The translations under genes and the position numbers were made by a program. From NCBI RefSeq assembly GCF_009192945.1, contig NZ_NSET01000006.1:1-64000 (forward strand): a DNA stretch of 64,000 nucleotides, written 5' to 3'. This DNA comes from Xanthomonas maliensis (lineage in GTDB: Bacteria; Pseudomonadota; Gammaproteobacteria; Xanthomonadales; Xanthomonadaceae). Shown in pieces: positions 1 through 64,000 of the stretch. The notes below the pieces were generated by a model. That model saw only the letters and a program-made list of their open reading frames with translations. It was not told the DNA's origin and ran no database searches. The first letter of the stretch is position 1. Each line of letters opens with the position of its first letter.

Positions 1-1623
1 CAGACCGCCAGCACCGTCGACGCGGCCCGCATCAGTCCCCAGGTGACCTTGCGGCTGATCGACCTGCTGGTCGCCAAGGGCGTGCTGACCCGCGAGCAGG
101 CCGACGCGATGATCCAGGAGGCCGCGGTCACCGCGCCGGCTACCGCCACTGCGGACGTCGCCCCGGCGTCCAAACCGCCGTACCAGACCCAGCCTGGCGC
201 GGTGGTCGTGCCCTATGTGCCAGCGCCGGTCCGCGAGCAGATCAAGGAGGAGCTACGCGGCGAAGTGACCGCACAGGCCAAACGCGAGGGCTGGGCCGCA
301 CCCGGCGTGCTGCCGGAATGGACCCAGCGCCTGCGCCTGTATGGCGACCTGCGCCTGCGTGGCGAAGGCATCTTCTACCCGGACGGCAACTACGGCTTCT
401 TTCCCAATTTCGCCGACATCAACAACGGCTCTGGCTTCGATACGGTGGGCACATCGAATGCGCCCTTCCTCAACACCACCCGTAACCGCAGCCGCCTGCG
501 CATCCGTGCCCGCCTGGGCGTGGAAGCACAGATCGCCGACTGGATCACCGGCGACGTGCGCGTGGTCACCGGCGCCGACCGTGGCCCGGTCTCCACCAAC
601 CAGACGCTGGGTGGCGGTGGCAATTTGGCCAAGGAGCCGATCTGGCTGGATCGCGCTGCGCTGCTGCTGCAGCCCACGCCCAAGCTGGGACTGTCGTTCG
701 GCCGCTTCGCCAATCCGTTCTGGAGCAGCGAGCTGGTGTTCGACGAAGACATCAACTTCGACGGCCTCGCCGCCCGCTACGCCTTCGCGCCCGACACCGC
801 GTTCGCGCCCTACCTGAGCGCTGGCGTGTTCCCGGTCTACAACACCGACCTGGACTTCGGCTCGACCAATACCGTCAAGACCCGCAGCCGCGACAAATGG
901 CTGTATGGCGCCGAGCTCGGCGCGCACTGGCGCATGGGCGATGACACCGCGCTGCGGTTGGCGCTGAGCTATTTCCAGTACGACCAATTCGAAGGCAAGC
1001 GCTCCAGCCCGTGCCTGGCGCCCACCGCCAACGACAGCTGCGACACCGATGGCTCACGCCCGCAGTTCGAACAGTTCGGCAATACCCTGGTGCCGATCCG
1101 CAGCATCGTCACCGACCCGTCCAATCCGGGCGGGCCGCAACTGCAGTACTACGGCTACGGCAGCAAGTTTGGCGTCGCCAACCTGCATGCGCAGCTGGAG
1201 CTGGCGCAGTTCGACCCCATCAAGTTGGTGGTCGAAGCGGACATGGTCAAGAACACCCGCTATAACGCCGCCCGCGTGCGCTCGCTTGGCCCGGTCAACA
1301 ATCTCGGCGATGGCGGCCGCTTCGATGGCGGTGATCAGGGCTACCTGCTCAACCTGTTGCTGGGGCATCCGCGCACGCTGGAAGCCGGGCAATGGAACGC
1401 GTCGATCGGTTACCGCTACCTGGAATCGGACGCAGTGCCCGATGCCTTCGCCGATTCGGACTTCCACATGGGCGGCACCAATGCGCGCGGCGTGATCCTC
1501 GGCGGCGCGTATGGCCTGGCGCACAACACCTGGCTGTCGCTGCGCTGGCTCAGCGCCAACGAGGTATCCGGGCCGCCGTACGCGGTGGACGTGCTGCAAC
1601 TGGATCTGAGCGCGGAGTTCTGA
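1..1623 (+). CDS. putative outer-membrane porin (5' end outside window)
   Basis: The reading frame is open from base 1 and a GTG at 43 is only an internal codon, so the N-terminus, including any signal peptide, lies upstream; 540 residues are present. From about residue 105 onward the protein shows alternating amphipathic strands rich in Arg, Tyr, Phe and Gly (for example RLRLYGDLRLRGE and RSRLRIRARLGVEAQ) and ends LQLDLSAEF with a terminal Phe. Both are typical of outer-membrane beta-barrels. The pattern resembles the 'putative porin' family (Porin_5 type). The early part (about residues 15-90) is helical and Pro/Ala-rich. The stop is 2 nt before the next ATG, so it is probably the first visible member of an operon with the two small genes and the giant haemagglutinin-family gene. 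It might be the outer-membrane partner of that exoprotein in place of a TpsB/Omp85 protein; this is inference. Confidence 0.75.
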   Translation, partial: QTASTVDAARISPQVTLRLIDLLVAKGVLTREQADAMIQEAAVTAPATATADVAPASKPPYQTQPGAVVVPYVPAPVREQIKEELRGEVTAQAKREGWAAPGVLPEWTQRLRLYGDLRLRGEGIFYPDGNYGFFPNFADINNGSGFDTVGTSNAPFLNTTRNRSRLRIRARLGVEAQIADWITGDVRVVTGADRGPVSTNQTLGGGGNLAKEPIWLDRAALLLQPTPKLGLSFGRFANPFWSSELVFDEDINFDGLAARYAFAPDTAFAPYLSAGVFPVYNTDLDFGSTNTVKTRSRDKWLYGAELGAHWRMGDDTALRLALSYFQYDQFEGKRSSPCLAPTANDSCDTDGSRPQFEQFGNTLVPIRSIVTDPSNPGGPQLQYYGYGSKFGVANLHAQLELAQFDPIKLVVEADMVKNTRYNAARVRSLGPVNNLGDGGRFDGGDQGYLLNLLLGHPRTLEAGQWNASIGYRYLESDAVPDAFADSDFHMGGTNARGVILGGAYGLAHNTWLSLRWLSANEVSGPPYAVDVLQLDLSAEF

Positions 1624-1625
1624 GC

Positions 1626-2279
1626 ATGCGCATGCGTCCTGTGCTGTCTGCCCTCGTGCTGGTCGGCTGCGTTCCGTGGATCGCCACCGCGCAGACCACC
1701 ACCGAAGAACGTCTGCGCGACGCCCTGCGGCAGACCAGCGCGCAACTACGCCAGGTGCAGGCCGAGCTGGCGCAACAACAGCTCGCCACCGCCGCGGCGC
1801 AACGCGAGCACGAGGCCCAGCCACCGGCGCCGCCCGCCGCGAGCGCACCCAGCGATGCTGCGCGCACGGCGGCCTTGCAGCGCGAAGTCGCCCAGCTACG
1901 GCAGGCGCTGGAGCAGGAGCGCACGCAGCACGCGCGCGCCCTGGCCACCCAACAGCAGACCGCCGCCCAACAACAGCAGCAGCAGCAACAACAGGCGCTG
2001 GCGGACGCACGCAGCCAGACCCAGGCCCGGGTAAGCCGCTGCAACAGCGCCGGCGATGCGCTGTATGCCAGCGGTCGCAGCCTGGCCGGGCTGTATCGCG
2101 ACCCGGCGTTCGTGCGCTTCGTGCGCCATCGTGGCCACGAGTTGTTCGGCATGACGCGAGTGGCGGAAGAGAACCGCGTGCACGCACTGGAAGACACGCT
2201 CGCCGACCAGCATGCGCGATTGCGCACCTGCCTGGACGGACGCGACGCACCGCCCCCGCAGAGCGCGGCGGCGCCATGA
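1626..2279 (+). CDS. secreted coiled-coil protein with poly-Gln tract
   Basis: 217 residues. The ATG at 1626 was chosen because it lies just after the porin stop and begins a clear signal peptide (Met-Arg-rich start, hydrophobic stretch, Ala-x-Ala-like end near residue 22). Residues about 25-130 form a Gln/Ala/Glu/Arg-rich coiled coil with nine consecutive Gln (residues 115-123, mixed CAA/CAG codons at 1968-1994). Residues about 132-205 form a small conserved-looking domain with two Cys (RCNS and TCLDG). The stop overlaps the next gene's start (ATGA), which indicates translational coupling. The function is unknown. Its position between a porin and a giant exoprotein suggests a periplasmic accessory, perhaps a spacer or chaperone for export; that is inference. 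Confidence 0.7.
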   Translation: MRMRPVLSALVLVGCVPWIATAQTTTEERLRDALRQTSAQLRQVQAELAQQQLATAAAQREHEAQPPAPPAASAPSDAARTAALQREVAQLRQALEQERTQHARALATQQQTAAQQQQQQQQQALADARSQTQARVSRCNSAGDALYASGRSLAGLYRDPAFVRFVRHRGHELFGMTRVAEENRVHALEDTLADQHARLRTCLDGRDAPPPQSAAAP

Positions 2280-2617
2280 ACCGCCTGGCCGTGGCGGCGC
2301 TGCTGCTGGGCCTGGCCGCGCGCGCCCTGGCCGGTTCGTCCGACGCCGCGGCACCGCCGATCTGCGTGGAAGTGCAGATCGGTCAGCATCGCAGCGGCCA
2401 GTTGTCGTGCTTGAACCAGCAGTTGCGCGACAGCGTGGCGCGTGCGCGCGCAGTTCCCAGCGCGACCGCGCCGCCGGTGGCCGGCACGCCGATCGCCCTG
2501 GGCCAGCCCACGCCGGCCGCGCTGCGACAACGCTACGGCCAGGCCTATGGCCAATCGCTGCAACCGCAACGCCCGCCCGCGCCGCAGTACGCCTCCCCCT
2601 TTGCACCGACGCGCTAG
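2276..2617 (+). CDS. small secreted protein of the exoprotein locus
   Basis: 113 residues, starting at the ATG inside the ATGA overlap with the preceding gene. The N-terminus is a strong signal peptide of about 19 residues ending Ala-Leu-Ala-Gly. The mature part has two Cys about 15 residues apart (ICVEV and LSCLNQQ) that could form a disulfide, then a Pro/Ala/Gln-rich low-complexity tail. The stop is 23 nt before the giant gene's ATG. No known domain was recognised. The two-Cys segment may be the functional core; a periplasmic role in the same export system is inferred only from operon context. Confidence 0.65.
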   Translation: MNRLAVAALLLGLAARALAGSSDAAAPPICVEVQIGQHRSGQLSCLNQQLRDSVARARAVPSATAPPVAGTPIALGQPTPAALRQRYGQAYGQSLQPQRPPAPQYASPFAPTR

Positions 2618-2640
2618 CCGCCTCGCCCAAGGATCTCGCC

Positions 2641-5600
2641 ATGACCCGCACCTCCCGTCCCCGCCCGTTGCGCGTGCTGTTGCTGAGTGCCGCGATCGCC
2701 GCCGCGTTGGCCGAGCAGGCGTCCGCCCAGTCCAGTGCTTTCGTCCGGCGTGGTGCCGATCCATCCACCCAGGCGGCGCAGGCGGTGCAGCAGCAAGGTG
2801 CGCAGGCCGCCGCGGCCGGCCAGTTGGCGCAGAAATCGTTGCAGGCATTCCAACGTGCCGCGCAACTGCGGCAGGCGCTGGACGCCAGCCAGGCCGCGGC
2901 ACGCGCCGCCGCGCAAGCAGCACAGGCCTCGGCCATCCCCGATGGTCTGGCGCAGGGCGGTCTGCAACTGCCGGACAACCTGCAGGTGGACCCGGGTGCG
3001 ATCGCGCCCACCGACCCGCGCCTGGGCCAGCGCAATGTCTGGCTCGGCGCGCGGGCGCCGACTCAACAGACCAACAACGGCACCACCCAGGTCACCATTA
3101 CCCAGACGCAGAAGAAGGCCATCCTCAACTGGGAGAACTTCAACGTCGGCAGCAAGACCCAGCTACGCTTCGATCAATCGGCCGGTGGCGATGCCGCCGC
3201 GCAATGGATCGCGTTGAATCGGGTCAACGATCCGAGTACCGCACCCAGCCGGATCCTCGGCAGCATCCAGGCGCCCGGCCAGGTCTATCTGCTCAACCGC
3301 AACGGCGTGCTGTTCGGCGGCAGCAGCCAGGTCAATGTGCACTCGTTGCTGGTGTCCTCGCTGGATCTGTTCGATCCCAATCGCGCGCTCAGCGACCAGA
3401 CCTTCCTCAGTCGCGGGCTGTTCGGCACCACCGGCCAGAGCGGTGTGGTGCTCACCGGCCAGGATGCCGCCGCCTCCGGGGCGATGCCGGGCGATATCAC
3501 TGTGGAGAGCGGCGCGCGCCTGAGTAGCGGATCGCAGGGCTACACCTTGATCGCCGCACCCAATGTCCGCAACGCCGGCACCATCGCTGCGCAGGATGGG
3601 CAAGCCTTGCTGGCCGCCGGGCTGGGGCTGCGGCAGTCGCAGGAGTTGCAGGGCCTGCTCAACCCCGCTGCCGGCACCGCCGCTCCGCTGGGGTTTTCCG
3701 GCTTCTCTTCGCCGATCAACAGCGACCTCTCGCGCATCGGCCATCTGGACAACAGCGGCATCGTCACCTCCATCCGCGGCAACGTGACCCTGGCCGGGTC
3801 CAGCCTGCAGCAGCGCGGCCTGGTCACCGCCACCACCGGCATCAGTCAGCCTGGCAGCGTCATGCTGCTGGCGATCGGCCAGGACAATGCCACCGGCGAC
3901 GGCAGCCTGTTCGATTATCGCGGCGGCGCGTTGTCACTGGCGCCCGGCGCGGTGACCGCGATCCTGCCCGAACACGATGGCCAGACCACCGTGTCCAGCG
4001 CAGCAGCCGATCGCAGCTTCGTCGGTCCCAAGATGGTGCTGGCCGGCGCGCAAGTGCAACTGGCCGGACAGTCGCTGACGTTTGTTCCCGGCGGCAGCCT
4101 GAATCTGTACGGGCTGGCTGCCGAGAACACCCCAGGACAATTGCGCGGCCGTCAGGCACTGACCAATCGGGTCATGATCGACAGCGGCGCACAGCTGGCG
4201 GTCTCCGGCATCGCCAACGTGCAACAGACGATGCAGGACAATCTGGTGACGATCCCACGCGTCGGCCAGAACGAATTGGCCGATGCGCCGTTGCAACGCG
4301 ATGGCACGCTGTTCCGCCAATCGCTGCAGTTCGACCGGCGTGTCAGCGGCGTGGACAGCCAGGGCCGGCCGTGGGTCGGCAGCCCGCTGCTCAACGCCCA
4401 GGGCTATGTCGACCAGGTGCCGCGCACGATCGACCAAATGCTGCTCGACGGCGGCAGCATCACCATCGCCGCCCGCGATGTGGTCATTGCGCCGGGCGCC
4501 CAGCTCGATCTGGACGGTGGCTATGTGCACACCCAGGGCGGCATGGTGGAAACGCCGCGCCTGCTCGGTGCCGATGGCCGTCTGTACGACCTGGCCAGTG
4601 CCGATCCCGAGCAACGCTATCTCGGCATTGCCGGGAGCCAGACCGTCAATCATGCGCGCTGGGGCGTCAGCGAACAGTTCGGCAATCCCCTGCTCGGCAG
4701 CCGCCGCTACTACGAAAGCGATTACCTGCAAGGCGGCAACGGCGGCACGCTGACCATCGAACTGGCACGCACCACCGGCCAGCCGGGCCTGGCCCTGCTG
4801 GGCGGCAGCGTATCGGCGCAGGCGCTGTCCGGGCGCTATCAACGTGCCGACGGCAGCATGGCGCAGGGTGGTGCCTTGCGGATCGACAGCGACAGCAACA
4901 CCTATGCCGCCACGATCGGCAGTGCCGCCTTTGTCGAAGCGCGCGATGCACGCAGTTGGCAGATCCTCGACAGCACACTCGACTGGCCGCAAGGGCTGGC
5001 GCTCACGACTGCGGCGAGCGACGTGTCGGGCAGCGCAGGCGGTGCGCAGCAACGCGACAACCCGTTGTTCTGGTCGCAGCTGTCGACCCGGATGATCAAC
5101 GGCAGCGGCCTGCAACAGCTGGCGATCGGCAATGCACCGACGATCGCGCTCGACGCCGGCGCGCGCCTGCAGGTGGCCGACGGCGGTAGCGTGTCGCTGC
5201 AGGCGCAGCGGGTCGAGCTCGATGGCGCGATCACTGCGCGCGCCGGCAGCATCGCCGTGCAGAGCGCCGGTGGCCTGGTCAATCCGCAGGATCCGCGCGC
5301 CAACGCAGCGCCGCTGTCGGTACGCGGCGATCTGTTGGTCGGTACGGGCGCACGCCTGGACGTCAGCGGGCGCTGGGTCAACGACGATCGCCGATTGACG
5401 CTCGATCCGGCCGGCAAGGCCTTCATCGACGGCGGCAGCATCGCCCTGGATGGCCTGCAGGCCCGCCTCACCGATTCGCTAAGCGGCGTGACGCGCGACC
5501 TCAGCGCCTCGGTGCAGGTCGCATCCGGTGCCGTGCTCGATGCATCCAGCGGCGGCTATGTCGCCCAGGATGGCAGCCTGACGCTCCGCGATGGCCGTCC

Positions 5601-8600
5601 GCTCGGCCATGGCGGCGACATCGCGCTGCGTACGTACGTGCGCGCCGGCAACGACGGCATCCCCACCCCGGCCGACGCCACCGATCTGCCGGTGGCCGAC
5701 AATGCCGGCCGCCTGCAGTTCGATCCGGCCAGCCTGCATGCCGACAACTTCGCTGGCGGCGGCACGCTGCGTCTGCAGGCCTTCGGCGTGCAGATCGGGG
5801 CTGCGACGGCGAGCGACCCGCGGGTGCTGCAGCTGGCACCGGATTTCTTCGATGGACGCAGCTTCGGCAGCTACGATCTGGCGGCCTATCGCGATGCCAG
5901 CATCGCCGCCGGCGCCCAGGTACGGGTTCGCCAGCGCAACCTGATTCCCGACCAGCAGGCGCTGCGCAGCGCTCCCAGCGACAGCGCGGTGGTGGCCGGC
6001 GCGTCGCAAGCCGGCGGCAATGGGTATGCCACGCTTGCAACGCTGGATCCGTTCTATCGCCCGACGACCGATTTTGCGCTGCGTGGTGGCGAATTCCTGG
6101 CCTGGTCGGGCGCCAACCCGAACCTGAGCATCGCCAGCGGCCGCACCGCACTGGAAACCGGTGCCCAGCTGCTGCTGGACCCGGGCGCGAACGTGCGCGT
6201 CGGTGGCCGCGGCCAGGTCGATGTGCTCGGCAGCATCCAGAGCCAGGGCGGTCGCATCGCGATTTCCGGCGACTCCTCCGCCGACTCCGGCCTGTCCGCC
6301 CCGTCCGGCGGCGCGTCCGGCGTGGCGTACGCATTGCCGGGCAAATCGGTCTGGCTGGGCGCGGACAGCCGCCTGGATGTCTCCGGCATCGCCCTGCTCG
6401 ATCCGCAGGCCGCGCTGCGCCCCAGCGCACGCGGCCTGGTGCAACCGCGTAGCGGACGCGTGCTCGACGGTGGCCAGATCATCCTCAGCAACGACAGCGG
6501 TGCCGTCGTGGTGGCCGCAGGCGCGCAACTGGATCTGCGCGGCAGTGCCGCGGTGCTCGACCTGCCCAGCGGCAACGGCGCGATCGGCGCCAGCGACACC
6601 TTGCAAGCGCAGACGGTCGGCAGCGCTGGCGGCCAGCTCGACCTGGCCGCGAACACCGGCCTGTTCTTCGAAGGCGCGATACGCGCTGCCGGCGGCACTG
6701 GGCAGGATCGCGGCGGTACGCTCTCGCTGTTGCCGCTCAATCTGGTCGATGGCCCGACCACCGTCCTGCCCGGGCCCAGCGGCATCATCCTCACCCAGCA
6801 CGACAGCCGCCTGCCGGCGAGCGCGCAGTTGGGTCTGCCGTTGCCATCCGCTGGCGCCACGCCGGCACCGTTGTATTTTGCTGTCGATCGGCTGGACGGC
6901 AGCGGCATCGATACGCTGCGAGTCGGCGACCAGACCGGCGGCGAGCATGCGATGGTGCCGATCGGCTTTGCTGGCGATGTGACGCTGTCGCTGTCGCGCG
7001 CACTGCAATTGAACGCGCCGTCCTATGCGTTGCTGCGGGCCGATGCGCAGGATTTCTCCCGCCTGGCGGACGGCAGCCAGGTCAGCCTGAGTGCGGCCTA
7101 TGTCGGCCTCAACGGTTGGCGTCAACCGAGCCGTGACGCCACCGTGTTGCCGCAGCCACGCAGCGGCAGCGGTACCACATTGGACGTACAGGCGCAGCAG
7201 CTGGATATCGGCGGCCAGCTCGCGCTGGATGGCGTCAGCCAAGCGGTGCTGTCCAGCACCGGTGCAGTGCGTCTGCACACACCGACCGACTACGCCTACC
7301 AGTTGGACGCCAACGGCGTGGCGAGCGCACGTGCCGGCGAACTGCTGACCGCCGGCGACCTGACCCTGCGTGCCGCGCAGATTTACCCGGCCAGCGGCGA
7401 GACCTTCCTGGTGCGTGCACTCGGTGTCGCCGATGCCAGCGGCACCCGGGCCGACACCACGATCCACATCCAGGCGCAGGGCGCGCTGCCGGCAGTGCCG
7501 CTGTCGGCCGGCGGCACGCTGGCGCTGGACGCCACCACCATCGTGCAAGAAGGCCGACTGCGCGCGCCGGGTGGTCAAGTGCTGCTGGGCGCCAGCGGCG
7601 ACCCGCAGGACCCGGCCAGTGCGGTCTTCGGTGCGCGGGCGCTGACGCCGACCCGCACGCTGCAGCTGGGCGCCGGCAGCCTGACCTCGGTGTCGCTGGA
7701 GGGCGCGGTACTGCCGTACGGCACGACCGTCGACGGCAGCCAGTGGCGTTACGACTTCAGTCCCACCGGCAGCAGCGCTGCATTGACCGCGCCGCCACGC
7801 AAGCAGATCCTCCTGCAGGCCGACGCGATTGCGCTGGACGCCGGCGCACAGGTGAACGTGTCCGGCGGTGGCGATCTGCAGGCCAGCGAGTGGGTGCCCG
7901 GCACCGGCGGCAGCCGCGACGTGCTGTCTTCCAACAACACCAGCTACGCCACCGGCGTGGCGACGCAGGTACCGCTGTATCCGGACGGCCGCACGGTCTA
8001 CGCGATCGTGCCGGGCGCGCAGCCGCTGGTCGCGGCCACCGACGCCGCATTCGAGCGCAGCGAAGGCGCGCCTGCGTTGGGCAGCGCGGTGGCGTTGAGT
8101 GGCGTTCCAGGACTGCCCGATGGCACCTACACCTTGCTGCCGGCGAAGTACGCCACCCTGCCCGGCGCCTACCGCGTGGTCGCCCGCAGCGGCAGCAGCG
8201 ATGCTACCTCGGCACAAAACCTGATCGCGCCCGATGGCACTGCGGTGGTCGCCGGACGTCTGGTCGACACCTTGAGCGGCACCGGCAACGCGCGCACGCA
8301 ATGGTTCGACGTGCAATCGGCCGCCAGCTGGGGGCTGTACTCGGAATACACCAGCAGCCGCGCCAACAGCTTCTTCGCCAAGCAGGCGGCCAGCGCCGGC
8401 CAGGTCGCACCGGCCCTGCCGCGCGATGGTGGACAGCTGATCCTGGCCGCCGGCGAACGGCTTGCGCTGGGCGCCACCCTCACCACCGGCGCAGATGGCG
8501 GCAACGCCGCCCAGGTCGACATTGCCGCCAAGGCGCTGCAAGTGCTTGGGAACAACCAGAGCGCCGCCAGCGGCTATCTCGGCGTCAGCGCCGCCGATCT

Positions 8601-11600
8601 CACCACCTTGAATGCCGGCAGCCTGCTGCTGGGCGGCATCCGCACGCAGACCACGGACGGCACGCGGGTGCAGGTCACCGCGCAGGATGTGCGCGTCAGC
8701 AACGATGCCAATGCGCCACTACGTGCGGCCGAGCTGCTGCTGGTCGCCGACGGTGCCGGTGGCAACGGCGTGCACGTGGATGCCGGCAGCGTCCTGCAGG
8801 CCAGTGGCGGCAATGGCACGGCGGCAACCTCAACGCTGTTGCTGGGCACGCCGACCAGCAGCGACGGCGACGCGGCGCTGGTGCGCTTGTCCAGCCTCGG
8901 CGCAGCCACACTGCAACGCACTCAGTCCGGTGATGCCGCACGACCGCGCGCGATGCTGCAGATCGGCGATGCCGCCGTGCTCGACGGCGCCGCTGCGCTG
9001 ACGCTGGATTCGACCGGCGACAGCGCCATCGCTGCCGGCGCCTTGCTGCGCGCCGAGCGCATCGATGCCAGTGCCGGGCATGTCCGACTGGATCCGAATG
9101 CGCTCGGCAGCGACGCCGACGGCCTGGTGCTCGGCCCGGCCAGCCTGGGCCAGTTCGCTCAGGCCAAGCAGGTCACGGTGCGCAGCTATGGCGACATGGA
9201 CCTGGCCGCCGGGCTCGACCTGCGGGTGGGCACGGCGCTCACCCTCAGTGCGCAGCGCTTCGTCGGCGAAGGTGGCGATGTCGGCCTGAGCGCAGACCGG
9301 CTCACCCTGTCCAATCTCGGCGGCAGCGATGCCGCGCCCGCAGACGATGCCGTGATCAGCGGCGGCACGCTGCGGCTGCAAGGTCGCGAGCTGGTCTTCG
9401 CTGGCGGCGACAAGCAATTGCTCGGCTTCGGCGCCCTGCTGGCCGATGCCAGCCAGACGCTGTCGGTGCAGGACCGTGGTCAGTTCGATGCCGGCGTGGC
9501 CAGCGTGCGCTTGCGTGCGCCCTTGCTGCGCGCCGATGCCGGCGCCGACCAGACCCTGCGCACCAGCGGGGCGATGCAGCTGCAACGCACCGACGGCAAT
9601 GTCGACAGCGCCCAGCCGCTGGGCGGCCGCATCGGTCTGGAAGGCGGCAGCATCGACAGCACGGCGCTGATTCGCGCCAATTCCGGCGCGATCGCCCTGC
9701 GCAGCAGCAATGGCGCGTTGCTGCTGCACGACGGCGCCAGCCTGGACACCTCGGGCATCGCCGACCGTTTCTTCGACACGCTGCGCACCACCCCCGGCGG
9801 CAGCATCAGCCTGACCGCCCTTGGTGGCGATGTGCGTCTGGACGGCAGCAGCCGCGTGGATGTCGGTGCCAGCGGCAGCGCCGATGCCGGCCGTCTGGCG
9901 GTGTCGGCCGTGCAGGGCGGGGTCAGCCTCGCCGGCACGCTGGCCGGGCACGCCGCGCAGGGGCGCGGCGGGCGCTTCACCTTGGACGCGGGCACCCCGA
10001 TCGCACTCGATCCGCTGGCGGCGCAATTGGCCAAGGGCGGCTTCGACGGCGCCATCGACGTGCACGCCCGCAGCGGCAACCTGGTGCTGTCGGCCGGCCA
10101 GACCCTGCGCGCCGACAGCGTCAGCCTGACCGCTGACGGAGGTACGGCGGCGGCGCGCGATGCCGACAATGGCAACCTGCGCATCGATGGCAGCATCGAT
10201 GCGTCCGGGTCGCAGGGCGGCACCATCGGTCTGTGGGCGCGCCACACGCTTGCCGTCAACGGCACCCTGCTGGCCCGGGCCAGCACCGCCGATCGCCGTG
10301 GCGGCAGCATCCAGCTCGGCACCAGCGGCACTGGCGATGGCACCCTCAATGCCGACTACGGCTACCAGAACGTGCAGGCCGACGCTGCCGGCACCATCGC
10401 GATCGGCCCGAATGCGGTGCTGGACGTCTCCGGCGGCAGCGCCGGTGGCCTCTCCGGTGGCGAGGTGCAACTGCGCATGCCGCTGCTCAGCGACGGCGAA
10501 GTCAATCTCACCGTCGCCGCAGGCGCCAGCATCCGGGGCGCACGCGAGGTCGGCCTGGAAGCCTATGCGGTGTGGAGCACCACCGACGCCAGCGTCGATC
10601 CGTCCAAGCACTTCGACGGCATCGTCGATCCGGCCGGCTGGTACGACGCCCAGGGCAACCTGCTCGTCGGCAGCTGGGCGGACCTGTCGGGCAATGCGAT
10701 CGCCAGCGCGCCCACCACTCCGGCGCAGATCGCCGACTACCTCAGCCGCTATGTCTTCACTCCCGACAGCGCCAACGCTGCGCATCGGCAGTTCTACGGC
10801 TACGCCGACGACACCGCCGGCACGCCTGGCACGTTGATGGGCTTCGTGCAGAACCCGGGGTTCCGCTTCGAGGGACGCCTGGCCAACGTGCCCAACCTGC
10901 GCGCACGTCCGGGCATCGAACTGCGCAACCCCGATCCCGGCATCAACGGCGGCGAGATCCGCGTGCTCAGCAACTGGAACCTCGGCTCCGGTGCCAATCG
11001 CAATCAGCTCGACTTCCGCTACCAGGGCACTGCGCCGACGCTGAGCCTGCGCGCGCAAGCAGGCGTCATGATCAAGGCCAGCCTGAGCGATGGCTTCTAT
11101 CAGTTGAGCAATCCATTCGGCGGCGGCGGCCCGCAGGCGAACTACCCGAGCGCGCAGGCCGGCTACCAGGCGGTGCTGACCTTTGGCCAGGACCAATTCG
11201 TCTCGCTGGATGGATTGATTCCGGCACCGCCGGCCAATCCCGGAGGCGATCAAGAAGAAGCGTTGCAGTATTACGGGCAGTACCTGCAGCTGTTGGACAT
11301 GCTGCAGAAACCGCAAGCCGAACTGCCGGGTTTCCCGCCCGCCAATACGCTGCTGGGCGGCTTCATCCTCAACTACGCGCCGGAGTCGGGATTCCCGGTA
11401 CAGGATTATCCGGGACAACCCAGCGCGCCTGCCGGGCCGACCTCGCCGGCCGACTATGCGCAGTACCTGCACAACTACGAGCGCTATCTGCTCGACCTGT
11501 CGGCGTTCTACAACGCGCTGGGCGAATTCGCGCTGCCCACGCTCACCCTGCCCTCGCTGCCGGTGATCGGCCCGCTGTTGCCGGCCGCCACCCAGAACAC

Positions 11601-14600
11601 GCCATCGCTGCAGGCCAATGCCCGCAATCCGCTGCCGATGGCGACCACCAGCCTGATCGGTGGCGACAGCACCCGCTATCGCATCGTCGCCGGTGCCGAC
11701 TTCGCCAACCTGCGTCCGGATGCCTTGCGTCGCGACAGCACCGCCGACGTGGTGATCGACGGTCATCAGCGCTACCAGGAAGCAGGCAAGCGCGATGTGC
11801 TGCTGCCAACCGTGGTACGCACCGGCACCGGCAGCATCCAGATCGCCGCCGCGCGCGACCTGCGCCTGGCCGATGCCGATGCCCCGGCCAGCATCTATAC
11901 CGCTGGACGACCGGCCGCCGACAGCGAGATCGGCACCGATACCCGCGTGCTGCGCAACGAAGACGCCGATGGCAATGGCGGCGTGATCAATCGCAGCGCC
12001 GACCAGGTGATCGGCGCGCAGGCCAATGCGGAGGCGGCCGGCGATCTGCTGCTGCAGGCCGGTCGCGACATCGTCGGCAACCGCCAGGTGTTCGATCGCG
12101 ATGGCAGCCGCACCGGCCTGGTCGGCAACTATGTCGGCCAATACTGGTGGCCTTGGTTGCAGCTCGGCAATCCGGTCGGCGCCGATGGCAGCACCCCGCG
12201 TGCCGGGGTGATCAACTATGCAGGCTTCGCCCAGGGCATCCTCAGCAGCGGCGGCGATGTCGCGGTGCAGGCCGGACGCGATGTTCGCGAGTTGTCGGTG
12301 TCGTTGCCGACCAGCTACCAGCTCGATGGCAATGGCCGTCGCACCTATGGCGGCGGTGACCTGGACCTGGAGGCCGGTCGCGACGTGCTGGGCGGCGATT
12401 ACTTCGTCGCACTGGGGCAAGGCCGCCTGCAAGCGGGCGGCAGTCTCGGCAGTGCCTTCTCGCTGTCGGCGCAAGGCTATGCGGGCACCGGTCCGCGCAG
12501 CGTGCAAAGCGGCATCGATCCGATCCTGGCCTTGCAGGACGGCCAATGGTCGGTGCACGCAGGCAGCGGCGCAGCGATCGGCGCCATCCTCAATCCCAGC
12601 TACCTGGTCGCCTCCGGCAATGCCGCGCCGACACTGGACAACGCACGCGCGACCATCGACTACGGCGATGCGTCGGCAGTGGCGATCGAAAGTCTGAACG
12701 GCGACGTCCGCCTGGGCACCCTCAAACTGCCGGGTTTGTTGTTCGCCAATGGCCAGCGCGAACGCAACGCGCTGGGAGAGGATGCGGTGATTCTCAGCGC
12801 CAGCGCCTACGACAGCGTGCTGCCGGCGCAGCTGCAGGCGATCGCGCACGGAGGCACGGTGCAGATCGAGAACAGCGCACGCCTGTACCCGTCCGCGCAG
12901 GGGCAACTGGAACTGATGGCGCAAGACGACGTACGGCTATTCGACGACACCTTGGTCGGCAACAAGCGCAAGTTCCAGTTGGCGATGCTCGATCAGGCCG
13001 GCGCCTATGCCGGCGACGACGGCCTGCCGGCTGCCGATGACCACCTCGACCTGCATCGCGACGATCCACAACCGGTGCGTATCTACGCCCGCCAGGGCGA
13101 TCTGATCGGCGGCTACGCCACGACCGGCTTCATGGTCAATCCGCTGACGCTGGACTTGCCAAAAGCGGTCGATATCCGCGCAGGCGGCGACATCGTCAAT
13201 CTGGACCTGCGCGCGCAGCATGACCGATCGTCCGATCTCAGCCGCGTGCAGGCCGGACGCGATCTGTACTACACCCCCATCCAGGGCGGACCGCGCAGCG
13301 ACATCACCGAGACGGTACGCTGGGGTTGGCTGGACCTGGCCGGCCCCGGCACCTTCGTGGTGGAAGCCGGACGCAACCTTGGCCCGTTGACCTCTGCCAA
13401 CGAAGCGCTCGCCAGCGGACTGTTGAACGACCGCAATGCCGGTGGCATCCGCACCAGCGGCAATCGCCGCAACAGCGCGCTGCCCACGGTCGGCGCCGAT
13501 CTGGTCGTGCGTTATGGCGTGGCCAATGGCGAGGATGCCGATGCGCTGGCGGCGCTGTACCTGGATCCCTCCAGCCCGCAGAGCACGGCGACCTATCGCC
13601 AATGGTTGCTCGACTTCATCGCCCTGCACGATCCGCGCACCGGCACAACGATCATGCCTGCTGCGATGTCCACCACGCAGCCCTCCATGGAGGCGACCAC
13701 GCCGACCGATGCCTGGCAGCTGTTCGCGCAATTGCCGGCCGACACCCGCAAACTGCTGGCCGAGCGCGTCTTCCTGGACGTCCTCAAGCAAGTCGGCGAA
13801 GGCTACGCCGACCCGGCCAGCGCCGACTTCCAGAAATACGCACGCGGCTATGCCGCCATCCAGGCGATGTTCCCGGCCGAACGCGGCTATACCCGCAATA
13901 ACCTGGAGGGCGGCGCCAATGGCGCTGCAACCCGTGCCAGCACCGGCAGTTTGGACATGCGTGGCTCGACGCTGCAGACCGAGCGTGGTGGCGATCTGCG
14001 CATCCTCGGCCCGGGCGGCGATCTGCAGGCCGGTAGCACGCTGGCGCCGCCCAGCGTCGTCGACACGCAAGGCAGCGTGCTGATCGGCCCGGCGCAGCAA
14101 GGCATCCTGGCGGTTGGCCATGGCGATATCGGCATCTTCACCGATGCCAGCGTCCTGCTGGCCCAGAGCCGCATCTTCACCCAACGCGGCGGCGACCTGA
14201 CGATCTGGAGTTCCAACGGCGACATCAACGCCGGCAAGGGCAGCAAGACCAGCGCCGAACGTGCACGTGCTCGCTATCTCTGCGACAACGACCAGTTCTG
14301 CATGTTCGACGCCAGCGGCCAGGTCAGCGGTGCCGGCATCGCAACCTTGCAGCTGACCGCGGACGATCCGCGCGGCAGTGCGGTCCTGGTCGCTCCACGC
14401 GGCACCGTGGATGCCGGTGATGCCGGTATCCGGGTCGCTGGCAACCTGGTGGTGGCTTCGCAATTCATCGCCAACGCCGACAACATCCAGGTCAAGGGCG
14501 ACAGCGTGGGCATTGGCACCGCGCGTAGCGTGAATACCGCTGCGCTCAGCAGCGCCTCCACAGCCGCTGCGGCTGTGGCCGGTGCCGCCGACGACCTGTC

Positions 14601-14706
14601 CAAGCGACCGCCCTCGGTTACCGACACGCCATCGGTGATCACCGTGCAGGTCCTCGGCTTCGGCGAATGCGTCGACAACGATCCACGTTGCCGGCCGAGT
14701 CCGTGA
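2641..14706 (+). CDS. giant filamentous-haemagglutinin-family exoprotein with TPS domain
   Basis: 4021 residues, one of the largest proteins a Xanthomonas-type genome encodes. The ATG at 2641 begins an Arg-rich signal peptide (about 30 residues, ending ASAQ). After an Ala/Gln-rich helical segment (about 35-105) comes a haemagglutinin/TPS secretion domain (about 110-360) with NWENFNVGSKTQ near 161 and NRNGVLFGG near 219, the counterpart of the NPNG motif of two-partner-secreted proteins. The rest is beta-helix-like sequence with many GG-x-hydrophobic turns (GGSI, LDVSG, GARL). The C-terminal third resembles the DUF3739 haemagglutinin-family region; this is from memory. The only four Cys are C3881, C3887, C4010 and C4017. 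No TpsB/Omp85 gene is seen; the neighbouring porin is the only visible barrel. Its likely role is a surface-exposed or secreted adhesin or biofilm protein. No C-terminal toxin domain was recognised. Confidence 0.85.
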   Translation: MTRTSRPRPLRVLLLSAAIAAALAEQASAQSSAFVRRGADPSTQAAQAVQQQGAQAAAAGQLAQKSLQAFQRAAQLRQALDASQAAARAAAQAAQASAIPDGLAQGGLQLPDNLQVDPGAIAPTDPRLGQRNVWLGARAPTQQTNNGTTQVTITQTQKKAILNWENFNVGSKTQLRFDQSAGGDAAAQWIALNRVNDPSTAPSRILGSIQAPGQVYLLNRNGVLFGGSSQVNVHSLLVSSLDLFDPNRALSDQTFLSRGLFGTTGQSGVVLTGQDAAASGAMPGDITVESGARLSSGSQGYTLIAAPNVRNAGTIAAQDGQALLAAGLGLRQSQELQGLLNPAAGTAAPLGFSGFSSPINSDLSRIGHLDNSGIVTSIRGNVTLAGSSLQQRGLVTATTGISQPGSVMLLAIGQDNATGDGSLFDYRGGALSLAPGAVTAILPEHDGQTTVSSAAADRSFVGPKMVLAGAQVQLAGQSLTFVPGGSLNLYGLAAENTPGQLRGRQALTNRVMIDSGAQLAVSGIANVQQTMQDNLVTIPRVGQNELADAPLQRDGTLFRQSLQFDRRVSGVDSQGRPWVGSPLLNAQGYVDQVPRTIDQMLLDGGSITIAARDVVIAPGAQLDLDGGYVHTQGGMVETPRLLGADGRLYDLASADPEQRYLGIAGSQTVNHARWGVSEQFGNPLLGSRRYYESDYLQGGNGGTLTIELARTTGQPGLALLGGSVSAQALSGRYQRADGSMAQGGALRIDSDSNTYAATIGSAAFVEARDARSWQILDSTLDWPQGLALTTAASDVSGSAGGAQQRDNPLFWSQLSTRMINGSGLQQLAIGNAPTIALDAGARLQVADGGSVSLQAQRVELDGAITARAGSIAVQSAGGLVNPQDPRANAAPLSVRGDLLVGTGARLDVSGRWVNDDRRLTLDPAGKAFIDGGSIALDGLQARLTDSLSGVTRDLSASVQVASGAVLDASSGGYVAQDGSLTLRDGRPLGHGGDIALRTYVRAGNDGIPTPADATDLPVADNAGRLQFDPASLHADNFAGGGTLRLQAFGVQIGAATASDPRVLQLAPDFFDGRSFGSYDLAAYRDASIAAGAQVRVRQRNLIPDQQALRSAPSDSAVVAGASQAGGNGYATLATLDPFYRPTTDFALRGGEFLAWSGANPNLSIASGRTALETGAQLLLDPGANVRVGGRGQVDVLGSIQSQGGRIAISGDSSADSGLSAPSGGASGVAYALPGKSVWLGADSRLDVSGIALLDPQAALRPSARGLVQPRSGRVLDGGQIILSNDSGAVVVAAGAQLDLRGSAAVLDLPSGNGAIGASDTLQAQTVGSAGGQLDLAANTGLFFEGAIRAAGGTGQDRGGTLSLLPLNLVDGPTTVLPGPSGIILTQHDSRLPASAQLGLPLPSAGATPAPLYFAVDRLDGSGIDTLRVGDQTGGEHAMVPIGFAGDVTLSLSRALQLNAPSYALLRADAQDFSRLADGSQVSLSAAYVGLNGWRQPSRDATVLPQPRSGSGTTLDVQAQQLDIGGQLALDGVSQAVLSSTGAVRLHTPTDYAYQLDANGVASARAGELLTAGDLTLRAAQIYPASGETFLVRALGVADASGTRADTTIHIQAQGALPAVPLSAGGTLALDATTIVQEGRLRAPGGQVLLGASGDPQDPASAVFGARALTPTRTLQLGAGSLTSVSLEGAVLPYGTTVDGSQWRYDFSPTGSSAALTAPPRKQILLQADAIALDAGAQVNVSGGGDLQASEWVPGTGGSRDVLSSNNTSYATGVATQVPLYPDGRTVYAIVPGAQPLVAATDAAFERSEGAPALGSAVALSGVPGLPDGTYTLLPAKYATLPGAYRVVARSGSSDATSAQNLIAPDGTAVVAGRLVDTLSGTGNARTQWFDVQSAASWGLYSEYTSSRANSFFAKQAASAGQVAPALPRDGGQLILAAGERLALGATLTTGADGGNAAQVDIAAKALQVLGNNQSAASGYLGVSAADLTTLNAGSLLLGGIRTQTTDGTRVQVTAQDVRVSNDANAPLRAAELLLVADGAGGNGVHVDAGSVLQASGGNGTAATSTLLLGTPTSSDGDAALVRLSSLGAATLQRTQSGDAARPRAMLQIGDAAVLDGAAALTLDSTGDSAIAAGALLRAERIDASAGHVRLDPNALGSDADGLVLGPASLGQFAQAKQVTVRSYGDMDLAAGLDLRVGTALTLSAQRFVGEGGDVGLSADRLTLSNLGGSDAAPADDAVISGGTLRLQGRELVFAGGDKQLLGFGALLADASQTLSVQDRGQFDAGVASVRLRAPLLRADAGADQTLRTSGAMQLQRTDGNVDSAQPLGGRIGLEGGSIDSTALIRANSGAIALRSSNGALLLHDGASLDTSGIADRFFDTLRTTPGGSISLTALGGDVRLDGSSRVDVGASGSADAGRLAVSAVQGGVSLAGTLAGHAAQGRGGRFTLDAGTPIALDPLAAQLAKGGFDGAIDVHARSGNLVLSAGQTLRADSVSLTADGGTAAARDADNGNLRIDGSIDASGSQGGTIGLWARHTLAVNGTLLARASTADRRGGSIQLGTSGTGDGTLNADYGYQNVQADAAGTIAIGPNAVLDVSGGSAGGLSGGEVQLRMPLLSDGEVNLTVAAGASIRGAREVGLEAYAVWSTTDASVDPSKHFDGIVDPAGWYDAQGNLLVGSWADLSGNAIASAPTTPAQIADYLSRYVFTPDSANAAHRQFYGYADDTAGTPGTLMGFVQNPGFRFEGRLANVPNLRARPGIELRNPDPGINGGEIRVLSNWNLGSGANRNQLDFRYQGTAPTLSLRAQAGVMIKASLSDGFYQLSNPFGGGGPQANYPSAQAGYQAVLTFGQDQFVSLDGLIPAPPANPGGDQEEALQYYGQYLQLLDMLQKPQAELPGFPPANTLLGGFILNYAPESGFPVQDYPGQPSAPAGPTSPADYAQYLHNYERYLLDLSAFYNALGEFALPTLTLPSLPVIGPLLPAATQNTPSLQANARNPLPMATTSLIGGDSTRYRIVAGADFANLRPDALRRDSTADVVIDGHQRYQEAGKRDVLLPTVVRTGTGSIQIAAARDLRLADADAPASIYTAGRPAADSEIGTDTRVLRNEDADGNGGVINRSADQVIGAQANAEAAGDLLLQAGRDIVGNRQVFDRDGSRTGLVGNYVGQYWWPWLQLGNPVGADGSTPRAGVINYAGFAQGILSSGGDVAVQAGRDVRELSVSLPTSYQLDGNGRRTYGGGDLDLEAGRDVLGGDYFVALGQGRLQAGGSLGSAFSLSAQGYAGTGPRSVQSGIDPILALQDGQWSVHAGSGAAIGAILNPSYLVASGNAAPTLDNARATIDYGDASAVAIESLNGDVRLGTLKLPGLLFANGQRERNALGEDAVILSASAYDSVLPAQLQAIAHGGTVQIENSARLYPSAQGQLELMAQDDVRLFDDTLVGNKRKFQLAMLDQAGAYAGDDGLPAADDHLDLHRDDPQPVRIYARQGDLIGGYATTGFMVNPLTLDLPKAVDIRAGGDIVNLDLRAQHDRSSDLSRVQAGRDLYYTPIQGGPRSDITETVRWGWLDLAGPGTFVVEAGRNLGPLTSANEALASGLLNDRNAGGIRTSGNRRNSALPTVGADLVVRYGVANGEDADALAALYLDPSSPQSTATYRQWLLDFIALHDPRTGTTIMPAAMSTTQPSMEATTPTDAWQLFAQLPADTRKLLAERVFLDVLKQVGEGYADPASADFQKYARGYAAIQAMFPAERGYTRNNLEGGANGAATRASTGSLDMRGSTLQTERGGDLRILGPGGDLQAGSTLAPPSVVDTQGSVLIGPAQQGILAVGHGDIGIFTDASVLLAQSRIFTQRGGDLTIWSSNGDINAGKGSKTSAERARARYLCDNDQFCMFDASGQVSGAGIATLQLTADDPRGSAVLVAPRGTVDAGDAGIRVAGNLVVASQFIANADNIQVKGDSVGIGTARSVNTAALSSASTAAAAVAGAADDLSKRPPSVTDTPSVITVQVLGFGECVDNDPRCRPSP

Positions 14707-14768
14707 CAGCGCTGCGCTCGTGCCCGTCATCGTGCTGGCACGTAGCGCTGCATTGCAGCCGCAATTTT
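14705..14768 (+). terminator. possible terminator after the giant exoprotein gene
   Basis: Just after the stop codon a GC-rich region can fold (CAGCGCT at about 14708 with AGCGCTG at about 14744), followed by a short ATTGC/GCAAT hairpin at 14752-14765 and four T. Stems are imperfect or short, so this is only a weak terminator candidate. Confidence 0.3.
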
Positions 14769-14853
14769 GACAACTTGCGGAAAAACGTGAGTTTCCGCAC
14801 CCGCAAAGCCGCAATCGATCGCAGTTGGTGCAGGTAAGAAAACCGAATTGGTG

Positions 14854-14871
14854 CTGTCGCACCACGATCAT
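14854..14871 (+). promoter_or_regulatory. possible Pho box upstream of the PstS-like gene
   Basis: Two direct heptamers 11 nt apart, CTGTCGC and CGATCAT, each match 5 of 7 positions of the PhoB half-site CTGTCAT. They lie about 100 nt upstream of the GTG start of a phosphate-binding-protein-like gene. Spacing and context fit a Pho box, but the match is degenerate and could be chance. Confidence 0.3.
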
Positions 14872-14970
14872 GCACAGCGCGCACGCTGCAACGGCGATGA
14901 AGTCCCATCGCATGCCATTCGCACGGATCCCCCGATCCGACCCGCTGTTTTCCAATGAAGGAGAAAAGCA

Positions 14971-16308
14971 GTGCGTACTTTCGTCAATGCTCCCGCTTCG
15001 CTCACCGCCGCCCTCGCCATCGCGCTGAGCGCGCTGGCCACCCCCGCTTTCGCCGCGGAAACCCTCTACGGTGGTGGCGCCACCTTCCCCGCTCAGCCCT
15101 ATGTCGGCAACGGCTATCTGAGCAGCAGCCCGAACGCACGTCTGTCCACCAATGCAGGCAATACCTCCGGCACCGCCAGCACCGCCGGCATCAGCGCCGG
15201 CTCGGTGTTCGCCGCGTTCAGTGCCGGCAGCAATGCCAACAAGGTGTCCTACTGCCAGACCGGCAGCGGCTTCGGCAAGAACACCCTTGCCGGCAGCACC
15301 GCCGCCAACCAGGCCTGTAACGATTTCAGCACGTCCCCCGCCGGTCTGAGCGCCGCCGCTGCCGCTCCGGACTTCATCGGCACCGATGCGCCTTACAGCA
15401 CCACCGATTACAATGCCTTCCTCAACGGCACCAATGGCGCATCGCGCGTGGGCATCGTGCAGATCCCCACTCTCGCCGGCGCAATCGCCCTGCCGCACAG
15501 CGCAGCCACCAACCCCAGCACCGCCACCTTGGCGCTGACCACCGCCCAGGTCTGCCAGATCTACTCCGGCCAGGTCAGCGACTGGTCGCTGGTGTCCGGT
15601 AGCGGCGCGACCGGCGCGATCAAGATCGTGTACCGCACCGACGGTAGCGGCACCACCTTCGCCTTCACCAGCTATCTGGCGCGCGCGTGCAACAACACCT
15701 CCAACGTACCCTCCGGCTTCGTGTTCACCCCGAACCAGACCTTCAACTCGGCACTGCCTGGCGGCGTGAGCACCGTCTACGGCTCGCGTGCGATCGGTGC
15801 CAGCGGCAACAACGGCGTCGTGTCGGCGGTGCGTGCCAGCGGCAACAGCAATGCGGTGGGTTACGCCGATATCGGTGAAGTCGTGCTGCAGTCGGCGCGC
15901 TACGCCACTGTCGACAGCTTTGACCCGACCCAGTTCGGCAAGAACAGCGCCGGTCAGGCTACCCCGGTGGCGCTGGCGGCCGCCGCACTGCTGAGCGGCC
16001 GCGTGCTCGACGGCGCTACCGTCAACACCGTGCCGGGCAGCGGCTCGACGACCGTCAAGAATTGCACGCGTCTGGTCAATCCGACGGCCGCAATCACCAA
16101 TGCCTACCCGATCGCTGCGATCACCTACCTGGCCGGCTACACCAGCGGCAATGGCAGCGCGGCCCATGTGCAGGCAGTGAAGGATCTGTTCGGCATCTTC
16201 TACAACTCCACTACCCGTCCGGCGCTGCCGACCGGCTTCGCTTACATCGATGGCGTGGCGGCGTTCCGTCAGCAGGTGCTGAACACCGTGAGCACCTGCG
16301 TGCAGTAA
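14971..16308 (+). CDS. PstS-like phosphate-binding / substrate-binding protein
   Basis: 445 residues. The GTG start is supported by an AAGGAG ribosome-binding site 8-12 nt upstream and by an immediate signal peptide (about 29 residues, ending PAFAA). The N-terminal GGGATFPAQPY and the internal RTDGSGTTFAFTSYL are hallmark segments of the PstS phosphate-binding fold, and TDAPYS resembles the PstS SDAPL region. It is longer than transport-type PstS (about 320-345 residues) and no pstCAB genes adjoin it. A secreted or surface phosphate scavenger, or another non-transport role, is therefore possible. It lies after the exoprotein gene in the same orientation, with 264 nt between, and has its own terminator. 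Confidence 0.78.
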   Translation: MRTFVNAPASLTAALAIALSALATPAFAAETLYGGGATFPAQPYVGNGYLSSSPNARLSTNAGNTSGTASTAGISAGSVFAAFSAGSNANKVSYCQTGSGFGKNTLAGSTAANQACNDFSTSPAGLSAAAAAPDFIGTDAPYSTTDYNAFLNGTNGASRVGIVQIPTLAGAIALPHSAATNPSTATLALTTAQVCQIYSGQVSDWSLVSGSGATGAIKIVYRTDGSGTTFAFTSYLARACNNTSNVPSGFVFTPNQTFNSALPGGVSTVYGSRAIGASGNNGVVSAVRASGNSNAVGYADIGEVVLQSARYATVDSFDPTQFGKNSAGQATPVALAAAALLSGRVLDGATVNTVPGSGSTTVKNCTRLVNPTAAITNAYPIAAITYLAGYTSGNGSAAHVQAVKDLFGIFYNSTTRPALPTGFAYIDGVAAFRQQVLNTVSTCVQ

Positions 16309-16331
16309 TGTTCGCGCAATGCAGATGACAG

Positions 16332-16360
16332 ACGGCGGGCAGCAATGCCCGCCGTTTTTC
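16332..16360 (+). terminator. strong intrinsic terminator after the PstS-like gene
   Basis: Perfect 9-bp stem ACGGCGGGC / GCCCGCCGT with a 6-nt loop, followed by five T, 24 nt after the stop codon. This is a textbook rho-independent terminator. Confidence 0.9.
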
Positions 16361-16672
16361 GTTGCACAGACACGCCGATGTCATACGGGCTGCGGCGAAA
16401 ATGCCGCCATCGCGTTCGCCAACGGCGGCTGCGCGTTTGCCAGACGATGGAGGTTGGTGCAGCGCAACGACGCCACCGGGCGAGCAAGGCTTGGGCGCGC
16501 GCGCGACGCGGCCTGGCAGCCCAAGCGACCGACCATGGCCTGGCTGGCCAGCGCATTCCCATCGGTATCTGCCGTGGGAGGGCTCGCAGATGGGGAACAC
16601 CCACGGCCCCTTCACACAGCATTCCTATGCTGGCGGCGCGCTGCAGCCTTGCAGCCGATTCAGGTCACATCA
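16361..16672. other. intergenic region, nothing recognised
   Basis: This stretch lies between the terminator and the ribosome-binding site of the next small gene. Open frames here lack start sites and family resemblance. It presumably holds the promoter of the small secreted protein gene; no clear -35/-10 pair was found. Confidence 0.5.
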
Positions 16673-16684
16673 CAAGGAGATCGC

Positions 16685-16960
16685 ATGAAGACCGTGTACC
16701 GCACGTTGCTCGCTGGATGCCTGCTCGGGCTCAGCCCCCTGGCCATGGCCGAAGTCGCCAACCTGACCAACAGCGCCGAAGGCGCCAATCGCGAGGCGGG
16801 TATCACCGCCGTCAAGAAGAAATTGCAGGAAGCCTGTGAGTCGCGCAAAGGCAAGGTGAATATGGACTCGTTCGAGGTGGTGTTCGAGAAGACCAATCCC
16901 AATCCCGACGTCCCCAAGCCGTACTACGTGGACGCCAAGATCAAGTGCGATCTGCCATAA
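16685..16960 (+). CDS. small periplasmic protein of unknown function
   Basis: 91 residues. The ATG at 16685 is preceded by AAGGAGA at the right distance and begins a clear signal peptide (Lys-Thr-x-Tyr-Arg then a hydrophobic core, ending AMAEV near residue 22). The mature part is about 69 residues, with two Cys (QEACES and IKCDLP) likely to pair, many Lys, and a central FEVVFEKTNPNPDVPKP stretch. No family was recognised. It stands alone between two terminator-like hairpins, so it is probably monocistronic. Confidence 0.7.
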   Translation: MKTVYRTLLAGCLLGLSPLAMAEVANLTNSAEGANREAGITAVKKKLQEACESRKGKVNMDSFEVVFEKTNPNPDVPKPYYVDAKIKCDLP

Positions 16961-17008
16961 CGACGCCATAAGCACGCTAGTCGTCTCGTAGGTCGCAGTC
17001 CTTCGACC

Positions 17009-17031
17009 AAGGCTCCGCTCTGCGGGGCCTT
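17009..17031. terminator. hairpin terminator between convergent genes
   Basis: 10-bp stem AAGGCTCCGC / GCGGGGCCTT (one G-T pair) with a 3-nt loop, between the convergent small-protein gene and the oxidoreductase gene. The U-tracts are poor on both sides. It may serve as a bidirectional terminator. Confidence 0.55.
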
Positions 17032-17147
17032 GATCGTTTCAGCGCTCGATCGACGTCGGCCCCGCGCAGCCGGATCTTGCTGCGGCGCAATAAAGCGATG
17101 AGCTGCTCTTGCTTTCCTGTCTGTGGAGGGAATCCATCCGGCGTGCC

Positions 17148-18209
17148 TCAATCGGCTGCATGCCCCATGCGGGCAATTGCGACGTTGACGCCCAGCTGCG
17201 CGCGCGCAGTATCCAGGGTCGTCATGATCTGGACGACTTCGTCCAGTGGGTGCAGTGGCGATTCGCGGCGACCTTCGCCGATGTAGCGCGCGGCCGCGGT
17301 AGCCTGCCACGACAGTCCGTCGTAGCCATGGATGCTGGTCGGATCCACCCACTCCATCGAGGTTCCGGCAGTGCTGACAATGCGCAAGGCGCCGGGATTA
17401 TGGAAATCGTTCCCGAGATCGATACGCGCCTGGCTTCCTGCGATATAGGCGGTCGAGCTGCTGCGTCCGACGATGGAACTGATCAACGTGGATTGCGCCA
17501 GGGTTGCGTGCGACACCACCAGCGTCGAAAACGCATCCACGCCGGTGTCGGTCAGCGCGCCGACCGCAGTGATCGCCGTCGGCGCCGACAGCACCATCGA
17601 CGAGAACTGCACGGTATAGACCCCCAGATCCAGCAACGCCCCGCCACCGAGCTCTGCGCGCCGCTGGCGATGCATGGGATCGGTGGGTCCGGATTGACTG
17701 AGATCGGCAAATACATGCCGCACCTCGCCGAGCGCTCCCTGCGCCAGCAGCTTGCGGATCACCGAGGTGTGCGGCTGGTAGCGGCTCCACATCGCCTCCA
17801 TCAGGAACAGGCCACGTGCGCGTGCTTCCTGTACCAGCACGCGCGCATCGTCTGCGCAGGTGGTGATGGGCTTTTCGATCAGTACATGCTTGCCGGCGCG
17901 CAGGGCCAGCAATCCATGTGCGAGATGCGCGCTGTGCGGCGTGGCCACGTAGACGATGTCGACGTCGGGGTCTTCCACCAGCGCTGCATAGCGATCGTAG
18001 GAGCGCTCCAGTGCGAAGGTACTGGCGAATGCATCGGCGCGTTCGCGGCTGCGCGAAGCCACCGCGAACGGTCGCTGCCGGGTATTGCGGCGCAATGCCC
18101 GCACGAATGCCGACGCGATCGTTCCGGGGCCGAGAATGCCCCAGCGCAGGGACGGTTCGCCCTGCCCCTGCAGAAACAGCTCGGGCTCGGGAATGAGGAT
18201 GTTCGCCAT
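17148..18209 (-). CDS. Gfo/Idh/MocA-family NAD(P)-dependent oxidoreductase
   Basis: 353 residues. The N-terminal Rossmann fold has GILGPGTIA at residues 24-32. Further on, HVLIEKPITT carries the Glu-Lys-Pro motif of this family, followed by an alpha/beta C-terminal domain. About 20 extra residues precede the Rossmann motif. The sequence flavour (EAMWSRYQP after EKP) resembles the dihydrodiol-dehydrogenase subgroup, so the substrate is probably a sugar or related polyol. It appears monocistronic, ending towards a convergent hairpin. Substrate and pathway cannot be told from context. Confidence 0.85.
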   Translation of the reverse strand: MANILIPEPELFLQGQGEPSLRWGILGPGTIASAFVRALRRNTRQRPFAVASRSRERADAFASTFALERSYDRYAALVEDPDVDIVYVATPHSAHLAHGLLALRAGKHVLIEKPITTCADDARVLVQEARARGLFLMEAMWSRYQPHTSVIRKLLAQGALGEVRHVFADLSQSGPTDPMHRQRRAELGGGALLDLGVYTVQFSSMVLSAPTAITAVGALTDTGVDAFSTLVVSHATLAQSTLISSIVGRSSSTAYIAGSQARIDLGNDFHNPGALRIVSTAGTSMEWVDPTSIHGYDGLSWQATAAARYIGEGRRESPLHPLDEVVQIMTTLDTARAQLGVNVAIARMGHAAD

Positions 18210-18347
18210 GTGGTGACGTTCCGAGGTGATACGGCGATGCTAGCAAGGCGGCAATCGCATCGACGTGCGGCCGTAGCGACGGCATGCGACAGCATGCGAC
18301 AGCAGATCGTCGTCGCGCCGCCGATGGCTGCCTGAAGAACGTTCCAC

Positions 18348-18376
18348 CCTCCGCCGGCGCAGCCGGCCGGCGGAGG
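18348..18376 (-). terminator. GC-rich hairpin after the sorbosone-dehydrogenase-like gene
   Basis: Perfect 10-bp inverted repeat CCTCCGCCGG / CCGGCGGAGG with a 9-nt loop, 17 nt beyond the stop of the minus-strand gene. It lacks a U-tract, so it is a terminator or mRNA 3'-end stabiliser candidate. Confidence 0.45.
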
Positions 18377-18392
18377 CACGAACTTGCAACGC

Positions 18393-19700
18393 CTAGCGCG
18401 GGCTGGCTGTCTGCGGCGTCACGCGCCAGATGGTATTGGCCAGATCGTCGGCGATGATCAGCGCTCCGCGTGGATCGACCGTCACACCCACCGGACGCCC
18501 GCGGGTCTTGCCGTCGTCGCCGAAGAACCCCGACACGAAGTCGATGGGCTTGCCCACCGGTCGGCCATCGCGGAACGGCACGAACACCACTTTGTATCCC
18601 ACCGGTGGATTGCGGTTCCAACTGCCGTGCTCGCCCACGAACACGCCATCGCCGAACTGCGTGCCCAGCGCGGGGGCGGAAAACGCCACGCCGAGCGCAG
18701 CGACGTGCGATCCCAGGGCATAGTCGGGCGCGATGGCGGACGCGACCTTGCCTGGATCCTGCGGCATCACGCGGGTGTCCACATGCTGGCCCCAGTAACT
18801 ATACGGCCAGCCGTAGAAGCCGCCCTCGCGCACCGAGGTCAGATAGTCGGGCACCAGGTTCGGGCCGATCTCGTCGCGCTCGTTGACCACCGACCAGAGG
18901 ACGCCGCTGCCTGGCTGGATCGCCAAGGCGGTGGGATTGCGCAGGCCGGTGGCATAGACCTTGTGCGCGCCAGTGGCGGCGTCCACCTGCCAGACCTGTG
19001 CGCGGTCGACTTCGGCCTCCATGCCGCGTTCGGTGATATTGCTGTTGGAGCCGATGCCCACGTAGAGAAACCGCCCGTCCGCACTGGCGGTCAATGACTT
19101 GGTCCAGTGGTGGTTGATCGCAGATGGCAAATCGGTGACCTTGCGCGGCGGGCCGTCGGCCTTGGTCTGCCCTTCGCGATAATCGAAGCGCACCAGCGCA
19201 TCCTGGTTGGCCACGTACAAGGCCGACCCGATCAGCGCCAGGCCATACGGCGCGTTGAGCTTGTCGGCGAACACCGTCTTCAGCTCGTAACGGCCATCGC
19301 CGTCGGCATCGCGCAACAGGGTCAGGCGATTGCCGCTCTTGACCGAGGTCGTGCCACGCGCCTTGATCGGCGCGGCGATGATGTCCTTGGGCTTGAGCTT
19401 GGGTGCATTACCGCCGCGGCCTTCGGCCACCAGAATGTCGCCATTGGGAAGCAGCAGCGTCTGGCGCGGAATGGTGAGGTCTGTCGCGATCGCGTCGATC
19501 CGATACCCGGCCGGCACCGTCGGCTTGCGGTCGCCCCAAGCAACTGGATCGGCGATCACCATGTCCGGCATCAGACCACGCGCCGGCGCAGGCATCTCTG
19601 GCGTCTGACCGTATTGATCCAGCTGCGGCGCCTGACTGCAGGCGGCAAGGGCGATGGCCAACGACGTGCCAGCGATGCGTGTCACGTGATGAACCTTCAT
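18393..19700 (-). CDS. sorbosone-dehydrogenase-family (PQQ-type beta-propeller) lipoprotein
   Basis: 435 residues from the ATG at 19700, which starts a lipoprotein signal with lipobox LAAC (Cys21). The body has beta-propeller repeats of the GSDH/sorbosone dehydrogenase class: LLLPNGDILVAEGRGG, NAPYGLALIGSALYVAN, YVGIGSNSN, ATGLRNPTALAIQPGSG, GEHGSWNRNPPVGYKV and GRPVGVTVDPRGALIIADD. Such proteins are usually periplasmic, PQQ-dependent sugar or aldose dehydrogenases. The ATG overlaps the stop of the upstream membrane-protein gene by 4 nt (ATGA), so the two are translationally coupled and probably work together in the envelope. The true substrate is unknown. Confidence 0.85.
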   Translation of the reverse strand: MKVHHVTRIAGTSLAIALAACSQAPQLDQYGQTPEMPAPARGLMPDMVIADPVAWGDRKPTVPAGYRIDAIATDLTIPRQTLLLPNGDILVAEGRGGNAPKLKPKDIIAAPIKARGTTSVKSGNRLTLLRDADGDGRYELKTVFADKLNAPYGLALIGSALYVANQDALVRFDYREGQTKADGPPRKVTDLPSAINHHWTKSLTASADGRFLYVGIGSNSNITERGMEAEVDRAQVWQVDAATGAHKVYATGLRNPTALAIQPGSGVLWSVVNERDEIGPNLVPDYLTSVREGGFYGWPYSYWGQHVDTRVMPQDPGKVASAIAPDYALGSHVAALGVAFSAPALGTQFGDGVFVGEHGSWNRNPPVGYKVVFVPFRDGRPVGKPIDFVSGFFGDDGKTRGRPVGVTVDPRGALIIADDLANTIWRVTPQTASPR

Positions 19701-20110
19701 CGTGCACCTCCCCGCAAGCGTGCAAAACCCAGCACGGTGGCGACCAAGGCCAACGCCGTCGCGATCACCGACAACACCAACGCTGTGGGCATGATTGCCC
19801 AGGCATCGCGTCCGTGATGGACAGCATCGAAGAAGCCAACGCCCCAGGTTGCGAGCAGCACCAGTACATAGCCCAGGTGGCGCTGGCCGCGGATCAGCGC
19901 CACGATGGCGCAGACCAACGCCAAGGTCGCCATCACCATGGCGCCAACCAACAACCAGGCGGCAAAGTTGCTCCACTGAATGTGGTAGCTGCGCCAATAG
20001 GCGTAGTCGCTGAGCAACGCGCCCAGGAACAGCGGCCACACCGCGCCCAATAGCGCAGCATGCAGCGGACCGATGGTCCAACCGCGAGAAGACGAAGAGA
20101 GTGGCTGCAT
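19697..20110 (-). CDS. DUF2231-like four-helix membrane protein
   Basis: 137 residues from the ATG at 20110 (MQPLSSS). Hydrophobicity shows four membrane spans at roughly residues 17-32, 42-62, 70-85 and 103-125, with a TIGPLHAALLG start and HHGRDAW before the last helix. This resembles the DUF2231 predicted-membrane-protein family. The 4-nt overlap with the sorbosone-dehydrogenase-like gene indicates a two-gene operon. It may be a membrane anchor or electron acceptor for that enzyme; this is inference. Confidence 0.7.
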   Translation of the reverse strand: MQPLSSSSRGWTIGPLHAALLGAVWPLFLGALLSDYAYWRSYHIQWSNFAAWLLVGAMVMATLALVCAIVALIRGQRHLGYVLVLLATWGVGFFDAVHHGRDAWAIMPTALVLSVIATALALVATVLGFARLRGGAR

Positions 20111-20295
20111 GAAGGCTCCGACAGCGGGATCGATCGGCCGATGCTGCCAGTCCACACGACTAGAGCCTGTGAGGCCGATGCAATGCGCTGATGACGACGC
20201 AGGCCGCACTGCGGCTGCCGCGCGGCGTTGCCGTGCCGCACGCCGCGGATGCACGCTGGCGCGTGGCATCAGCACAAGCAAGCGAACGCGGCCGC

Positions 20296-23200
20296 TCAGG
20301 TCGATGCGGCGTGGCGCGCGGAACGGCGGCGTGCCATCACCCAGGCGAAGAAGATCGGGGTGAACAGCACCCCCAGTGAACTGGCTGCCAGCATGCCACC
20401 GATGACGCCGGTGCCGATGGCGTTCTGACTGGCTGCGCCGGCACCACGGGCCAGCACCAGCGGTACCACCCCGAGGATGAAGGCCAGCGAAGTCATCACG
20501 ATCGGGCGGAAGCGCAACCGCGCAGCCATCAGCGCCGCTGCACGCGCATCGTGGCCGTCGGCGTGCAGCTCCTTGGCGAACGCGACGATCAGGATCGCGT
20601 TCTTGGCGGCCAGACCGATGATGGTGATCAGCCCGACCTTGAAGTACACGTCATTGGCCAGGCCAGCGACCCACACCGCCGCAGTGGCGCCGATCGCGCC
20701 GATCGGAACGATCAACATCACCGACAACGGAATCGCCCAACTCTCGTACAGCGCGACCAACAACAGGAACACGATCAGCAGCGAAAAACCGAGCAGCAAC
20801 GGCGCCTGCGTGCCGGCGGCGGCTTCCTGATAGGACAGCGCGGTCCATTCGTAGCCGATGCCGGCGGGCAGATCGTCGAGCAAGCGTTCCATCTCGGCCA
20901 ACGCCTCGCCCGAGCTGGTGCCCTGCGCCGCCTCGCCGGTGATCTTGACCGCGGCATAGCCGTTGTAGCGGGCGATCTGTACCGGCCCCTGCTCCCAGAC
21001 CAGGTGGGTGAACGCACTGAACGGCACCTGTTGTCCGTTGCGGTTGCCCACGTACAAGCTGTCCAGCGCCTCTGGCGTGGCGCGATAGCGGGCATCGCCC
21101 TGCACCACCACGCGCTGCAGGCGTCCTTGGTTGACGAAGTCGTTGACCATGGCCGAGCCGAACGCACTGGACAACACGTCCATCGCTCCCTGAAAGCTCA
21201 CGCCCAGCGCCTCGGCCTTGCCGCGGTCGATCTGCAAGCGCAGCTGTGGCGCGTCGGCCAGCCCTTCGATCATGGCGTACGCCAGTCGTGGTGAATGACT
21301 GGCGCGCGCAAGCACCTGTTCGACCGCCGCCATCAGCTGCTCCCGGCCGAGATTGCCGCGATCCTGGATGCGCAAGGCGAAGCCGCCCGAGTTGCCCAAG
21401 CCTTCGACCGGTGGCGGCAGCACTGCCATGATGGTGGCGTCGCTGATGCCCGCCAGCGCGGCATTGGCTGCAGCGACCTCGCTGGCCGCGGAGGCGTCCG
21501 CATCGCGCTCGCTCCAGTCCTTCAAGGTCGGGAAAGCCAGCGCCGCATTGGCGCCGCTGCCGGAAAAGCTGAAGCCATAGACCAGGGTGATGTCCTGCAT
21601 GTTGCGCCGGCCGGCGAAATAGCGATTGACCGCATCGCCCGCCGCCCGGGTGCGCTGGTCGCTGGCACCGGGTGGGAGCTGCACGTCCACCATCAGATAG
21701 CCCTCGTCCTCTTGCGGGACGAAGGCCTCCGGCAAGCGCAGATAGGCGAAGGCCAAGCCGGCCAGCAACGCCAGATAGATCAGCATGCAGCGTCCGGCCC
21801 GCCGCAGCAGGCGGCCATTGAGCGCATCGAAGCGCTCGGTCAGTGCGGCGAAGCGGCGATCGAACCAGCCGAACACCCCGCGCTTGGCCGGTTGCCCGTG
21901 TGCCGGTGCGAGCAGGCTGGCGCACAGGGCCGGCGTCATCGTCAGCGCCAGCAATCCGGAAAACAGGATCGAGACTGCCAGCACCGCCGAAAACTGCCGG
22001 TAGATCACGCCCACCGAACCGTCCATGAAAGCCAGCGGCAGGAACACCGCCGCCAGCACCAAGGTGATGCCGACGATGGCGCCACCCACCTGGTGCATCG
22101 CCTTGATCGCCGCTTCGCGCGGCGACAGGCCTTCCTCGGCCATCAGCCGCTCGACGTTCTCCACCACCACGATCGCATCGTCGACCAAAATGCCGATCGC
22201 CAGCACCATCGCGAACATGCTCATCATGTTGACCGAGAAGCCGAGCAGCTTCATCACCGCCAGCGTGCCGAGCAGGCACACCGGCACCACGATCGCGGGA
22301 ATGAGCGTGTAGCGCAGGTTCTGCAAGAAGAGGTACATCACCAGGAAGACCAGCACCATCGCCTCGAGCAAGGTGCTCAACACCTTGTGGATCGCCACCT
22401 TGACGAAGGTCGAGCTGTCGAATGGAACCGAATAGGTGATGTCGGCCGGAAAGCCATGCGAGAGCTCCGCCAGCCGCGCCCGCACCGCGGCCACCGTCGC
22501 CACCGCATTGCCACCCGGCGCCAGTTGCACCGCGGCGCCGGCTGCCGGCCCGCCGTTCTGCTGCACGTCGAACTGGTAGTTCTCCAACCCCAGCTCCAGC
22601 TTGGCCACATCCGCCAGCCGCACCATGGCGCCATTGGGATCGGCCCGCAACACGATCTGACCGAATTCCTCCGGCGACTCCAGCATCCCGCGGACCACCA
22701 GGGGGGTGGTCAGCTCCTGCGCTTGTCCGAATGGGCGTTCGCCCAGATTGCCGGCAGCAACCTGCAGATTCTGTGCACGGATCGCGCTGTTGACGTCGGC
22801 GATGCTCAGGCCGTAGCCCGACAGCGCTTGCGGATCGACCCAAACGCGCATCGCCGCATCGGCACCGAAGAACTGCACCCGTCCCACGCCAGGAACCCGA
22901 CGGATTTCGTTGTTGACCACGCGCGCGGCGTAATCGTTCAAGCGCACCACGTCGGTCGACGGCGCCTCGGGCCGGTAGGTGAGCGAATACAGCATCAGGA
23001 AGCCGGCGGTGGTCTGCTCCACCTGCAAGCCAAGCTGGGTCACTGCCGCCGGCAGACGCGACTCCGCTCGTCGGATCCGGTTCTGCACATCCACCTGGGC
23101 GATGTTCGGGTCGGTGCCCGGCTTGAAGGTCACCATCAGCTCGCCGCTGCCATTGGCGCTGCTGGACTCGTAATACAGCATGTCGCGCGCGCCGTTGAGC

Positions 23201-23403
23201 TCCTGCTCGATGATGCTGGTGACGGTGTCGTTGACCACCTGCGCCGACGCGCCAGGATAGGTGGCGTAGATGCTGATCTGCGGCGGCGCCACCTCTGGGT
23301 ACTTTTCCACCGGCAAGCCTGGCAGCACCAGCACGCCTGCCAGCGAGATGAAGATGGCCATGACCCAGGCGAAGTTGGGGCGGTCGATGAAGAATCTGGA
23401 CAT
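20296..23403 (-). CDS. RND multidrug efflux pump, inner-membrane transporter (AcrB/MexB type)
   Basis: 1035 residues, the usual HAE1-RND length. The ATG at 23403 gives the standard start MSRFFIDRPNFAWV. Twelve membrane segments flank two large periplasmic loops. The proton-relay motif GILVDDAIVVVENVER (two Asp) sits in TM4, and the essential Lys appears in IIGLAAKNAILIV of TM10. Pore-domain segments such as ATYPGASAQVV are typical. It exports hydrophobic or amphiphilic compounds using proton motive force. The adaptor gene lies 44 nt upstream. No outer-membrane factor gene follows, so the pump must borrow an OprM/TolC-like channel encoded elsewhere. Confidence 0.95.
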   Translation of the reverse strand: MSRFFIDRPNFAWVMAIFISLAGVLVLPGLPVEKYPEVAPPQISIYATYPGASAQVVNDTVTSIIEQELNGARDMLYYESSSANGSGELMVTFKPGTDPNIAQVDVQNRIRRAESRLPAAVTQLGLQVEQTTAGFLMLYSLTYRPEAPSTDVVRLNDYAARVVNNEIRRVPGVGRVQFFGADAAMRVWVDPQALSGYGLSIADVNSAIRAQNLQVAAGNLGERPFGQAQELTTPLVVRGMLESPEEFGQIVLRADPNGAMVRLADVAKLELGLENYQFDVQQNGGPAAGAAVQLAPGGNAVATVAAVRARLAELSHGFPADITYSVPFDSSTFVKVAIHKVLSTLLEAMVLVFLVMYLFLQNLRYTLIPAIVVPVCLLGTLAVMKLLGFSVNMMSMFAMVLAIGILVDDAIVVVENVERLMAEEGLSPREAAIKAMHQVGGAIVGITLVLAAVFLPLAFMDGSVGVIYRQFSAVLAVSILFSGLLALTMTPALCASLLAPAHGQPAKRGVFGWFDRRFAALTERFDALNGRLLRRAGRCMLIYLALLAGLAFAYLRLPEAFVPQEDEGYLMVDVQLPPGASDQRTRAAGDAVNRYFAGRRNMQDITLVYGFSFSGSGANAALAFPTLKDWSERDADASAASEVAAANAALAGISDATIMAVLPPPVEGLGNSGGFALRIQDRGNLGREQLMAAVEQVLARASHSPRLAYAMIEGLADAPQLRLQIDRGKAEALGVSFQGAMDVLSSAFGSAMVNDFVNQGRLQRVVVQGDARYRATPEALDSLYVGNRNGQQVPFSAFTHLVWEQGPVQIARYNGYAAVKITGEAAQGTSSGEALAEMERLLDDLPAGIGYEWTALSYQEAAAGTQAPLLLGFSLLIVFLLLVALYESWAIPLSVMLIVPIGAIGATAAVWVAGLANDVYFKVGLITIIGLAAKNAILIVAFAKELHADGHDARAAALMAARLRFRPIVMTSLAFILGVVPLVLARGAGAASQNAIGTGVIGGMLAASSLGVLFTPIFFAWVMARRRSARHAAST

Positions 23404-23447
23404 GGCGATTACCTGGAGCCGCGGTGGTCCGGACGGACGGAAGAGCG

Positions 23448-24581
23448 TTAGCGCGCGAGATGCACGACGCTGCCGGGCTGGAGCTTGCCGGCACCGGAGA
23501 CCACGTAGCGTTCGCCGGGGGCCAGGCCATCGAGCAGTTGCCACTCGGTGCCGACCATGGCGCCGGTACGGACCTTGCGTCGCTGCGCCTTGCCCGCCGC
23601 ATCGACCACCATGACGCTCGCCTGACCTTCGGCATCGCGCTGGATGGCGCGCTGCGGGACGTAGACGGCGGTGCTGGCACCGCCATTGGGCGCACGCACA
23701 CGCACGAACATTCCCGGCAACAACACTTGGTCCTGGTTGCGGAACTGCGCGCGCAAGGACACCGTGCCAGTGCCTTCATCCACACTCATGTCGGAAAACA
23801 GCAGCTCGCCCTCACGCGTCTGCGCCAGTTCCGGAATGTCGATGACCACCCTGACCGCGTCGGCATCCGTCTGCGCCTTGCGCCGCAGCCGCAAGGCGTC
23901 GGCGAGCGGACGTCGGAAGTCGGCGAAGATCGGATCGAGCTGCTGCACCAAGGCCATGGCCGTGGCGTCGCCGCCCTGTCCGACCAAGGCGCCCTCGGTC
24001 ACCAGCGCCCGGCCGATACGGCCGTCGATCGGTGCCCGCACGGTGGCGAAGGCGCGCTCCAACTGCGCGGTCCGTAGCGCGGCCTGCGCCGACGCCACGG
24101 CCGCCTGCGCACTTCTGTCCCCGGCCTGGGTGGTCTCGAAGTCCTGCCGGCTGATGACCTGTTGTTCGACCAACCGCCGTGCGCGCTGGAACTGCGCACG
24201 TGCGTTGTCCTGCTCGGCCTGGGCACGTGCCAGCTCGGCCTGCGCACGCGCCACTGCGGCGTCGAACGGAGCCGGATCGATCTGGAACAACACCTGCCCG
24301 GCCTTGACGTCCGCGCCCTCGACGAATTGCCGGCTCAGCACGATGCCGGGCACTCGCGCACGCACCTGCGCCGCGCGGACGCTGGTGATCCGCCCAGGCA
24401 GCTCGGCGGTGGGCAGGACGGTCCGCGCATGCGCGACGGCAACCTCTACCGCGGGCGCGCTCGTGGGCGTGGCAGCCGGCTGGCTGCCGCAGGCGGCCAG
24501 GACAGCCGATAGGCAAAGCGGGAGAAGGACGAGGCGAGAAAGGACCACGGCGGCAATCCCTGAAGGCGGCAGCGGCATCAT
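23448..24581 (-). CDS. RND efflux periplasmic adaptor (membrane fusion lipoprotein)
   Basis: 377 residues from the ATG at 24581; a second ATG follows immediately at 24578, and upstream in-frame codons are non-ATG. A lipoprotein signal ends LAAC (Cys31). The protein has the MFP order: beta-barrel start, lipoyl half-motif (ARVPGIVLSRQFVEGADVKAG), a long alpha-helical hairpin rich in Ala/Gln/Arg (about 95-165), second lipoyl half (VRAPIDGRIGRALV), then beta-barrel and membrane-proximal domains. It couples the RND transporter to an outer-membrane channel. First gene of the two-gene operon; its start lies 15 nt from a palindromic operator. Confidence 0.93.
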   Translation of the reverse strand: MMPLPPSGIAAVVLSRLVLLPLCLSAVLAACGSQPAATPTSAPAVEVAVAHARTVLPTAELPGRITSVRAAQVRARVPGIVLSRQFVEGADVKAGQVLFQIDPAPFDAAVARAQAELARAQAEQDNARAQFQRARRLVEQQVISRQDFETTQAGDRSAQAAVASAQAALRTAQLERAFATVRAPIDGRIGRALVTEGALVGQGGDATAMALVQQLDPIFADFRRPLADALRLRRKAQTDADAVRVVIDIPELAQTREGELLFSDMSVDEGTGTVSLRAQFRNQDQVLLPGMFVRVRAPNGGASTAVYVPQRAIQRDAEGQASVMVVDAAGKAQRRKVRTGAMVGTEWQLLDGLAPGERYVVSGAGKLQPGSVVHLAR

Positions 24582-24596
24582 GCACCGTCGAATCAA

Positions 24597-24616
24597 ATGA
24601 ATCAAGTTTGATTCAT
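24597..24616. promoter_or_regulatory. palindromic operator between RND pump and TetR gene
   Basis: Perfect 9-bp inverted repeat ATGAATCAA-GT-TTGATTCAT in the 91-nt divergent region between the adaptor gene (minus) and the TetR-type gene (plus). A further AATCAAA copy lies just to the left at about 24591. Location and symmetry fit the operator of the adjacent TetR regulator. Confidence 0.75.
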
Positions 24617-24672
24617 AAGAGGCTTTGAGAAATCATTCGGTATGCTGTGGCTCCCTCGACGCCCAGCCCCGC

Positions 24673-25248
24673 ATGAGCCAGGACGACCACCGTTTGATCC
24701 GCCTATTGGCCGCCACCCTGACGCGCCGCCCGCGCAGCACCCTCGCCGAGCTGGCCGCGGGTGCCGGCATCAGCCGCGCCACCTTGTATCGATTCGCTCC
24801 GACCCGCGCCGCGATCGCCGAACGCGTCACCCAGGTGGCCTGGGCCAGACTGGACGCGGCGCTGGAGCGCGGTCGCGAGCAGGATCCGCTGCAGGCGCTG
24901 GAACAGATGACCCGCGCGCTGGTCGAGGACATCGACCTGGTGATCTACGTCGTCAACCAGATGGGCATCGAAGGCACCGAGCGCGGAAACACCTACTACT
25001 CGGCGCCAGAGTGGGAGCCGTTCCAGGCGCGCCTGGATGCGTTCTTTCTCGATGGCCAGCAACGCGCCGTGTTCGGCATCGAATTCACCGCGCCCTGGTT
25101 GAGCGATTTCTATCTTTCGTGCCTGTTCGGCGCCGGCTGGGCTGTGGCCACCGGTCGGCTTGCGCCTGCGTCCGTGAAGCACGCGGTGCTGTCCTCCTTT
25201 CTGCACGGCGCCGTTGCCGCACCCAAAGCGATGCCGGTGCGCGACTGA
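24673..25248 (+). CDS. TetR-family regulator, probable repressor of the adjacent efflux pump
   Basis: 191 residues from the ATG at 24673, chosen over an upstream non-ATG start because the protein then begins right before the DNA-binding domain. The helix-turn-helix is TLAELAAGAGISRATLYRFAPTRAAIAE (two parts, about residues 22-50), matching the TetR signature LYRxF. The C-terminal ligand domain is Trp/Tyr-rich (YYSAPEWEPF, APWLSDFYLSCLFGAGW). It is divergent from the pump operon, with the palindrome between them. By family precedent it represses the pump until a pump substrate binds it. Confidence 0.88.
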   Translation: MSQDDHRLIRLLAATLTRRPRSTLAELAAGAGISRATLYRFAPTRAAIAERVTQVAWARLDAALERGREQDPLQALEQMTRALVEDIDLVIYVVNQMGIEGTERGNTYYSAPEWEPFQARLDAFFLDGQQRAVFGIEFTAPWLSDFYLSCLFGAGWAVATGRLAPASVKHAVLSSFLHGAVAAPKAMPVRD

Positions 25249-25941
25249 AAGGGCGACAGTCGATCTGCGTTATTCGGGCGCGATCGGTGGGCTGGCAGTC
25301 TGTTTGAAACAAGGCACCTTGCTCAGTCGCCCCGCCGGGACACTCGCGCGATCGGATTGACTCGGCATTCCCCAGGGCGTCTCCGTCCGGCGCAATTGGG
25401 ATGCCGCAGTTGGACGCGGGTGTGTTGAATCGCCGACGAGCCCGCAAGGAGACATAACCGCACGAGTCGCCTTTACGGCATGAAAATTCCAGGAGGGGCT
25501 GCCAAACCAAAATACTCCTTAATCTATTTTCCAAGACGTCGCGCCACCGCGCGGCATCAGGGTTAAGTCGTCTGGGTGGTTCCGTCCATATTCACTGCAA
25601 ACGCGGGGCCAATTTTCACATTCGTGATTGATACAGGCACGACCGAGCGAATAGATGTCAGTGGCAAGTGTTATGGGTCATCGGTTGAGCCTGGCTATAC
25701 TCAGATCCCCATTCTCCGAGGCACTGGTAATGAGCGATGCATGACGGTGCCGCTGCCTGGATGTGCTCAGCACAGGATTGATTGGAAGTTGCCCTGGACG
25801 CTGGCAAGAAGACCCCGCTACCGTTAATGTCATCGCCGCTGACGGACGCAACACAAGACATCCTTCGATGCGTCCTCATGCACTGACCACCCGCGATACG
25901 TCTGCTTAGCGAGCGCTGTTTCGACACGGGAACCGGATGCC
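25249..25941. other. 693-nt intergenic stretch, partly lower in GC, no gene recognised
   Basis: Around 25480-25760 the base composition falls to roughly 50% GC by eye, clearly below the flanks. An open frame at 25576-25827 (+, GTG start) translates to a Cys-containing 83-residue sequence without signal peptide, ribosome-binding site or family resemblance, so it is not called as a gene. The region may be a remnant of acquired DNA. Confidence 0.4.
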
Positions 25942-27720
25942 ATGACACGTGTGCGCGAACACAACCAAGCGTCGTTCGATTGGTCGGGCGTGCCGATCGA
26001 GCTCGGCGGTGCCGAGCCGCTGGAGCAAATCGCCCGTCTGGTCTGTCACGCCTTGGCCGCTCCGGCGGCGGCCCTGACCATCACCGAGGGCGGACGGCTG
26101 CGCGTGCTGGCGTCACGCGGCATCGCCGAGACGCATATCGAACGTGCGGTGGAGTTGTGCATGCCGCAAGCGCCATCCGCGGCGCACATCACCGAACGGG
26201 TGGAACCGGCGGCGCTGGAGTCGATCGAGCTGGGCGATGCCGCGTTTCCGCCGGGACCGGCGCGCTTTCTGGCGTGCGTGCCAGTGAGCGCCCCGCAGGC
26301 CGGCATGGCGGCAACCCTGTGCGTGGCCGACACCCGCGAACGCCGCCTGGCCAGCCAGGAACAGCAGCAACTGCAGATGTTCGCCAACGTGGCGGCAGCG
26401 CAGCTGGAGCTGCAGTTTGGCGCCGGCCGGCGCGAGCCGCACAGCGGCCTGCTCAACGCCCGGCAACTGCAATCGGACCTGGATGCCCTCGCCTTCGGCA
26501 GCCATCTGGGGCCGGCCTTCGCCGCGTTCATCGAGGTCTACGACAGCCAGGCGGCGAACGATGCCCGCCAGGCGCTGGGCATGCAGCCGCTGGACGAGCT
26601 GGTGCGTCACGCCAGCTACCTGCTGACCCGTGCGCTGCGCGGCAAGGCGACCGTCTATCACGTAGCGCCGATGCGCTTTGCCTTCTTCTTGATGAACTCA
26701 GCGCCCGACGAAGTGGAAGACCTGTTGCTGGACCTGCGCGATATGTTGCTGACACCGATCGATGCTGCGGGCATCCCGATGTCGCTCACCTTCCATGCCG
26801 GTGTGGTGCGCTTTCTCCCGCAGCAGCCGGAGACCCACGATGCCATGCGCAAGGGCCTGGTGGCGCTTGGCGATGCGATCGAACATCACGGCATCGTCTG
26901 CTGGTACAACGCCTCGCACGACGATGCGATCCAACGTTCCTACCGCCTGGCGCTGGACGCCGAGCGTGCCCTGAAGGACGGCGACTTCCGCCTGGTGTTC
27001 CAGCCACGGGTGGACCTGAGCGACCTGTCGGTGATCGGCTTCGAGGCCTTGTTGCGGTGGAAGCACCCGGTATTGGGAGCGATCGGCCCGGACGAGTTCA
27101 TCCCGCTGTTCGAAAAGACCGCGCTGATGTGCACGGTGACCGACTGGGTGATCGCGACAGCACTCGACCAATTGGCCGCCTGGCGATCCGAAGGCATGGA
27201 TTTCAACTTGTCGATCAATCTGTCATCGCGCGACTTCGGCAATCTCAACCTGGCCTCCGACGTCATCGATCGCTGCACCGCCTTGGGGATTCCCACCAGC
27301 CGCATCGAGCTGGAGATCACCGAAGGACGCTGGCTGCGCAGCAATGTGCAGGCCCTGCCGCGACTGCGCGCCTTGCGCGACGCCGGTGTCAGCGTGGCGA
27401 TCGACGATTTCGGCACCGGCTACAGCAACTTCGGCTACCTCACCGAGCTGCCCGTGAACGTGCTCAAGCTCGATCGCTCGCTGGTCACCGGCATCGCAGT
27501 GACGCCCGCCATGCAGCTGCGTGCCGAAGCCGTAGTGCGCCTGGCCAATGCGCTGGGCTACCGAACGGTCGCCGAAGGGGTGGAAGACGCCGCCGAAATC
27601 GCCTTGTTGCGCAGCTGGGGCTGCGAGGAGGCGCAAGGCTATCTGCTGGCAAGGCCAATGGAGGCTGCCGCCATACCAGCGTATTACGCACAGACAAACG
27701 CCCTGCACTACTTGCCATGA
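25942..27720 (+). CDS. cyclic-di-GMP phosphodiesterase: GAF, degenerate GGDEF and EAL domains
   Basis: 592 residues, no membrane segment. Residues about 25-165 look like a GAF sensor (ends QMFANVAAAQLELQF). About 175-320 is a GGDEF-like fold in which the signature is lost (APMRFAFFLM in its place), so no cyclase activity is expected. About 345-585 is an EAL domain with the catalytic set intact: EALLRW (Glu368), ELEITE, DDFGTGYS (Asp488/489), KLDRSL, EGVED and QGYLLARP. It should hydrolyse c-di-GMP to pGpG in response to a GAF-bound signal. Such enzymes control motility, biofilm and virulence. It has no operon partner. Confidence 0.92.
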   Translation: MTRVREHNQASFDWSGVPIELGGAEPLEQIARLVCHALAAPAAALTITEGGRLRVLASRGIAETHIERAVELCMPQAPSAAHITERVEPAALESIELGDAAFPPGPARFLACVPVSAPQAGMAATLCVADTRERRLASQEQQQLQMFANVAAAQLELQFGAGRREPHSGLLNARQLQSDLDALAFGSHLGPAFAAFIEVYDSQAANDARQALGMQPLDELVRHASYLLTRALRGKATVYHVAPMRFAFFLMNSAPDEVEDLLLDLRDMLLTPIDAAGIPMSLTFHAGVVRFLPQQPETHDAMRKGLVALGDAIEHHGIVCWYNASHDDAIQRSYRLALDAERALKDGDFRLVFQPRVDLSDLSVIGFEALLRWKHPVLGAIGPDEFIPLFEKTALMCTVTDWVIATALDQLAAWRSEGMDFNLSINLSSRDFGNLNLASDVIDRCTALGIPTSRIELEITEGRWLRSNVQALPRLRALRDAGVSVAIDDFGTGYSNFGYLTELPVNVLKLDRSLVTGIAVTPAMQLRAEAVVRLANALGYRTVAEGVEDAAEIALLRSWGCEEAQGYLLARPMEAAAIPAYYAQTNALHYLP

Positions 27721-27747
27721 GCGCGCTGCGGGCACGGCAGCGCTCGC

Positions 27748-28338
27748 TCAGCTCAGATCGTGCAAGTCCTTGCCCAGCGGCGGTCCCAGCCGCCAGTGGC
27801 TGAAACGCACCTGCAAACCGGCCCGCTCGGGGGTACAACACATCGGCCCGACCTGGTACGACGCCGCGTGCGGGAACGAGCACAGGCGCACCAACGGCCA
27901 GTGCTGGCCATCGGCCGACACCTGCAGGCGGAGGACGCCGCCGGCCACCGTCGCACGCATCCAGAAATCGGACGGATCGCCCTGATAGAGGCCGGTCGCC
28001 CAATCCGAGAGCCCGTTGGTCAACACGCTGCTGAGCATGGCGTGGCCATCGCTCAATTCGATGCCGGCCTTGACCCAGCGCGCCTGATCCACCCGCACCA
28101 TCAGCCCGGCCTGGTCGTACAAGGCCGCGTACTGCGCCCGTATGCGGACCTGTGCGCTGAAGCACTCGCCGCTGGTGAATCCGAGAAAATGCCCGCTGTC
28201 GCGAACGAAGCCGTAGTGCGTGGTACGCCAGAAATCGGTGTTGCGGTCGGTAACGACGTCCAATACGTCATCGTCGATGCGTGTCTGGGTCGGACGGTTG
28301 AGCCACTGTCCGTCGGCCCACGAAGTGCCTGCATGCAT
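27748..28338 (-). CDS. DUF1349-family (concanavalin-like fold) protein
   Basis: 196 residues. The ATG at 28338 has a good AAGGAGAT site upstream. Segments such as TDFWRTTHYGF, AQYAALYDQAGLMVRVDQARWVKAGIEL (split here at YAALYDQ and GLMVRVD), SSVLTNGLSDW, RLQVSADGQHW and GPMCCTPERAG match the DUF1349 family, a cytoplasmic beta-sandwich often described as regulation-of-enolase-like. No signal peptide. The biochemical role is unknown; a carbohydrate-binding function is suggested only by the fold class. Confidence 0.82.
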   Translation of the reverse strand: MHAGTSWADGQWLNRPTQTRIDDDVLDVVTDRNTDFWRTTHYGFVRDSGHFLGFTSGECFSAQVRIRAQYAALYDQAGLMVRVDQARWVKAGIELSDGHAMLSSVLTNGLSDWATGLYQGDPSDFWMRATVAGGVLRLQVSADGQHWPLVRLCSFPHAASYQVGPMCCTPERAGLQVRFSHWRLGPPLGKDLHDLS

Positions 28339-28534
28339 GGGGATCTCCTTGTACTGTGTTTGCGCTCGCAGCGAGGTGCTCGCCGCCCGTCCCAGCACGC
28401 CAACGATCACACGGTGGCGCATTGCATCTGCCAGTGAAAACCGCTGGGCGCATGCTGCCGAATCCGGAATGGGAACCCCGTTCGCAAGAAAAGCACGCCG
28501 GCACGGCCGACGCAGCCTGCCGAGTATCCCCCGC

Positions 28535-29455
28535 TCAGCCTTGCGCCAGCGCGTAGTCCAGCGCCGCACAAATGGCCGCGACCTGGGCAGCGTTGCATTG
28601 CGCAGCGGTTGCGCGCGGGCTGTCTGGATAGACTTCGGTCGTGGTGCGGAAACGTGCATCGCTCAGTCCCGCGCACAGGCCCAGCCGACGCGCCGGATAG
28701 TGAATGACGCCAGGCGCGGCCAGTGGCGTACCGATCAGGCATCCACCGGCGTCGGCCGGGGCGATATGGGTGACCTGCGCAACCGCAGCGATGATCGCCT
28801 GCTGGAAGTGCGCTTCCGGCGCCGCGCTGTCGGCAACCAGGTAGAAGCCGTCGGGAATGCTGCCTGGCACGAACGGCACGCCATCGCGAGCGGCCAGCGC
28901 GGGGCGGAATTCGCTTTCGTCGCTGTCGGTGGTTTCGTGCAGATCGATATGCACGCGCAGGCCCGCCTGCAGGGGAGCGACCAGGGCCATCAAGGACGCC
29001 GCTTCCGGCGCCGGGCTGTCGGCACGGAACGAGCGATTGGGGTCGATCGCCGCCGCGTTCCAGCGTTGAATTCGTTCATACCCCCAGGGATTGACGCAGG
29101 GCGCGACCACCAGGTTGAAACGGCCGCGGTAGGCGTCGGCACGTTCGCGCAGGAACTGCAACGCACCATGCACGCCGCTGGTTTCATAGCCGTGCACGCC
29201 ACCGCTCACCAGCGCCGTTGGCAACGACGCGTCCCACCGATCACTGCGGACTGCCAGCAGCGGGTAGCTCTCCTCATCGGCCGCGATGCTGCCGTAGGGC
29301 ACGATGTCGAAGTGGCCGCGCAAATCATCGATGGCAGCGACCACGTCGTCTCGATAACTGCGCTGCCGGCGCTGCCGCGCCCGCCAGCGGTCTCGCTCCG
29401 CGTCTCCCCACGGTTGCCCGGGAACACCGATCGGATTGCGCAAAAAATCGCTCAT
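28535..29455 (-). CDS. M14-family zinc metallocarboxypeptidase
   Basis: 306 residues from the ATG at 29455. The zinc site of M14 carboxypeptidases is visible: GVHGYETSG gives His88 and Glu91, HIDLHE gives His173, and TTTEVYP gives the catalytic Glu274. The DPNRSF motif (Asn140/Arg141) binds the substrate carboxylate. There is no signal peptide, so it is cytoplasmic and probably trims peptides or peptidoglycan fragments, or acts on acylated amino acids like succinylglutamate-desuccinylase-type relatives. Upstream is a 78-bp tandem duplication, which may overlap its promoter. Confidence 0.85.
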   Translation of the reverse strand: MSDFLRNPIGVPGQPWGDAERDRWRARQRRQRSYRDDVVAAIDDLRGHFDIVPYGSIAADEESYPLLAVRSDRWDASLPTALVSGGVHGYETSGVHGALQFLRERADAYRGRFNLVVAPCVNPWGYERIQRWNAAAIDPNRSFRADSPAPEAASLMALVAPLQAGLRVHIDLHETTDSDESEFRPALAARDGVPFVPGSIPDGFYLVADSAAPEAHFQQAIIAAVAQVTHIAPADAGGCLIGTPLAAPGVIHYPARRLGLCAGLSDARFRTTTEVYPDSPRATAAQCNAAQVAAICAALDYALAQG

Positions 29456-29495
29456 GGCCACCATCGTCGATTGGGAGCCTATAAGCGTAAGCGTT

Positions 29496-29652
29496 GATGC
29501 GCCTGTGCGAAACCGTGACAGCGCCTGTGTGTGCGCAAAGCGACTGCGCGAAGGCCCCACCGACACTGGCAGGGATGCGCCTGTGCGAAACCGTGACAGC
29601 GCCTGTGTGTGCGCAAAGCGACTGCGCGAAGGCCCCACCGACACTGGCAGGG
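29496..29652. repeat. two perfect tandem copies of a 78-bp unit
   Basis: Copy 1 is 29496-29573 and copy 2 is 29574-29651, identical by eye, with one more matching base. Each unit contains two internal GCGCCTGTG elements. 78 nt equals 26 codons, so all frames through the unit stay open, but no start site supports translation. It fills most of the 229-nt gap between the ferritin-like gene's stop and the M14 gene's start (both minus strand). Confidence 0.92.
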
Positions 29653-29658
29653 CCTTCG
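29627..29658 (-). terminator. possible terminator of the ferritin-like gene
   Basis: CGAAGGCCC (29627-29635) pairs with GGGCCTTCG (29650-29658): 9 bp with a 14-nt loop. It lies just beyond the ferritin-like gene on the minus strand. Only the distal repeat copy can form it, because the right arm lies at the repeat's edge. No U-tract follows. Confidence 0.45.
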
Positions 29659-29684
29659 TTGAGACGGCGACGTCCTAGGATTGG

Positions 29685-30194
29685 TTACTTTTTGGCAGTG
29701 ACGCCGGGCGTGGCATCGCGCACCAGAAATTCCTCGGTCAGTTGCGGCAAGTGCTCCAGCAGCCACTGTGCCATGGCCTGCTCCTGCGGCAGGATCTGCT
29801 CGCAGACACGAACCGTTTCGGCATCGCCCACCGTGCGTGCCGCCCCGATCAAGGCGGTGTAGGTCGCGATCTCCAGGTTCTCGAAGACATAGCTGGCCAT
29901 CGCGCCCTTGACGATTTCATCAGAGGTGGTCATTCCACCCATCGCTTGCCCGAAAGCAGCCATCTTGCCCATGGCGTCCTTGATGATGGAGGGCGAGCCA
30001 CCCAGTCGCTGGATGCAAGCCTCCACCAGCCGTTGCTGCCCCAATGTTTCCTCCAGGTGCTGCTCGATCCGGGCTTTGAGTTGGGGATAGTGCTCGATCC
30101 GCGCCGCCTGTGCCTTGAGCATCTGCTCGGCCTGCTGCTCCATGGCGTGCGCATCGCGCAGCCAGTCCAACAGGTGTTCCTGGGGTTCGGCCAT
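29685..30194 (-). CDS. ferritin-like DUF892 (YciE-type) stress protein
   Basis: 169 residues from the ATG at 30194, with AAGGAGA upstream. It is all-helical with LLDWLRDAHAMEQQAEQML at the start and ENLEIATYTALIGAA and EQAMAQWLLEHLP in later helices, matching the YciE/DUF892 ferritin-like four-helix family; Glu/His residues in these helices could bind metal. A KGG-motif (YciG-like) protein is encoded on the same strand upstream, echoing the yciG-yciF-yciE stress genes of enterobacteria. It may have a role in general stress, osmotic or oxidative protection. Confidence 0.85.
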   Translation of the reverse strand: MAEPQEHLLDWLRDAHAMEQQAEQMLKAQAARIEHYPQLKARIEQHLEETLGQQRLVEACIQRLGGSPSIIKDAMGKMAAFGQAMGGMTTSDEIVKGAMASYVFENLEIATYTALIGAARTVGDAETVRVCEQILPQEQAMAQWLLEHLPQLTEEFLVRDATPGVTAKK

Positions 30195-30666
30195 GTCCCG
30201 TCTCCTTTGCGTTTGCGGTGACCCCAGCCTGCCCGGCGCCGGATCAACGCCACGCTTGCGTGGGGTGAACGCCAGGTGCGGCATGCACGGCAGCTTTACA
30301 TCCACGGGCAAAGCACAGCCAACAAAGGTTGTCTCCGCAGATCTCACCCCTTTTATGACGGTGCGCGCTACAAGGCGCGCCCCTGTGCGACCGGTCACTG
30401 CGGCAGGTCTTGCGGTCGCGGTTAATGCGCATCTGACCAGCAGCGCGATTTTGGCCGCAATCGTTCTCGCTGCACACCGGGACCGTGCAGATTTTGCACG
30501 TTACGGACGAGGGCCTTGTGTGGCAGTGGATTGCAGCCTGGCAATGCCATGCGATATCGATTGCGATGCCTGCGAAATGCGCATCACTGCAATCGTTTGT
30601 TTTTTCATGACGCCGTGCATTGCACACCGGCGCTCCATCGCGTGCCCCGACCTCGCCAGGAACAAC
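30195..30666. other. intergenic region, nothing recognised
   Basis: About 470 nt between the ferritin-like gene start and the terminator of the KGG gene. It contains a GCGCGC-TACAAG-GCGCGC inverted repeat near 30365 and an AT-rich tract near 30595, but no supported open frame. It presumably holds the promoter of the ferritin-like gene. Confidence 0.45.
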
Positions 30667-30697
30667 GCGACGGCCCGCGGTGGGGGCCGTCGCTTTT
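30667..30697. terminator. intrinsic terminator of the KGG-motif gene
   Basis: Perfect 10-bp stem GCGACGGCCC / GGGCCGTCGC with a 7-nt loop, immediately beyond the KGG gene's stop on the minus strand. The U-run is better on the plus strand (TTTT), so it may work in both directions. Confidence 0.7.
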
Positions 30698-30702
30698 CAC
30701 AC

Positions 30703-30960
30703 TTAGGCTGATTCTTCCTGCGGCTTTGCCTGCTTGGACCGGCCACCCTTGCTGCCGATCCGCGACATATGATCGCGATCGCGGCTCACTGCCTGACCGC
30801 CCTTGCGGCCAGCCTCGCGTGCCTCGTCGCTGGTGAATTCATGGGCGTTGCCACTGGCGTGTGCCGCCTTGCCACCGCTACTGGCCAGGGCCCGGCGCTT
30901 ATCCGGATCCAATGCGGCAAAGCCGCGCCGGCTGCGATTGGTGCTTGGTACGTCCTCCAC
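30703..30960 (-). CDS. KGG-motif stress-induced protein (YciG-like)
   Basis: 85 residues. The start is GTG at 30960, decided by GAGGAGG just upstream. It is highly charged and Gly/Ser-rich, with RGFAALDPDKRRALASSGGKAAH followed by two further Gly-Gly/KGG-type repeats (GRKGGQAVS and GSKGGRSKQ). This is typical of small disordered YciG/GsiB-like general-stress proteins. It is separated from the ferritin-like gene by a terminator, so the two are probably expressed separately but in the same stress response. Confidence 0.82.
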   Translation of the reverse strand: MEDVPSTNRSRRGFAALDPDKRRALASSGGKAAHASGNAHEFTSDEAREAGRKGGQAVSRDRDHMSRIGSKGGRSKQAKPQEESA

Positions 30961-31699
30961 TGTGCCTCCTCTCGATGCGTCGATACAACGTCATGGGTCA
31001 GACGTACTCCGCAACTATCGTGCCAACCGTAAAACCAGCCGATTCGGCCGCTCCAGCACGCATGCAGGCAAAAACGGCTGCGCTTGCTGTGCAAATCTTG
31101 CACTCGAGCTGGCCACCCATAAGACGACGCAGGTAGCGCTATCACACATGCGAATACCATCGCCTGTGATCCGTGGCACATCCCCGTATCAGCGCTCCGG
31201 GTGCCGCTGCTGCACTCGCTCGGCAACTGCCACGAGCCATGCGGTTGTACGCTGCTTGAGGAAGCCGTTGTCGCAACAGACCCTCACGCCCAAGCAGGCG
31301 AGCATGACCGGTCGACCCGTCGCGCGATCAACGCAGTGACCGGCATGCGTGTCCAGGAGCCATCGAATGCATTGCGGTAAGCGCCGCAGCGGGATGCGGT
31401 CGCCGGCGACGTCACGCTCTGATCAACGCCATGCATCGGTGACCGCCGCGCGAAGGATGCTGCAATGCCGCATCGCGGCTGCGATCTTCCGGCGAATGCG
31501 GAACTCGTGTGATGCGGAAGAGCTTGGCCTACTGTCTGCAACGCCCAATCGCTACGCTCTGCCCCCGACGTGCAAGCGGTAGCGATCGCCGCCATCACCT
31601 GCCCAGGCATGATGCTCGATCGCCGTGCTAGCCGAGCTTGCCGGCCCATCCCGATGCACAGATGTTCAGACCGCCCCCGGCAAGCCACCACCAGCAGTC
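30961..31699. other. 739-nt intergenic stretch, no gene recognised
   Basis: Open frames on both strands (for example minus 31284-31691) have no ribosome-binding site, no family resemblance and irregular codon use. The sequence is less GC-biased in places than neighbouring genes. It may contain decayed gene sequence; nothing can be supported. Confidence 0.45.
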
Positions 31700-32476
31700 T
31701 TAGCCCATTGCCTGATTGGCCAATGCCAGCAGCCCGTCGTCACATGCGTCCGCCGCCTCGGTCAGCGCACCGCCAACCAGCAGCAACGTGGGCAGCTCAG
31801 CGGCCAAGCCAGCTGCCGTCTCGGCCAGAGCACCGAGCGTGGTGAGCCGACGCTGCTGCTCCGGGCGCGAGGCCGCCTGCACGATTGCAGCCGCGGTGTC
31901 GGCCGGCAGATGCGCCAGCAAGGCATCGGCAACGGCAGCGGCCCGTCGTAGCCCCATGTAAATGCCCAGCGTGGTGCCGCTGGCCGCCAGCGCCGCCCAA
32001 TTCGGTTGGCCATGGTCGTGCGTATGCGCAGTGACGAAGCTGATGCCGTGACAGTGCGCGCGGTGGGTGAGCGACACCTGTAGCGCCGCGGCAGCGGCAA
32101 AGGCGGCACTGACGCCATTGATCACCTGCACGCCAATGCCCGCCTGGCGCAGGAAGGCGATCTCCTCGCCAGCGCGGCCGAACAACAAGGCGTCGCCGCC
32201 CTTGACCCGGACTACGCGCACGCCTTGCAGTGCGTAGCGCCGCATCAATCGGCAAATGAAGTCCTGCGGCGTGGAGCGGCAGCCGCCGCGCTTGCCGACA
32301 CGGATCACGCGTGCCTGCGGTGCCAGTTCGACGATGGCCGGGTTGGCCAGGTCATCCAGCAGCAGTACCTGCGCGGCAGCGAGCGCCTTGACCGCCTTGA
32401 GCGTGAGCAGGTCCAGGTCGCCAGGACCGGCGGAGAGCAACACGACCTCGGCACGATGGGAAGAAGTGGTGAGCAT
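31700..32476 (-). CDS. cobA: uroporphyrinogen-III C-methyltransferase (SUMT)
   Basis: 258 residues from the ATG at 32476. SUMT motifs are complete: VVLLSAGPGDLDLLTLKAV near the N-terminus, VRVVRVKGGDALLFGRAGEE in the middle (SAM-binding KGGD), VINGVSAAFAAAA, and THRAHCHGISFVTAH. It transfers two methyl groups from SAM to uroporphyrinogen III, giving precorrin-2, the siroheme precursor. It is the last gene of the narK-nirB-nirD-nasA operon (35 nt after nasA). It therefore supplies siroheme for NirB, and compensates for the truncated methyltransferase half of the cysG-like gene at 41.4 kb. Confidence 0.93.
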   Translation of the reverse strand: MLTTSSHRAEVVLLSAGPGDLDLLTLKAVKALAAAQVLLLDDLANPAIVELAPQARVIRVGKRGGCRSTPQDFICRLMRRYALQGVRVVRVKGGDALLFGRAGEEIAFLRQAGIGVQVINGVSAAFAAAAALQVSLTHRAHCHGISFVTAHTHDHGQPNWAALAASGTTLGIYMGLRRAAAVADALLAHLPADTAAAIVQAASRPEQQRRLTTLGALAETAAGLAAELPTLLLVGGALTEAADACDDGLLALANQAMG

Positions 32477-32511
32477 GGGGCATGCCTCGCGGAAAGTGGG
32501 GTGGCGTGGAC

Positions 32512-35313
32512 TCAGGCAGAGCGGGCTTGCCGGCACAGCCGGGTGAGTTGCGGGATGCAGGAGCCGCAGACGCTGCCGCAGCCCAGCCGCTGTTTCAGTG
32601 CATCCAGATCGGCACCGTCGGCGAGCGCACGCTGGATCGCTGCCGTGGAGACCTGCATGCAGCTGCAAACGATCGGATCCCTGGCCGCGGCCTGCAGTGG
32701 CGCAAACACCGCCAAGCGCGGACCGGGCCAGGGCGCGCCCGTCAGCGCGGTGGCCAACAGCGTCTGGTTGGCCACGCTGGGCTGTGGTGCCGCCAGCACC
32801 ACGCCATCGATGTAGCTGTGACCGCCCTCCCCGCGCCAGGCCACGCGCCGTAGCAGGCCGCGCCGCAGGTCGCGGTACTCGAGTACGTCGCTGCCGGTGG
32901 GGAATCGCAGCGCGGCCAGCAGGCGTGCCATCCACTCCGCATCGGGCGCCTGGCCGGCAGCCGCGTGCACTACCGCCCAAGCACCGCCGCCCGTGCCAGG
33001 CGGCTCGGCCTGCAGCCGCAAGCTGGCATAAGCGCAGTCGCGCAGCAGCGGTTGCAACGCCTGTTGCAAGGCCAAGGCATCGCCGCGGCGAGCCGCCAGC
33101 AGATGCCAGCCGAACGCGGTCTTCTCCACCCGCACCGCGGCGTGTTTGAGCTCGGGTTGCTGCGAGCGCGCATCCACCGCCGGCGTGCTCACCTCGTTGA
33201 TGCCGCCGCTGGCCAGATGCTGGCCGCTCCAGTGCATGGCCGCAAACACGGTGCCGGAACGCAGCTCGTCGGACAGCTCCAGCGGCAGCACCAGAGCGCC
33301 GCGCTTGCTGGCCACCTGCACCAGTTCTCCGGCAACCAGGCCACGTCGGGCGGCATCGTCCGGATGCATGCGCACGGACGGCTCCGGGCTATGCGCGAAC
33401 GCGGCCGGCACCCGTCCGCTGCGCGACATGCCATGCCACTGGTCGCGCAGGCGCCCGCTCAACAGGCGTAGCGGGAAACGTGCCGAGGTCGGCTCGGCGA
33501 CCTTGCGGTAGGGCGTGGCATGGAAACGTGCGCGTCCATCGGCGGTGGCGAATACACCGTCGCTGTAACGGCGTGCACTGCCTTCCGCGGCACCGGCAGG
33601 AAACGGCCACTGCTGCGGTCCACGTGCATCCAGCAGTGCATGATCCAGCCCCGCCATGTCCAGATCGCGGCCCACGGTCAGCGCGCAGTGTTCGGCAAAC
33701 ACCTGTGCAGTGGTGTCGAAGCCGAACAGTCGCGCACCCTGCGCCGGTGCCAGCCGCGCCTCCAGCCGGCGGGCGACCTCGCGTGCGATCCACCAGTCCG
33801 CCTGCGCCTGCCCAGGCGCCTCCACAGCCTTGCGCACGCGGGTGATGCGGCGCTCGGAGTTGGTCACCGTGCCATCCTTCTCGCCCCAGCTGGCCGCCGG
33901 CAACAGGACGTCGGCATACGGCACGGTGTCGGTGCCATGAAAGGCCTCTTGCACGATGACCAATTCCGCCTGTTCCAGCGCAGCGCGGATCCCCTCCAGT
34001 TCCGGCATCGAGTGCACGGGATTGGTGCAGGCGATCCACACCGCCTTGATCGATCCGGCACGCAGGCGCTCGAACAACTGCACTGCCGGTGCACCGGCGT
34101 CGGCCGACAGCCGTCCTGCCGGCAGGCCCCACAGCCGTTCCAGTTCGGCGCGATCGGCGTCGTTGCCGATCTCCCGATGTGCCGCCAGCATGCTCGCCAT
34201 GCCGCCGACCTCGCGTCCGCCCATCGCGTTGGGTTGACCGGTCAGCGAGAACGGGCCGGCGCCAGGCTTGCCGATCTGCCCGCACGCCAGATGCAGGTTG
34301 ATCAGCGCCAGGTTCTTGTCGGTGCCATGGGCGGACTGGTTCAGGCCCATGCAATACAGCGATAGCGCGGCCGGACTGCGACCAAACCACTCGGCCGCCT
34401 GCACCAGATCCTCGTAGGCGATGCCGCAGATCTCCGCACTCATGCGTGGGGTGTAGTCGCGCAGCAAGCGCTTGAGCGCATCGAAGCCGTCGGTATGCGC
34501 GGCGACGAAGGCCGTATCCAGCAGTCCCTCCCAGATCAGGTGGTGCAGCATGCCGTTGAACAAGGCGACATCGGTCCCGGGTTCGATCGCCAGGTGCAGG
34601 TCGGCCAGCGCCGCGGTATCGGTGCGGCGGGGGTCGACCACGATCCAGCGAATGTCCGGATTGCGCGCACGCGCGTCCTCCAGCCGCCGGAACAGCACCG
34701 GGTGCGCATAGGCCATGTTGCTGCCGGCAAACAGTACGGTGCGCGCCAGCTCCAGGTCGGCGTAGCAGGTCGGCGGGCCATCGGCCCCCAGCGCCAGCTT
34801 GTAGGCGGTGACCGCGCTGGACATGCACAGGCGCGAATTGGTGTCGATGTTGTTGGTGCCCAGCAAGCCCTTGGCCAATTTGTTGAAGACGTAGTAGTCC
34901 TCGGTCAGCAGCTGTCCAGACAGATAGAACGCCACCGCATCCGGACCGTGGGCGTCGACGATGGCGGCCAGGCGCGTGGCGACATGATCCAGTGCCTGCT
35001 CCCAATCGACCGCTGCCCGCGGCGCCTGACGCGTGCGCCGCAGCTCCGGCACCAGCACTCGGCCGGTGCTGCTGGCAACGGTCTGCGGCAACGCCCTGCC
35101 CTTGCTGCACAGGCGCCCGAGATTGGCTGGATGGGTCGGATCGCCATCGATCCCGACGATGCGCGCGCTGCCGTCGTCGCCATGCTCGCTATGGATCAAC
35201 ACGCCGCAGCCGACTCCGCAGTAGCAGCAGGTCGAGCGGGTGACGCGCTGCGTCGGCATGGCCGCTGCGGTGGCGGCGTGCTCGACTGCGGCTGGCTGCA
35301 GGCCCTCGCTCAT
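32512..35313 (-). CDS. nasA: assimilatory nitrate reductase, catalytic subunit
   Basis: 933 residues. The ATG at 35313 overlaps the nirD stop (ATGA). The N-terminal STCCYCGVGCGVL with a later CSKG binds a 4Fe-4S cluster (about residues 27-70). Molybdopterin-domain motifs follow (NNIDTNSRLCMSSAV, GSNMAYAHPVLF, GLNQSAHGTDKNLALINLHLACG split around GTDKN, TGQPNAMGGREVGG). About residues 700-800 is the molydop-binding domain (SGRLRDQWHGMSRSG). The C-terminus has a BFD-like [2Fe-2S] domain with CSCMQVS and CGSVCGSC. It reduces cytoplasmic nitrate to nitrite. It needs Moco, for which genes lie at 46.5-55 kb. Confidence 0.95.
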   Translation of the reverse strand: MSEGLQPAAVEHAATAAAMPTQRVTRSTCCYCGVGCGVLIHSEHGDDGSARIVGIDGDPTHPANLGRLCSKGRALPQTVASSTGRVLVPELRRTRQAPRAAVDWEQALDHVATRLAAIVDAHGPDAVAFYLSGQLLTEDYYVFNKLAKGLLGTNNIDTNSRLCMSSAVTAYKLALGADGPPTCYADLELARTVLFAGSNMAYAHPVLFRRLEDARARNPDIRWIVVDPRRTDTAALADLHLAIEPGTDVALFNGMLHHLIWEGLLDTAFVAAHTDGFDALKRLLRDYTPRMSAEICGIAYEDLVQAAEWFGRSPAALSLYCMGLNQSAHGTDKNLALINLHLACGQIGKPGAGPFSLTGQPNAMGGREVGGMASMLAAHREIGNDADRAELERLWGLPAGRLSADAGAPAVQLFERLRAGSIKAVWIACTNPVHSMPELEGIRAALEQAELVIVQEAFHGTDTVPYADVLLPAASWGEKDGTVTNSERRITRVRKAVEAPGQAQADWWIAREVARRLEARLAPAQGARLFGFDTTAQVFAEHCALTVGRDLDMAGLDHALLDARGPQQWPFPAGAAEGSARRYSDGVFATADGRARFHATPYRKVAEPTSARFPLRLLSGRLRDQWHGMSRSGRVPAAFAHSPEPSVRMHPDDAARRGLVAGELVQVASKRGALVLPLELSDELRSGTVFAAMHWSGQHLASGGINEVSTPAVDARSQQPELKHAAVRVEKTAFGWHLLAARRGDALALQQALQPLLRDCAYASLRLQAEPPGTGGGAWAVVHAAAGQAPDAEWMARLLAALRFPTGSDVLEYRDLRRGLLRRVAWRGEGGHSYIDGVVLAAPQPSVANQTLLATALTGAPWPGPRLAVFAPLQAAARDPIVCSCMQVSTAAIQRALADGADLDALKQRLGCGSVCGSCIPQLTRLCRQARSA

Positions 35314-35669
35314 GCCATCGGCTCGGCGATCGGATCGGCCTGCGGCACTGGCTGCAGCACGATCCACACCACGCCGGCGTCGACCTTGACCGGATAGCGC
35401 GGCGCACAGCCCACATCCGGCGCGCAGGCCTGGCCGCTGTGCAAGGCGATCGCCCAGCCATGCAGCGGACAGGTCACGCTTTCGCCAGCGACAATGCCCT
35501 GCGACAACGGCCCCCCCTTGTGCGGGCAACGATCGCGCAGCGCGAAGACGGCATCGTCGGCGGTACGAAACAGCGCGATCGGCGGCAGTCCATCGACGGC
35601 GAGCACGCGCGCCCCCAGGACAGGCAGTTCATCCAACGCGCAGACGCGCGTCCAGCGGACATCGGCCAT
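35310..35669 (-). CDS. nirD: nitrite reductase small subunit (Rieske-type)
   Basis: 119 residues from the ATG at 35669. The Rieske-like [2Fe-2S] ligands are CPH (Cys48, His50) and CPLH (Cys67, His70), all present, whereas many NirD proteins lack them. It partners NirB in the NADH-dependent reduction of nitrite to ammonium in the cytoplasm. It lies 2 nt after nirB and overlaps nasA by 4 nt, so translation is coupled. Confidence 0.93.
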   Translation of the reverse strand: MADVRWTRVCALDELPVLGARVLAVDGLPPIALFRTADDAVFALRDRCPHKGGPLSQGIVAGESVTCPLHGWAIALHSGQACAPDVGCAPRYPVKVDAGVVWIVLQPVPQADPIAEPMA

Positions 35670-35671
35670 GC

Positions 35672-38125
35672 TCAGTCCTCCACCGTCGCTGCCGGCTCGG
35701 CGATGCGCAGCGGTTGATACTCCTGCCGGCGCGCGCCGGCGATCCGTGCTGCCCACGGGTCCTGCAAGCCCTCCAGCGCATACAGCAGGCGCTCGTAGAG
35801 TGCGCGCCGATTGGCGCCATCCTCGACCACCTGCGCACGGATGTAGTCCATGCCCACCCGCGCGATGTAATGCACGGTGCGATCCAGGTAATACGCCTGT
35901 TCGCGGTAGAGCTGCAGGAAGGCGCCGGTGTACTCGCGCACCTCCTCGGCGGTCGCCACCTTGACCAGGAAGCGCGCGACCTCGGTCTTGATGCCGCCAT
36001 TGCCGCCGATGTGGAGTTCCCAACCGGAATCGACCGCGATGATGCCCACGTCCTTGATGCCGGACTCGGCGCAGTTGCGCGGGCAGCCGGACACCGCCAG
36101 CTTGACCTTGTGCGGGCTCCACATATTGGCCAGCATGGTTTCCAGGTCGATCCCCATCTGCGTGCTGTTCTGGGTACCGAACCGACAGAACTCGCTGCCA
36201 ACGCAGGTCTTCACCGTGCGGATCGACTTGCCGTAGGCGTGCCCGGACGGCATGCCCAGGTCACGCCAGACGTCGACCAGATCCTCTTTCTTGACCCCGA
36301 GCAGATCGATGCGCTGGCCACCGGTGACCTTGACCATCGGCACAGCGTACTTGTCGGCGACATCGGCGATGCGGCGCAACTCACCGGCATTGGTGACGCC
36401 CCCCTTCATCTGCGGGATCACCGAGAAGGTGCCGTCCTTCTGGATATTGGCGTGCGCCCGTTCGTTGATGAAGCGCGATTGCGGGTCGTCGATGGCCTCG
36501 TGCGGCCAGGTCGACAGCATGTAGTAATTGATCGCCGGCCGGCAGGTGGCGCAGCCATTGGGCGTACGCCATTCCATGAAGGCATAGGCCTGCGCGTGGT
36601 TCAGCAGCTTGTGCTCGCGGATCGCACGGCGCACTTCGCCATGGCTCAGGTCGGTGCACCCGCATACCGCCTTGGTCTTGGGCGTTTCCTGGAAGTTGGA
36701 GCCCAGGCAGTTCATCAGGATCTGCTCCACCAAGCCGGTGCACGAACCGCAGGAACTGGCCGCCTTGGTTTGCTTTTTCACTTCGTCGACGGTGAACAGG
36801 CCTTGCTCGCTGATCGCCTTGACGATCGTGCCCTTGCACACACCATTGCAGCCGCACACTTCGTCGCTGTCGGACATCGCGCTGGCGCGATCCTGACCGG
36901 CGGTACCGGCATCGCCAAGCGCGCTCTCGCCGAAGATCAGCTGGTCGCGCTGGTCCTGGATCGGCATGCCGTCCTTGAGCAGCTTGAAGTACCAGCCGCC
37001 GTCGCTGGTGTCGCCGTACAGGCAGGCCCCGACCAGCACGTCGTCGCGGATCACCAACTTTTTATAGATGCCGCCGGCCGGGTCGGACAACACGATTTCC
37101 TCGCAACCATCGCCGCCCATGAACTCGCCGGCCGAGAACAGGTCGATGCCGGTGACCTTGAGCTTGGTCGACGCCACCGAACCCCGATAGATGCCGATCC
37201 CGAACTGCGCTAGATGATTCGCGCAGACCTTGGCCTGTTCGAACAGCGGTGCCACCAGTCCATAGGCGATACCGCGGTGGTTGGCGCACTCGCCCACTGC
37301 ATAGACGCGCGGATCGAAACTTTGCAGGCTGTCGTTGACGACGATGCCGCGCGAACAATGGATGCCGGCCTCTTCGGCCAACCGGGTGTTCGGACGAATG
37401 CCGGCCGCCATCACCACCAGGTCGGCCGGGATCTCGCTGCCATCGGCAAAGCGCACCCCGACCACCTCGCCCTGCGCATTGCCCAGCAGCGCACTGGTAC
37501 TGGTATTGAGGCGGAACTCCAGCCCGCGTGCGCGTAGCGCCTGTTGCAACAGACCGCCGGCCACCGGATCGAGCTGGCGCTCCAGCAGCCAGCCGGCCAG
37601 GTGCACCACCGTCACCTCCATCCCGCGCAGCTTCAGGCCGTTGGCTGCTTCCAGTCCCAGCAGACCGCCACCGATCACCACCGCATGCCGCTTGCTGCGC
37701 GCGGTGTCGATCATGGTGCGGGTGTCCTGGATATCGCGATAGCCGATCACGCCGGTGAGCGTGTTGCCAGGGATCGGCAGCACGAACGGCAGTGAACCGG
37801 TCGCGATCAACAGCCGGTCGTACTCGGCCTCGGTGCCGTCGGCGGCGATCACCCGGCGGCGGACGCGATCGATGCGCGTGACCTCCGTGTTCAGATGCAG
37901 CTCGATGCCGTTGTCGCGATACCACTGCAACGGGTTCAGCACGATGTCGTCGAAGGCCTGTTCGCCGGCCAACACCGGCGACAGCAGGATGCGGTTGTAG
38001 TTGGGATGCGGCTCGGCTCCGAACACGGTGATGCGGTACAGGCCGGGCATCAGCTTGAGCAGTTCTTCCACCGTGCGGATGCCGGCCATGCCATTGCCGA
38101 TGACGACGAGTCTGGGTTGCTTCAT
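35672..38125 (-). CDS. nirB: NADH-dependent nitrite reductase large subunit
   Basis: 817 residues from the ATG at 38125; an ATG at 38146 (7 residues more) is possible but has no better ribosome-binding site. Domains: FAD/NAD-binding (VVIGNGMAGIRTVEEL near the start, VVIGGGLLGLEAANGL near 150), two BFD-like [2Fe-2S] modules with clustered Cys (CGCNGVC, SSCGSC, CGCTD, CATC), and a nitrite/sulfite-reductase domain with siroheme and 4Fe-4S ligands CVGSEFCRFG and SGCPRNCAESG. It makes the six-electron reduction of nitrite to ammonium. Second gene of the narK operon. Confidence 0.96.
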   Translation of the reverse strand: MKQPRLVVIGNGMAGIRTVEELLKLMPGLYRITVFGAEPHPNYNRILLSPVLAGEQAFDDIVLNPLQWYRDNGIELHLNTEVTRIDRVRRRVIAADGTEAEYDRLLIATGSLPFVLPIPGNTLTGVIGYRDIQDTRTMIDTARSKRHAVVIGGGLLGLEAANGLKLRGMEVTVVHLAGWLLERQLDPVAGGLLQQALRARGLEFRLNTSTSALLGNAQGEVVGVRFADGSEIPADLVVMAAGIRPNTRLAEEAGIHCSRGIVVNDSLQSFDPRVYAVGECANHRGIAYGLVAPLFEQAKVCANHLAQFGIGIYRGSVASTKLKVTGIDLFSAGEFMGGDGCEEIVLSDPAGGIYKKLVIRDDVLVGACLYGDTSDGGWYFKLLKDGMPIQDQRDQLIFGESALGDAGTAGQDRASAMSDSDEVCGCNGVCKGTIVKAISEQGLFTVDEVKKQTKAASSCGSCTGLVEQILMNCLGSNFQETPKTKAVCGCTDLSHGEVRRAIREHKLLNHAQAYAFMEWRTPNGCATCRPAINYYMLSTWPHEAIDDPQSRFINERAHANIQKDGTFSVIPQMKGGVTNAGELRRIADVADKYAVPMVKVTGGQRIDLLGVKKEDLVDVWRDLGMPSGHAYGKSIRTVKTCVGSEFCRFGTQNSTQMGIDLETMLANMWSPHKVKLAVSGCPRNCAESGIKDVGIIAVDSGWELHIGGNGGIKTEVARFLVKVATAEEVREYTGAFLQLYREQAYYLDRTVHYIARVGMDYIRAQVVEDGANRRALYERLLYALEGLQDPWAARIAGARRQEYQPLRIAEPAATVED

Positions 38126-38148
38126 TGCCTGGAGTCCTGTCGACATGG

Positions 38149-39357
38149 TCAAAGGCGTGCCGCGCCGGCGGTGGTCCATTGGCTGCGCCATTGCGCTTTG
38201 ACGCCGGCCAGCAAGGCCCAGCCGCCCAGCGCGCAGCCGGCGAACAGCCACATGCCCAGCGCGTAGCTGCCGGTGTGCTGTTTGAGCACGCCCAATCCCG
38301 CCGCCAGCGCAAAGCCGCCGATACCGCCGGCCATGCCGATCAAGCCGGTCATCACGCCGATGTCCTGACCGAAGCGTTGCGGCACCAACTGGAATACCGC
38401 ACCGTTACCGGCGCCCAAGCACAGCAGCGTCAGCACGAACAGCGCGAGCGTCACCGCGGCACCGCCCACGCCGATGCCGGCGGTGGCGACCAGCCCGGCC
38501 ACCAGCAGATAGACCGTCAGCAAGGCACGGGTGCCACCGACGCGATCGGCGATGCCTCCGCCCAGGGGCCGCATCACCGAACCGGCCAGCACGCAGGCCG
38601 CCGTCGCCCAGCCGGCGGTGCGCGCGTCGAAACCGAACTGATCGTGGAAATAGCCGGGCAGCGCGCTGGCAAAGCCGGAGAAGCCACCGAAGGTCACCGC
38701 GTAGAAGAACATGAAGCGCCAGGCATCGCGGTTGCCGACCAGCACGCGCAGGTAGTCGCTCCAGCGTTTGCGCATGACGACGCCTGGTGCCTCGCGCGCG
38801 GCCAGCACGAACACCAGCAGCGTCAGCAGCAGCGGGACGCAGGCCAGGCCGAACACGTTGCGATAGCCGAACGCGGCTGCCAGTAGCGGCGCGAACAGCG
38901 CTGCCAGCACCGTCCCGGAGTTGCCGGCGCCGGCGATGCCCATCGCCGTGCCCTGATGCTCGGGCGGATACCAGCGCGAGGCCAAGGGCAGCGCCACCGC
39001 GAACGAGGCGCCGGCAATGCCCAGCAAGATGCCCAGCAACAGCACCTGGCCGAAGCTGTGCACGCCCAATTGCCAGGCGCCGAACAAGGAGGCGATCACC
39101 GCCAATTGCGCCAGCACACCGGCTCGCTTGCCGCCGATGCGATCGGCCAGCATGCCCAGCACCAGCCGCAGCAGCGCGCCGCACAGGATCGGCACCGCCA
39201 CCATCAAGGCCCGCTGCTGGGTATCCAGCCGCAGCGCTTCGGCGATCGGCACCTGCAAGGGACCCAGCAGGTACCAGACCATGAAACTCAGGTCGAAGTA
39301 GAGGAAGGATGCGAACAAGGTGGGCGTGTGCCCGGATCGCCAGAACGAACGCTGCAT
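38149..39357 (-). CDS. narK: nitrate/nitrite MFS transporter (NNP family)
   Basis: 402 residues, twelve predicted membrane helices. The ATG at 39357 has GGAGAG upstream. NNP-family signatures include FDLSFMVWYLLGPL in TM1, the Gly-rich nitrate signature GAGNSGTVLAALF (TM5) and GAGNGAVFQLVPQRF (TM11), plus the MFS loop LADRIGGKRAG. It imports nitrate or exchanges nitrite. It is the first gene of the assimilation operon and lies behind a 140-nt leader with a strong terminator. Names narK, nasK and nrtP are all used for such genes. Confidence 0.93.
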   Translation of the reverse strand: MQRSFWRSGHTPTLFASFLYFDLSFMVWYLLGPLQVPIAEALRLDTQQRALMVAVPILCGALLRLVLGMLADRIGGKRAGVLAQLAVIASLFGAWQLGVHSFGQVLLLGILLGIAGASFAVALPLASRWYPPEHQGTAMGIAGAGNSGTVLAALFAPLLAAAFGYRNVFGLACVPLLLTLLVFVLAAREAPGVVMRKRWSDYLRVLVGNRDAWRFMFFYAVTFGGFSGFASALPGYFHDQFGFDARTAGWATAACVLAGSVMRPLGGGIADRVGGTRALLTVYLLVAGLVATAGIGVGGAAVTLALFVLTLLCLGAGNGAVFQLVPQRFGQDIGVMTGLIGMAGGIGGFALAAGLGVLKQHTGSYALGMWLFAGCALGGWALLAGVKAQWRSQWTTAGAARL

Positions 39358-39382
39358 GCGTACCTCTCCGAATGCGATGGCC

Positions 39383-39422
39383 AAAAAAAAGGCGCCCCTC
39401 CGGAAGAATCCGGAAGGACGCC
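39383..39422 (-). terminator. leader terminator (attenuator) upstream of narK
   Basis: On the minus strand a 13-bp stem (two wobble pairs, outer GGCG/CGCC, inner CCGG/CCGG) with loop ATTCTT is followed by eight U. It ends 25 nt before the narK start codon and inside the predicted transcript, so it would stop transcription unless antitermination occurs. NasT is the expected antiterminator. Confidence 0.88.
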
Positions 39423-39438
39423 GTTGTCCTGGATGCGC

Positions 39439-39458
39439 ACGACTCGCCATTGAGCCGC
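39439..39458 (-). promoter_or_regulatory. ANTAR-type hairpin 2 (hexaloop AAUGGC)
   Basis: On the minus strand a 7-bp stem (two wobble pairs) closes the six-base loop AATGGC, with A at position 1 and G at position 4. This is the rule for loops recognised by ANTAR proteins such as NasR and NasT. It lies 17 nt upstream of the leader terminator. Confidence 0.7.
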
Positions 39459-39476
39459 TGCATCGTCTAGCGGTGC

Positions 39477-39498
39477 GTGGGCACGCCGTTGCACCCAC
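39477..39498 (-). promoter_or_regulatory. ANTAR-type hairpin 1 (hexaloop AACGGC)
   Basis: On the minus strand an 8-bp stem GTGGGTGC / GTGCCCAC (two wobble pairs) closes loop AACGGC, again with A1 and G4. It begins about one base after the predicted sigma-54 transcription start. The linker to hairpin 2 is 18 nt, longer than in many ANTAR target RNAs. Confidence 0.68.
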
Positions 39499-39509
39499 CG
39501 GGAGTCTTA

Positions 39510-39525
39510 AGCAATCGGCATGCCA
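39510..39525 (-). promoter_or_regulatory. sigma-54 promoter of the narK operon
   Basis: On the minus strand TGGCATGCCGATTGCT matches the -24/-12 consensus TGGCAYR-N4-TTGCW, with GG and GC exactly spaced. The predicted start is about 39499, just before hairpin 1. It fits nitrogen-controlled transcription. Confidence 0.82.
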
Positions 39526-39656
39526 ACTTTCGGCCCGCCAAGCGAACGCACGAAAAATGGCGGGAAATCAGCGCTTTCCCGTGATGTGGCGACTGCATTG
39601 GCGGCGCGCCCCGCCGCCGTACACCCCAGTCGCATGCCCGGCTTTCGTGCAGCGAC

Positions 39657-39671
39657 GCACCAAAGCCGTGC
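39657..39671 (-). promoter_or_regulatory. probable NtrC binding site
   Basis: GCACGGCTTTGGTGC (minus strand) fits the NtrC palindrome GCAC-N7-GTGC, about 160 nt upstream of the predicted sigma-54 start, a normal enhancer distance. It overlaps the 5' side of the nasS stop region rather than coding core. Confidence 0.6.
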
Positions 39672-39686
39672 GTTGGCTCGGCGTAC

Positions 39687-40742
39687 TCAGGCCTGTGCCG
39701 GCGCCGCGCGTCGATCGCTGGTCGGCGCAGCGACCTCAGCGCGGGCAGCGGCGCGGCGATAGGCATCCAGTTGATGGATCTGCATCAGTCGCTCCGCGGC
39801 GGGCGGCTGCGTCAACCAGCCCCAACGTTGGAACTGGCCGAGAAACCATTCGCCATCCGACAACCAAGGCAGATTGACCGCCCCATCACGATGGAAGGCC
39901 AGCGCCGCGGCGTCGTCCGGCAATGCCGCGCCGGTGGCATCCAGGCAACGCACCAATGCTTCCGCCGGCACGCCGATGTGCTGCGGCTCGGCCAGCCACT
40001 GCGCGCATCGCACGCGATGGGCAACGTCGGCATCCAGCCACTGGCAGGCCGCCAGCACGCAGGCGGTCAGCCGCTCGGCCAGCTCCGGCTGCAAGGCGGC
40101 GAACTCGCGACGGCAGGCCAGCACTTTTTCCGGATGGCCGGGCCATAGCTCGCCACTGCGAATGACACGGCGACCGACTGCACGTGCCTGCGCCACCGCG
40201 GCCCAGGGCTCGCCCGAGCAATAGCCGTCGATCAGCCCGCTGGCCAGGGCGTCGGGCATCTGCGGCGGCGGAATGCTCAGTACATCGACCTCGCGCATCG
40301 GGTCGAGGCCATTGGCCGCCAACCAGTAGTACAGCCAGAGCGCATGCGTGCCGGTCGGGAAGGTCTGCGCGACCGCGGCACGTCGGCCGAGCGCCTGTAC
40401 CGCTTGCGGCAACGACTGGCCGGCGTCCAGCGCCTGCGCCAGGCCGGGGGCGAGCGTGATCGCCTGGCCATTGTGGTTGAGCGTCATCAACCAGGCCATC
40501 GAGCATTGCGGCCCGGCGATGCCCAGGTCGATGGCATAGACCAGGCTGGCGAGCAGATGCGCGGCATCGACCTCACCGGCCAGCAGGCGGTCGCGCACAC
40601 CGGCCCAGGCGGACTGCCGATGCAGTTGCAGCCGCAGCCCGTGCACCATGTCCAGGCCCAGCCGCTGCGCGGCCACCAACGGCGCGCAATCGATCAGCGG
40701 CATGTAGGCCACGCGCAACAACGGAAGATCGGTCGGACTCAT
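39687..40742 (-). CDS. nasS: nitrate sensor NasS (NrtA/CmpA-like, cytoplasmic)
   Basis: 351 residues. It resembles periplasmic nitrate-binding proteins (LRVAYMPLIDCAPLVAAQRLGL at the start, split after LIDC; HLLASLVYAIDLGI; TFPTGTHALWLYYWLA; IPPPQMPDALASGLIDGY; CSGEPWAAVAQ) but has no signal peptide and is not next to an ABC permease, as expected for NasS. NasS binds nitrate in the cytoplasm and otherwise holds NasT inactive. It is 4 nt downstream of nasT and lies directly upstream of the regulated narK operon, whose promoter region begins at its 3' end. Confidence 0.92.
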   Translation of the reverse strand: MSPTDLPLLRVAYMPLIDCAPLVAAQRLGLDMVHGLRLQLHRQSAWAGVRDRLLAGEVDAAHLLASLVYAIDLGIAGPQCSMAWLMTLNHNGQAITLAPGLAQALDAGQSLPQAVQALGRRAAVAQTFPTGTHALWLYYWLAANGLDPMREVDVLSIPPPQMPDALASGLIDGYCSGEPWAAVAQARAVGRRVIRSGELWPGHPEKVLACRREFAALQPELAERLTACVLAACQWLDADVAHRVRCAQWLAEPQHIGVPAEALVRCLDATGAALPDDAAALAFHRDGAVNLPWLSDGEWFLGQFQRWGWLTQPPAAERLMQIHQLDAYRRAAARAEVAAPTSDRRAAPAQA

Positions 40743-40746
40743 GTGC

Positions 40747-41319
40747 TCATCCCAACAGGTCGGCCATGGCGAGGATGCGGCGCGCCACTTCGGCCAGCTT
40801 GACGCCCTGCTTCATCGCCTGCTGCCGCAGTACGGCGTATGCATCGGCCTCGCTGAGGCTGCGTTTTTCCATCAGCACGCCCTTGGCGCGGTCGATCTGC
40901 TTGCGGTCCTGCAAGGCTTGCTGCACCTCGTCCAAGCGCTTGCGCATGCTGCTTTCCTGCGCAAAGCGCGCCAGCGCCACCTGCACGATCGGCGCCAGCC
41001 GCGCCGGCGCCAGCCCATCGACCACGTAGGCGGTGACGCCGGCACCGACCGCTGCATGGATCAGCGCATCGTCGCCATCGCCGGAGAACATCACCACCGG
41101 CCGCGGCGCATGCGTGTGCAGCATCGACAGCTGCTCCAGGGTGTCGCGCGAGGGCGAATCGACATCGATCACCACCACGTCCGGCTGTTGCTGCTGCACT
41201 GCGTGCAGCAAGGCCCCGACCGAGGCAACGTCGTCCAGCACCGTATAGCCCGCCTGCACGAGCGCCTGGCGCAGTTCGCCGATCGGCTTTTCGGTATCGT
41301 TGACCAGCAGGACACGCAT
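40747..41319 (-). CDS. nasT: ANTAR-domain transcription antiterminator NasT
   Basis: 190 residues from the ATG at 41319. An N-terminal pseudo-receiver (about 1-115) keeps Asp52 in VVVIDVD, but the position of the conserved receiver Lys is Asp (AYVVDGL, residue 101). A coiled linker leads to the ANTAR domain (about 128-185: DRAKGVLMEKRSLSEADAY and EVARRILAMADLL). ANTAR domains bind paired hexaloop hairpins and prevent terminator formation; such a structure is present in the narK leader. When nitrate binds NasS, NasT is released. First gene of nasT-nasS. Confidence 0.93.
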   Translation of the reverse strand: MRVLLVNDTEKPIGELRQALVQAGYTVLDDVASVGALLHAVQQQQPDVVVIDVDSPSRDTLEQLSMLHTHAPRPVVMFSGDGDDALIHAAVGAGVTAYVVDGLAPARLAPIVQVALARFAQESSMRKRLDEVQQALQDRKQIDRAKGVLMEKRSLSEADAYAVLRQQAMKQGVKLAEVARRILAMADLLG

Positions 41320-41356
41320 GGCGGTAGCGGGCATGGACGTGACCGGATGTTGCCAT

Positions 41357-41374
41357 GCACCATGCCACTGGTGC
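41357..41374. promoter_or_regulatory. inverted repeat in the nasT / siroheme-synthase divergent region
   Basis: Perfect GCACCA / TGGTGC arms with a 6-nt spacer in the 79-nt gap between two divergent genes. The arms equal NtrC half-sites, but the spacer is 6 instead of 3, so NtrC binding is doubtful; another dimeric regulator is possible. Confidence 0.4.
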
Positions 41375-41398
41375 GAGTCGCCGTCCTGGAGAGAATCG

Positions 41399-42376
41399 AT
41401 GCCGCTGTTCCCCCTGTTCGCCAACCTGCAGGACCGCGCGGTCCTGGTGATCGGCGGTGGCGAGGTCGCCACCCGCAAGGTGCTCGCCTTGCTGAAGGCC
41501 GGCGCGCAGGTGCGCGTGCATGCGCACGCGCTGGCGCCGGAGCTGGAGGGTTTGCGCATGCAGGGTCGGTTGACCACGCTCGACGGCCGGTTCGATCCGT
41601 CCTGGATCGACGGCGTGTGGCTGGTGGTGGCCGCCACCGACGACGGCGCGCTCAATCGTGAGGTTGCAGCCGCGGCCGGCGCACGCCAGCGCCTGGTCAA
41701 TGTGGTCGATGACGCCGAACTGTCCACCTATCAGGTGCCGGCCATCGTCGACCGCGATCCGCTGGTGATCGCGATTTCCTCGGCCGGCGCGGCGCCGATG
41801 CTGGCGCGCCGGCTGCGCGAACGGCTGGAGCGCGAGCTGCATGCCTCGGTCGGTGCGCTGGCGGCCCTGTTCGCCCAGCACCGCGAACGGATTCGCGAGC
41901 AGTTGCCGGACATGAACCGGCGTCGGCGCTGGTTCGATCAGGTGATCGACGGCCAGGTGCCGCGCTTGCTGCAGGCCGGCGACACCGCCGCCGCCGAGGC
42001 CGCCTTCGCCGCCGCATTGGACGCGGTGGACAACGTGCCTGCGCGCGGTAGCGTGCAATGGGTGGGTGCCGGGCCGGGCGATCCGGGCCTGCTCACGCTC
42101 GATGCGCTGCGCGCCTTGAACCTCGCCGACGTGTTGCTGCTGGCCGCCGACGTGCCGGCGATGGTCGTGGAACTGGCGCGCCGCGATGCCCATCGGCAAG
42201 CGTGGCCGCAGACAGAACGCGAGCAGCAGACCGTGGTGTTGGACCTGGTCGGCGCCGGGCTGCATGTGGTGGTCCTGCAACTGGGCAGCGGCGATGCGAT
42301 CCCGCCGACGCTGGAAGCCGCCTTGCACGCGCAGGGCGTCGTGTCCGTGCGCGTTCCGGGATTGCCGCGGCAGTAA
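41399..42376 (+). CDS. cysG: siroheme synthase: precorrin-2 dehydrogenase/ferrochelatase with truncated methyltransferase half
   Basis: 325 residues from the ATG at 41399 (GGAGAG upstream). Residues 1-150 form the NAD-binding dehydrogenase/ferrochelatase domain (VIGGGEVATRK near 17-27, VAATDDGALNREV, LVNVVDDAELSTYQVPA split around DDAEL, AISSAGAAPMLAR). A helical dimerisation region follows (to about 210). From about 218 it starts like a SUMT domain (VGAGPGDPGLLTLDALRALNLADVLL split at LLTL) but stops after about 105 residues, and the expected KGGD motif reads GSGDA. Normal CysG is about 460 residues. It should convert precorrin-2 to siroheme; methylation is left to the cobA product. Confidence 0.88.
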   Translation: MPLFPLFANLQDRAVLVIGGGEVATRKVLALLKAGAQVRVHAHALAPELEGLRMQGRLTTLDGRFDPSWIDGVWLVVAATDDGALNREVAAAAGARQRLVNVVDDAELSTYQVPAIVDRDPLVIAISSAGAAPMLARRLRERLERELHASVGALAALFAQHRERIREQLPDMNRRRRWFDQVIDGQVPRLLQAGDTAAAEAAFAAALDAVDNVPARGSVQWVGAGPGDPGLLTLDALRALNLADVLLLAADVPAMVVELARRDAHRQAWPQTEREQQTVVLDLVGAGLHVVVLQLGSGDAIPPTLEAALHAQGVVSVRVPGLPRQ

Positions 42377-42720
42377 GTCCTGGTATCGCTCGGCGCGTCG
42401 CTCGGCGCGATGCGGCAGCGTAGCGACTCACCGCTCGCTCCACGTTCGGCGGGCTGGCAGCCGTGTGTCCGGCATGCCGATCGTGGCGAGATTCTGCGTA
42501 CGGCTTCGATGCACTGCGGCACTGCGCAGCAGCGGCCAATGGCGACCGACGGCCGCAGATGCGCGCGCGCCATGCCTTGCCTCCGTGCATGCAGTGGCCC
42601 ATGCAGCGCCTATCCGCGCATGACCGATTTCGCCCCCTGCCCGACCGAAAACGTCCCCAACACAGCGAACCGATCCGCCTACAGTCGAGCGCGTCATTCG
42701 GATCGGACATCGCCACGCCC
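42377..42720. other. intergenic region, nothing recognised
   Basis: 344 nt between the siroheme-synthase stop and the monooxygenase ATG. There is a short direct repeat GCTCGGCGCG near 42389, but no terminator hairpin, promoter or supported open frame was found. Confidence 0.45.
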
Positions 42721-44154
42721 ATGCATACCCTCTCGCCGTCCCAGGCGTCTCCGCTGGATCGCTCCGATGCGGTCTGCATCATCGGCGCCGGCCCGGGCGG
42801 GCTCAGCGCGGCACGTGCACTCAAGGCCCAGGGACTGGACTACGACCAGTTCGAACGCCACTGCGATCTGGGTGGGCTATGGGACGTCAGCAATCCTGGC
42901 TCGCCAATCTACGACTCCACCCATTTCATCTCGTCGCGCGATCTGTCGGCGTTTATCGGCCATCCGATGCCGCGCCACTATCCCGACTACCCGTCGCATC
43001 GGCAGATCCTGGACTACCTGCGCAGCTTCGCCGAGACCTTCGGTCTGCGCGAGAAGATCCAGTTCCACACCGCCGTGCTGCGCATCGACAAACAGGTGGA
43101 CGGGCGCTGGCAGGTGGCGTTGGCCGACGGCTCGCAGCGCATCTATGCAGCGGTGATCTGCGCCTCGGGCGTCAACTGGGATCCCAGCATGCCGCAACTG
43201 CAAGGCCACTTCGATGGCGACATACGCCACTCGGTCAGCTTCCGCCACGGCGACGAGTTCCGCGGCAAGCGTGTGCTCGTGCTGGGTGCGGGCAACTCCG
43301 GCGCGGACATCGCCTGCGAGGCGGCCAGCCACGCGCAGCGCGCCTTCCTCAGCGTGCGCCGCGGCTATCACTTCATCCCCAAGCACCTGATGGGAATCCC
43401 GGTCGACCAGATCGCCGAAACCGGCCCGCACCTCCCCTTGTGGCTGGCGCGCCCGATCTTCTCGGCGTTGCTGCGCCTGGTCAACGGCGATCTGACCAAG
43501 CTGGGGTTGCCCAAGCCCGACCACCGCCTGTTCGAGAGTCACCCGCTGCTCAACGCCCAGCTGTTGCACCATCTCCAGCACGGCAACATCGCCGTCAAGC
43601 CCGACATCGAGCGACTGGACGGCAGCCACGTCGTCTTCAAGGACGGCAGCCGCGAGCAGGTCGACCTGCTGCTCTGCGCCACCGGTTACCGCTGGAGCTG
43701 CCCGTATGCCAGCGACTATTTCGTCTGGAATGGCGGGCGCCCGCAGATGTACCTGTCGATGTTCAACCGCACGCATCGCAACCTGTTCGGGATCGGCTAT
43801 CTGGAAACCAATTCCAGCGCGTACAAGCTGTTCGACACCCAGGCCCATATGATCGCGTCCTACCTGACCGCACAACGCCGCGATCCGGACAGCGCACGCC
43901 GGTTCGATGGATTGATCGCAGACGATACGCCGGACCTGTCCGGCGGCATTCGCTTCGTGGCGTCGCAGCGCCACGCGGTCTACATCGAGGCGCATGCATT
44001 CAAGCGTTATCTGCAACGGCTGCGTCGGCGCATGGGCTGGGGCGCACTGGACGAACACATGTACGACGGGCTCAAGCTCGACACCGGTCGCGATCGGCGC
44101 ATGGGCACTGCCGCCACCGCACAGCTGGCCGACAGCGAGGTCGCCCATGGCTAA
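42721..44154 (+). CDS. flavin-containing monooxygenase
   Basis: 477 residues from the ATG at 42721. FAD-binding IIGAGPGGLSAARAL (22-27 core), second nucleotide-binding VLGAGNSGADIA (about 189-194, NADPH), and between them the class-B monooxygenase fingerprint F-x-G-x-x-x-H-x-x-x-F (FDGDIRHSVSF). The C-terminal CATGY motif (LLCATGYRW) completes the FMO set. It should oxygenate N- or S-containing or carbonyl substrates. It overlaps the following SDR gene by 8 nt, forming an operon that converges with an AraC-type regulator, a layout reminiscent of mycobacterial mymA/virS. Confidence 0.9.
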   Translation: MHTLSPSQASPLDRSDAVCIIGAGPGGLSAARALKAQGLDYDQFERHCDLGGLWDVSNPGSPIYDSTHFISSRDLSAFIGHPMPRHYPDYPSHRQILDYLRSFAETFGLREKIQFHTAVLRIDKQVDGRWQVALADGSQRIYAAVICASGVNWDPSMPQLQGHFDGDIRHSVSFRHGDEFRGKRVLVLGAGNSGADIACEAASHAQRAFLSVRRGYHFIPKHLMGIPVDQIAETGPHLPLWLARPIFSALLRLVNGDLTKLGLPKPDHRLFESHPLLNAQLLHHLQHGNIAVKPDIERLDGSHVVFKDGSREQVDLLLCATGYRWSCPYASDYFVWNGGRPQMYLSMFNRTHRNLFGIGYLETNSSAYKLFDTQAHMIASYLTAQRRDPDSARRFDGLIADDTPDLSGGIRFVASQRHAVYIEAHAFKRYLQRLRRRMGWGALDEHMYDGLKLDTGRDRRMGTAATAQLADSEVAHG

Positions 44155-45073
44155 ACCGCAGGATCTGCGCGGCTGGAATGCGGTGATCACCGGCGGTGCC
44201 GGCGGACTGGGACGTGCGATCGCTGCGCGTCTGATCCAGCGCGGCGTGCGTTGCCTGCTGGTGGATATCGATGCGGATGCGCTGGCGCGCGCCGTGCAGG
44301 CGCTCGGGCCATTGGCGTGCGCGCAGGTGGCCGACCTGACCGACCCGACCGCCCGCGACCGGCTCGCCGAGCGGCTCGACACGGACTGGGGGCAGTTGCA
44401 GCTGTTGGTCAACAATGCCGGCATCGTCGGCACCACGCCGTTCGAACAGCGGACACCGGAGTCGATTCGCGGCGAACTGGAGTTGAACCTGCTGGCGCCC
44501 TTGTTGCTGACACACCAGTTGCTGCCGATGCTGCAGCGCAGTGGCGACGGGCGCGTGGTGAACATCGTCTCGCTGGGCGGCATGTTCCCGTTGCCGGAGT
44601 CGACGGTCTACTCGGCCAGCAAGTTCGGGCTGCGCGGTGCCATGCTCTGCCTGGGACTGGACGGTGCACGCCTGGGCATCCGCGTCTCCATCGTCAATCC
44701 GTCGGCCACCGATACCCCGATGCTGATGCGCGAGGCCCTCCACGGCGGCAACAAATTGCAATTCATGGATCCCCCACAGCAACCGGACGAAGTCGCACTG
44801 CAGGTACTGCGGTGCCTGGACGCACCGTGCCTGGAGCGCTTCGTGCGCCCCAGTGAATCGTGGACGGTGCGGCTGGCCATGTTGCTGCCCAACCTGCTGA
44901 CACGCGCCCTGCCGCTGTTCGCACGCAGCGCCGAGCGCGGGCATCGCACCTATCTTGCGTCGCTGGAGCAACGCGGCCTGATTCGCCGATGCCAGGACGG
45001 TTGGGAACCGGTGCCGCCCACTCCGCACCAAGACCTACCCACTGCGGTGCAGGTGGCTGCGCGACGCGCTTGA
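44147..45073 (+). CDS. short-chain dehydrogenase/reductase
   Basis: 308 residues; the ATG at 44147 lies inside the end of the monooxygenase gene. SDR hallmarks: TGGAGGLG (15-22), NNAG, a Ser in VNIVSLGG, and catalytic YSASK (Tyr155, Lys159), followed by NPSATDTPM. Residues about 225-308 are a longer C-terminal extension with a hydrophobic LAMLLPNLLTRALPLF stretch that may touch the membrane. It oxidises or reduces an alcohol/carbonyl, presumably on the same pathway as the coupled monooxygenase. Confidence 0.9.
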   Translation: MAKPQDLRGWNAVITGGAGGLGRAIAARLIQRGVRCLLVDIDADALARAVQALGPLACAQVADLTDPTARDRLAERLDTDWGQLQLLVNNAGIVGTTPFEQRTPESIRGELELNLLAPLLLTHQLLPMLQRSGDGRVVNIVSLGGMFPLPESTVYSASKFGLRGAMLCLGLDGARLGIRVSIVNPSATDTPMLMREALHGGNKLQFMDPPQQPDEVALQVLRCLDAPCLERFVRPSESWTVRLAMLLPNLLTRALPLFARSAERGHRTYLASLEQRGLIRRCQDGWEPVPPTPHQDLPTAVQVAARRA

Positions 45074-45187
45074 GTAACGCTACGCCCATGGCGGCTTGGG
45101 CCATCCCGTGTTGCTGGCGGATGCCAATGCCCCCGCAGCGCGGGCCGGCACATAGCCTGTCCTGACTGCTCGCCCCCGTTGGTCGGC

Positions 45188-46270
45188 TCAGCGCGGCCCG
45201 CGCGCCTGTCCGGGCGAACGGCCGGACCACCGTTGGAAGGCACGCCGAAACGCCCGTGCATCGGCGTATCCCACCGCTTGTGCCACCTCGGCGACGGTCA
45301 TCTGCGAATTGCGCAGCAGATCCTGTGCGCGCTCATAGCGAGCCGCATCGCGCAGCGCACGGTAGCCGACCTGCTGCGCGCCGAGCCGACGCCGCAGGGT
45401 GCGCTCGCTGCAATTGGCCTGGCGAGCGAGCTCGGTCTGCCGCGGCGCGTGCTCGGCATCGCTGTGCAACCGCAGTGCGATCGATTCGACCAACTCATTG
45501 CGCGACGGCGGCCGCTGAATCAAGGTTTCCAATTGTTGCCGCAACAGCACGCAGGTGGTGCGGTCGTAGCCCGGCAGCCGCACGGCCAACCACTTGGCAT
45601 CGAGCGTCATCCGGTTCCGGCCAGCTGCAAAACGCACCGGGCAGCGGAAAAAACGGGTATAGGCCTCCGCCGGCGCCGACGGTGCGAAGGCCAGTTCCAG
45701 CGCACGTGGCCGGATATCCGGCCCCACCATGCAGCGACTGACGTTGAGTGCGCCGGCAAAGGCTTCCTCGATGAGATAGGGCTCGATCTCCAGATCGCAC
45801 ACATGCGGCACCAGTTCGATGGACGCTTCGCGCCCCTGTTGGGCGAAGAGATGCTGCATCATCGCCCCCGCTTCGTGCTGATGGCTCAGCCCATAACCGA
45901 TCGCTTCGCCGAAGGTTTCGCAGGTGAGCATGGCCAGCCCGGTCAGCCCCCAGGACACCGGCCGTTGCCGCATGCCGGCCGCCAGGCCCATCGCCGGCTC
46001 GTCCAACAGACGGCGGGCGCGAAGGATCACCGCACGCACCTGCCGGTAGGACAGCAGCAGATCGCGGTCGTGCAGGTCGCGATCCGTGAATCCCAGCCCC
46101 TTGCACAGGCGCTCCGGCGCGTGCCCACGATCTTCGACCAGGCCGAGCAGCGAGCGCACGGCGTTGGGAACGATATTGGCGATGCGGCGGCCATCGGCCG
46201 ACGCCTTATCGGCCTGGCCGCCGACCGCGGCTGGTCGCCTGTGCGTTGCCGAACCCAGGGCGTGCGGCAT
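45188..46270 (-). CDS. AraC-family regulator with VirS-like N-terminal domain
   Basis: 360 residues from the ATG at 46270; shorter starts are possible, since the recognisable domain begins near residue 33 (NIVPNAVRSLLGLVEDRG). The N-terminal part (about 35-235, with SWGLTGLAMLTCETFGEAI split at MLTC) resembles the arabinose-binding-like domain of OruR/VirS-type regulators. The C-terminal AraC DNA-binding domain has two HTHs (TELARQANCSERTLRRRLG and MTVAEVAQAVGYADARAFRRAF, shown in part). It converges on the FMO/SDR operon and is its likely regulator, ligand unknown. Confidence 0.85.
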   Translation of the reverse strand: MPHALGSATHRRPAAVGGQADKASADGRRIANIVPNAVRSLLGLVEDRGHAPERLCKGLGFTDRDLHDRDLLLSYRQVRAVILRARRLLDEPAMGLAAGMRQRPVSWGLTGLAMLTCETFGEAIGYGLSHQHEAGAMMQHLFAQQGREASIELVPHVCDLEIEPYLIEEAFAGALNVSRCMVGPDIRPRALELAFAPSAPAEAYTRFFRCPVRFAAGRNRMTLDAKWLAVRLPGYDRTTCVLLRQQLETLIQRPPSRNELVESIALRLHSDAEHAPRQTELARQANCSERTLRRRLGAQQVGYRALRDAARYERAQDLLRNSQMTVAEVAQAVGYADARAFRRAFQRWSGRSPGQARGPR

Positions 46271-46500
46271 GCTCAACCACCTTCCCGCGCGTGGCGACAG
46301 CCGACGCAGCGGCACGGCACGACGCTGCCGGCACCATCGATGCGCGGCCTCTGCCTGGCGGATGGAAAGGCCGGCTGGTGCCGAACGTCGTGCATGCGTT
46401 GCGTCCTCGCGGCAATGCGGGCTCGACCGCTCGGCCACAGCTTAGCGCAACCAGGTCCGCGCGAGCCTGCTCAAGCGACGCACTGCCATCTGCCAGGCAC

Positions 46501-46863
46501 TCAGTCGCGCGGAAAGCGTTTGCGTGCGCTATCGCGCACATCGACGTCGAAGGTGACCTGCAAGGCCATCGCCTCGGCATGCCCGGCGCCCGCATCGAAA
46601 CGGAACTGAAGACCGTCGCGGCGCGGCAACTGCCGTGCGTGCTCCTCCAGCGCATCGCGCGGGATCGCCAACTGCCAATGATCGGTCGCACAGTTGCAGG
46701 CCGCATGGCCACCGGTCAGGCTCACGCTGTGACGGACCAGCCGTGCGCCCTGCCCGCTCGGCAAACGACTGAGGTTGTCGACGCTGTGGCCGGCCAGCAG
46801 GCTGGCCAGCTCCTCCTCATCGATGCGAAACCGCACGTGCTGGCCTTCAATCTGGATTTTCAT
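46501..46863 (-). CDS. small protein of the moeA-mobA operon (DUF7009-like)
   Basis: 120 residues; the ATG at 46863 lies 17 nt inside the end of mobA. It begins MKIQIEGQHVRFRIDEEEL, a pattern seen in a small family (DUF7009, from memory) often found beside molybdenum-cofactor genes. It has two Cys (HAACNCATDH) and a C-terminal LQVTFDVDVRDSARKRFPRD strand. No catalytic motif is evident. Operon position suggests a role in Moco maturation or in protecting or handing over Moco; this is inference. Confidence 0.6.
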   Translation of the reverse strand: MKIQIEGQHVRFRIDEEELASLLAGHSVDNLSRLPSGQGARLVRHSVSLTGGHAACNCATDHWQLAIPRDALEEHARQLPRRDGLQFRFDAGAGHAEAMALQVTFDVDVRDSARKRFPRD

Positions 46864-47428
46864 GGATCAGCCGGCTCCATTGCTCAGGCGTATTGCAATT
46901 GACGAACGCGGCGCGTTCGTTCGGGGTGACAGCCACGCGATGGCAGTGCAAGCCGGCCTGCAACGCATGCAGCGAGCGTGCGGAGCCTTCGCCTTCCAGC
47001 AAGCCCGCCAGCCGGGTGCGCAAGCGCGCATCGACCCGCAGGCGCATCGGCAACCGTTGATCGTCGAAGATCGCGCACGCTGCCTCCACGGGTGCGTCCA
47101 GCAAACGCGCCAGCAACGGCACCGGCAACAGCGGCATATCCACCGGCACCACCAGCAGCACGGTCGTATCGGCCAGCGTTTTCACCACACTGGCCAGCCC
47201 GCCCAGCGGCCCCAGGCCCGGCTGCGCATCGGCAATGCCGCCCGCGTCCGGGTAACGGCCGCTGACCAGGACCTCGTGCGCACCGGCAGTGCGCAGCAAT
47301 GCCTGCATATGGGCAAGCAAGGGCTGTCCATGCCACGGCAGCAGTGCCTTGTCGCGCCCCATGCGCGAGGACTGGCCGCCGGCCAGCACCAGTCCGGTCC
47401 AGCCGTGCACGCCCGGTGCGACGCTCAT
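46847..47428 (-). CDS. mobA: molybdenum cofactor guanylyltransferase
   Basis: 193 residues from the ATG at 47428. The nucleotide-binding LAGGQSSRMGRDKALL (15-30) and later GPLGGLASV and VPVDMPLLP match MobA. It attaches GMP to Moco to form the MGD cofactor used by NasA-type nitrate reductases. It lies 43 nt downstream of moeA and overlaps the small following gene, forming a three-gene minus-strand operon. Confidence 0.93.
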   Translation of the reverse strand: MSVAPGVHGWTGLVLAGGQSSRMGRDKALLPWHGQPLLAHMQALLRTAGAHEVLVSGRYPDAGGIADAQPGLGPLGGLASVVKTLADTTVLLVVPVDMPLLPVPLLARLLDAPVEAACAIFDDQRLPMRLRVDARLRTRLAGLLEGEGSARSLHALQAGLHCHRVAVTPNERAAFVNCNTPEQWSRLIHENPD

Positions 47429-47471
47429 TCGGCGTCTCCGCCGTTGAGCGGAATCGCTGTCGCCACCACGC

Positions 47472-48722
47472 TCACCGCGGAGACTCCGGCGTTGGCGGCT
47501 GCAGATGCCCCAGGCCATACACCTCCACGCGCGTCTGCGCCGGTGCATCGGCCACCTGCGGTGACACTACCGCCCATACATTGGCCTGCAACAAGGGCAT
47601 CAGCCGGAACGATTCCTGTTGCGGCAGGATCGTCGCTGCCAATACGCCCGACTCGCTGCAGTGCAACTGCGCGCGCAGATGTTGCCGCCACAGCGGCCGT
47701 GCCTGCAGCGGCGTGTCCAGCGCCACCGACACGCCACGCTCGGGCGGCAGACCCAGCCAGCCGCGCAGCGCCGGCTCGACGAAGAAGCGCAAACCGGCCG
47801 CGCTGGCCATCGGGTTGCCTGGCAAGCCGGCGTACAGCGTTCCATCGGGCAACCGCGCCAGCAGCACCGGTTTGCCAGGACGCACAGCGACCTTGTGAAA
47901 CAACAGCTGTGCGCCGTGGCGCGCCAAGGCCCCGGGAATGAAGTCATAGCGTCCGCGCGATACCGCGCCGGTACTGAGCACGAGATCGACACCGAGTTGC
48001 CGCGCCTGCGCCAGCGCCGTGTCGAACTCGGCATCGGTATCGCCGACCCGCGCGTGCCAGAGCAGCTCGGCACCGGCATGGCGCAGCTGGCTGCGCAGAT
48101 AGGCGCTGGTGCCATCGTGAATCTGACCGGGCTGCAACGCTTGGGTCGGATCGTCGACCAGCTCGCGGCCGGTGGCGATCACCGCGACCCGCGGCCGCCG
48201 CACGACGCACACCTGCGCGCACCCCAGGCTGGCCAGCAAGAGTTGATGGGCGCTGCGGATCACGGTCCCGGCAGCGATGACGGTGTCGCCCACCGCAACA
48301 TCCTCGCCGCGGCGCCGGATATGCCGACCGACAGCCACATCGCTGCGGACGCGGATACGCGGCAGCGCCGAGGCCTGCTGCGGTAGCCGTTCCACGTCCT
48401 CCAACGCCACCACCGTATCGGCGCCGGCCGGCAGCACGGCGCCCGTCATGATTTCCCAGGCGGTGCAGCCGACAGTGATGACATCCTGGCCAGCTGCGAG
48501 CACCCCGCCGATCGCATGCTCGCTACCGCTCAGCACGCCCTGCCCTGCAGTGGCGAGTGCAAACCCATCCATCGCGCTATTGTCGAAGGCGGGCAATGCC
48601 GACGCGCTGGACAGCGCGACGGCCACTACGCGACCTTCGGCGTCGGCGCTACTCACCCATTCGCTCGCCAACGGGCGGACTTGCTGCAGCACGCACGCCA
48701 GTGCCTCGGCATAGCTGATCAT
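47472..48722 (-). CDS. moeA: molybdopterin molybdotransferase MoeA (first copy)
   Basis: 416 residues from the ATG at 48722. DNSAMDGFAL (Asp/Gly near 51-53), MTGAVLPAGADTVVALEDV, VAVIATGRELV and GLPGNPMASAAG define MoeA; the active-site loop reads STGAVSRGRYDFIP. It inserts molybdate into adenylylated molybdopterin. First gene of the moeA-mobA-DUF7009-like operon. A second moeA is at 53.9 kb; the two differ in this loop (here GAVSRGRYD, there GGVSAGEKD), which suggests different subgroups. Confidence 0.93.
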   Translation of the reverse strand: MISYAEALACVLQQVRPLASEWVSSADAEGRVVAVALSSASALPAFDNSAMDGFALATAGQGVLSGSEHAIGGVLAAGQDVITVGCTAWEIMTGAVLPAGADTVVALEDVERLPQQASALPRIRVRSDVAVGRHIRRRGEDVAVGDTVIAAGTVIRSAHQLLLASLGCAQVCVVRRPRVAVIATGRELVDDPTQALQPGQIHDGTSAYLRSQLRHAGAELLWHARVGDTDAEFDTALAQARQLGVDLVLSTGAVSRGRYDFIPGALARHGAQLLFHKVAVRPGKPVLLARLPDGTLYAGLPGNPMASAAGLRFFVEPALRGWLGLPPERGVSVALDTPLQARPLWRQHLRAQLHCSESGVLAATILPQQESFRLMPLLQANVWAVVSPQVADAPAQTRVEVYGLGHLQPPTPESPR

Positions 48723-48887
48723 GGGCAGGAGAACCGCCGGGAGCGATAGATGACTTGGCTAGGATACCGGCGCATGGTCGGCCTAGTACAGGCAGCCGCG
48801 CCCGGTCCATGCGCTTGACGCTGCTCGCACATGCCGGCGACGCCGAACCCGGCAACGTGCAGTTGTCCCGTCACCCTGTCTACGCCT

Positions 48888-49184
48888 ATGTCCCTGGTTG
48901 ATCTCGTTGGCTGGCTCGCCAGTGCCGTCCTTATCGCCACCTTGATCCGGCAGATCTACAAGCAATGGCGCGCCGAGCAAGCGCAGGGCGTGTCACGCTG
49001 GCTGTTCGTCGGCCAGATCACCGCCTCGCTGCTGTTCATCCTGTACAGCGCGCTGGTCGACAATCCTGTCTTCATCGTCACGAACGTGCTGATCCTGGTG
49101 ACTGCCATCACCGGCCACGTCCTGCATCGGATCAAATGCCGGCGCCTGCAGCAAGCCGATCCCCAGCCGACGACGCTGTCCTGA
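48888..49184 (+). CDS. SemiSWEET/PQ-loop small membrane transporter
   Basis: 98 residues from the ATG at 48888 (MSLVDLVGW). Three membrane helices at about 4-22, 37-55 and 61-80, with LIRQIYKQWRAEQAQGVS after the first, the PQ-loop-like turn of half-SWEET proteins. Such dimeric transporters move sugars or related small solutes. It is divergent from moeA with 165 nt between; no functional link is evident. Confidence 0.75.
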   Translation: MSLVDLVGWLASAVLIATLIRQIYKQWRAEQAQGVSRWLFVGQITASLLFILYSALVDNPVFIVTNVLILVTAITGHVLHRIKCRRLQQADPQPTTLS

Positions 49185-49400
49185 GTCGGATGGCGTGCAG
49201 CTTGTCCAGCACAGTGCGATGACGCCAGTGCCTCTCCGCCATCGTCGATGCACAGGCGACTCGTTGCTGGGTTGAAGTTCTTACCGCAGGCGTTGCTCTC
49301 CAGCAGCATCGAGTGGCTTTGATGCATGCCCCTGAAACCGCCGCGCTCGCTCGCCAAAACCGCGCAACCACCAGGCGCGACGGCCGGCGTTGGCCTCGCC

Positions 49401-50312
49401 TCAGCCTGCCTCGGAACGGCGTGTCCGCGCCCGCCCACGCGTTGGCTCTGGGTCGGGGGGCTGCGTGCGCGGCCGACCGCGGCGCGTGGTTGCAGCCTTC
49501 GCGCCAACCTGTTTGCGTGCGGCCGGCACGCGTACCCGCGCCCAGGTCGGCGCATGGTCGCTGGGCGATTCAAGTGCACGCACCCAGCGGTCCACGCCGG
49601 CATCATGCAACCCCGCGGCCAGCGCAGGATTGAGCAGAAGATGATCGATGCGCAGTCCACGGTCGCGTGCGAAGTGCTGGCGGAAGAAGTCCCAGTAGGT
49701 GTACGGCGCCCCCTCGGCGTGCACGCTGCCCAGGCTCTCGGTCCACCCTTGCGCCAGCAACTCGGCAAACGCCTGGCGGCTTTCCGGCTGCAGCAGGGCG
49801 TCCTTTCGCCAGCCCTTGGGATCGTAGATATCCGCATCGGTCGGCACCACGTTGAAATCGCCAATCAACGCCACCGGATGCGGCAACGCGACCAGGCTGC
49901 GTGCATGCTGCTGCAGCCGCCGCATCCACGCCAGCTTGTAATCGAACTTGGGACCTGGCTGTGGATTGCCGTTGGGCAGGTATAGACAGCCCACCACGAT
50001 TCCATGGATGGCTGCCTCCAGGTAGCGACTTTGTGTGTCGTCCGGATCGCCGGGCAAGCCGCGCCGAATTTCCACCGGCTCGGCATCGCGTGCAAGCAAC
50101 GCAACGCCATTCCAGGCGCGTTGCCCCTGCCAGATCACGCCGTAGCCGGCGTCCCGGATCGCCTGCGCTGGAAACACTTCTTGGGTGGCCTTCAGCTCCT
50201 GCAAGCCAACGATGTCTGGCTGCGCATGCTGCAACCACTCCAGCAAATGCGGCAGGCGACGGGCGATCCCGTTGACGTTGAACGTCGCGATGGTGCGCGT
50301 GGTCGTTGCCAT
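49401..50312 (-). CDS. xth: exodeoxyribonuclease III (AP endonuclease family)
   Basis: 303 residues from the ATG at 50312; an ATG at 50342 would add ten residues. Motifs: ATFNVNGIARRLP, GLQELKAT, YLPNGNPQPGPKFDYKLAW (split at KFDYK), LIGDFNVVPTDADIYDP, RIDHLLLNP and catalytic PSDHAPTW. It repairs abasic sites and removes 3' blocks. A basic, Arg/Pro-rich tail of about 45 residues follows the nuclease domain, probably for DNA contact. Single gene. Confidence 0.92.
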   Translation of the reverse strand: MATTTRTIATFNVNGIARRLPHLLEWLQHAQPDIVGLQELKATQEVFPAQAIRDAGYGVIWQGQRAWNGVALLARDAEPVEIRRGLPGDPDDTQSRYLEAAIHGIVVGCLYLPNGNPQPGPKFDYKLAWMRRLQQHARSLVALPHPVALIGDFNVVPTDADIYDPKGWRKDALLQPESRQAFAELLAQGWTESLGSVHAEGAPYTYWDFFRQHFARDRGLRIDHLLLNPALAAGLHDAGVDRWVRALESPSDHAPTWARVRVPAARKQVGAKAATTRRGRPRTQPPDPEPTRGRARTRRSEAG

Positions 50313-50563
50313 CGTTTGCCGCCCGAAGTGAACCTGTAGCATGCGGACACCTGAATCAAGGCGACGTCACGCACGCAAGGCATCGGCTTGATCGCAACGC
50401 AGCGCCGGTAGCGCTCTTGACCCTCTGCTGCCCTCGTTGCAGAGCACACCAGCACGCTGCATCGCCCATGTGAAACAGGCCGCAGCTGTGCACCTGTTGC
50501 TCACCGAGCACCGACCGCCAAGCCACCACGCTGGTGGACAGACCCAACACTGGCGGAGCCCCT

Positions 50564-51316
50564 ATGCGCTGTACCGTTCTGGCGATCGTCCTGTCTGGCA
50601 CGGCATGCACGCGCACGCCCCCTGCGACCACGCCACCGGGCGCGGAGAAGCGCGCCAGCACCGTCATGCTGGAGACTGGCGCCAAGGTCCTGCAGTCGAA
50701 TGGGCCAGTCGGCAAACTCGACATTTATCTGGTGGGCTTCCACCCGATGAAGGAGCAGCCGGACATGCAGATGGAAGCGCATCATTACTGTCATCAAGTC
50801 AACGAAGATCTCGCACAATGCGTGCTCTACGACGGCAACTCCGACCGAGCCAATCTCACCGGCATCGAGTACATCATTTCCGAGCGGGTGTTCGCTCAGC
50901 TGCCGATGGAGGAGCGTGACTACTGGCATCCGCACAATGGCGAGATCCTGTCCGGCCAATTGTCCGCACCGAATCTTCCGCTGGTCGCGGAAACGGCCTT
51001 GATGCGCAGCAAACTCAACAGCTATGGCAAAACCTGGCATACCTGGCACTCGCGTCACGGCAACACGTCCGGTGATCGTCTGCCACTGGGCATGCCGATG
51101 CTGGCCTGGTCGTTCAACCGGGATGGCGAGATCCAGCAGCCGCTGATCACGCGGCGGGACGCGGCCATGTCCGTCAGCACAGCCGAACGGCGCAGCAGCC
51201 GTCAGGACCTCGCACCCTTGGCGAAGCCCCAACACGGCGTCGATGCCTTACGAGAGGCCTTTCCCACCGCCACGCAAATTGCTGGCGTGGAAGACATCAG
51301 CACAGATGGGCCATAG
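50564..51316 (+). CDS. OBAP-like (DUF1264) protein, probably exported
   Basis: 250 residues from the ATG at 50564 (CGGAG upstream). The start is a signal sequence ending SGTAC, a weak lipobox (Cys14). The core shows MEAHHYCHQVNEDLAQCVLYDGN, GIEYIISERVFAQLP, ERDYWHPHNGEILSGQLSAP and TWHTWH (each shown in part), characteristic of the oil-body-associated-protein-like DUF1264 family. Many His residues suggest metal binding. The bacterial function is unknown. Confidence 0.8.
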   Translation: MRCTVLAIVLSGTACTRTPPATTPPGAEKRASTVMLETGAKVLQSNGPVGKLDIYLVGFHPMKEQPDMQMEAHHYCHQVNEDLAQCVLYDGNSDRANLTGIEYIISERVFAQLPMEERDYWHPHNGEILSGQLSAPNLPLVAETALMRSKLNSYGKTWHTWHSRHGNTSGDRLPLGMPMLAWSFNRDGEIQQPLITRRDAAMSVSTAERRSSRQDLAPLAKPQHGVDALREAFPTATQIAGVEDISTDGP

Positions 51317-51436
51317 CACGATCGCGGGCAGCGGATGCCGGCGATCGCTGCCTTGCCTTCGTCGGCTGCCAAATCGTGGCGCGTGGCGGCCGATGCGCCG
51401 TGCGTGATGGCCCTGGCGCGGCACTATGCGCTGCGG

Positions 51437-52021
51437 TCAGCGCGCCCCGCTCCGCCCAGCTGCTTGCTGCAAAGCCTCAGCCGCGGCGAGATGGTCGGCC
51501 ACGTGGTGGCGGGTCGTCGTCAGGTGCTGAGCGACCTGCGGCGTCTTTGCTGCCGGGATCAACTTCTGATCCAGTGTCTGCAACGCCTCCCCGTGATCCT
51601 TGACCATCGCCTTGACATAAGCCATCTCGCGCTGCGTTCCCTGGGCCTGCTGCAGAGCTTGCAGTTCGGCCTTGCCCTTGGCCATCTGCGCCCTCGCGTC
51701 TGCCGCCGAGGTATCGGGCGACCAGCGCGCTACCGCCTGATTGTTCGCGGTGTGCTCCTTGACCATGCGTGCAGCGTAGTCGCGCACCGCACTGCTGGGC
51801 TGCGACTGCAACATCAGATTGGCGGCGTTGATCTCACTGGTATTGATGGCGCTCAACACCCCCAACGCGGCACGCTCTTCTTTGCTGGTCGCGTTCGTTG
51901 CGCCGTCGACTCCGGCTTTGGCGACGTCGCTGGTCGATTGCTGGCCGGCGGCGGCCGTAGCGGCTGCCATGCCTCCCATGCAAAGCGTCGATGCGATCAT
52001 TAGATGACGGAAGCGGATCAT
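51437..52021 (-). CDS. DUF4142 periplasmic helical protein
   Basis: 194 residues from the ATG at 52021. A signal peptide (about 25 residues, ending TAAAGQ) is followed by a low-complexity Ser/Thr/Ala stretch and a helical DUF4142 domain: GVLSAINTSEINAANLML, DYAARMVKEHTANNQ, AYVKAMVKDHGEALQTLD and QHLTTTRHHVADHLAAAE (each partly quoted). The family is ferritin-like in fold and common in envelope stress regulons. Monocistronic by appearance. Confidence 0.85.
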   Translation of the reverse strand: MIRFRHLMIASTLCMGGMAAATAAAGQQSTSDVAKAGVDGATNATSKEERAALGVLSAINTSEINAANLMLQSQPSSAVRDYAARMVKEHTANNQAVARWSPDTSAADARAQMAKGKAELQALQQAQGTQREMAYVKAMVKDHGEALQTLDQKLIPAAKTPQVAQHLTTTRHHVADHLAAAEALQQAAGRSGAR

Positions 52022-52255
52022 GGCCAGTCCTCGTGCGGATGGTGGTGACCAAATGCTGAGGCGCCCGGCGTCATCCAGCCGTCGCGTCGATGTTCACGTG
52101 CAGCGAAAGCCGCCACGGCCGCAGCCCGCTACGCTCACATCGACTGAATGCAAGTCCTGTTGAGCCAGAAACCTATGCAGAATCAGCCGCTGCCGCATTC
52201 ATGGGATCGTTGTTGACCACTGGCAGGCTGCAACCCCCGTAGTACCGCCGCTTTC

Positions 52256-52468
52256 TCAGGCACCCGGATCGGCTGGACCGAGTTGATGCGCGGCCAGCAG
52301 ATCGTCGATCCTGCGCGCCACGTGCACGGCCTCGTCCTGCGAGGCGCGCGCGGTGATGGCATCGGTGCGTGCATGGAAGACGTCCCAAAAGTCGTCCGGG
52401 TGCTGCCGACGCAGTTCCGGCAGGTCGGCAGCGAGCTGATTCAATTCGGCGTCGAGTTCAGGGTTCAT
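52256..52468 (-). CDS. small acidic cytoplasmic protein of unknown function
   Basis: 70 residues. The ATG at 52468 has a strong AAGGAGAA site, which decides this start over an upstream one. It is helical and acidic, with ELDAELNQLAADLPELRRQ, a Trp-containing DDFWDVFHARTD segment and RIDDLLAAH. No family was recognised. It is likely a real gene because of the ribosome-binding site and biased codon use. Confidence 0.65.
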   Translation of the reverse strand: MNPELDAELNQLAADLPELRRQHPDDFWDVFHARTDAITARASQDEAVHVARRIDDLLAAHQLGPADPGA

Positions 52469-52710
52469 GGCGTTCTCCTTCTTCGTCTGCACGGTAGTTC
52501 GTCAGCGGTGAGCCCGATGCATAGGCCATCCCTGGCCCACGCCCGTCGCACGGCATGATCGCCATCGTTGGACTCGGCTCTGGACGGCACTGCGGGTGAT
52601 GGGGGCAGCGCTGGGCGAATGCCCGACCGCGCGTGCGCCCCTGCAGACCGCAGCTGATCGTGGCACGCACCAACGACGGCACACCGACGGTTTTGCGCGA
52701 CAATACGTCC

Positions 52711-53862
52711 ATGAGCAGCAACGACCTCACGCCCGACCAGGCCCACGCACGCGCACTGCGTGGTGCCCTGTTGATCGACATCCGTCATCTGCATGAACGC
52801 GTGAGCGGCCAGGCCGAAGGCGCACGCGCGGTGGCGCAGGCCGACCTGGAAGCGATGCCGGCCCTGCACCTGCCTGATCCTTCGCAGGAGATCCTGCTGA
52901 TCTGCCAGAGCGGCGCGCGTTCGGCGCGCACCGCCGCGCAGTTGCGTACGCGGGGCTATTCGCAGGTCTATTCCGTGCAGGGTGGCACCACTGCCTGGGA
53001 ACGGGCGGCGCTGCCATTGGTCCGCCCCCAGCTGCCAGCCGACGAGCAGGATTTCTTTGAGCGCTACGCGCGGCATCTGCGCTTGCCGCAGGTCGGCATC
53101 GAGGGACAACGCCGCCTGGAACAGGCGCGCGTGCTGCTGGTCGGCGCCGGCGGCCTGGGCTCGCCGGCGGCGTTCTACCTGGCCGCCGCAGGCGTCGGCC
53201 ATCTGCGCCTGGCCGACGACGACGTGGTCGACCGCAGCAACCTGCAGCGACAGATCCTGCATACCGAAGACAGCATCGGCCACGCCAAGGTCCAGTCGGC
53301 CAGTCAGCGGTTGGGTGCGCTCAATCCCCGCGTTCAAGTCGAGTCCGTGCAGGCGCGCGTGACTGCCGCCAACGTGCAGGCGCTGCTGCAGGACGTCGAT
53401 GTGGTGGTCGACGGCGCCGATAATTTCGCTGCGCGCTACCTGCTCAACGACGCCTGCGTGCAACTGGGCAAGCCGCTGGTGTATGGCGCCGTGCAGCAGT
53501 TCGAAGGTCAGTTGAGCGTGTTCGACGCCGGCCGCCGACGTGGCCAGGCGCCGTGCTATCGCTGCCTGTTTCCCGAGCCGCCACCGCCGGAGTTCGCGCC
53601 CAACTGCGCCGACGCCGGCGTCCTGGGCGTGCTGCCGGGAGTGATCGGGCTGTTGCAGGCGACCGAAGCAGTCAAGCTGCTGCTGGACATCGGCGACAGC
53701 CTGGCCGGCCGGCTGCTCAGCTTCGATGCGCTGGCGATGCGATTCCGCGACATTCGCCTACCGGTGGACCCGCAGTGCCCCAGCTGCGCTCCCGGTGCCA
53801 ACGGCGCCGCGTTGGTGGACATGGCCGAGGTCTGCCGCATCGCCGATCCGACCACGCGCTGA
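52711..53862 (+). CDS. moeB: rhodanese-MoeB/ThiF fusion (sulfur-carrier adenylyltransferase)
   Basis: 383 residues from the ATG at 52711. An N-terminal rhodanese domain (about 8-105) has active Cys65 in ICQSGARS. A C-terminal ThiF/MoeB domain (about 115-370) has VGAGGLGS (145-151), DRSNLQRQILH, VDGADNF, Zn-binding CYRC and CPSC, and CADAGVLG. It activates the C-terminus of MoaD or ThiS and could pass sulfur to it. The usual MoeZ/MOCS3 order is ThiF then rhodanese; here it is reversed. Its stop abuts the stop of the convergent second moeA. Confidence 0.9.
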   Translation: MSSNDLTPDQAHARALRGALLIDIRHLHERVSGQAEGARAVAQADLEAMPALHLPDPSQEILLICQSGARSARTAAQLRTRGYSQVYSVQGGTTAWERAALPLVRPQLPADEQDFFERYARHLRLPQVGIEGQRRLEQARVLLVGAGGLGSPAAFYLAAAGVGHLRLADDDVVDRSNLQRQILHTEDSIGHAKVQSASQRLGALNPRVQVESVQARVTAANVQALLQDVDVVVDGADNFAARYLLNDACVQLGKPLVYGAVQQFEGQLSVFDAGRRRGQAPCYRCLFPEPPPPEFAPNCADAGVLGVLPGVIGLLQATEAVKLLLDIGDSLAGRLLSFDALAMRFRDIRLPVDPQCPSCAPGANGAALVDMAEVCRIADPTTR

Positions 53863-55083
53863 TCACAGCGCGTAAGGAATGACGCGCACCACCTCGCCGG
53901 CCTGGTAGCGACGGGCCGGCTCGGGCAACACGATCAAGGCGCTGCTGTCGGCGGCACCACGCAGCAGATGCGAGGCATCGCCGGCATGCGGCAGCGCCAG
54001 CAGGCGTCCGTCCTCGCCACTCAGCAAGCGGCCGCGCAGAAATTCCAACCGCTCGTGGCGCTTGTCCCAGGGAGTCGCCAACGCGGCATGCCAGACCGGT
54101 CGCGGCTCGCTGCGGCCCTGCATCGCATCGAGCAAGGGCACGCCATAGGCAATCAACGTCGCCAGCACCGAGACCGGGTTGCCGGGCAACCCCAGTACCA
54201 CGCAGCGACCGATCTGCCCCAGCACTGCCGGCATGCCCGGACGCATGCGCACTCGCCAGAAATGGATCCGCCCCAATTGCTCGATCAGGCGCGGCAGATG
54301 GTCCTTTTCTCCGGCCGAGACGCCACCGCAGGTGATCACCACATCGAAACCGGCGGCCACATCCTGCAGCATGCCGGCGATGCGCTGCGGATCGTCCGGC
54401 AGCGTCGGCCACGCGGTCGGTGCGTAGCCCAGCGCACGCAACTGCGCCATCAGCATGTCGCGGTTGCTGTTGTAGATCTGACCCGGTCCCAATGGCATGC
54501 CCGGCTCGATCAGTTCGTCACCGGTCGCCAGCACCGCGATGGTGGGCCGCGGCGCCACCGTCAGGCGTGAGATACCCAATGCCGCCGCCAGGCCGATCCG
54601 TGCCGGGGTCAGCACCTGACCGGCCTGGATCACCAACTCGCCGGCACGCACATCGCCGCCGGCGGCGCGCACTGCTGCGCCGCGCGATGGCGTGGTACGG
54701 ATGCGGACATGCGTGCCATCCAGGTCGGCCTCTTCCTTGGGCACCACGGTGTCCGCACCGTCAGGCAACGGTGCACCGGTGGTGACGCGCAGGCATTGGC
54801 CGGGGTGCACGGTACCGTCCCAGCGCTGGCCGGCGAACTGCTCGCCGATCAGCTCCAGCCGTGCGTGGAGCTGCTGGACGTCGGCATGGCGCACGGCAAA
54901 ACCGTCCATGGCGCTGTTGGCGAACGGGGGCAGCGCCATCGGTGCCAGCAGATCGGCCGCATTGATGCGGCCATCGGCGCGCGCGGTGGCGATGGTTTCG
55001 TCCGGCAGGCGCGCGCTGGCCGCGACCGCATGCAGAATTTCCAGCGCATGCGCGTAGGGAATACGGGAGGGATAGTCGCTCAT
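53863..55083 (-). CDS. moeA: molybdopterin molybdotransferase MoeA (second copy)
   Basis: 406 residues from the ATG at 55083. ANSAMDGFAV, TGAPLPDGADTVV, VLATGDELIEPG, ITCGGVSAGEKDHL and VLGLPGNPVSVLA form a complete MoeA set. It catalyses Mo insertion into molybdopterin. It faces the rhodanese-MoeB gene tail to tail with no base between stop codons (TGATCA at 53860-53865). It is the more conventional of the two MoeA proteins. Confidence 0.94.
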   Translation of the reverse strand: MSDYPSRIPYAHALEILHAVAASARLPDETIATARADGRINAADLLAPMALPPFANSAMDGFAVRHADVQQLHARLELIGEQFAGQRWDGTVHPGQCLRVTTGAPLPDGADTVVPKEEADLDGTHVRIRTTPSRGAAVRAAGGDVRAGELVIQAGQVLTPARIGLAAALGISRLTVAPRPTIAVLATGDELIEPGMPLGPGQIYNSNRDMLMAQLRALGYAPTAWPTLPDDPQRIAGMLQDVAAGFDVVITCGGVSAGEKDHLPRLIEQLGRIHFWRVRMRPGMPAVLGQIGRCVVLGLPGNPVSVLATLIAYGVPLLDAMQGRSEPRPVWHAALATPWDKRHERLEFLRGRLLSGEDGRLLALPHAGDASHLLRGAADSSALIVLPEPARRYQAGEVVRVIPYAL

Positions 55084-55114
55084 GCCGCGCAGGATACCAG
55101 CGCGGCCAGCGAAC

Positions 55115-56512
55115 TCATTTGCCCTTGACGTGCCGCATCAGCCGCCGCTTGCGGGCGATCTGCCGCTCGGTGAGCGGATTCTTCTTGCCCTCGTAGGGGT
55201 TGGCGCCCTCACGGAACAGGAAACGCACCGGCGTGCCGACCAACTTGAAGCGCTTGCGGAAGAAATTCTCCAGATAGCGCTTGTAGGATTCCGGCAGCAC
55301 CTTCAGGCGAGTCCCGTGCACGATGAAGGTGGGCGGATTGCTGCCTCCCGGATGCACATAGCGCAACTTGGAGACGTGGCCGCGGATACTGGGCGGCGGA
55401 TTGGTCTCGTAGGCGATTTCCAGCGCCTGGTTGACCTCGCTGGTGCTGAACTCGCGAATTGCCGACGCATGTGCGCGATGGATCGCCTGGAACAGCTCGC
55501 GCATGCCCGAACCATGCTTGGCGGAGATCCGCACCGCCTCGGCCCAGTTGACGAAACCCAGCTTGCGCGACAGCAGGTCCTCGGCCTGAGCACGTTGATA
55601 GTCGCTCTGGCCGTCCCACTTGTTGATCGCCACCACCAGCGCACGGCCGGCATCGAGGATCGCACCCAGCACGGTGGCATCCTGATCGGTGACGCCTTCG
55701 CCGGCATCGAGCATCAGCACAGCCACCTGACATTGCTCGATGGCCTGCAGTGTCTTGAAAGCGCTGAACTTCTCCACCGCTTCTTCCACCCTGCCCTTGC
55801 GGCGCAGGCCGGCGGTGTCGATCAGCCGGTACTGGCGGCCATCGCGCTCCAGATCCACCGCGATCGAGTCGCGGGTCGTGCCGGGCACCTCGGAGGCGAT
55901 CATCCGCTCCTCGCCCAGCAGGCGATTGACCAGCGTCGACTTGCCGACATTGGGCCGGCCGACGAAAGCGATCCGCACCCGTGCCGGATCCTCGTCGAGC
56001 AGCTCGCCGGAGCCTTCTTCGGGCAGGCGCGCGCCGACTTCCTCCAGCAGATCGTCGATGCCATGCCGGTGCGCGGCCGACAGCGTCACCACGTCGGCGA
56101 ATCCGTAGCGGGCGAAGTCCGAGCGCACCGACTCTTCGTCGGTGCCATCGATCTTGTTGATCACCAGCACGGTGGGACGCGCGAGCTTGCGCAACCAGGC
56201 CAGGATCTCGTCGTCGAGCGCAGAGGCGCCTTCACGACCATCGACCACGAACAGCACCAGATCGGCCTCGCCCGCCGCCGCACGCGCCTGACGCGCGGTG
56301 GCACCGGCCAGTCCTTCCTCGTCGCCGGCGATACCGCCGGTGTCCACGACAATGAATGGCTGCGCCGCGTCCAGCCGGCACACGCCGTAGTTGCGGTCGC
56401 GAGTGACGCCGGGCTGGTCGTGGACCAGCGCGTCACGGGTGCGCGTCAGCGCATTAAAGAGGGTCGACTTGCCGACATTCGGCCGTCCAACCAGGGCGAC
56501 CAAGGGCAGCAT
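55115..56512 (-). CDS. der: ribosome biogenesis GTPase Der (EngA)
   Basis: 465 residues, the standard Der length, from the ATG at 56512. Two tandem GTPase domains, with Walker [10 protein letters not shown] near residue 9 and again near 182, each followed by DTGG/DTAG switches and NKID / NKWD specificity motifs. The C-terminal KH-like domain and a Lys/Arg-rich tail ([17 protein letters not shown]) bind the 50S subunit. It starts 10 nt after bamB. Confidence 0.97.
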
Positions 56513-56522
56513 CGCGAGGTCC

Positions 56523-57740
56523 TTATTGTGCCAACCGGAAGGCGGTGATATCGCCGTCGGTATTCTGTACCAGCAGGATGCCATCGGCGACGACTGGCTG
56601 CGCCAGCAAGGTGTCGCGTCCGGCGCGCGCGCGCGCAGCCAATGCACCGTCGCTCAACTTGAGCCAGTGCACGTAGCCCTTGTAATCACCCACCACGGCG
56701 TAGTCGCCCTGGATGGCCACACCGGTGAGGGAGCGCCGCGCCAGCGCGGCTTGCGACCACATGGCCGCACCGCTGGCCTTGTCCAGGCCCCAGACGGTGC
56801 CGGCGTTGTCGGCCACGACCACATTGCCGGACGACACGCCCGGGCCACCGGGGCCGCCATGGTCGCGGCTCCACAGCGGACGGCCGCTCGGACCTTCCAG
56901 GGCCAGCGTCTCGTTCTTGAAGCTGGTGGCGTACAACGTGGTGCCTTCGAGCACCGGCGCGCCATCGACGTCGGCCATGCGCTCCAGTTCGGTGCGTCCT
57001 TCCGGCACGCCGATCGCCTGCTCCCACAACGGACGACCATCCTGCAGCGCCAGCGCCGACAGGGTACCGCTATCGTTGCCGACGAACACCACGCCCGGAC
57101 CGGCGATCACCGGTGCATTGCCGCGAACGGTCAGGGTCGGGCCTTCCTCGGAATGGAACCAACGGCGCTCACCGCTGGTCGCATCGAAGGCGGTCAGGCG
57201 GCCATCGTTGCTGCGCACCAGCACCAGGCCTTGCGTGACGGCCGGTGCAGTGATCACCTCGTTGGGCACCTTGGCGCGCCACTTCTCCACGCCATCGGCC
57301 TGATTCAACGCGATCACGTCGCCCGACAGCGTGCCGATCACCACCAGCCCGTCGCCGACGCCCGGGCCACCGGACAACCGCTGCTTGAACTTGCGATCGT
57401 TACGCTCTTCCTTCTTGGGCTCGTATTCCCACACGCGCTTGCCGGTCTGCAGATCTAGCGCCTGCACGCCACCGGTGATCGCAGCGGCATAGACCTTGCC
57501 ATCGGCCACGACCGGGCGCTGACGCACACCGATCCGACGCTCGCCCTTGCCCACGCCGGTGGACCACAGCTTGTCGACCTTGACCGAAGGCGTGAAATCC
57601 ACCAACTCGGCAGGCTCCTGCGCCTTCTTTGCCTCTGCATCCTTGCCGGCGAACCAGCCCTTGACCGTACTGCAACCGGCCAACGAAAAACCGACCAGGG
57701 CAATCAATGCGACACGCTTGTACATGGTGACCTGCTTCAT
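56523..57740 (-). CDS. bamB: outer-membrane assembly lipoprotein BamB
   Basis: 405 residues from the ATG at 57740, which shares one base with the stop of the upstream gene (TGATG); an alternative ATG at 57725 gives a tighter signal peptide. The lipobox is LAGC (Cys23). The body is an eight-bladed PQQ-like beta-propeller with repeated V-x-DG-x-V/ALD-x-x-G-x-x-W blades. BamB helps the BamA complex insert outer-membrane proteins. Gene order yfgM-bamB-der is conserved in gammaproteobacteria. Confidence 0.95.
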
Positions 57741-58378
57741 CAAATCTGCTCCGCCGGATTGGGCACCGTGCCGCCCACATCCATCAGCTTGGTTTCCAGC
57801 AGGCGACGCTGCGGCGAGGCCACGTCCAACGTGGTCAGCGCCTGGGTATAGAGCGTGCGTGCTTCGGCCGGCTTGCCCTGTGCGAGCAGCGCATCGGCCC
57901 GAATTTCCAGGCTGGCGCTATCCTGCGCGTCGGACAACAAGGTAATTGCCTCGGCCGGCTTGCCGCTCTCGGTCAGGACCCGGGCCAACCGCTGCTTGAC
58001 GATCGGCTGCAACTCACCGTTACCCGGCACCTGCCGCAGGGTCTTGATGGCATCGTCGTTCTTGCCGGCGTCCACCTGGGCCTTGGCCAGGCGCAGCGCG
58101 GCCAGCTCGGCGTAGATACCGGCCTTGCCATCGCCCAATGCCGCAATGTCCTTGGCCGCCTTGTCCAGATCCTTGGCCTGGATGGCCTTGACCACGGTCT
58201 CGTAGCGAGCATTGGCATCCGCGAGTGCGTTCACGTTGCGCGCCTGCCACCACTGCCAGCCCAGAATCAGCCCCAGGCCCACGACCACACCGCCTACCAG
58301 CCCCGCGCCATTCTTTCTCAACCAGGAACGAACGCGTTCGCCTTGTTCGTGTTCGTCGAGCAGATCGTCGATCGCCAT
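57740..58378 (-). CDS. yfgM: YfgM-like membrane-anchored TPR protein
   Basis: 212 residues from the ATG at 58378. It starts with a cytoplasmic acidic segment (DDLLDEHEQGERVRSWLRKNG), then one membrane helix (about 24-43, GLVGGVVVGLGLILGWQWW), then periplasmic TPR repeats. This is the YfgM layout, an ancillary factor of the SecYEG translocon with PpiD. It is translationally coupled to bamB. Confidence 0.92.
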   Translation of the reverse strand: MAIDDLLDEHEQGERVRSWLRKNGAGLVGGVVVGLGLILGWQWWQARNVNALADANARYETVVKAIQAKDLDKAAKDIAALGDGKAGIYAELAALRLAKAQVDAGKNDDAIKTLRQVPGNGELQPIVKQRLARVLTESGKPAEAITLLSDAQDSASLEIRADALLAQGKPAEARTLYTQALTTLDVASPQRRLLETKLMDVGGTVPNPAEQI

Positions 58379-58448
58379 GCGTACTCTCGCTCCGCCACCT
58401 AACAGCCGCGGAACATCAATAGGGAAAAATGAAAAACCGCAGTCCGCT

Positions 58449-59312
58449 TCACTCGGAAGCAGGCACCACGGAGCCGTCGGAGGATACCGCAAAACGCGCC
58501 ACGTTAGCGCGCTGGAACGGTTTCACGTCGACGATACTGCCGCCTTGCTGAACCTGCACCGCCGACGCATTGCCCAGCTTGACGCGGCCTACCTGCCCGG
58601 GCGCATAGCTGCGCTGTTGGCCGGCCCGCACCATCGCCGTCTCCACCGTACTGCCGTCCGGCGCCAGGATTTCGACCCAGCTGTCGCCGTTGAAGGTCAA
58701 CGACAACGCACCACTGCCGATGCCGGCCGGTGCTGCCGGGGTAGCAGTCTCGGGAGCGGGCGTGCGCGGCACCGGCGCCATCGACGCAATATAGGGCGTG
58801 GTTTGCTCGCGCGGCGTGGCCGCGGGCTCGCCACCAGGCGGGTTGGCGGCGGGGGCACTGGCCACCGGCATATTGTCCAGCGACTCGCGGCTAGGCGCTC
58901 CGCCATCCAGATGCGAGCGTGTGGCATACCAGACCGGGACAGCGAAGACGCCGGTGATGACCACGTACATCGCCTTGCGAGCGGTACTTTCCAGCACCCG
59001 GCGCGCGCGCGGGGTGTGGGTATGGCTGACCAGCTTGACTGGTTCGACCGGCGCGATGGTGGCCTGCTGCAGCAGCGGCTCCAGGTCCACCTGCAGCAAG
59101 CGGGCATAACTGCGCAACTGGCCGCGCACGAAGACCGGCGCGCCCAGGCGCTGCCACTCTTCCTGCTCCAGCGCCCGCACCACATGGGTCGGCATACGCA
59201 GCTTGCCGGCAACCTCGTCCACGCTCAGTCCTGCCGCCTCGCGCGCCTCGCGCAAGTGCTGTCCGCAGCCCTTTTCCTGTGCGAAAGGGTTCGGATTGGA
59301 ATCGCTGATCAC
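58449..59312 (-). CDS. rodZ: RodZ-like HTH membrane protein
   Basis: 287 residues; the start is GTG at 59312 inside a 4-nt GTGA overlap with pilF. The N-terminal helix-turn-helix (about 18-85: LREAREAAGLSVDEVAGKL in part) is of the HTH_25/RodZ type. A membrane helix (about 114-131) is followed by a Pro/Ala-rich periplasmic linker and a C-terminal beta domain (DUF4115-like, LTFNGDSWVEILAPDG). RodZ links MreB to the cell-wall elongation machinery. The linker is rather long. Confidence 0.9.
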   Translation of the reverse strand: MISDSNPNPFAQEKGCGQHLREAREAAGLSVDEVAGKLRMPTHVVRALEQEEWQRLGAPVFVRGQLRSYARLLQVDLEPLLQQATIAPVEPVKLVSHTHTPRARRVLESTARKAMYVVITGVFAVPVWYATRSHLDGGAPSRESLDNMPVASAPAANPPGGEPAATPREQTTPYIASMAPVPRTPAPETATPAAPAGIGSGALSLTFNGDSWVEILAPDGSTVETAMVRAGQQRSYAPGQVGRVKLGNASAVQVQQGGSIVDVKPFQRANVARFAVSSDGSVVPASE

Positions 59313-60124
59313 AATGCATTGGCCCCAGGAGTAGCGGTCGCTGCGTCAGGAAACTCCTTGACCAACCGCTGTTGATAACGGCTGGCAGCTGCCTTGTCGC
59401 CTAGCCCTTGCTCGATTCGAATAGCGATTTGTAACACGGATGCCGTCGCCGGTGCAGCCGCCAAGCGGCGCTCGATGAAGGCACGTGCCTCGAAGAAATT
59501 GCGCTTGTCCGCCTGCAGCCGCGCCATCGACTCCAATGCATAGGCGTTGTTTGGATCCAGCTCCAATGCCTTCTGCAGGTCGTTGGCCGCGCGTTGCTGC
59601 TGGCCAACCTTCAATGCGCAACCGCCCGCATTACCCAGCGCAGATGCCGGCGACGCATAGGTCCGATCGGCCAGTGCCCGATCGAACCACGTGAGCGACT
59701 CGGCGGGTGAGCCGTTGGCACACAGCCAGGCACCATAGTTATTGAGCACATCGCCACGCTGCGGCGCCAACTCGGTAGCCCGGCGATAGCTTTCCCCGGC
59801 AGCGGCCGTATCACCCCGGGCGCCCTGGATCACCGCGAGCAGCACGAAGGCATCGACCGAGCGCGGATCTTTCTTCAGCGCTGCGCGGACCTGCTCTTCC
59901 GCCGCAGGCAGGTCGCCGGTGCTCAAGCGGTTGCTGGCCAATCCCAGCTTCTCCTGCACCGCTAGCCGACTTTTGGTCGCACTGCTGTCGCGGAAGTTAT
60001 AGGACGGTGCAGTCTCTTCCACGCTGCTGACGGTGCCCGCTTTGGCGTTACGCCAACTGCTGCACCCGCTCGACGCCAATACCACCAGCGCCAATGCGCC
60101 TATCGCGATATCACGCTGCCGCAT
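59309..60124 (-). CDS. pilF: type IV pilus biogenesis lipoprotein PilF (PilW)
   Basis: 271 residues from the ATG at 60124. Lipobox SSGC (Cys21). Six TPR repeats follow, including [23 protein letters not shown] and [19 protein letters not shown] (partly quoted). PilF is the outer-membrane pilotin needed for PilQ secretin assembly. It overlaps both rlmN upstream and rodZ downstream, so this is a tight operon. Confidence 0.93.
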
Positions 60125-61316
60125 CTCGACCGGCCTGCCCTTCCAATGTGCGGCGGAATTCCGCCTGGCGACGGGTACGATCCATGACCTGGCCCTTGAG
60201 CTGGCCGCAGGCTGCATCGATGTCGTCGCCGCGGGTGCGGCGCACCATCGTGAGCACCTGCGCATCGAGCAGGATCTTCTGGAACGCGCGAATCTCCGCT
60301 TCGCCGGAGCGCTCGTAGCGCGTACCCGGGAACGGATTGAACGGAATCAGATTGACCTTGCCCGAGTCCTTGGCCTGCACCGCATTGTCGAACTGACGCA
60401 TCAACCGCGCCAGTTGACGCGCGTGCTCGGGCTGGTCGTTGATACCCTTCATCAAGGTGTATTCGAAGGTCACCGAATCGCGACGCTTGTTGGCACGCAG
60501 GTAGCGTGCGCACGCGGCCATCAGTTCGACGATCGGATACTTCTTGTTGAGCGGCACCAGCGTTTCGCGCAGGTCGTCGTTGGGTGCATGCAGCGACACC
60601 GCCAGCGAGACATCGCTTTCGGCCGAGAGTCGGTCGATCTGAGGCACCAGCCCAGAGGTCGACAGCGTCACCCGCTTGTTGGCCAGTCCATAGCCGAGGT
60701 CGTCGCGCATCACGCTCATCGCACGCACGACGTTGTCGAAATTCATCAACGGCTCGCCCATCCCCATCATCACCACGTTGGTGAGACGGCGCTGCTGATG
60801 CGGCACGTTACCCAGATGGCGCGCAGCCACCCACACCTGGCCGATGATTTCGGCGGTGGTGAGGTTGCGATTGAAGCCCTGGGTGGCTGTCGAACAGAAG
60901 GTGCAGTTCAACCCACAACCGACCTGCGAGGACACGCACAACGTGCCGCGGGTCTTGTCGGGAATGTAGACGGTCTCGATGGCATTCTTGCCATCGACGC
61001 CCATCGCCAGCAGCCACTTGTGGGTGCCGTCGGCGGAAGGCTTGTCGAACACAACATTGGGAACCAGGACCTCGGCGTGCTGGTGCAGCTTGGCACGTAG
61101 CGCCTTGCCGAGGTCGGTCATCTGGTCGAAGTCGGTGACGTAGCGGTGGTGGATCCACTTCATCACCTGATGGGCACGGTAACGCGCTTCGCCGAGGGTC
61201 TCGGCGAAGAAGCGCTCCAGTCCCTCGCGATCGAGGTCGAGCAAATTCTGCTTGTGCGCCGCCGGTGCCGGACCGGGCACATCCTGCAAAACGGCGGGGA
61301 TAACGACCTCATTCAC
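60111..61316 (-). CDS. rlmN: dual-specificity 23S rRNA/tRNA adenine-C2 methyltransferase RlmN
   Basis: 401 residues; GTG start at 61316, as no in-frame ATG precedes the first conserved segment. The radical-SAM motif C-x3-C-x2-C is GCGLNCTFC (Cys134, 138, 141), and a catalytic Cys lies in [10 protein letters not shown]. It methylates A2503 of 23S rRNA and A37 of some tRNAs. It overlaps pilF by 14 nt and begins 18 nt after ndk. Confidence 0.96.
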
Positions 61317-61334
61317 GATTCGACCCTCTCGGCC

Positions 61335-61760
61335 TCAGCGCGAGACCACTTCGGTGGCAGCGAAGAAGTAGGCAACCTCAATCGCGGCATTCTCGACCGA
61401 GTCCGAGCCGTGGGCGGCATTGGCATCGATCGAATCGGCGAAGTCGGCGCGGATGGTGCCCGGCGCAGCGTCTTTCGGATTGGTGGCGCCCAGCAGGTCG
61501 CGATGGGCGGCGACCGCATTCTCGCCTTCCAGCGCCTGGATCATCACCGGGCCGGAGATCATGAACTCCACCAGCGCGTTGAAGAACGGACGCTCGCGAT
61601 GCACGGCGTAGAAGCCTTCGGCCTCACGGCGGGACAGCTGCTTGTACTTGGCGGCCACGACCTTGAGGCCAGCCTTCTCGAAGCGGCTGTAGATTTCGCC
61701 GATGACGTTCTTGGCGACGGCATCGGGCTTGATGATGGACAGGGTGCGCTCCAGCGCCAT
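61335..61760 (-). CDS. ndk: nucleoside diphosphate kinase
   Basis: 141 residues from the ATG at 61760. [12 protein letters not shown] at the start and active-site NAAHGSDS with His117 define the enzyme, which balances NTP pools by phosphate transfer. It is first in the rlmN block, and its leader holds an intrinsic terminator and a possible promoter. Confidence 0.97.
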
Positions 61761-61807
61761 GGGATGATCTCCGTTGGGCGGGCCACTGAAGGCCCAAGGT
61801 TAGCATG

Positions 61808-61832
61808 AAAAAAACCCGCGTCAAAACGCGGG
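61808..61832 (-). terminator. intrinsic terminator in the ndk leader
   Basis: On the minus strand a 7-bp GC-rich stem CCCGCGT / ACGCGGG with a 4-nt loop and a run of seven U ends 47 nt before the ndk ATG. Upstream on this strand there is room only for a short transcript (about 50-140 nt), so it is an attenuator or the end of a small RNA. Confidence 0.75.
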
Positions 61833-61855
61833 CTTAGACTTCTTTACGATGGTCA

Positions 61856-61884
61856 ATTCTATCTGGTCGCGTGGCGCTTGCCTA
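61856..61884 (-). promoter_or_regulatory. possible sigma-70 promoter of ndk leader
   Basis: Minus strand TAGGCA (61884-61879), 17-nt spacer, TAGAAT (61861-61856). Four of six and five of six consensus bases match. It would start transcription near 61849, just before the leader terminator. Confidence 0.4.
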
Positions 61885-61944
61885 CCAGGGCGTGAATCGA
61901 TGCTGCAACGCCACATGACCCCTCGTCGCGGGACGGCGTAGACT

Positions 61945-61958
61945 CAAACAATCGTTTG
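61945..61958. promoter_or_regulatory. PsrA-type operator upstream of the TetR regulator
   Basis: CAAAC-AATC-GTTTG matches the PsrA box (G/C)AAAC-N4-GTTT(G/C), with one further paired base on each side. It lies 19 nt upstream of the regulator's ATG, fitting autoregulation and fatty-acid-responsive control. Confidence 0.75.
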
Positions 61959-61977
61959 ATTGAGCCCCGCTCTGCGC

Positions 61978-62610
61978 ATGCCCAAGCCTGCCCACTTCTC
62001 CACCAAGGACCGCATCCTCAGTGCGGCCGAGGAGCTGTTCGCCCAGCATGGGTTCGCGGGCACGTCGCTGCGCCAGCTCACGACTCAGGCCGACGTGAAT
62101 ATTGCCGCGGTCAATTACCACTTCGGCTCCAAGGAAAACCTGGTCAACGAAGTGTTTCGCCGTCGCATGGATGAAATGAGCGCCGCACGCCTGGCGCAAC
62201 TGGATGCGGCCAAGCGTGCTCATCCTGGCGAACTGACGGCCGTGCTGGCTGCGTTCGTCGAGCCGGCACTTGCAATGGCGCAGGATCGTCAGAGCGGCGG
62301 TGCGTTCGTGCGCGTCATTGCGCGCGCCTACGCAGAGAAGAACGACAACCTCCGCAAGTTCCTGTCCGACCACTACGGCCACGTGCTGCGCGAGTTCGGC
62401 AAGGCCATCGCCGCCTGCGTGCCTGCACTGAGCAAGGAAGAACTGTATTGGCGCCTGGACTTCCTGGCCGGCGCACTGACCTATGCCATGGCCGATTTCG
62501 GCCTCATCAAGCGCCCGCCGGGCGTCAGCGAGGCCGACCACCGCGCGCATGCCGCGCGTGAACTGATCCGATTCGCGGAACCCGGGTTCCGTGCCCATTC
62601 CACACCGTAG
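61978..62610 (+). CDS. psrA: PsrA-like TetR-family regulator of fatty acid degradation
   Basis: 210 residues from the ATG at 61978. The HTH region AAEELFAQHGFAGTSLRQ and DVNIAAVNYHFGSKENLV (partly quoted) and the C-terminal FRVI/RAYAEKNDNLRKFLSDHYG-type helices resemble PsrA, the long-chain-fatty-acid-sensing repressor of Pseudomonas. A PsrA box precedes it and a 3-hydroxyacyl-CoA dehydrogenase gene follows 25 nt downstream. It likely represses this beta-oxidation operon until acyl-CoA or fatty acid binds. Confidence 0.83.
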   Translation: MPKPAHFSTKDRILSAAEELFAQHGFAGTSLRQLTTQADVNIAAVNYHFGSKENLVNEVFRRRMDEMSAARLAQLDAAKRAHPGELTAVLAAFVEPALAMAQDRQSGGAFVRVIARAYAEKNDNLRKFLSDHYGHVLREFGKAIAACVPALSKEELYWRLDFLAGALTYAMADFGLIKRPPGVSEADHRAHAARELIRFAEPGFRAHSTP

Positions 62611-62635
62611 TCGCTCCCACCAAAGGCTCATCGCT

Positions 62636-64000
62636 ATGACCAATCCATTGCTTGTCCGTCGTGCTGCCGTGCTCGGTGCCGGCGTCATGGGTGCGCAGAT
62701 CGCCGCGCACCTCACCAATGCCGGTGTCGATACCGTGTTGTTCGACCTTCCCGCCAAGGAAGGTCCCGCCGACGGCATCGTGCTCAAGGCCATCGCCAAC
62801 CTGGGCAAGCTCAACCCCGCCCCGCTCGCCAGCAAGGCACTGGCCGAGGCGATCACCCCGGCCAACTATGAGAGCGGCCTGGAGCAACTGCGCGACTGCG
62901 ACCTGATCATCGAAGCGATCGCCGAGCGGATGGACTGGAAGCAGGACCTGTACAAGAAGATCGCCCCGTTCGTCGCCGATCATGCCGTGCTGGCGTCCAA
63001 CACCTCCGGCCTGGGCATCAACAAGCTGTCCGACGTGCTGCCCGAACAGCTGCGCCATCGCTTTTGCGGCGCGCACTTCTTCAACCCGCCACGCTACATG
63101 CACTTGGCCGAGCTAATTCCGGCCAAGGCCACCGACAAGGCGGTGTTGGAAGGCCTGGAAGCCTTCCTGGTCACCACGCTCGGCAAGGGCGTGGTATATG
63201 CCAAGGACACGCCGAACTTCATCGGCAACCGCATCGGCGTGTTCTCGATCCTGTCCACCATCCACCACACGCAGGAATTCGGCCTGGGCTTCGACGAAGT
63301 CGATGCACTGACCGGCCCGCTGGTTGGCCGGCCCAAGTCGGCCACCTATCGCACCTCCGATGTGGTCGGCCTGGACACCATGGCGCACGTCATCAAGACC
63401 ATGGGCGACACCTTGCCGGACGACCCGTGGCATCAGTATTTCACCTCGCCGAAGTGGCTGGAGGCGCTGATCGCCAAGGGCGCGTTGGGCCAGAAGGTCG
63501 GCGCCGGCATCTTCCGCAAGGTCGGCAAGGACATCGTGGTGGTCGACCTGGAGAAACAGGACTATCGCCCGGCCGATCGCGTCGCCGCGCCGGAAGTGGT
63601 CGAGATCCTCAAGATCAAGAATCCGGCCGAGAAGTTCGCCAAGCTGCGCGAGAGCCAGCATCCGCAGGCGCAGTTCCTGTGGGCGAGTTTCCGCGACCTG
63701 TTCCACTACAGCGCCTACCACCTGGCCGATATCGCTGAAACCGCACGTGACGTCGACCTGGCGATCCGCTGGGGCTACGGTTGGTCGCTGGGCCCGTTCG
63801 AGACCTGGCAGGCGGCCGGCTGGAAGCAGGTGGCGCAGTGGATTGCCGAAGACATCTCCAACGGCAAGAGCATGAGCAGCGCACCACTGCCGAACTGGGT
63901 GTTCGACGGTCGCGATGGCGTGCATGGCGCCGAAGGCTCGTACAGTCCGGCGCGCGACGCCAAGCTGCCGCGCTCGTCGCTGCCGGTGTACAAGCGCCAG
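62636..64000 (+). CDS. FadN-like 3-hydroxyacyl-CoA dehydrogenase (3' end outside window)
   Basis: 455 codons without a stop up to the window edge. The ATG at 62636 follows AAAGG. VLGAGVMGAQIAAHLTNAG (14-19 core) binds NAD; LIIEAIAERMDWKQ, SNTSGLGINKLS, HFFNPPRYMHLAELIPAKAT (split at MHL) and FIGNRIGVF are typical of the dehydrogenase. The layout suggests a dehydrogenase followed by an enoyl-CoA hydratase domain, like FadN, but the second part is not in view. It oxidises 3-hydroxyacyl-CoA in beta-oxidation and is co-transcribed with the PsrA-like gene. Confidence 0.9.
   Translation, partial: MTNPLLVRRAAVLGAGVMGAQIAAHLTNAGVDTVLFDLPAKEGPADGIVLKAIANLGKLNPAPLASKALAEAITPANYESGLEQLRDCDLIIEAIAERMDWKQDLYKKIAPFVADHAVLASNTSGLGINKLSDVLPEQLRHRFCGAHFFNPPRYMHLAELIPAKATDKAVLEGLEAFLVTTLGKGVVYAKDTPNFIGNRIGVFSILSTIHHTQEFGLGFDEVDALTGPLVGRPKSATYRTSDVVGLDTMAHVIKTMGDTLPDDPWHQYFTSPKWLEALIAKGALGQKVGAGIFRKVGKDIVVVDLEKQDYRPADRVAAPEVVEILKIKNPAEKFAKLRESQHPQAQFLWASFRDLFHYSAYHLADIAETARDVDLAIRWGYGWSLGPFETWQAAGWKQVAQWIAEDISNGKSMSSAPLPNWVFDGRDGVHGAEGSYSPARDAKLPRSSLPVYKRQ

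Follow-up and report, generated by a model that had tools for sequence, protein, structure and literature searches.

The locus analysed here raises the question of whether an exoprotein of the two-partner secretion (TPS) type can do without a TpsB, relying instead on a porin and two small proteins encoded beside it. This was the original prediction for a 64,000-nucleotide stretch of Xanthomonas maliensis DNA (the window), in which the following genes are relevant.

1..1623, forward strand: Porin_5 outer-membrane barrel (PF16930, 1.5e-180), whose 5' end, the signal peptide region, is cut by the contig edge
1626..2279, forward strand: coiled-coil protein of 217 aa with a signal-like N-terminus and two invariant cysteines (139, 202)
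2276..2617, forward strand: small two-Cys protein of 113 aa with a signal-like N-terminus and cysteines at 30 and 45
2641..14706, forward strand: giant TpsA exoprotein of 4021 aa, with a TPS domain, DUF3739 and adhes_NPXG (TIGR01901)
14971..16308, forward strand: DING/PstS-like substrate-binding protein (PF12849), with a GTG start in the ORF listing

Re-derivation of the coordinates gave the first four genes and their spacing exactly as predicted: a 2-nt gap between the porin and coiled-coil genes, an ATGA overlap between the coiled-coil and two-Cys genes, and a 23-nt gap before the exoprotein gene. The Pfam comparison of Porin_5 with POTRA/TpsB assigns the barrel to Porin_5. No TpsB is found beside the four genes within the 64-kb window. 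Base 1 of the window is the edge of contig C98 (C98:1-64000), and the porin gene lacks its start; the absence of a TpsB beside the exoprotein is an assembly-edge effect.

The genome contains four ShlB/TpsB matches, on contigs C90, C100, C71 and C80. The TpsB on C90 belongs to the following row.

C90 2320-4017, likely start 3888, reverse strand: TpsB with POTRA_2 and ShlB
C90 508-2286, reverse strand: DUF2341-laminin-G-ExbB protein
C90 99-503, reverse strand: ExbD
C90 end, reverse strand: first 89 bases of a TonB-like gene, which runs off the contig

In X. floridensis, a single contig (L013) holds, in order, TpsB, ExbB, ExbD, TonB (which matches TonB_2), porin, coiled coil, two-Cys protein and exoprotein. 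On L013, 1500 bases from the edge of C90 align at 7785-9284 and the first 1500 bases of C98 from about 10001, leaving a gap of about 716 bases between the two contig ends. The porin contig of X. pisi likewise begins inside TonB. Because these genes are contiguous in relatives, and not from a sequence join of the two contigs themselves, we infer that C90 and C98 are adjacent in the X. maliensis genome, across an assembly gap inside tonB. Scored with a profile of 21 linked TpsBs from genomes other than Xanthomonas, the C90 TpsB reaches 653.8 bits, that on C100 93.5, that on C71 50.9 and that on C80 22.6.

Together, the TpsA with its N-terminal TPS domain and the TpsB with POTRA and an ShlB/FhaC barrel correspond to two-partner secretion (type Vb), and we infer from the family that the exoprotein crosses the outer membrane via the C90-encoded TpsB. 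We estimate a probability of about 0.78 that the window contains part of a two-partner secretion locus of the PdtA/PdtB type, its 3' half, severed from the 5' half by the assembly gap in tonB; the severed half would comprise TpsB, DUF2341-ExbB, ExbD and TonB. The original prediction had allowed that the unseen upstream DNA may hold a TpsB or energy-coupling genes, and both fit, as TpsB, ExbB, ExbD and the beginning of TonB are on C90. Its central claim, a TPS exoprotein without a TpsB, had been set against the presence of a TpsB gene just upstream; such a gene is present there in X. floridensis and, across the contig gap, probably in X. maliensis, and the claim is not supported. Nor is the role of unconventional export partners that had been suggested for the porin and the small proteins.

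The C100 TpsB was rejected as the partner of the exoprotein, given its lower score and the TPS-domain gene that it adjoins. C100 carries a separate, ordinary TPS pair (L005:12251-15282), in which the TpsB lies beside an exoprotein that has a TPS domain and a match to the DUF5649 repeat and is cut by the contig end. By eye, this pair follows a row of type VI secretion-like genes.

With regard to the distribution of the system, the porin is present in 3 of the 35 genomes of the genus and in 2 of the 60 genomes of the family sample, X. maliensis included in both cases. A Porin_5 match occurs in 54 of 370 genomes of the class and exceeds 400 bits in 24 of them, the 400-bit cut being our own and three of the 24 matches being incomplete at one profile end; in the remaining 30 genomes the matches are partial and reach at most 118.5 bits. 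DUF3739, for which up to 12 candidates per genome were scored, is over the cut-off in 23 of the 370 genomes, and all 23 also exhibit Porin_5 above 400 bits. This agrees with the prediction that the porin belongs with the exoprotein, for which a survey of genome co-occurrence had been suggested. The only strong Porin_5 genome without DUF3739 over the cut-off is G435, while G287 has a sub-cut-off DUF3739 (25.1 bits, with one internal stop) and no Porin_5 match. DUF2341 is found in 29 of the 370 genomes, among them the 23 with DUF3739; in G177, the match lies in a different gene, in a 1632-residue frame. Because every DUF3739 exoprotein over the cut-off was accompanied by a strong Porin_5, the porin and the energy genes look, from these sequence matches, like parts of a machine and not chance neighbours.

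Linkage, defined as location on the same contig within 40 kb, was determined for 28 porins, 25 from the class survey plus those of G016, G076 and G086. DUF2341 is linked to the porin in 23 cases (22 on the same strand 3.4-3.9 kb upstream, and one, in G100, 28.7 kb away), DUF3739 in 23 and TpsB in 21. In two of the misses, X. maliensis itself (G000) and G086, the contig begins at or near the porin. In G177 it begins inside ExbB, and TpsA and TpsB are together on another contig, as they are in G363; in G388 the TpsB is elsewhere. In G435, ExbB is present in part and neither DUF2341 nor DUF3739 was found in the genome; the exoprotein and ExbB matches share one long frame (L064:6220-14154, reverse strand), which looks like a fusion by deletion. 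G455 has a second ExbB-porin core (C80:55706-60323), possibly a stand-alone unit, with no TpsA or TpsB match on its contig.

A TpsB is present somewhere in 26 of the 27 carrier genomes. In the remaining one, G016, which has two DUF3739 exoproteins, no TpsB was found in the assembly with Pfam or with the C90 protein as query. Its core contig is only 3,770 bases long and begins inside ExbB, followed by ExbD, TonB and the porin, and we read the absence as an assembly gap, in which a TpsB could lie.

The gene order was mapped at 26 porin loci using home-made profiles, whose seeds came from Xanthomonas and from Klebsiella and Methylosinus plasmids and which were then extended with the very loci being mapped. 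The order ExbB-ExbD-TonB-porin is observed at 23 of them, including X. floridensis, and a coiled-coil profile match lies at most 2.5 kb downstream of the porin at 24, although this profile may pick up unrelated helices. The conserved order suspected in the original prediction is therefore present. The three exceptions are a locus at a contig edge (L012), the G100 locus, where the unit is elsewhere (L054), and the G435 locus, where part of ExbB is in the exoprotein frame (L064). The position of TpsA and TpsB around this core varies, being upstream, downstream or on the opposite strand.

The two small proteins differ in how well they qualify as parts of the system, a role which had been predicted for both. 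The coiled-coil protein has no Pfam match; its model is all-helical (pLDDT 85.1), Cys 139 and Cys 202 are invariant in an alignment of 30 sequences, and its presence at 24 of the 26 loci supports the prediction. The two-Cys protein does not belong to the system at large: its family in the database comprises six proteins including itself, and all four with an organism name are from Xanthomonas. Both of its cysteines are invariant in the six sequences. Two further profile matches were left out, one antisense to a TpsB (L049) and one of 298 aa (L069), and an assignment to COQ7 was rejected as the match is below the cut-off.

The gene order has known relatives. In Pseudomonas aeruginosa, the reported row is pdtB, exbB2, exbD2, tonB4, PA0696 (a putative porin) and PA0697, with pdtA nearby (PMC2729926, PMC7035377, PMC4971064). 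The two loci thus share, in order, TpsB, ExbB, ExbD, TonB, a putative porin and a further protein, together with a giant TpsA, the match to PA0696 and PA0697 resting on gene order and the annotation in these papers rather than on sequence. The K. quasipneumoniae plasmid pKqq_SB98_1 (NZ_CP084804.1) also contains the core, with annotated names; its porin is 40.1% identical, and the gene downstream of the porin matches the coiled-coil profile. The order on this plasmid is TonB-dependent receptor, sigma factor, DUF4880 protein, TpsA (haemagglutinin), TpsB (ShlB), ExbB, ExbD, TonB, putative porin, hypothetical protein, YbjN, PpiC-type peptidylprolyl isomerase, hypothetical protein and LysR, which, the hxc, lap and phdA genes aside, is how PA0674-PA0701 are reported to be arranged in P. 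aeruginosa. Because its gene order matches these two rows, the window locus is a Xanthomonas member of the Pdt-type kind known from P. aeruginosa.

Several differences are observed between these loci. In Xanthomonas, the exoprotein is downstream of the coiled-coil gene and there is an additional two-Cys protein, unlike in P. aeruginosa. The Klebsiella locus has sigma factor, DUF4880 and YbjN/isomerase genes that the Xanthomonas locus does not, and its exoprotein is upstream of TpsB. A profile search of 17 kb of C90 and the first 40 kb of the window found no homologues of vreA/I/R, YbjN or PpiC, whereas the same search found vreA-vreI-vreR homologues on three plasmid loci. The Methylosinus plasmid has a similar gene set with the haemagglutinin gene last. 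NZ_CP084804.1, a conjugative IncFIB plasmid, carries a complete Pdt-type locus including regulators, and the K. pneumoniae plasmid NZ_CP065459.1 encodes another putative porin of this family.

Published data on the P. aeruginosa locus point to phosphate. PhoB and VreI are reported to control pdtA and phdA-pdtB-exbB2D2-tonB4-PA0696-0701 (PMC4971064), and PA0690, PA0696 and PA0698 to rise under phosphate limitation (PMC9769906). Elsewhere, PUMA3 clusters are said to be associated with homologues of TPS, ExbBD and PA0696, and single mutants in tpsA, tpsB, the tonB homologue and PA0696 to have wild-type virulence in zebrafish (PMC2729926). The phosphatase gene lapA (PA0688) is reported near pdtA, and a DING/PstS-like gene lies near the exoprotein in Xanthomonas. 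The best solved matches of the latter are named alkaline phosphatase, phosphate-binding protein or DING. The gene is beside the exoprotein in all five same-family carriers searched (G000, G076, G086, G016 and G333) and is also on the Methylosinus plasmid; in G322 a weak match lies near TpsB, in G230, G182 and G301 the match is at another place in the genome, and 18 of the 27 carrier genomes have none. The gene fits the phosphate theme but is limited to certain lineages. In G333, two tandem DING/PstS-like genes lie directly upstream of the exoprotein frame (L076:440-3191), with near-identical pho-box-like sites before the second of them and near the exoprotein start.

A pho-box scan of 15 regions, based on a home-made consensus, plain shuffles and a crude score, places five regions at or below 0.04 of shuffles: the one that precedes the window's DING-like gene (0.005), a pair in G333 (0.005 and 0.01), one in AmX2 (0.025) and one in Burkholderia (0.04). 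No site is common to the relatives; when the corresponding region of X. floridensis or X. pisi was included in the scan, it did not share the site.

The exoprotein contains its TPS secretion domain at residues 141-327 (3061..3621, forward strand; PF05860, E 4e-19) and DUF3739 at residues 3850-3959 (14188..14517, forward strand; PF12545, 5.8e-33). It ends with a strand motif, VQVLGFG, at residues 4002-4008 (14644..14664, forward strand), followed by a cysteine pair (4010, 4017); the VEVLGFG-like motif of the family is outside the DUF3739 match. Among 24 closed exoproteins, taken from the window, L015 and L047-L076, the motif is within the last 60 residues in 23, including that of X. maliensis, and within the last 8 residues in 8; its pattern, which was defined after inspection of the sequences, has a single occurrence in the exoprotein bodies, which total 58,566 residues.

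The porin also exhibits a conserved N-terminal element. In the predicted model, a helical hairpin (residues 13-43; 37..129, forward strand) is followed by a low-confidence linker, and the motif GAVVVPYVPAPVR (residues 66-78; 196..234, forward strand) has the form V-x-V-x-Y-V-P and runs into a helix. In 115 homologues, Y72 is conserved at 97%, P74 at 99%, V77 at 96% and R78 at 98%. A stricter TonB-box-like pattern was rejected, as no more than 75 of the 115 homologues and 11 of the 27 porins mapped contain it; a looser core pattern, written afterwards, is present in 110 and 25 of them, respectively. On these counts, the element is a conserved motif and only a possible TonB box. In the part of the porin inside the window, which begins after the first ~25 residues, the Pfam plug domain of TonB-dependent receptors gave no match, and the model has 16 long strands as against a 22-strand barrel. 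The closest solved fold found is OmpM1 of Veillonella parvula (8bys, 8bym), with 17% identity over the aligned residues, and a search of the porin profile against the sequences of solved structures returned only chance matches. As OmpM1 is an attachment porin, this likeness is as compatible with a tether as with an uptake channel.

The literature searched, most subscription papers being outside its scope, contained no published mechanism for a TonB unit with a porin, and the DUF2341 appendage of ExbB-like proteins is described in PMC12505986 as of unknown function. We tentatively propose, at somewhat under even odds, that the ExbB-ExbD-TonB-porin-coiled-coil set is a companion unit that works alongside the exoprotein at the surface when phosphate is scarce. 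In this scheme, TonB would couple inner-membrane energy to the porin, perhaps via the porin N-terminal strand motif, the coiled-coil protein would bridge the periplasm, and the exoprotein and porin would jointly capture and import a nutrient containing phosphorus, in the way that HxuA and HxuC handle haem. Because the Xanthomonas row, as mapped, contains no TonB-dependent receptor, TonB probably acts on the porin or on a different component of the set. HxuCBA of Haemophilus influenzae similarly combines, as reported, a TpsA, a TpsB and an outer-membrane barrel that works with TonB in nutrient capture (PMC5422565); in contrast, HxuC is a TonB-dependent transporter, whereas the Xanthomonas barrel is a porin, with ExbB, ExbD and TonB inside the locus. 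We favour this capture-and-uptake role under phosphate shortage over energised secretion and tethering.

An unlikely alternative is that TonB-ExbBD energises secretion or surface anchoring itself, with the C-terminal tail of the exoprotein, a linker plus the VEVLGFG strand, staying in the periplasm in the grip of TonB, the porin or TpsB, and the proton-motive force assisting in the export, retention or release of a protein whose size is too great for folding by itself to suffice. The conserved tail motif, the linkage of the energy genes to the exoprotein family across the class sample and the reported need for a TonB-dependent transporter in PopC secretion by Myxococcus (PMC6434023) agree with this, but type V secretion is described as independent of any energy source, also when reconstituted in liposomes (PMC5422565), and the tail, with its motif pattern drawn after the sequences were seen, has no known binding partner. 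Equally unlikely is a TPS run by the proton-motive force, in which TonB-ExbBD, spanning the periplasm together with the coiled-coil protein, would grip both the C-terminal motif of the exoprotein and the N-terminal strand motif of the porin and in this way drive export, holding or ligand uptake against the no-energy rule of type V secretion. That the porin is mainly a tether, which like OmpM1 would use its N-terminal helices, with the coiled coil, to connect the outer membrane to the periplasm and bear the load of the giant surface protein, with TonB-ExbBD as a Tol-like force unit, seems quite improbable. That the porin and small proteins export the exoprotein without any TpsB, as the window and G016 might suggest, is very improbable in view of the TpsB upstream in relatives and on C90, the TpsB linkage and presence counts given above, and the short G016 core contig cut inside ExbB.

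Regarding what these results mean, an apparent exception that is probably spurious, a TPS exoprotein lacking a TpsB, is removed, and the Xanthomonas locus is connected with a P. aeruginosa system linked to virulence and phosphate. The question also becomes concrete: whether type V secretion is coupled here to the proton-motive force and, if so, via which of two conserved short motifs.
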